A stretch of DNA of 27,149 nucleotides from a virus, in IMG/VR virus record IMGVR_UViG_3300047386_000464, positions 1-27,149 of that record, one strand, 5' to 3'. The translations under genes and the position numbers were made by a program. Under the pieces are notes generated by a model. It searched no databases. It was given only the letters and a program-made list of their open reading frames with translations, and was not told the origin of the DNA. Positions 1 through 27,149 of the stretch are shown piece after piece. Numbering within the stretch: position 1 is the stretch's first letter; every line of letters begins with the position of its first letter.

Positions 1-256
1 CACCTGTAATAAGAACTTGTCCGTTCGCAGTTCCATCAGCTGTGGGGAAGGTCATAGCTCCGTTGGCTATACTAAAAGTTCCGGAGCCTACAGTTAGAGA
101 TTCTACATTTGAACCTACTTCGAAGATATGTGATCCATTAGAAGAATATGCTCGACCGTCACGTAGGTTGAGTGCAAGTTCTCCAATGCCTAAATTGCTG
201 GTTGTTGGCTTTCTGCCAGCAACAGATGATCGCTTGATATATATCTTCGAAGACAT
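1..256 (-). CDS. Fibre-like virion protein, N-terminal part only
   Basis: The gene starts at an ATG at 256-254, preceded by AAGGA six bases upstream, and stays open to the left edge, so only 85 residues are visible. The protein begins MSSKIYIKRSSVAGRKP and continues with an LGIGELALN segment and a SNGSHIFEVG segment. This is the same N-terminal pattern (basic-Arg-Ser, Pro, then Leu-x-x-Gly-Glu-hydrophobic-Ala) that opens the 630- and 1015-residue proteins in this window. In T4-like phages such openings are found on fibre and appendage proteins, and I infer that they attach the protein to the virion. The distal, receptor-facing part lies outside the window, so specificity cannot be judged. It is separated from the upstream gene by 75 bases containing hairpins. 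Confidence 0.8.
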   Translation of the reverse strand, partial: MSSKIYIKRSSVAGRKPTTSNLGIGELALNLRDGRAYSSNGSHIFEVGSNVESLTVGSGTFSIANGAMTFPTADGTANGQVLITG

Positions 257-288
257 ATCTAGTCCTTATGTTCAATCTCTATGTAGAG

Positions 289-296
289 TTTTTATA
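289..296 (-). promoter_or_regulatory. Possible weak late promoter (TATAAAAA)
   Basis: On the minus strand TATAAAAA differs from the T4 late -10 box TATAAATA at one position. It begins at the last base of the hairpin at 296-317 and lies about 33 bases upstream of the ATG at 256. Its placement between a hairpin and a gene is suggestive, but the match is imperfect. Confidence 0.25.
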
Positions 297-317
297 GAGG
301 GGATATGTATCCCCTCT
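296..317 (-). terminator. Strong hairpin between two fibre genes; possible terminator
   Basis: AGAGGGGATA and TATCCCCTCT form a perfect ten-base inverted repeat separated by two bases, realistically nine pairs with a four-base loop. It lies just after the stop codon of the 630-residue fibre. On the minus strand it is followed by ATAAAAAC rather than a run of T, so it is not a textbook intrinsic terminator. It could equally be a transcript-stabilising or processing hairpin. A second small inverted repeat, CTCTA/TAGAG (277-288), follows it. The rest of the 257-331 gap holds only the ribosome binding site of the next gene. Confidence 0.45.
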
Positions 318-331
318 TTCATAGTATATAG

Positions 332-2224
332 TTAGTAAGTGCCACCATCAATAATGGCATCAATTTGTGCTAATGCGTATCCTGTTGCTGTTGTATCGAC
401 AGTCGCTCCAGGCTCACTTTCTAGTCCATAGTAGAATTTAAATACATCGTCAGTTGCATCACGGAAATATCCTGCATATTTGTTAGTTGCACTTTCAACA
501 TACCTTGCATAAACACCAGAGTCTGTAATATCGGCAGAGTTATTAGCTGACAATTTCAGCATGGAGTCATCAATATTAACTGTTGATGAAGAGATATAAG
601 TTAATGCACCCTCAACTGCTAGATCACCATCAACAGACAAGTTGCCTGCAATAGAAGTATTACCAGCAATTGCAGTATTAAATCCATTAATTGCAACGTT
701 TGAACTGAGAGTAGTGAGGCCAGCCACCGTTAAAGCTTGAATGGTTACTGCATCTGGCAAACCAATCTGTGGCGTTCCACCTTCTGTAGCAGCTCCACCA
801 GTAATTTCGATTTCATTAGCTGTTCCGCTAAGTGATTCTACATAATTGCCAGTTGTGTCTGTTCCAAGAGCGACACTATCAGCGCCGATAGTGGCATTAA
901 TTGTGATGTCGCTTGTTCCATTAAATGTCGCCGAACCTGATAGGTCGCCGCTTAAAGCAATCGATCTTCCTGTTGCCAACTGAGTTGCTGTCGCAGCATT
1001 ACCAGTAGTATTGGCAGAAATATTATCACCAATAGCAAGAGTTACAGCTGCAGTTTCACTACCTGAACCAGAAACAAGAATTTCAGTATCGCCAGAAACA
1101 GTAGCAATATAGTTACCAGTTGTTTTTGTGCCCAATGAGACAGAATCGTTTCCAATTGCATTGGCGGTGATTCCACCTGCAGCAATTTGTGTAGAAGTGA
1201 TTGTGCCATCTACAAGTTTTGCACCAGTAATAGATTTATCTTGAATCTCAGTAGCTGTCAATACTCCAGCAGCGATTGCGTTAGCTTGGATAGCTCCAGC
1301 ACCAATCTGAGTAGAAGTGATTGTACCGTCAGCAATATCACCACCAAGAATAGTTTTATCTAAAATTTGCGTGGTCGTAACAGCACCTGTCGCAATATGA
1401 GCCGCATCAATTGACCCATCCACAAGATGTTCTGAATCTATCGAGTCATCAGCAATTTTCGTTCCATCTACTGCATCTGCAGCAAGTTTTGCTGTTGTGA
1501 CTGCACCATCATTAATTTTAATAGTTGTAACTTGACTTGCGCCTATTTTAGCACTAGTGACAGCACTCGTACCAATGGCGTTTGATGTAATGCCACCAGC
1601 TGAAATATGCACAGAAGATAAAGTTCCATCGGCGATATCACCGCCAACGATGGTCTTATTTAAAATTTGAGAAGAGTTTACACCACCTGTCTTAATCGTA
1701 ACATCGCCAGATGATACATCAAAACTCGCAGTATTAAACTTAGCAACACCTTTATTAGTGGTAGAAGCATCTTCACCGCTAATTGTTATTGTATTTCCAG
1801 ATGCTAATGTGTCAATACCTTCGCCGCCAAGAACTTTAATATTAAATTCTTGTGGTGAGGCTGTGCCAGAATCGCCTGATAATGTTCCAACTGACGAAGC
1901 TGGCGCTGCAGCGATTGTAATAGCTCCGTTTGATTGTCTTTCTACATCAACGCCTTGAATACCTATAAGCGTGATTGCATCATTAGAAAGTGCTTCATTA
2001 TCAACGCTTAATATAATGTCTGCCGCTGTTGTGGCATGAGAATTATTAGCAGCTGATGATAGATTATAGAGGTCACCAGAAAGCGTCTGAACGTTAGCTC
2101 CACCATTTTTACCACCAACGAATAGCTTTTTGTCCTCGACGTTAACAGCGATTTCGCCTTCAACAAGAGTGCTTGGGATCGCACCTGTCGTAAGACTCCT
2201 CTTGAGTTTAATTATAGACGCCAT
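332..2224 (-). CDS. Fibre-like protein with ten-residue tandem repeats, 630 aa
   Basis: Inferred to be an appendage or fibre subunit on the virion. The ATG has a strong AAAGGAG seven bases upstream. Residues 1-55 form the adaptor-like module (MASIIKLKRSLTTG, then EGEIAVN and KKLFVGG). Residues 181-360 are 18 consecutive ten-residue units of the type AVTTAKLAAD/TITSTQIGAG. Two related segments follow (SVSLGTKTTGNY, SVALGTDTTGNY). Near residues 520-600 is a module with DGDLAVEGALTYISSSTVNI, also recognisable in the 1408-residue fibre. The chain ends IDGGTY. The composition is rich in Thr, Ala, Gly and Ser, with no visible enzyme motif, signal peptide or membrane segment. A late promoter lies 65 bases upstream, inside the preceding gene. 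The repeat fits a fibrous trimer, but the fold is inferred. Confidence 0.75.
   Translation of the reverse strand: MASIIKLKRSLTTGAIPSTLVEGEIAVNVEDKKLFVGGKNGGANVQTLSGDLYNLSSAANNSHATTAADIILSVDNEALSNDAITLIGIQGVDVERQSNGAITIAAAPASSVGTLSGDSGTASPQEFNIKVLGGEGIDTLASGNTITISGEDASTTNKGVAKFNTASFDVSSGDVTIKTGGVNSSQILNKTIVGGDIADGTLSSVHISAGGITSNAIGTSAVTSAKIGASQVTTIKINDGAVTTAKLAADAVDGTKIADDSIDSEHLVDGSIDAAHIATGAVTTTQILDKTILGGDIADGTITSTQIGAGAIQANAIAAGVLTATEIQDKSITGAKLVDGTITSTQIAAGGITANAIGNDSVSLGTKTTGNYIATVSGDTEILVSGSGSETAAVTLAIGDNISANTTGNAATATQLATGRSIALSGDLSGSATFNGTSDITINATIGADSVALGTDTTGNYVESLSGTANEIEITGGAATEGGTPQIGLPDAVTIQALTVAGLTTLSSNVAINGFNTAIAGNTSIAGNLSVDGDLAVEGALTYISSSTVNIDDSMLKLSANNSADITDSGVYARYVESATNKYAGYFRDATDDVFKFYYGLESEPGATVDTTATGYALAQIDAIIDGGTY
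1145..1684 (-). repeat. 18 tandem ten-codon repeats inside the 630-aa fibre
   Basis: The units have a consensus of roughly [A/S/T]-[V/I]-[T/D]-x-x-[K/Q/H]-[I/L]-x-[D/A]-G, 30 bases each, running in register from residue 181 to 360. Examples are TIVGGDIADG, AVTTAKLAAD, SIDSEHLVDG and TITSTQIGAG. Larger duplications are superimposed: residues 186-218 recur at 286-318, exactly 100 residues on, and again more weakly at 326-358. The longer copies are also similar in DNA (near 1309-1367 and 1623-1670), which suggests growth by segmental duplication. Confidence 0.85.
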
Positions 2225-2242
2225 TTGGTCGCTCCTTTGAGT

Positions 2243-2563
2243 TTATCTTAACTGTCTGCCAGTTCTTTTTGGCTTATCTTTACTTTCTCTATTTATAATA
2301 AGTTGAACTGGTACATGTTTCTTGTAATACGTTATATCTTTTTCTAATTTTTTATTTTGTTTGACAAGCTTTTCAATTTCCACTTCAATAGATCTTGGGA
2401 CAGGTAATCTTTCATTTTCTTCTATAGTATCTCGAAGTTTTTTCTCAAGATATGATATTTTTGTATTCAAAATAACTATAGTCTCACTAAGCTGTTTTAT
2501 TTGCTCGCCTTGACTTGATCTATATAAATCAAAAACTTCTTCGGCATTATCAAAATCGCTCAT
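2243..2563 (-). CDS. Small coiled-coil protein, 106 aa
   Basis: I do not recognise a named family. Residues about 15-85 are strongly helical with heptad-like spacing (QIKQLSETIVILNTKISYLE, then IEKLVKQNKKLEKDI), interrupted by a Pro-containing stretch near residues 53-56. The tail is basic (ESKDKPKRTGRQLR). The start overlaps the stop of the 290-residue gene as ATGA, so the two are probably translationally coupled, and the gene ends 18 bases before the 630-residue fibre. Its size and position between structural genes suggest a minor virion linker or a fibre-assembly helper, which is inference. Its 3' part also contains a late promoter for the next gene. Confidence 0.7.
   Translation of the reverse strand: MSDFDNAEEVFDLYRSSQGEQIKQLSETIVILNTKISYLEKKLRDTIEENERLPVPRSIEVEIEKLVKQNKKLEKDITYYKKHVPVQLIINRESKDKPKRTGRQLR
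2290..2297 (-). promoter_or_regulatory. T4-type late promoter (TATAAATA) for the 630-aa fibre
   Basis: An exact TATAAATA, the T4 late -10 consensus recognised by the gp55 sigma factor with the sliding clamp, lies on the minus strand inside the 3' end of the coiled-coil gene. It is 65 bases upstream of the fibre ATG at 2224, leaving room for a start site and leader. In this AT-rich DNA an exact eight-base match is not proof, but only two exact minus-strand copies were found and both sit upstream of genes in plausible positions. Confidence 0.6.
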
Positions 2564-3432
2564 ACTTCGCCACCATCAATATCATCAAAAACGGGTTGGC
2601 CGGATCCATTTATCTGCATAATTTGTCCATTGGTTCCTGTTATAAATGCTAATGTGTTTGCAGATTGAGCAAACAATATTCCATTTTGTGTGAAATTTGT
2701 AAGTCCAGTACCTCCATACTGAGTAGACAATACTGTTTCTAAAATTAATTCTTGAGCTTTAAGAGTATCACTAACAACAACATTTGATGATGTTATAGTT
2801 GCATTGCTAGAGTTAATCTCAACAACTACATTATTTGCACTATCTTTTACTTCTAGTACACCTTCATCTCCACTACCTCCAACAGAGGCATTAGCACCTA
2901 AAGATCCAGCAGTAAAGAATGGACCAATATATCTAGATCCAACTATATATATTTTATTTGTTCCTATAGTAGAAGGAAGGTTATCTCCAATAAAATTTAA
3001 TATTCCAGATTGATAGTCAAAAAACCATTCATCAGAATTACCAGAACCTGCTGCAAATAGTTGCGTGCCTCCAGTTGGATTAGCTGATCCTGCTGCATCC
3101 ACAGACACTTTTACCTGATATGTTGATCCAAACTCCGGAGGAATCCAATCAGTTGTTCCAGTTTTCCAAGTTCTTTTAGATGTTGAGGTTATATCTTCGG
3201 TTGTTTCTACTGCATTTGTTCCAGTATAAATTTGAACCACATCAGAAGATGTTGATGGCATAACTGTTGGAATTTCTCCAGCACTACTCCAAATTTTATC
3301 ACCTCTTAAAAGTAGAGGAGAAGGAATAGCTTCGTTAACAGCTAATTTTTGATCGTTAGTATCTGTTTTACTCGCACCGTAGCCAAGTTTTTTCCACAAG
3401 TAATCAATTTTTTGTGCATTAGATATTGCCAT
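2560..3432 (-). CDS. Virion structural protein, 290 aa
   Basis: The protein opens MAISNAQKIDYLWKKLGYG, then KTDTNDQKLAVNEAIPSPLL and LRGDKIWSSAGEIP. I recognise this opening from structural proteins of marine T4-like phages, where the exact role is unassigned. The middle (about residues 75-190) is beta-rich, with WIPPEFGSTYQVKV and GNSDEWFFDYQSGILNF. The C-terminal 60 residues hold a fibre-type module (YGGTGLTNFTQNGILF, then NGQIMQINGSGQPVF) and end DIDGGEV. It starts one base after the stop of the 1015-residue gene, and its stop overlaps the next start as ATGA. An appendage or baseplate-peripheral role is inferred from the context and the GGTGLT module. Confidence 0.7.
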   Translation of the reverse strand: MAISNAQKIDYLWKKLGYGASKTDTNDQKLAVNEAIPSPLLLRGDKIWSSAGEIPTVMPSTSSDVVQIYTGTNAVETTEDITSTSKRTWKTGTTDWIPPEFGSTYQVKVSVDAAGSANPTGGTQLFAAGSGNSDEWFFDYQSGILNFIGDNLPSTIGTNKIYIVGSRYIGPFFTAGSLGANASVGGSGDEGVLEVKDSANNVVVEINSSNATITSSNVVVSDTLKAQELILETVLSTQYGGTGLTNFTQNGILFAQSANTLAFITGTNGQIMQINGSGQPVFDDIDGGEV

Positions 3433-3433
3433 T

Positions 3434-6400
3434 CTACGAAACTTCCCCTACAGATAGTGATGAAATGCTATCATCACTATTTAGCGCAATACTAACTAGC
3501 ATTAAATTGTTAGTAGCATTAGATAAATTTTCAGTTCCGAGAGTTAGATCAAAATTTTGATTACTATAGGAAGTTCCATCAATAATTCTATCAGCTCCTG
3601 TGAGTGCACATCCATTTGATCCATTACCTCCGTTGGCGGTATCAGATCCTGGAACGCCAGATCCAGCATATTGAATGCTTGCATCCAACCATCCACTTAA
3701 TCCAGATGCACTATCAATTGCTGTTCCTGGAGCTGCAATATAGAATCCTGAAACTTTACCAGTTAGAGTGAATCTAACATTAGCCACATTGGTTCTCTTA
3801 AATGCAAATCTAAAATATTGTGTTCCAGATCTTCCTGTAGACAGATCTGGTCCAGCTGGCAAATATCCAGAAGATAAGTCGGTTGTAAAGTGTTCAAGCA
3901 AATTATATCTTACAATAGCCTCATCAGTTCCCGCAACCGTTACTGCGCCATTCCAAAAATTATTAGAATAATAGTCTGTTGCTGAATTAAATGATGGATT
4001 TGCTCCGGAGAATCCAGATATCCTCAACCCATCAGAATCAAAAGTTGCACCCAAATCATCTGAAACTGGTATAAGAAGTTCGTTGAAAGAAGGGTTTCCA
4101 GTGAAACACTGAATAATCGGAGAATCTACTATTTGATTGTTGTATCCGTTAACATTATGTGCTGTAAACATAACCTTGGCTGCTCTATCCCCAGAACCAA
4201 TAGTTATTGTTAAATCATTTAAAGAAGCTGACAAATTATTTGCATTCGGAATACCACCAGTCAATTGAGAAGAATTTAATGCTGTAGCATAAGTATATGT
4301 TGAACCAAAAGCTGTTCCAGTAGTCCCTACTATATTTGATGCAGAAACACTAAATGGAGAATTTGTGTCTCTATATGTTTGGCCAATAAGATCTGTAACA
4401 ACAATTCCGCTTAAAGTTAGTGTGTCTCCAGTATCATAATATGGAATGCCAGAAATATAATTATATGAAGCTGTTGCTTCAGTCACAGTGGCTGAAGACA
4501 CATCTACTGTTGGTGAATTTGAATGTGGGTCATAAACATAATACAATTCATTTGAATTACCTTCAGGAGTAGAAATTTCAGCTTTATTCACTCCAATGCC
4601 AGTCGATGAAACAATAGCACTAGTCAAATTTAATCTAGCCTTCGTTCCTGTCGTATATAGTCCTTCAGCATATATGCGAGCTGCAGCAGCTACTGTCACG
4701 CCAGCTGCGTTATAATTATAATAGTCTATAGAAGTTTCGTCAACAGTTATTGCAGATGCATCTGCATCATTCACATGTCCTTCTGGAGTACCTGTTGTGT
4801 GAAAATAGCTTGACATCGCAGATGTTAGGACAGCTGAACCTGTTGTTCTTGGAAAAGATGTAGAAATAGAATCTCCAGCAGATTTGCCAGAACCAATAAA
4901 ACCTGCGGCCAATTTAGGAGAAGTGCCATCAGAACTACTTGCCCAAGATACTGTTTTGGATCCTATATTATTTGGCGCTGAGATTGCAATATCAAAAACC
5001 TTTATCGTTTTTGTTCTATTGAGAGGAAAGATGCTTGGGTTTCCTATGCTATATGTATTCTGATATAAATTCACATTAAACGTGCCAGTTCCAGAATCGG
5101 AGCTATATGTCTTAGATAATCTTGCACCCTGTGGACCACCATTAGAAACTTTGCTGGGAATCAATACTTCTGCACCGCCATCACCCCAGTTGACTGCAAA
5201 TGTAGCTGTAGCTGATGAATTGGCAATGTTAGTTGTAGTGTTTTCTAAATAAACTGCCTGCCCAGTGTTGGCTTCAGTTACTATAGATGGTCCAGTAAGA
5301 TTATTATACACATCAAAGTTTGCAACTGGGTCAGCAACATATATTGTAATCATATCTGTGTTTATAAATTCTGCGTTACTTCCTTCTCCTGTAGCAGAAG
5401 TATTTCTAGCATATACTTCTACTGTGAATGGGCTATTAGTATTTGTTGCATACACGTGTGATGGGTTGGTGGTGGTGATGTTATTAGACCATTGCCCATC
5501 TCCCCAATTCACACTATATTCATTTGGATTTCCTGTAGCAGTTATCGTAAGAGTCACATTTGTTCCTGCACCTCCGGAGGTTGGTGAGGCTGAAAAGGCA
5601 ACGTCTCTGACAAAGGTGTTTTTTGAGATATTAAACATAGCCTCATTTAACCTATCGATAGCATCAAGGGTTGAGGTGTTTGCTGTTAAAGAAGTTACTG
5701 CCCCATCGATAACAGACCCATCTTCTGTTGGTGTGCCTAAAGTAATGAGGTTTGCAGTTGATACAACGCCACTTAGAGAACTTCCATCTCCGATAAATTT
5801 ATTTGCATAAACAGCATTCCAAATATTATTATTTGATCCCAAGCTTTGAGCGTTTGATGTTGTTGGAATAATTGATGTATTTACTGAAGCGCCGAGAGAT
5901 ATAACGTCACCGCCATCACCTAAAGTGATATTGTCTCCTCGTAAAATAATATCTCCATTGACTTGAAGTCTGCTACGAATATAAACGTTATTCGCATAAA
6001 CATCGTTGTCCGATAGTAAAACCCCATCAATAGTTACGTTTGCTTGGAAGATTGCTACGTCTTGGACTTCAAACCCATCTAAAGAAGATGCGAAAGATAT
6101 ACCACCATTTCCATCATATGTGAGGAACTGCCCTCTACTACCGGAAGCAAATCCTATAAGTCCATTTGCTTGGCGATATAGAACACCATTAACTGTACCA
6201 GTCGATAAAATTAAACTATCAATTGTTGCAGTATTTTGTAGAGTTATATTCTCAGCTTCTAGACCTGATGGACCAAATAAGCTGCTTTCTAAATTGGCAA
6301 CTTTATCGACCAGCAGTGCGCCACCAATATATTCATTTGTTACTGATGAAGTTACATTATTTGTTTGCCCGATCCAAAGTTTGTTCGAGGAAAACGAATA

Positions 6401-6481
6401 TGCTAATTCACCATTAGCAAGGTTTCCGTCAGCTGGCTTATCGCCAAATTGACTCCTTGCTATACTTATTCCTGTTCCCAT
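3434..6481 (-). CDS. Large virion protein with two PKD-like domains, 1015 aa
   Basis: Residues 1-55 carry the shared adaptor-like module (ISIARSQFGDKPADG, LANGELAYSF, NKLWIGQ). Residues 60-250 are fibre-like. Residues about 291-382 and 383-497 look like two PKD/Ig-like beta-sandwich domains, each with the hallmark NWGDG (325-329 and 431-435). The remainder is beta-rich. Around residues 830-990 lie GYLPAGPDLSTGRSGTQYF and NGSNGCALTGADRIIDG, which I recall as a conserved C-terminal block in marine T4-like structural proteins. PKD domains in phages often decorate the virion and may bind surface carbohydrate; the ligand here is unknown. The start overlaps the preceding stop as TAATG. It is an outer appendage or decoration protein by inference. 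Confidence 0.75.
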   Translation of the reverse strand: MGTGISIARSQFGDKPADGNLANGELAYSFSSNKLWIGQTNNVTSSVTNEYIGGALLVDKVANLESSLFGPSGLEAENITLQNTATIDSLILSTGTVNGVLYRQANGLIGFASGSRGQFLTYDGNGGISFASSLDGFEVQDVAIFQANVTIDGVLLSDNDVYANNVYIRSRLQVNGDIILRGDNITLGDGGDVISLGASVNTSIIPTTSNAQSLGSNNNIWNAVYANKFIGDGSSLSGVVSTANLITLGTPTEDGSVIDGAVTSLTANTSTLDAIDRLNEAMFNISKNTFVRDVAFSASPTSGGAGTNVTLTITATGNPNEYSVNWGDGQWSNNITTTNPSHVYATNTNSPFTVEVYARNTSATGEGSNAEFINTDMITIYVADPVANFDVYNNLTGPSIVTEANTGQAVYLENTTTNIANSSATATFAVNWGDGGAEVLIPSKVSNGGPQGARLSKTYSSDSGTGTFNVNLYQNTYSIGNPSIFPLNRTKTIKVFDIAISAPNNIGSKTVSWASSSDGTSPKLAAGFIGSGKSAGDSISTSFPRTTGSAVLTSAMSSYFHTTGTPEGHVNDADASAITVDETSIDYYNYNAAGVTVAAAARIYAEGLYTTGTKARLNLTSAIVSSTGIGVNKAEISTPEGNSNELYYVYDPHSNSPTVDVSSATVTEATASYNYISGIPYYDTGDTLTLSGIVVTDLIGQTYRDTNSPFSVSASNIVGTTGTAFGSTYTYATALNSSQLTGGIPNANNLSASLNDLTITIGSGDRAAKVMFTAHNVNGYNNQIVDSPIIQCFTGNPSFNELLIPVSDDLGATFDSDGLRISGFSGANPSFNSATDYYSNNFWNGAVTVAGTDEAIVRYNLLEHFTTDLSSGYLPAGPDLSTGRSGTQYFRFAFKRTNVANVRFTLTGKVSGFYIAAPGTAIDSASGLSGWLDASIQYAGSGVPGSDTANGGNGSNGCALTGADRIIDGTSYSNQNFDLTLGTENLSNATNNLMLVSIALNSDDSISSLSVGEVS

Positions 6482-6747
6482 TAGAAGCCATCGCCTCCAG
6501 CATCAATAATGATACGACCAGTTCTTGCATCAACTGTACCAAAGGGACGTTGAATATATGTGTCAGTATCTTGATTGTATATAAGAACAGCACCATTGGC
6601 GTTACCAAAAGACTCGGTGTCTACATCTTGGAGCCTATCTAGCCTTGTGCTAGTTTGCGTTCTTAAAGTTATATCTTGAGTTGGCTGAGCAAAGCTTACG
6701 GATATTTTACCTGTCGTGCCGCCTTGCATTTTTACATTTATTGCCAT
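6481..6747 (-). CDS. Small structural protein, 88 aa
   Basis: The function is not recognised. The gene has an excellent ribosome binding site (TAGGAGGT, four bases before the ATG) that overlaps the stop region of the preceding gene. After a polar N-terminus (MAINVKMQGGTTGKISVSF) it carries LDRLQDVDTESFGNANGAVL followed by IYNQDTDTYI. This Leu-x-Asp-Val-Asp...Gly-x-Val-Leu-x-Tyr-Asn pattern is common in short modules of marine phage tail proteins. The chain ends IIIDAGGDGF, resembling the Gly-Gly-containing ends of the 290- and 630-residue proteins. Its stop overlaps the next start as TAATG. It could be a small virion component or an adaptor for the PKD protein. Confidence 0.7.
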   Translation of the reverse strand: MAINVKMQGGTTGKISVSFAQPTQDITLRTQTSTRLDRLQDVDTESFGNANGAVLIYNQDTDTYIQRPFGTVDARTGRIIIDAGGDGF

Positions 6748-6756
6748 TACTACCTC

Positions 6757-7125
6757 CTATGACGTGATGATAGCTGTATTAGATCCTCGTGTCACGGATG
6801 GAGTCACAGTAACAATTCCTTCAACTAAACGTGTTCTCTCATCTAAAGGGGATGGAGAAGTGATTTCAACATCATAAACATATCTTCCTGGAGGTATGCT
6901 ATCAGTGTATGTTCTTGACATACTTAAACGAATCTGCCCTTGAGTTGTTGGTGAAGGAAAGTCAACAGTAAATTCAAAGAATTGATTGGAAGCATAATTT
7001 TTTCTAACATGAGCTGTGCCACTATAGCCAGTCAAATTAACTGCAGTTCCAGTATCATCAGATGCAGTTATAATTGTAGAAAAGTCTGCACCTTGATCAA
7101 TTATAATATTTGCCTTTGCCGCCAT
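6757..7125 (-). CDS. Ig-like/BppU-type small virion protein, 122 aa
   Basis: The sequence MAAKANIIIDQGADFSTIIT, then NLTGYSGTAHVRKNY, GQIRLSMS, and PPGRYVYDVEI followed by a GIVTVTPSVTR strand, matches small beta-sandwich proteins found in many tailed-phage structural clusters. They resemble the N-terminal domain of BppU baseplate proteins. The order of strands and the closing V-x-G-x-V-T-V-x-P motif are typical of the family. It is the first gene after a late promoter and is followed nine bases later by the 88-residue gene. A role as a baseplate or appendage attachment piece is inferred. Confidence 0.75.
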   Translation of the reverse strand: MAAKANIIIDQGADFSTIITASDDTGTAVNLTGYSGTAHVRKNYASNQFFEFTVDFPSPTTQGQIRLSMSRTYTDSIPPGRYVYDVEITSPSPLDERTRLVEGIVTVTPSVTRGSNTAIITS

Positions 7126-7163
7126 ATCTCTATCTTTCCATTAATTATATTCGAATACAGCTC

Positions 7164-11607
<4,444 letters not shown>

Positions 11608-11611
<4 letters not shown>

Positions 11612-14600
11612 TTTTGTAATGCTATTGCTCTCATATCACGAACCAATGGAACCTTCGAAGAATTAGATGAGGTTAGAACAATCTTAACAGAAAAGTTTTT
11701 AAATGTCCTAAATTTACTTCCGTCTCCGTTCATATACCAAACAACTTCATTATCAGAAGTATTTAGTCTGGCATGATTATTAGCACTCGAAGCTGTTAAG
11801 AATCCTTGGCCTTGAGTGTTTGCAGAGAAAGAAAATTCTAACTCTTTAAAATCATTTCTATTTACAGGGTCTGAATTGAGAGTTCCTGCTGCCAATGCCA
11901 TAGGAGTAAAATCTTTATCATAAATTCCTTCTGGATCTTCAGAGTTATGGATAGCAGCATAAACTTTAACATCTGTTCCGGAAGGTCTCCAAGCACTCAC
12001 AAAGACTTTTAAATCTTCGGCTTCATTTCCATCTGCAAGCTCAACAACTTTCGAAATGTGTCTAACATTAGCACTACCAGTTTCTTTATGCTCATCAGTA
12101 TGATCATTATTAATAATATTGTGTATGGTAAGACCATTGAGTCTAGATGCATCGATGATCGGAGAAACGTTGGGATCATCGTTTGTGATAGATCCTTTAA
12201 TAATTATAGATTTATTTGTCCCATCTCTGGGAGAAAGCCCTGTCTCATTTGATCTAGAAAAGATCTTTTTCTCACTATCTAGAAACTCAGATGTAGTTGA
12301 ATTGTCGGCAGAAATAAATGTGTCCGATATAACTCCGGATGTAGAAGTTGTTCTAATAGTCCAATCAATATTGGTATTAGCATAAGTTATAGTTGGGAGC
12401 TTTGGAACAAACGCATTATATGGCATATCATAAATGCTAGAAATTGTTGCATATGCTCCAGTCGTCTTTCCAACAACAATATCAGAAGCAACCCAACTAC
12501 CGTTCGAATCTTCTAGGTGAAGCTTTTCGTTACTTTGATCCTCATATCCAACGAAACCAGTTTTTGTTCCGTTAGTGAATACTCCACTTGTCGCTGTTCC
12601 GGTGAATGGACCACTTATCGCAACTGTTGAATTGCCATTCGCTGCGTGCGCCCAAACACGTGAAGGATATTGAGCTGCAAGTTTCATACTAACTGCTCCT
12701 GAACCATTATCTGAATTTACAGATAACACCTTAGCAGTCGCTGAGAAATTTCCAACGCTGTGGGTCAAAGTAGTTCCAGCACCAATTGATTGTCCTGCAG
12801 TATTACCTGCAACTGCAGTTGTTGTGAATGTTATGGGGTCAATAACCTTTTCACCAATATCAAAATTTCCTGATCTACTGGTGGTATTCAAGAATTCTAG
12901 ATCTTTATTTTGAAGATATAAGTTGGCAGTTCCTGTTGAAAATTTTGCTTTATTCAATTTAAACTTTATATCTTCTTTTTGGTGGACGCTCCATGTTTTA
13001 TCGTTAGAAGATGTTAACATAACACCTGAAGCTGGAGCTCTATCGATAAGCCTATTTGATCGAACGTCCTTTCCACCCAGTTCTGCAGTCCAAATTAGAT
13101 ATTCATCGGAATTGCCAGCTGGCATAACAACAAAGCAATAATCCTTTCCATTCTTTAAGAATATAGGAGCATCAAAATTAAATGTTGTCGCTGTCGCAGA
13201 AGTGTTGTCAACGTTGATTTCAGCTGGCTGAAGAGTTTTGGTTCCGAAAGGCACAACCCTTTTTGTTGGAATTCCATTCTCCACTTCACGAACTTGTATA
13301 GTAATTGGATAAGTGCTGGATTTCCTAGCAAAATATGTGTCAATTGAAGTTAAAAAGATTCCGTCTGATTTTCCTGCATTCACAGCAAATGTCTGTGCAA
13401 TAGGGTCAAATGCGAATATTGCAATAGCTGGGAATAAATTTATTCCACCGCCGCCGCCAGAGCTCGGAGGAGGAGGGGGAGCTGGGATCTCTTGAACATT
13501 AACCGAAGTTATTGTATTATTCTCAACAACATCTGTGTCCGTGAACTGTGGCACTTTAATATTCATAAGGGTCGACTGTTGATCGATATCTAGAGGAATA
13601 CTGGTATATGATGTTTTTGCAGAAGTTGTGACAGTTTCTGATTCTGTTAATAAATCATCTACATCAACCAATTTAAATTCACGAGAACCAATTCTAAATT
13701 TCATTTCTGAATTATTAGGAATAGTGAACACACCATAAACATTGCCATTAGAGTCTGTTGTGATCGGGTTGCCGATACTCGCAGTATTTGCAAAAGTGGA
13801 ACTTGCAGGAGTAATATATTCATCAACTATTTCATTATCGAAGTATGCGTGAACTTTTGTGTTTGGCCTCAAACCCGTTCCCACAAACTTAATAGATTTA
13901 GATCTCATGTAATCACGAACAGCAACATTTGTTGTTCTTGTTCCAAGATCAAACGTTTGAATTGCTGGAGAAATAGTTGTTGTAACACCATCACGAATTT
14001 GATCAGTTTGTGTTGTGGTTGTTATCGTTCTTGATCCATCATCGTTTTCAACATCATTTTCATTTTCGGTAGTGTTGGTTGTTTCCCATGCGCCCCAATC
14101 AGTTCCTGTGACGCCTGTTCTATTTGCTATTTCCACAAAAGAATCATACATCCCATCATAATCTACCTGAACATCTGGCAGAGTATTAACGTCGACACCA
14201 TTATCCATCGATGGAGAAAGAACAACATTACCAACCCAATTAAACATTAACTCTTGGACAGGATTTCTTTTCTTACTGGCGCTTGGTTGTGAAATGTATT
14301 CGACTTCTGTATATTGTAATGTGTGAGTTTCTTTATCTCCAAAATTACCGCTAGAATCAATAACACCACTACTAACAAGACCGCTAGTAGACTTTTTAAA
14401 TGAGATATAGTTTCTATCGAACGTTGGTCTCATCAACCCCCGCTTCTTATCTATGGCTGCTCTATAACCTGTTCTTGTGGTATCAGCAACATTATGGCCA
14501 ATAAAGTTGTCAACCAAGAAGCCATTTTTGAATCTATCTAACCCACTACCATTAAACAATTGTTTGTTTCTCGCAGAAAGTTCTAGTGCATTCAAGGAAG

Positions 14601-17600
14601 AATAATATTCTACATTTTTTACACGTTTGTCAATAACTCGAAGATCTTTCATCGTGTATCTTCTATTATCTTCAACATTAACCCTTACTTGATAATCTGA
14701 ACGACCGACTTCTTTAGCGACATATGGAGAAAGAGAAGGAAATGGTGGAACATTTATTGTTGCGAGAGTCATAGATGCTGACTTTTCTTCAGGTAATCTA
14801 GGTCTTATAGAAGGAACCCCCTTGGAAACTTCAAACTGTCCTTGTGAATTCAACATAACTCTATCTCTGCGAGACAAATAGTATTGAAAGGAAGTCTGAA
14901 AATTTTCATCTGGAACAGGAGTATAAGCTCCTGAACTATTTAATTCGAATGTCGAAGTTCCTCCAGGATTTGTTTCAGATGCAGTGATTCCTGCAACAGT
15001 GCTTGATGGTGTCACTGATGTGCCATAACGTGGTCTAAAATCAATAGAGTCTCTGAGATCATATTTCTTACCGCTTGTAGGAGAAACGAATACTGGAATC
15101 TCATATGTGGCGATATTTCCTGCAGCTGCAGCATCAGAATCATTTACTGGATAAGAGTCTACGCAAAAATATCCAATACCGCTAGAAAAGTCTGCTGTAA
15201 AATAGCTAAATTTCACCAATAGCTCACAGTTAGATAAATTTAAAGAACTACTCGTTCTTTTGACAAGACTTGCATTAATGTATATACTATCTCTTTGGCC
15301 ATCATCTAGATAAAAATGAGAAGTTACGTCTTCGCTCGCTTCAGTAACTCCTGAACTGGCTTTAAACACTTGTATCTTGTATACATCAGGAACACCAATA
15401 TGCCATGGACCGTTTGCTCCATTTCCATGCGTTGAAGTATCGATTTTAATGAATTTATCTTTTTCTGCATTTTTTGCTGTCGGTGCTGCATCGGTTCTAA
15501 GAGTATTATATTGCACAGAGGCATTGAATGTAGAAACTGTTGATATGCCCAAATCAATAACATGAGAAGAACTAGTTGAAGTTATAGTTCCTCTAGAAGA
15601 TAAATCAAATATTTTTCCTGCAGGAATTGAGAGTTTATGGGTATGACTACCTGACCCATCACTTAAAGTTGTTTGAGAATTATCAGCAAGCAATTGAGTT
15701 TGGGTATTTATGGCTGTGATCGTTGCACTCTGATTATTAAAAGTTATGATATCTCCAACTACATATTCATCTTCGAATGTGGTCGCTGTTCCTGTCACAG
15801 TGGCAACACCTCCGGAGGTAGAAACATTTGTTATATTTCCACTATTATTTGTTGTTTCTGCAGCTGATGTTGCAACAATAATAATATTTCTCTCGTCTGG
15901 AGTAGTCAGATTTCCTATATCATTCATAGTCTCGGTGCCACCAGAATGAGCACTATTAGCTGTTACAGTTACTGTTCCATTAGTTGCTACATTGACGTCC
16001 GATTCATTCTTAAATACGAATTGAGTGTCAATATTATTTGAAGAATTCCTTAAAGTTTTTGTTCCACCCTGCCCTAAAGGAAATACCATAACATTTTGTG
16101 CTTGATCTTGTATTACCGCATTACCATTTGTCAGAATGATATCAGCGAAAGCTTTTTGGCCGCTGCTACTATCCATCACTAGAGCTCTCGCATCACTAAA
16201 GGATTTACCACTAACCATGTTAATGCCACTAATATATACCCTCATGACACCTGATGATGATCCAGAAACACCTGAACTATATTCAACGCCTCTCACAAAA
16301 CAATTTCCAAGATAGGTGCCTGATGCTGTTGAACCTGTAAAGTTTCCAGAAGAAACTGAATTGATTGCAGTATCATATAGCTTAATTTGACGCAATCCTT
16401 GAAAATCAAATGCGCCAGAAACTTCATTACAGTTTAAATAGTTTCCTATTGCTTGTCCGATAACACCATTTTCTTGAGTGTCAAAATCTATGCCCTTTTC
16501 AACAGAAATTTCTACTGGAGCATGAACTTTAATTTTCTTACCGCCAACATATCCCATTCCATCTTCTACAGAAGCAACAATAAGAGAAGTATTGCCGCCA
16601 TTTTCTGATGTTAGTCTACCCAAGTTCGTTGAAGATTTTAAATGTTCACGAATACGAATATTAAATGGTTCTACAGCAAAGTTGCCGTTTGTATCAAATA
16701 ATTTTTCATCAACATAATTTCCGATATCTGAATATGTTGTGTCTTTAATTTTCTTTGCAATTTTACCATCTCTAATTTCTGCAACAGTGAAAAATGTTTC
16801 AGTATTTGATGATCCAATATTTCTAGTAGTGAGCGTTGGGGTGATCCTTAAACGGTCTGCTCCAGGAGCTCCAGAGTTTGTGGAACCACTTGCATTATCA
16901 TATAGACTAGAATCTTCATATGAATTCACAAAAGATTCACGAGATTCAAAACCAACATTAACATCAGGAATAGTAGTGTATCTTCCAGCAATTGTTGATT
17001 GCGGTTCTACTCTAATGAAATTTCCTTTATGGTAAATAATTCCATCTTCCGTTGCCGCTTTCAATCCATATCCAGTTGCATTTGTAGTAAAAGTTTTACT
17101 GGCAACAATGAAATTATTTGAGGCAGAGTTTCTTAAAACAATAACCTCATCATCAGTAAATTGTTTCGTTGTATTATTTGATCCAGAATTAATGTAATCA
17201 ACGTAGAGAGTTTGAGTTGATGGGAAGGCCAATTCTGTTCCAGGTTTGAAGGCAACAACCCTACCCTGCATACCCGAAGTTGTACCATATGCAATTGCAT
17301 TTGCGATTTTACCATTTGTTTGTATAAAATCTTCGGCAAGAATCAATCGATTGTTCGCATCTCTATCTTGTAGCCGAACCCAATCCACTCTCTTGGTGGT
17401 GATGTTGCATCCGCTAATTACAGTTCCGTCAATTACGACTTCGTTTGCAAACCTCTCAACTTGGTTTTGCAAAATCGACTGGAGCTGCGTAAGTTCTCTT
17501 GCCTGTACTGCAAATCCAGGACGAAACAAGACTCTGTGGAAGTTCTTAGTTTCGTCAAAATCGTCGAAATATGGGCTTTCGTTTAAATTGGATTCAAGTG

Positions 17601-17604
17601 CCAT
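11608..17604 (-). CDS. DUF4815 giant virion structural protein, 1998 aa
   Basis: The N-terminus (NESPYFDDFDETKNFHRVLF, RPGFAVQARELTQLQSILQN) and the block DGMGYVGGKKIKVHAPVEI near residue 350 are typical of DUF4815 proteins of marine and other T4-like phages. The region SQGQFEVSKGVPSIRPRLP (about residue 920) and the downstream FDPIAQTFAV (about residue 1400) are also characteristic. A Pro/Gly hinge (residues 1374-1387) splits the protein into a large N-terminal part and a C-terminal part of about 600 beta-rich residues. Its place directly after gp8 is that of gp9/gp10 in T4, so a baseplate-wedge periphery or fibre-anchoring role is likely, though orthology to gp10 cannot be shown here. ATG at 17604, with AAAGG a few bases upstream. 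Confidence 0.8.
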
Positions 17605-17615
17605 TTAGTCTACCT

Positions 17616-19394
17616 TTAAAAGTCTAGAATAATTTTAAAATCTTCTATTTGATTTACATTTCTTGTTACAGGTTCTACATTTTCAGTATATAATATTTCT
17701 CCTGAAAATGTATTTGCCTCTGGACCACGTATTCTTTCTACAGTTGCAACCTTAACGTCGGATTCAGATGTTAACAAAACATCATCTTTAGTAAAAGCTG
17801 GATAATTACTATAGCTCTGAACATTATTTAGGTAAACTGTATAGAAGGATGGGTCGGTTTCTGTCTCATCATCACGAATATATACAATAGCTGCATTCGC
17901 TGCTTGCATAGCATTCTTTAAAGAATCATTTTTTAATTTAATATAACTTGTATCTGTAGTGAATTCTAGTTGCCCAAATTCAGCCTTTGCTCTATTTCTC
18001 TCATTGGTCAATAAATCATTATTTTGTAATTCATTGACAGGGTTCGAACTATCCATCTGCAGATATGATATTTGCATTCTTGTCATTAAGTTTAGCGTCG
18101 ATGGAGAATTAGAAGAATTTGCAATATGTTCAGGCTTCACTTCATTATTAGCATTCACTTTTAGTATTGGGTCTTTTAATATACTTACTGTTCTGAAAGA
18201 AGTATTTGATGGAATGTATCCATTCCCGTTCGAAGAAACTCCTTCATTACCAGTAGTAGAAACGTTCAACATTAACTTATCTGCATATAACTCTCGAATA
18301 GGATCTAAGCCATGACCGCCAACAGGACTGATAACAACATTTGCTGTCGCCCCAGTACCATGAATTGAATTAGAACTAATGTAAGCTTTTGCTCTGGTGT
18401 ATAGTTGTCCAGTATCAATTACAGATATGTTTGAAACTGCGCCACTACTCGAAACTCTAGCATATGCTTTAGCGCCCGATCCATCTCCAATAATAGTTAC
18501 TGTTGGGGATATTATAACTCTAGAATCTGTGTTTGCTATTGTAGCAAACGCAGTATTAACTGTCAACGTTTTTGTTGATCCAGTATAGTTTATAATTCTC
18601 CGAAGTTGACCTGCACCTGCTCCCGTATAGATATATACTGAACATCCATTATAAAAGTTATCTACTGGTGATGGAGGAACAGCTCCAGTAGATGAAAGCT
18701 TTAACGTATTTGTTGTTGCAAGCTCTACAACGCCTTCTGGAACTTGCACATAGCCATATCCAGGAGTATTAATTTCTAATATATCTATAGAACCATTAGA
18801 TGCTGCAGATTGAGATGCAAATTGTCTAGAACCTTCAACTGAAGATCCTGCAGCTTCTAACGTTTTAACTGGAATATATGATGACGTCAAGAATTTTCTT
18901 GCTTCTCCAAGAGAAACACTATACATATATCTCCAAGTGTATCCATCGCTGGTTGTAAATGGAATAGTAGAATATCCTGTCGGCTTTACTATTGACTGCG
19001 CACCGCCGTTATTGTATAAACATTTATACACACTATATTCGTCAGTAAATACATAAAAGCTTTTGTTGTATATATCTTTGTCTGTGTCTCTGTACATACT
19101 ATATATTGTACCACTTATCCAATCATGTCGTGGCGCAACAAAAGAAACGTTATCTGACGTCACCTTTTTAGCTGCAATTGCATTTCTATGTACATCATAG
19201 TGAGATTTTTGAACTGTATCGATAGGGGCTGGTGGATTAGGTTCGTCATCCCATGGAGAGCCTTTACCCAAAACAGCATACAATATTACTGATTTCTTAC
19301 TATTTCTGCCATCTGATGCATTTAAAGAATCAATAAATGCCTTTGCACTATTAATAGAAATTTCTTTAGTAGCAAGTTTATAAAGTGAAGCCAT
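17616..19394 (-). CDS. 8: Baseplate wedge protein gp8, 592 aa
   Basis: Homologue of T4 gp8, part of the baseplate wedge with gp10, gp7, gp6, gp53 and gp25. Diagnostic segments are SVILYAVLGKGSPWDDEPNP, the HDWISGTIYSMYRD block, FYVFTDEYSVYKCLYNN, and TTSDGYTWRYMYSVSLGEAR. It is much longer than T4 gp8 (about 334 residues). The extra length includes a beta-rich middle region with TPGYGYVQVPEG (about residue 211) and GCSVYIYTGAGAGQLRRI. The C-terminal part carries NLMTRMQISYLQM and DDVLLTSESDVKVATVERI. The start overlaps the gp7 stop as TAATG, with TAGGAT just upstream. Gene order gp6-gp7-gp8 is the same as in T4. Confidence 0.9.
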   Translation of the reverse strand: MASLYKLATKEISINSAKAFIDSLNASDGRNSKKSVILYAVLGKGSPWDDEPNPPAPIDTVQKSHYDVHRNAIAAKKVTSDNVSFVAPRHDWISGTIYSMYRDTDKDIYNKSFYVFTDEYSVYKCLYNNGGAQSIVKPTGYSTIPFTTSDGYTWRYMYSVSLGEARKFLTSSYIPVKTLEAAGSSVEGSRQFASQSAASNGSIDILEINTPGYGYVQVPEGVVELATTNTLKLSSTGAVPPSPVDNFYNGCSVYIYTGAGAGQLRRIINYTGSTKTLTVNTAFATIANTDSRVIISPTVTIIGDGSGAKAYARVSSSGAVSNISVIDTGQLYTRAKAYISSNSIHGTGATANVVISPVGGHGLDPIRELYADKLMLNVSTTGNEGVSSNGNGYIPSNTSFRTVSILKDPILKVNANNEVKPEHIANSSNSPSTLNLMTRMQISYLQMDSSNPVNELQNNDLLTNERNRAKAEFGQLEFTTDTSYIKLKNDSLKNAMQAANAAIVYIRDDETETDPSFYTVYLNNVQSYSNYPAFTKDDVLLTSESDVKVATVERIRGPEANTFSGEILYTENVEPVTRNVNQIEDFKIILDF

Positions 19395-22210
19395 TATCCT
19401 ATTGATCCTGTATTATAGAATATCTCTGCAGAAGTTAATGCGCCTTCTGTCCAAGTAATTTTTGTGTTTGCGTTTGTATTATTTATTACTATATTTAGCG
19501 GAACTGAAACAAAGTCTCCAGAAGATAATTTGATAGTCATAATATCTCCATTAGCGAATTGCGATAGGAAAGAACTTCCTGATCCTGAAATACTAGAAGA
19601 TAAATTAGTAATAGAAACTGTTCCTGTAGCTTTTGATAATTTGTCATTATCAGTATCAGCAGAAGTTGTCATATTAACATTACTTTGTAGAACATATTTA
19701 CCAAACAATCCTTGGCCAGCAGGATGTACTAATTTTAAAAACACTTCTTTGTATTTATCAAAAGGTAGAGCAGAATTAACTTCATATGCATATTCATTAT
19801 AATATTCGTTATCTGCTAAGTATCCTCTTAGTGAAGAAACATGTGATCTATTTGTTGCATAATAACCTTCGGTGTTGGCAACATTTTTGATCGACAACGT
19901 TCCTACAGCTATTGGGTCTTGATCATCTTCAGGCTTTCTTTCGGCGACCATGGTGACTCTTTCTTCTGGTCGGTATCCAAATCCTGAGTCTAATGGCGTC
20001 ACAGATGTCACAATTCCGTTGGCACCAACGCTGGCTGATATCCTAGCATTGTCTCCTAATATCCCATTTTCAATGATATCAATAATTTTAGCAGAACCAC
20101 TATCTATAACTGTTCTGCTGTCAGTAGTATATGGGACATACTCTTGGTTCATAGACTGTACAGTGATGTTTTCATTTAATTTCCAAGCTATGTTTCCTGG
20201 AGTTCTTTGTTGAGCTCTTTGGAAAACTCTTATCCAAGTTTCATAAGTACCATTAGCGTATGAATTAACAACTGGAGCTTGATTATTTAATCCAGACTTG
20301 ACATCGCCGATTGCACCTGAAGTGCCACCGATAATCTTATCGTTAGTATCAATCCTTTGGTATTGACTGTTTCCCGTTAAAAAATTAGGATCATTCGTCT
20401 CGATTTTTAAAAGGGTGTCAGCAATACCAAGGGTTGCGATATCATTCTCTCTCATTCTAACTTTTGGTGCTATACTATACCCCGCACCACCTAAAACATT
20501 AGAAAGTCTCGAGACAGTGCCGAAGGTTGTATTCTTAAATATTAAAGAATCAATCAATTTAGTATAAACACTTTCAGTCAAAACATTTGATGTAGAGTTA
20601 GTTGCATTACCCACAAGAGTCAAATGATAATTATCTAATACAGGTTCATTTTCAATAAATCCCTTCAGAGGACCAGTATCAAATTCTGGAGAGATTGAAG
20701 ATTCGTTATTGGAAGTGACGATTAAAGTCAACAAATCCCTCACATCGCTTGGGTTCTCAGCATCAGTATATCCGTTCGTTACTGTAGTTCCAAAAGCTCT
20801 AACTGTTGCTTGGGCTCCAGAAATTTGCCCCTTCAATTTAGTACCTAGTTGAATGGTAGTATTATTTGCGAAAAATCCTAATTGCAAAACATGATGGCCA
20901 ATAGTATTAGCTTCGAAGCTTGTTACTGTTCCAACTGTTGCCCCTGCAGAAGAATGCAATTTAACATTTTCTGTGGCAGTAAATTTTTTGTTTGTGTGGG
21001 CTTTAAAGTACGCATCACCGCCTGTATTATTAATAATTGTAGTGATGATTCCATTGGCTCCAGAGGTTTGGCCAAAGATAGAATCGCCTATTACAATATC
21101 GGTGGTGTTTGCAATTCGAATAATTGCATTCGCCTGTTCATGGAAATTTTTTCTTGTTACTTCTTCCCCATATTCTGGAAATCCATAATGAGGACATCCA
21201 ATAGGAGTATTAGCATAAGTAGACATTTGCCCTGTAGATATTTGTGGTCCAAGATCACCAAATATATTATTTCCACCAATAAGGTTGGTATTAACAGATA
21301 TTGCAAAAGTGTCGACTATATCTTCTATATCAATCTCAAACCCAGCTTTTTCATATCCATCGCCGCCTATAAATTGAACTTTAGTTCCACCTAACTCTGA
21401 TGTTGCTGTATATCCGGATCCACCCTCTACGATATCAAAGGAAACTACACCTCCACTTTTCTTAATAGAGGTAACAACGCCCTTACCAAATATTCCGTTC
21501 TTCTCAGAAATAAGTTTAACAACATCTCCTTTTACATAATTTGATCCACCTTGATTAACTGTGATTTTATTAATTCCAGCTTCAATAATAGGTGAATGGC
21601 CACCAGATGTTCCTTTAACTATGATAGGCTCATCATGATTAAAATCGCCTTTAATATTTGAAACTACAATTTTCATAATGTCACGAGAGCGAGCAACTAC
21701 TTTAATTACATCTTCAACAAGAGCTTCTGCTTTGGATTCTGTTCCTTGGATAGTTCTACCAACAAACTCATATGTTTCTGGAGTATATGGACTGAGTAAA
21801 TATCTTTCTTTCCTCCAATCTCCATCAGAAACTTTTAAAATTTGCTCTCCAGGAAAGTAAACTTCAACATCTTCGTTATATAGAGCACGAAACAAAAGCT
21901 TTGCTGAATTCAAAGTTCCTCTAGAAGAATTAAAATCTTGTATCTGTTTTGCTAATAATCTTTTGTCTGCAGCAATATCTGCAGGAAAGTTGGGCAATAA
22001 AACTTTTCTAAAGTATACAAAATATTCATCTAATGTGTCATTAATATCTTTATAGTTTGTGAGATTACGCAAAGCATCAGAAGATTTACCAGTCTGTTCT
22101 AAATATTCATAGTATGCTTTAATGAACTGTAAAAATTTTGCCCCTTCTTCCTTATAAAAAGAAGGAAACTGATTTTCTACAATCATAGAAATCTTTTGAT
22201 CTAATGCCAT
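19394..22210 (-). CDS. 7: Baseplate wedge protein gp7, 938 aa
   Basis: Assigned as the gp7-type wedge protein from its position between gp6 and gp8, its size (T4 gp7 is about 1030 residues) and its N-terminal region. That region includes IVENQFPSFYKEEGAKFLQF, LFRALYNEDVEVYFPGEQIL, DWRKERYLLSP and FPADIAADKRLLAKQIQDFN. The middle holds several GxGY-type modules (GSGYTATSELGG, GGAGYSIAPKVRM, SGFGYRPEERVTM). The C-terminus has KEVFLKLVHPAGQGLFGKYV. An in-frame TTG at 22225 would add five residues, but the ATG at 22210, one base after the gp6 stop region, is preferred. The wedge role is known for T4; direct similarity to T4 gp7 is likely to be weak. Confidence 0.8.
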   Translation of the reverse strand: MALDQKISMIVENQFPSFYKEEGAKFLQFIKAYYEYLEQTGKSSDALRNLTNYKDINDTLDEYFVYFRKVLLPNFPADIAADKRLLAKQIQDFNSSRGTLNSAKLLFRALYNEDVEVYFPGEQILKVSDGDWRKERYLLSPYTPETYEFVGRTIQGTESKAEALVEDVIKVVARSRDIMKIVVSNIKGDFNHDEPIIVKGTSGGHSPIIEAGINKITVNQGGSNYVKGDVVKLISEKNGIFGKGVVTSIKKSGGVVSFDIVEGGSGYTATSELGGTKVQFIGGDGYEKAGFEIDIEDIVDTFAISVNTNLIGGNNIFGDLGPQISTGQMSTYANTPIGCPHYGFPEYGEEVTRKNFHEQANAIIRIANTTDIVIGDSIFGQTSGANGIITTIINNTGGDAYFKAHTNKKFTATENVKLHSSAGATVGTVTSFEANTIGHHVLQLGFFANNTTIQLGTKLKGQISGAQATVRAFGTTVTNGYTDAENPSDVRDLLTLIVTSNNESSISPEFDTGPLKGFIENEPVLDNYHLTLVGNATNSTSNVLTESVYTKLIDSLIFKNTTFGTVSRLSNVLGGAGYSIAPKVRMRENDIATLGIADTLLKIETNDPNFLTGNSQYQRIDTNDKIIGGTSGAIGDVKSGLNNQAPVVNSYANGTYETWIRVFQRAQQRTPGNIAWKLNENITVQSMNQEYVPYTTDSRTVIDSGSAKIIDIIENGILGDNARISASVGANGIVTSVTPLDSGFGYRPEERVTMVAERKPEDDQDPIAVGTLSIKNVANTEGYYATNRSHVSSLRGYLADNEYYNEYAYEVNSALPFDKYKEVFLKLVHPAGQGLFGKYVLQSNVNMTTSADTDNDKLSKATGTVSITNLSSSISGSGSSFLSQFANGDIMTIKLSSGDFVSVPLNIVINNTNANTKITWTEGALTSAEIFYNTGSIG

Positions 22211-22211
22211 A

Positions 22212-23969
22212 TTAGTTCTCGCCAATAATAGTTACTTTAGCGTCTTCAGAAGAAAGTAACAGTATTTGTTCTCTTACTGGTTTGACATCTAGATTTTTAG
22301 GTTTCCCATCCACCTTAACTTCGATACCAGAGTATGCAGAAGGTTTAAAATTCTCGACAGTCAATATTCCGGTTTCATAATCTACTTTTCCTGCGTTCTT
22401 AATCACATCAACCCTAACAGAATCCGAATATCGAAATATTCGAATATTACCAAGTCCATCATCATCGAAATAACTTGAGCTGCCGTTATATGTAAACTCT
22501 GAAGATTCTATTGTTCCTGCCGTCAATGAATTATTATATTTTAGAGTAATTCTTTGAGGTCTTTGAGTATTTGGAGTAAATCTCTTTTGGATTTTTATAG
22601 AAGATTCATTATTAATGATAGAATTATCTATGTTATCCAGAGCTCTCAACAATTTTGAAAACCTTAATCTGTTTTCAAATCTTTCTAGATTAGTGGTAGA
22701 AAATGATGTTATTTCATCAAGAACCAATTTTTTGATATCACCACTTTTTAGAGAAGTTTCATTTTGATTGTAATAGGTTTTGATATCTAAAATTATGTAA
22801 GTAAAATCTGGATCAATAATTACTGGTTCAATGGAAAGCATGCAGCGAGAAGCTATCGAATCTTTAATTTGCGATTTTCTCTGAACTGTCGTGAATAGCT
22901 CATTGATAGGTTTTACTGCAATATAAACCTTTCCTGGAGTAGGAGGATCGAAATTTTCCCCACCAAAAGCAATAACAGAATCCAGATCAGACTGCTCATT
23001 CAATAATATTCTTTTAAAATCTTCTGCCACAACTGCCCTGTTTTGAGTTTGATAATTTCTAGGGGCATTAAATTTAATACTTTCTACACTTTCAACTTCT
23101 CTTCCACCTGTTGCTGCATCAACAGTTGTGACTGAAACGCTAGTGTAAGATTTATCAGTAGAAACTTGTACTGGAGAAAAAGACTTTGCACCATTAGCGG
23201 CTGACGAATTATTGACAAGATAATCAACAATTACAATATTATCATTTTTCAATTCTTTTCCAAGAGATCCAGAACCAAACACAATTTCATATTTTCCGTC
23301 TGAAGCTTCTTCAACAAAATATATTGGAGTTGTAGATTTTATTTCAGAAATATTTGATGCCACTTTAAAATCTGTCGATGTTAAATCAACTGAAGAATTC
23401 TGAACCTTTATTGAAATAGAATCTGTATCAACATTTTTATTTGGGATTATAATTTTAGTTTTATCGACAGAAGAATATGTTACTCTATGTGTCAGTGGGG
23501 TTCCTTCTTTAATCAAAGTATCTGCAGTGAACTGACCATTAAGGCTGTCAATAACTAAATCTTCTGGAAGGACGAAAGTGTAGTTTACATTATCAATCAC
23601 CGAACTGAATGTAGAATTTTTTAGAACTGTTATCCTAGTTTCTGTTGACGCCACTCCATTAAAAGACAAAGAAACTGTAGCTTTAGATCCACGTGAAGAA
23701 TTTGGAAGATATCCCAATTCTCTCGCTCGAGAGACAACTGAATCTCTCTGTTGTGCTGTGTCTAAAAACATTTCATTGGCAACCATATTTGTATAATATG
23801 AGTTGTAATGCGTATTGTATGCTAGAACATCAATTAATGTTCCAATTGTAGAACCCTCAAAATTAAAATCTTTGAATTCATTTCTTGTAGAAAGATAAGT
23901 CTTCAGATTATTTCTGATCCCATCAAAATCTAATTCTGTTACTTTAAGATATGTATTTGCATCTGCCAT
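22212..23969 (-). CDS. 6: Baseplate wedge protein gp6 (Baseplate_J family), 585 aa
   Basis: Homologue of T4 gp6, which forms the ring linking the wedges of the baseplate. The N-terminal half has the typical features FKDFNFEGSTIGTLIDVLAY, NTHYNSYYTNMVANEMFLDT, AQQRDSVVSRARELGY and the motif NYQTQNRAVVAEDFKRIL, followed by VIAFGGENFDPPTPGKVYIA, which is characteristic of gp6 and Baseplate_J proteins. The C-terminal half includes RFENRLRFSKLLRALDNIDN. Length is slightly less than T4 gp6 (660). The start overlaps the gp25 stop as TAATG. No signal peptide or membrane segment is seen, as expected for a virion protein assembled in the cytoplasm. Confidence 0.93.
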   Translation of the reverse strand: MADANTYLKVTELDFDGIRNNLKTYLSTRNEFKDFNFEGSTIGTLIDVLAYNTHYNSYYTNMVANEMFLDTAQQRDSVVSRARELGYLPNSSRGSKATVSLSFNGVASTETRITVLKNSTFSSVIDNVNYTFVLPEDLVIDSLNGQFTADTLIKEGTPLTHRVTYSSVDKTKIIIPNKNVDTDSISIKVQNSSVDLTSTDFKVASNISEIKSTTPIYFVEEASDGKYEIVFGSGSLGKELKNDNIVIVDYLVNNSSAANGAKSFSPVQVSTDKSYTSVSVTTVDAATGGREVESVESIKFNAPRNYQTQNRAVVAEDFKRILLNEQSDLDSVIAFGGENFDPPTPGKVYIAVKPINELFTTVQRKSQIKDSIASRCMLSIEPVIIDPDFTYIILDIKTYYNQNETSLKSGDIKKLVLDEITSFSTTNLERFENRLRFSKLLRALDNIDNSIINNESSIKIQKRFTPNTQRPQRITLKYNNSLTAGTIESSEFTYNGSSSYFDDDGLGNIRIFRYSDSVRVDVIKNAGKVDYETGILTVENFKPSAYSGIEVKVDGKPKNLDVKPVREQILLLSSEDAKVTIIGEN

Positions 23970-24364
23970 TATCTTACTCTCTCTAATATTACATCTAATA
24001 TGACTGGATCTGGATCATTCTGTATCATAAATGCAACTGAAACAGCCAAAGTATGAGTTTCTTGATATTCTTCAACCTGAACTGCAATGAGATCTGCTCT
24101 TGGTTCAAAGTTGTTTATTGTTTCCTCTATAGAATCTTCCATCAATTTTTTTGTCAAGGATGTAAAAGGTTCAAATAGATAATTTCTGATTCCGCAACCA
24201 ATTAAAGGCTGGAATGGTCTTTCGTATGCTTCTGTGAGAATAAGACTTTTGACAGACTGACGTACTGCCTGTCTGTTTGTTTTCTTCGTTAAGAATCCAG
24301 TAATGGGATGAGCTGTGAAGCTCATATCTATGTCACTGAATATTTCTTCTTTTGGTTGAGGCAT
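23969..24364 (-). CDS. 25: Baseplate wedge/sheath initiator gp25, 131 aa
   Basis: Matches T4 gp25 (132 residues) in length and pattern. It contains FSDIDMSFTAHPITGFLTKK, then RQAVRQSVKSLILTEAYERP, FQPLIGCGIRNYLFEPF, and the EPR motif (Glu87-Pro88-Arg89) conserved in the gpW/gp25 family that also includes type VI secretion TssE. In T4 it joins the inner baseplate and the sheath. The start overlaps the upstream small gene by 32 bases, and its stop shares a base with the gp6 start (TAATG). A CAAGAGAT sequence lies about six bases before the ATG. Confidence 0.95.
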   Translation of the reverse strand: MPQPKEEIFSDIDMSFTAHPITGFLTKKTNRQAVRQSVKSLILTEAYERPFQPLIGCGIRNYLFEPFTSLTKKLMEDSIEETINNFEPRADLIAVQVEEYQETHTLAVSVAFMIQNDPDPVILDVILERVR

Positions 24365-24527
24365 TTTTTATCTCTTGTATTTCTTTTCTTCTTTCAGTAC
24401 ATAATTTAGAAATTTCAACAAGAGCTTTTCTTGCTCTCGTGCCAGCTGTTTTATTGTTATTATCGAAACTCTCACTTTCACGTACATACGTTTCAAAGAG
24501 GTTTACCAAATTATCATGAATGTTCAT
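24333..24527 (-). CDS. Small basic protein resembling Hc1/histone H1-like, 64 aa
   Basis: The ATG at 24527 has CAAGGA seven bases upstream and is preferred over an in-frame GTG at 24548 (71 residues). After a helical N-terminus (MNIHDNLVNLFETYVRES) the protein has NNNKTAGTRARKALVEISKL and CTERRKEIQEIKN. This resembles the GNKAAAxRxR...E...RKE pattern of chlamydial Hc1-type DNA-binding proteins; I have seen comparable short proteins in marine phage genomes. The C-terminus is basic (STKRRNIQ). It overlaps gp25 by 32 bases, so the two are probably coupled. DNA binding is plausible from charge and similarity but not demonstrated. A purely structural helix protein is the alternative. Confidence 0.7.
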   Translation of the reverse strand: MNIHDNLVNLFETYVRESESFDNNNKTAGTRARKALVEISKLCTERRKEIQEIKNASTKRRNIQ

Positions 24528-24565
24528 AATTTTTTCCTTGACGTTCACTTCAATTATAGTATAAT

Positions 24566-24579
24566 AAGACTGTAGTCTT
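24566..24579 (-). other. Small inverted repeat between PAAR gene and small basic gene
   Basis: AAGACT and AGTCTT are a perfect six-base inverted repeat with a two-base centre, lying in the 62-base gap after the PAAR stop. On the minus strand it is followed by ATTATACTATAATTG, which contains a TATAAT. It could be a weak attenuator or part of a promoter region; neither is well supported. Confidence 0.3.
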
Positions 24580-24589
24580 TAATGTCTAT

Positions 24590-24898
24590 TTAGGCATTAC
24601 CTGCTAATACCTTTATTGCTCCTTCGGTAAGTGATCCTGCATCTGCATTATCACTTATTCTTGCAACCTTTGCACCCGCAACATAAACGTTTGGTGCACT
24701 TCCTATAATACTCGCAACATGATCTCCGCAAGTTGGTGCAGCTATTCCATGAGCTACAGTATTATCTCCCAATCTTGCAATTAACTTACCTTCAGCGAAA
24801 ACTGTAGATTGTCCAGGAGTATCTAAAGTTGTTGTTTCAGTGCAATCGTGACCTGTAGTCAATGCATCACTTTCTCTTGATATCCCCTTAGTGGTCAT
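24590..24898 (-). CDS. 5.4: PAAR spike-tip protein (gp5.4-like), 102 aa
   Basis: PAAR proteins cap the point of the beta-helix spike in contractile tails and type VI secretion systems, holding a metal ion at the tip. Visible features are an N-terminal SDALTTGHDC and QSTVFAEGKLIARLGD. Further on are HGIAAPTCGDH, SAPNVYVAGAKVARISDNAD, and a closing GAIKVLAG. Candidate metal ligands are His17, Cys19, His50, Cys57 and His60. The ATG at 24898 overlaps the upstream stop as ATGA and aligns with the usual PAAR start; an in-frame ATG at 24919 would add seven residues. Placement right after the spike gene matches gp5-gp5.4 in T4. Confidence 0.9.
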   Translation of the reverse strand: MTTKGISRESDALTTGHDCTETTTLDTPGQSTVFAEGKLIARLGDNTVAHGIAAPTCGDHVASIIGSAPNVYVAGAKVARISDNADAGSLTEGAIKVLAGNA

Positions 24899-26457
24899 GC
24901 GAATATTCCACTTAACCATCTAGGAGAATACTTACTTCTTCCGTCCATTCCCCAATGTTTTGCAGCTTGTTCTGAAACATTAACGCCTGCTGCAATATCT
25001 AAATGTATTCCTGTTCCACTCATATATTTTGCTCCCGCTCCAGCTGATAATTTATCTCCAGCTATATCTTTGCATGCGCTTATAAATGCTTTAACCTTTG
25101 CGGTATCTGTATGGGTTTCTGGTCTATCAGTTCTATATTGATATTTAAATTCTCTCGTATAGAGATATACATCAACCCCATATCCATTATCATGCCTTAC
25201 AGAGCCAGTTCTATTTATTCCGTTTCTCGCATTTGGAGAAGATTTAGCTACTTGACCACCACTAAATATTATGACATCTACATTAACTTTTTTTGCTGCA
25301 GACATTAATATATTTTCTAAGTCGGCGACAATTTTTGTATTTCTAATTTTTCCTGAGATTCTATATTCTACTTGCCCTGCATTAGTGCCTTCGCCACGTG
25401 GTTGTATTACACTAACTTCTGGAGTTTCTGGAATATATATATTTCCTTCACCACGATATACTGACGCCGCTCCAGAAGTTTGACCTAGATTGCTGGCCAT
25501 AGTAATTGCTTGTGTGCTTCTAGAAGTTTCACCATTTGGACCAATAGCCGTGTACTGAGGAAGTGGGAAATCAAAATCAAACTCCATCTCGCCAAGCTCT
25601 GTTTTAAATATTTCTAATTCACTGTCTGAAAAATCTGCACTGGGAATAGGAGAAATCGTCGCCGCCGATGCTCCTGTATCATTCATTTTAATGGTGGATC
25701 CATAAAGTGTCATTCCACTTTTTGAATTTAAATCCATCTCTGAGCCAGCGTGTATATTCATTTTCGAAGTCGATTTAATATTGACTTCTTTTCCTTTAAG
25801 GTTTAATATATTTTGAGTCGTGGCATTAATATTGCCAGAAGCTGCAAGTGTTACTGATGCATCAGCTTGAATATAACAATCTGATAAAGACAATAAAGAA
25901 ACAACGCCAGTAGATTTAATATTTGTTCTTCCCTCAGTTTTAACGCTTACATCCCCAATTGATTCTATCGCTACTTCTTCTCTTGCCCCAACATAAGCTG
26001 AACCGCCGACAGAGGCACGCATATCTCCACCAATATCCAGAGAAGCATTTCCTTCAATTCCTATATGCAATTCTGTCCCTTGTTGATGCAATTTATTTGC
26101 AGCTATAACAATATGGCCATCTGGATGTATTTCAATATACGCTCCAGATCTATGTTGGATGTTTATTCTTTCGTGATTTGGAGTATCATCATATTCGATA
26201 AGATGACCAGACTCAGTCGCATGAGAATGATTGTATGGGTATTGAGCATTGTATGGATCAGATAAACCTCCAGCCGAAGGTTTTTTTCTTTTAATGTTTG
26301 CCCCACCACCTTCTGCATTTACATTTAAATTTTCTGGTGGTGAATCTGATTCTGCAGGCTGGTCTAGATTTGCTGTTTGTAATTCTAATATAGAATTTTT
26401 AATTTTATCTAAATCAGCTTGTGTTTCTATATCAACATTATTTTTAGAAATTGACAT
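24895..26457 (-). CDS. Beta-helix spike (gp5 C-terminal equivalent) with M15-like peptidase domain, 520 aa
   Basis: Residues about 68-115 (NAQYPYNHSHATESGHLIEY, DDTPNHERINI) match the junction that begins the gp5/VgrG beta-helix. Residues about 115-265 are short beta repeats (GNASLDIGGDMRASVGGSAY, EVNIKSTSKMNIHAGSEM), fitting a three-stranded beta-helix needle. After a linker, residues about 360-490 look like an M15-type zinc peptidase. They contain SVRHDNGYGVDV with His422 and Asp429 spaced as in SxHxxGxAxD, then GAGAKYMSGTGIHLDI with His485. M15 enzymes cut peptide bonds of the cell wall, so this would add a peptidase to the puncturing device. ATG at 26457 overlaps the gp5 stop (TAATG), and AGGAG lies ten bases upstream. 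The spike role is well supported; peptidase activity is inferred. Confidence 0.85.
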   Translation of the reverse strand: MSISKNNVDIETQADLDKIKNSILELQTANLDQPAESDSPPENLNVNAEGGGANIKRKKPSAGGLSDPYNAQYPYNHSHATESGHLIEYDDTPNHERINIQHRSGAYIEIHPDGHIVIAANKLHQQGTELHIGIEGNASLDIGGDMRASVGGSAYVGAREEVAIESIGDVSVKTEGRTNIKSTGVVSLLSLSDCYIQADASVTLAASGNINATTQNILNLKGKEVNIKSTSKMNIHAGSEMDLNSKSGMTLYGSTIKMNDTGASAATISPIPSADFSDSELEIFKTELGEMEFDFDFPLPQYTAIGPNGETSRSTQAITMASNLGQTSGAASVYRGEGNIYIPETPEVSVIQPRGEGTNAGQVEYRISGKIRNTKIVADLENILMSAAKKVNVDVIIFSGGQVAKSSPNARNGINRTGSVRHDNGYGVDVYLYTREFKYQYRTDRPETHTDTAKVKAFISACKDIAGDKLSAGAGAKYMSGTGIHLDIAAGVNVSEQAAKHWGMDGRSKYSPRWLSGIFA

Positions 26458-27149
26458 TATACTGTAACTCCTGGACGAAAGTCTAGTTTATCTTCAGGTG
26501 TTCCGTCCAAGAATAATCTTTGTTCAGATATTCTTCGGTTGACTAACCCATTGACAATTTGACCACTTGCTTTATTATATAATAGTAATGCTTCAGAAAT
26601 TTCTCTATTACTTCTTTTTCCGTTATCGGTTAATGTGCGAAGAGTTCCTGATCCTAGATTATATGCAAAACTGGTTAAAGCATCTTTTTGTTTACCGGAC
26701 CAATTATATTTCCAAGTACCGTTCCATCTTTCAACTTGACTTGCAAAACTAGATAAGTTACTTTCAAGCCTAGTCTTTGCTTCTTCTTTCGTGATAACTT
26801 CAGAAGCAGAATTTGCCTTTGTTCCATATCCAATGCTGTATTGTTTATGATCCCAAAAAGCTTTTGGCGAAAATCCCTCAAAGGAAGCAACAATATCTAC
26901 CAATCCTGCTCCAAGATTTACGTTATTGGATAAATCTTGCGTGTCATATGGATCGATACCTCTAGATCTCGAATTAGTGGCTGGTCCAGTTTCTCTAGGA
27001 TAAACCCCATTTGGATCCTGAACTCCTCCTTGAGAAGAAAACCCATCATTGTATCCAGGAAGTGATCCCATCACTACAGGTTCTTGTGCTCTATTTCCAT
27101 CTAAGAAAAATCCTAAAACCCAAGAACCTTCTATTAATCCTGTAGGAGA
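26457..27149 (-). CDS. 5: Baseplate hub gp5 with tail lysozyme domain, 5' end outside window
   Basis: The frame is open to the right edge. The visible start SPTGLIEGSWVLGFFLDGN continues to AQEPVVMGSLPG, which matches the end of the gp5/VgrG OB fold. A GTG at 27074 is internal, not the start. Next is a linker, then a GH24-type muramidase: VASFEGFSPKAFWDHKQYS followed by IGYGTKA, with Glu (codon 26877-26879) and Asp (26850-26852) nine apart as in T4 lysozyme. Ser (26835-26837) sits near the catalytic Thr position. Helices follow (WSGKQKDALTSFAYNLGSGT, LVNRRISEQRLFLDG). In T4 this domain locally degrades peptidoglycan during injection. The gene stops about 15 residues after the lysozyme domain; the spike is a separate gene. 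Confidence 0.92.
   Translation of the reverse strand, partial: SPTGLIEGSWVLGFFLDGNRAQEPVVMGSLPGYNDGFSSQGGVQDPNGVYPRETGPATNSRSRGIDPYDTQDLSNNVNLGAGLVDIVASFEGFSPKAFWDHKQYSIGYGTKANSASEVITKEEAKTRLESNLSSFASQVERWNGTWKYNWSGKQKDALTSFAYNLGSGTLRTLTDNGKRSNREISEALLLYNKASGQIVNGLVNRRISEQRLFLDGTPEDKLDFRPGVTV

Follow-up and report, generated by a model that had tools for sequence, protein, structure and literature searches.

A candidate LAS-type peptidase domain at the end of a gp5-like phage spike encoded by a split gene

The spike gene and its neighbours

The window, that is, the whole analysed stretch of 27,149 nucleotides from a viral record, carries towards its end a gene for a spike protein composed of a beta-helix, a linker and a C-terminal LAS/M15-like domain (Table 1). 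Spike residues 67-212 align with residues 382-529 of a T4 gp5-type chain (phmmer, E 3e-13) and residues 66-268 match phrog_430 (2.4e-31); being alignable to gp5C, the helix is of the gp5 type. All three parts of T4 gp5 (PDB 1k28, 1pdl), the OB domain, the lysozyme and the beta-helix, are found in the window, but they are distributed over two genes instead of one: the OB domain and the lysozyme lie in the preceding gene and not on the polypeptide that bears the helix, and a linker and a LAS domain are added after the helix.

Table 1. Features of the spike gene and adjoining genes, in positions of the window.
Feature	Position	Strand	Basis
Spike protein gene, 520 aa	24895..26457	minus	composed of gp5-type beta-helix, linker and LAS/M15-like domain
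gp5C-like region and beta-helix, residues 66-262 (regular strands 106-260)	25672..26262	minus	phmmer, phrog_430, AF2 strands
Linker, residues 263-362, mostly predicted disordered, single helix 278-289	25372..25671	minus	full-length AF2
LAS/M15-like domain, residues 363-520	24898..25371	minus	profile comparisons, AF2 fold and structural matches
S399-G-G-Q402 strand motif, in place of M15 SGxR	25252..25263	minus	conservation in 49 sequences
H422, predicted zinc ligand 1	25192..25194	minus	49/49; aligns with SRH His of LysECD7/RB49 peptidase
D429, predicted zinc ligand 2	25171..25173	minus	49/49; aligns with AxD Asp of LysECD7/RB49 peptidase
H485, predicted zinc ligand 3	25003..25005	minus	49/49; register with MepK VHID (weak pairwise alignment)
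PAAR protein, 109 aa, 25-nt overlap with spike gene 3' end	24590..24919	minus	PF05488 E 9.1e-9
gp5 N-terminal half, OB domain + lysozyme, truncated at window edge	26457..27149	minus	Gp5_OB 1.1e-12, Phage_lysozyme 1.6e-20

The PAAR gene adjoins the spike gene and is followed by Gp25 and a gp6-like wedge protein, and in the related contig L001 a gp27-like gene (phrog_350) lies upstream. The gp27-like protein is thus encoded separately and within a phage tail cluster, which sets the spike apart from evolved VgrGs, the gp27-gp5 fusions inside type VI secretion systems (T6SS). The nearest cultured relatives of the gp6-like protein are found in Methylophilales and Pelagibacter phages (35-38% identity), so the virus is a member of the T4 superfamily and probably marine. 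An odd neighbour within the baseplate cluster is an ORF of 71 residues between gp25 and PAAR (24333-24548, minus strand), which matches the histone H1-like Pfam model Hc1 (E 6e-15).

The same division of gp5 into a gene for OB domain plus lysozyme and a gene for helix plus LAS domain is shared by the window with two independent contigs (L001, 2455-4913; L002, 3911-6369), the halves sharing one base in the stop/start overlap TAATG. The first gene of L001 (2455-3351) encodes 298 residues. A sequencing frameshift was considered as the cause of the split and rejected, as L001 and L002 come from other samples and show the same two genes, and the second gene begins with an N-terminal extension of its own. 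In T4, gp5 is cleaved during maturation into the same two pieces. Here a gene boundary replaces that cleavage.

Motif, conservation and family of the C-terminal domain

The first-pass annotation had placed an M15-like peptidase domain at 24988-25380, after the beta-helix. The location holds and the extent proves slightly larger, and the residues that it had named, S419, H422, D429 and H485, together with D487, are present at those positions in TGSVRHDNGYGVDV and GIHLDI. A DNA pattern written for the motif occurs once in the window and in none of 100 shuffles; the motif is not due to chance.

Relatives were collected stepwise, from IMG/VR, then from cultured phages and then with a wider alignment. 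Agrobacterium phage OLIVR1 was reached at E 8e-6. Rhizobium phages were matched only over a short stretch (E about 1), and the Rhizobium phage protein scores 95 bits against a family profile that itself includes that protein. Searching with a seven-sequence alignment gave 85 loci, 80 of which were kept. The family thus has members on 80 viral contigs and in two kinds of cultured phage; the cultured copies are annotated merely as 'virion structural' or 'putative tail' proteins. When the window and its near-identical copy were held out, the family profile still found the window domain with 111.6 bits (E 3e-34) and matched no other place in the six-frame window.

The three predicted zinc ligands are identical in every one of the 49 aligned sequences, as are S399, G401, G418, S419, R421, G425, G473 and M479. 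G400 and Q402 are kept in 48 of the 49, and these two as well as D423, Y478, W502 and G503 exceed 90% conservation. No Pfam, PHROGs or NCBIfam model matches the C-terminal domain by itself, or its first relatives, above cut-off; the curated cut-offs of Pfam Peptidase_M15_3, M15_2, M15_4 and VanY are reached by none of the corresponding comparisons with the window domain, and PF08291 has no match in the window. Two family members weakly match M15_3 (0.0061) and two VanY (0.012), each out of 49. A match of the domain to DsbD_N (0.06-0.22) is weak and at odds with the LAS evidence, and was taken as chance. With tblastn, the window domain had no match in 50,697 phage records, and no relative was met in the genome contigs scanned. 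The domain family is new and unnamed.

Fold and relationship to LAS/M15 enzymes

The AlphaFold2 model of the domain, computed from a 46-sequence alignment, has a pLDDT of 87.7 and a pTM of 0.86, and its predicted fold is that of LAS proteins in both structural searches. The first four Foldseek ranks against the PDB are Ply500, VanX, MepA and LysB4. In VIA-align, rows 1-21 are all LAS proteins (Z 8.1-4.9) and the first unrelated row follows at 4.7; they include ChiX (8.1), LysECD7 (7.7), Hedgehog chains (6.0-7.0) and VanXYg (4.9), besides MepA, VanX, RB49 peptidase, Ply500, EndoT5 and LysB4. Z values of 6-8 are modest and alone could reflect a common structural arrangement; for this predicted model, 21 consecutive matches from one superfamily are not expected by chance. 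The zinc motif described for LAS enzymes (PMC4087270) is present as H422-x6-D429 ... H485 in all 49 sequences.

Profile comparisons point in the same direction. The family profile searched against PDB sequences has M15C peptidases as its top three matches (E 0.0012, 0.0012 and 0.21), with H and D in register in the matches to 8q2g and 23ri (E 0.0012). Aligned by hhalign with a profile of eight M15C endolysins, it gives E 5.5e-6, and in a repeat a score of 43.8 against a best of 19.4 among 100 column shuffles. The single-sequence comparison with EndoT5 (E 0.0023) and the pairwise profile comparison with MepK (prob 1.3%, E 0.04) are weak taken alone. An M15 profile search thus yields no Pfam hit for the window sequence by itself, and it is the family profile that reaches the M15C structures.

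These results bear on the possibility that the H/D/H pattern arose by coincidence, in an unrelated domain that caps the helix structurally. Such a cap would fit with the fact that the window sequence on its own hits no M15 model of Pfam; conservation in all aligned sequences across very different proteins already contradicts it, as do the predicted LAS fold and a profile score far above that of 100 shuffles, so that chance resemblance is scarcely credible. The first-pass annotation had named two observations that together would count against its reading, the lack of an M15 hit and ligands lying far apart. Half of this was found, the missing Pfam M15 hit, but the predicted fold is that of a LAS protein.

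The closest enzymes compared, the M15C L-Ala-D-Glu endolysins LysECD7, RB49 peptidase, EndoT5 and Ply500 (PDB 8q2g, 23ri, 2mxz, 2vo9), share the LAS fold with the spike domain; the SRH-x6-D signature is in register and the third His lies in the last strand on both sides. They differ in that the M15C enzymes have D-x-x-H and an SGxR-type Arg, whereas the spike family has Y-M-x5-H, SGGQ and a W-G motif, and lacks an acid ahead of the last His. Moreover, the M15C enzymes are endolysins used in lysis, and the spike family is found on virion proteins used in entry.

The missing second catalytic motif and its meaning

A second motif is usual in LAS enzymes: HxH, the first His of which is catalytic, or an acid in its stead (PMC4087270). 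Among the 49 aligned sequences, no conserved His, Asp or Glu is found at positions -2 to -6 of H485, so the family lacks this second motif. Likewise, the D-x-x-H that is invariant in the M15C endolysin alignment (A5) is absent from the family, which conserves SGGQ, RHD, YM and WG with neither an HxH nor an acidic general base. As the canonical second motif is missing, the domain is assigned to the LAS superfamily, on the strength of its fold and zinc motif, and to none of the named M15 families. Of the M15/VanY-type peptidase that had been proposed, the LAS fold, the M15C profile similarity and the invariant H/D/H are borne out, and the VanY detail (ExxH/DxxH or HxH) is not.

In Hedgehog proteins, the zinc site of the LAS fold is retained and the role is one of signalling. 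The spike domain might similarly have an intact metal site and no hydrolytic function, serving as a module that binds the cell wall or a receptor. The unconserved HxH and acidic general base would fit such a role, and the lowest rmsd values (2.6-4.1 A) belong to Hedgehog chains, which rank high among the structural matches. Against this, E. coli MepK (YcbK, Peptidase_M15_2/M15_3), annotated as a peptidoglycan L,D-endopeptidase, likewise has neither an acid nor a His between -2 and -6 relative to its last His (YPRSNFVHID), and the gap in the family is thus compatible with activity. In a weak alignment, the H-x6-D, a Tyr at -7, the H-x-D and a later Trp of MepK match the family register, although MepK is a cellular enzyme. 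LdcB E204A also keeps residual activity (PMC4087270). The domain, moreover, takes the place of a lysozyme or a transglycosylase in other entry proteins, as described below. A pure binding module is accordingly an unlikely reading.

The C-terminal 158 residues are much more readily understood as a LAS-fold (M15-like) zinc peptidase that would hydrolyse peptidoglycan peptide stems or crosslinks at entry, and this is the assignment held with good confidence. Zinc binding, hydrolysis, bond specificity, trimer geometry and timing are all inferred, and the activity is a predicted one.

A shuffled module of phage entry proteins

The domain recurs as a shuffled module of phage entry proteins. In the window, as in contigs L004 and L012, it is attached to the end of a gp5-like helix. 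In L033, a gp5-like protein (3170-5797) carries it after the OB domain, in the place of the lysozyme, and a 1051-residue spike in L022 (4687-7839) combines an OB domain, a DUF2345-like helix, the LAS domain and a C-terminal SLT transglycosylase. L034 has it at the end of a gp27-like hub (phrog_350), the N-terminal part of which resembles the gp27-like protein of L001 (E 7e-19). At the start of a T7-gp16-like internal virion protein in L042 (5971-9732), it precedes a match to phrog_342 (1.8e-154), the internal virion protein with an endolysin domain. This match starts at profile position 179, and the transglycosylase region of the profile is near 30-92; the N-terminal transglycosylase thus appears to be replaced by the LAS domain. 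L044, L046, L050 and L058 were judged to be like L042 by length and domain position only. Among cultured phages, the domain is present in gp022 of OLIVR1, a virion protein that adjoins the virion RNA polymerase, and in a Rhizobium phage tail protein.

Standing in for lysozyme and transglycosylase domains, the module would be expected to cut the wall at entry, and this substitution is the best functional evidence, of a comparative kind, in support of wall cutting. Two side observations concern its neighbours. A separate lysozyme-like gene lies just downstream of the helix-plus-LAS spike in L004 (6344-7111) and L012 (6873-7514), called from a weak phrog_7 match in the former and from resemblance in the latter. 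Near the end of the L033 protein there is a weak amidase match (phrog_822, 0.003), and this spike or hub possibly bears two peptide- or amide-cutting domains.

An enzyme of this fold might instead act on tail proteins, as an assembly protease or in autoprocessing, e.g., to release the spike tip. Processing steps do occur in phage tails, the maturation cleavage of T4 gp5 being an example. Such a role is very improbable: with the two gp5 halves encoded by separate genes, that cleavage is not needed, the unrelated entry proteins in which the domain is found share no substrate, and the nearest solved relatives of the domain cut peptidoglycan.

Geometry of the tip and comparison with known systems

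A C-terminal peptidase had seemed puzzling close to the tip where the PAAR protein should dock. The full-length AlphaFold2 model is poor (overall pLDDT 55.8) and usable only for the borders of linker and domain. It has regular helix strands up to residue 260 (pLDDT 60-79 over residues 161-260), low confidence over 262-358 (mostly below 50 in 262-277 and 287-358) and a confident domain from about residue 363. With about 100 predicted disordered residues as a tether, three domains could hang beside the PAAR-capped helix. The puzzle is thereby eased, and further so because evolved VgrG2b and, by annotation, gp5 of phage phiM12 also bear C-terminal enzymes.

VgrG2b of the Pseudomonas aeruginosa T6SS has a gp5-like helix on a PAAR-tipped spike and a C-terminal zinc metallopeptidase acting in the periplasm (PMC6899460). 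It differs in being a thermolysin-like HEXXH enzyme (gluzincin) with a TTR-fold linker and an effector with an immunity protein, not part of a phage (PMC6899460). The Sinorhizobium phage phiM12 encodes, between gp27 and gp25, a gp5 (L096 3512-5125) whose sequence beyond the helix is annotated as a muramidase (COG4678), followed by an M15_3 gene (gp110). By this annotation, phiM12 gp5 is a phage counterpart of the evolved VgrGs. The window looks like its mirror arrangement: the helix bears the muramidase in phiM12, with the peptidase as a separate protein, and the peptidase-like domain in the window, where the lysozyme belongs to another protein. Unlike the window domain, gp110 is a canonical M15_3 protein (8e-19), and BLASTP found no direct kinship between the two.

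In Anabaena cyanophage A-1(L), the hub gp15 has a glycan-cutting (endoglucanase) and a peptide-cutting domain, both assayed with mutants (PMC10966104), so a baseplate that combines the two activities is already known. Both domains are there on the hub, whereas the window phage has its peptidase-like domain on the spike helix (PMC10966104).

For the window phage, the first-pass annotation had proposed two wall-cutting activities at the tail tip. The lysozyme is present, in the neighbouring gene, and peptide cutting is supported by fold and motif, its hydrolysis being predicted. During infection, the spike with its PAAR cap would be driven across the outer membrane. Glycan strands would be cut by the lysozyme, which is carried on the separate OB protein, and peptide bonds by the peptidase domains, three if the spike is trimeric, on disordered tethers beside the spike. 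If the helix leaves the lysozyme part as in T4, the peptidase would be carried with it into the periplasm. Given the predicted activity, the phage thus probably cleaves the glycan chains of the wall as well as its peptide links during entry.

Novelty and significance

Peptidases at phage baseplates and enzymes on gp5-like helices are already known as such. The new elements are the unnamed family, the modular use made of it in entry proteins, and its position on a split spike. On balance, though with less assurance than the assignment of the domain itself, the family is regarded as a so far unrecognised group of LAS peptidases with non-canonical catalytic residues that serves as an interchangeable wall-cutting module in the entry of contractile-tailed, N4-like and T7-gp16-type phages, replacing lysozymes or transglycosylases; here it would sit on the spike tip, opposite a lysozyme moved off by the gene split.

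The family gives a name to a wall-cutting module that annotation with the Pfam, PHROGs and NCBIfam models used here misses, and it could provide a LAS peptidase with unusual catalytic residues. Enzymes at the tip of gp5 helices, as in the evolved VgrGs of the T6SS and, by annotation, in phiM12, recur in phages. The position of the module in place of lysozymes and transglycosylases makes a two-enzyme model of entry, with glycan and peptide cutting combined, testable in the cultured phages OLIVR1 and RHph_Y65.
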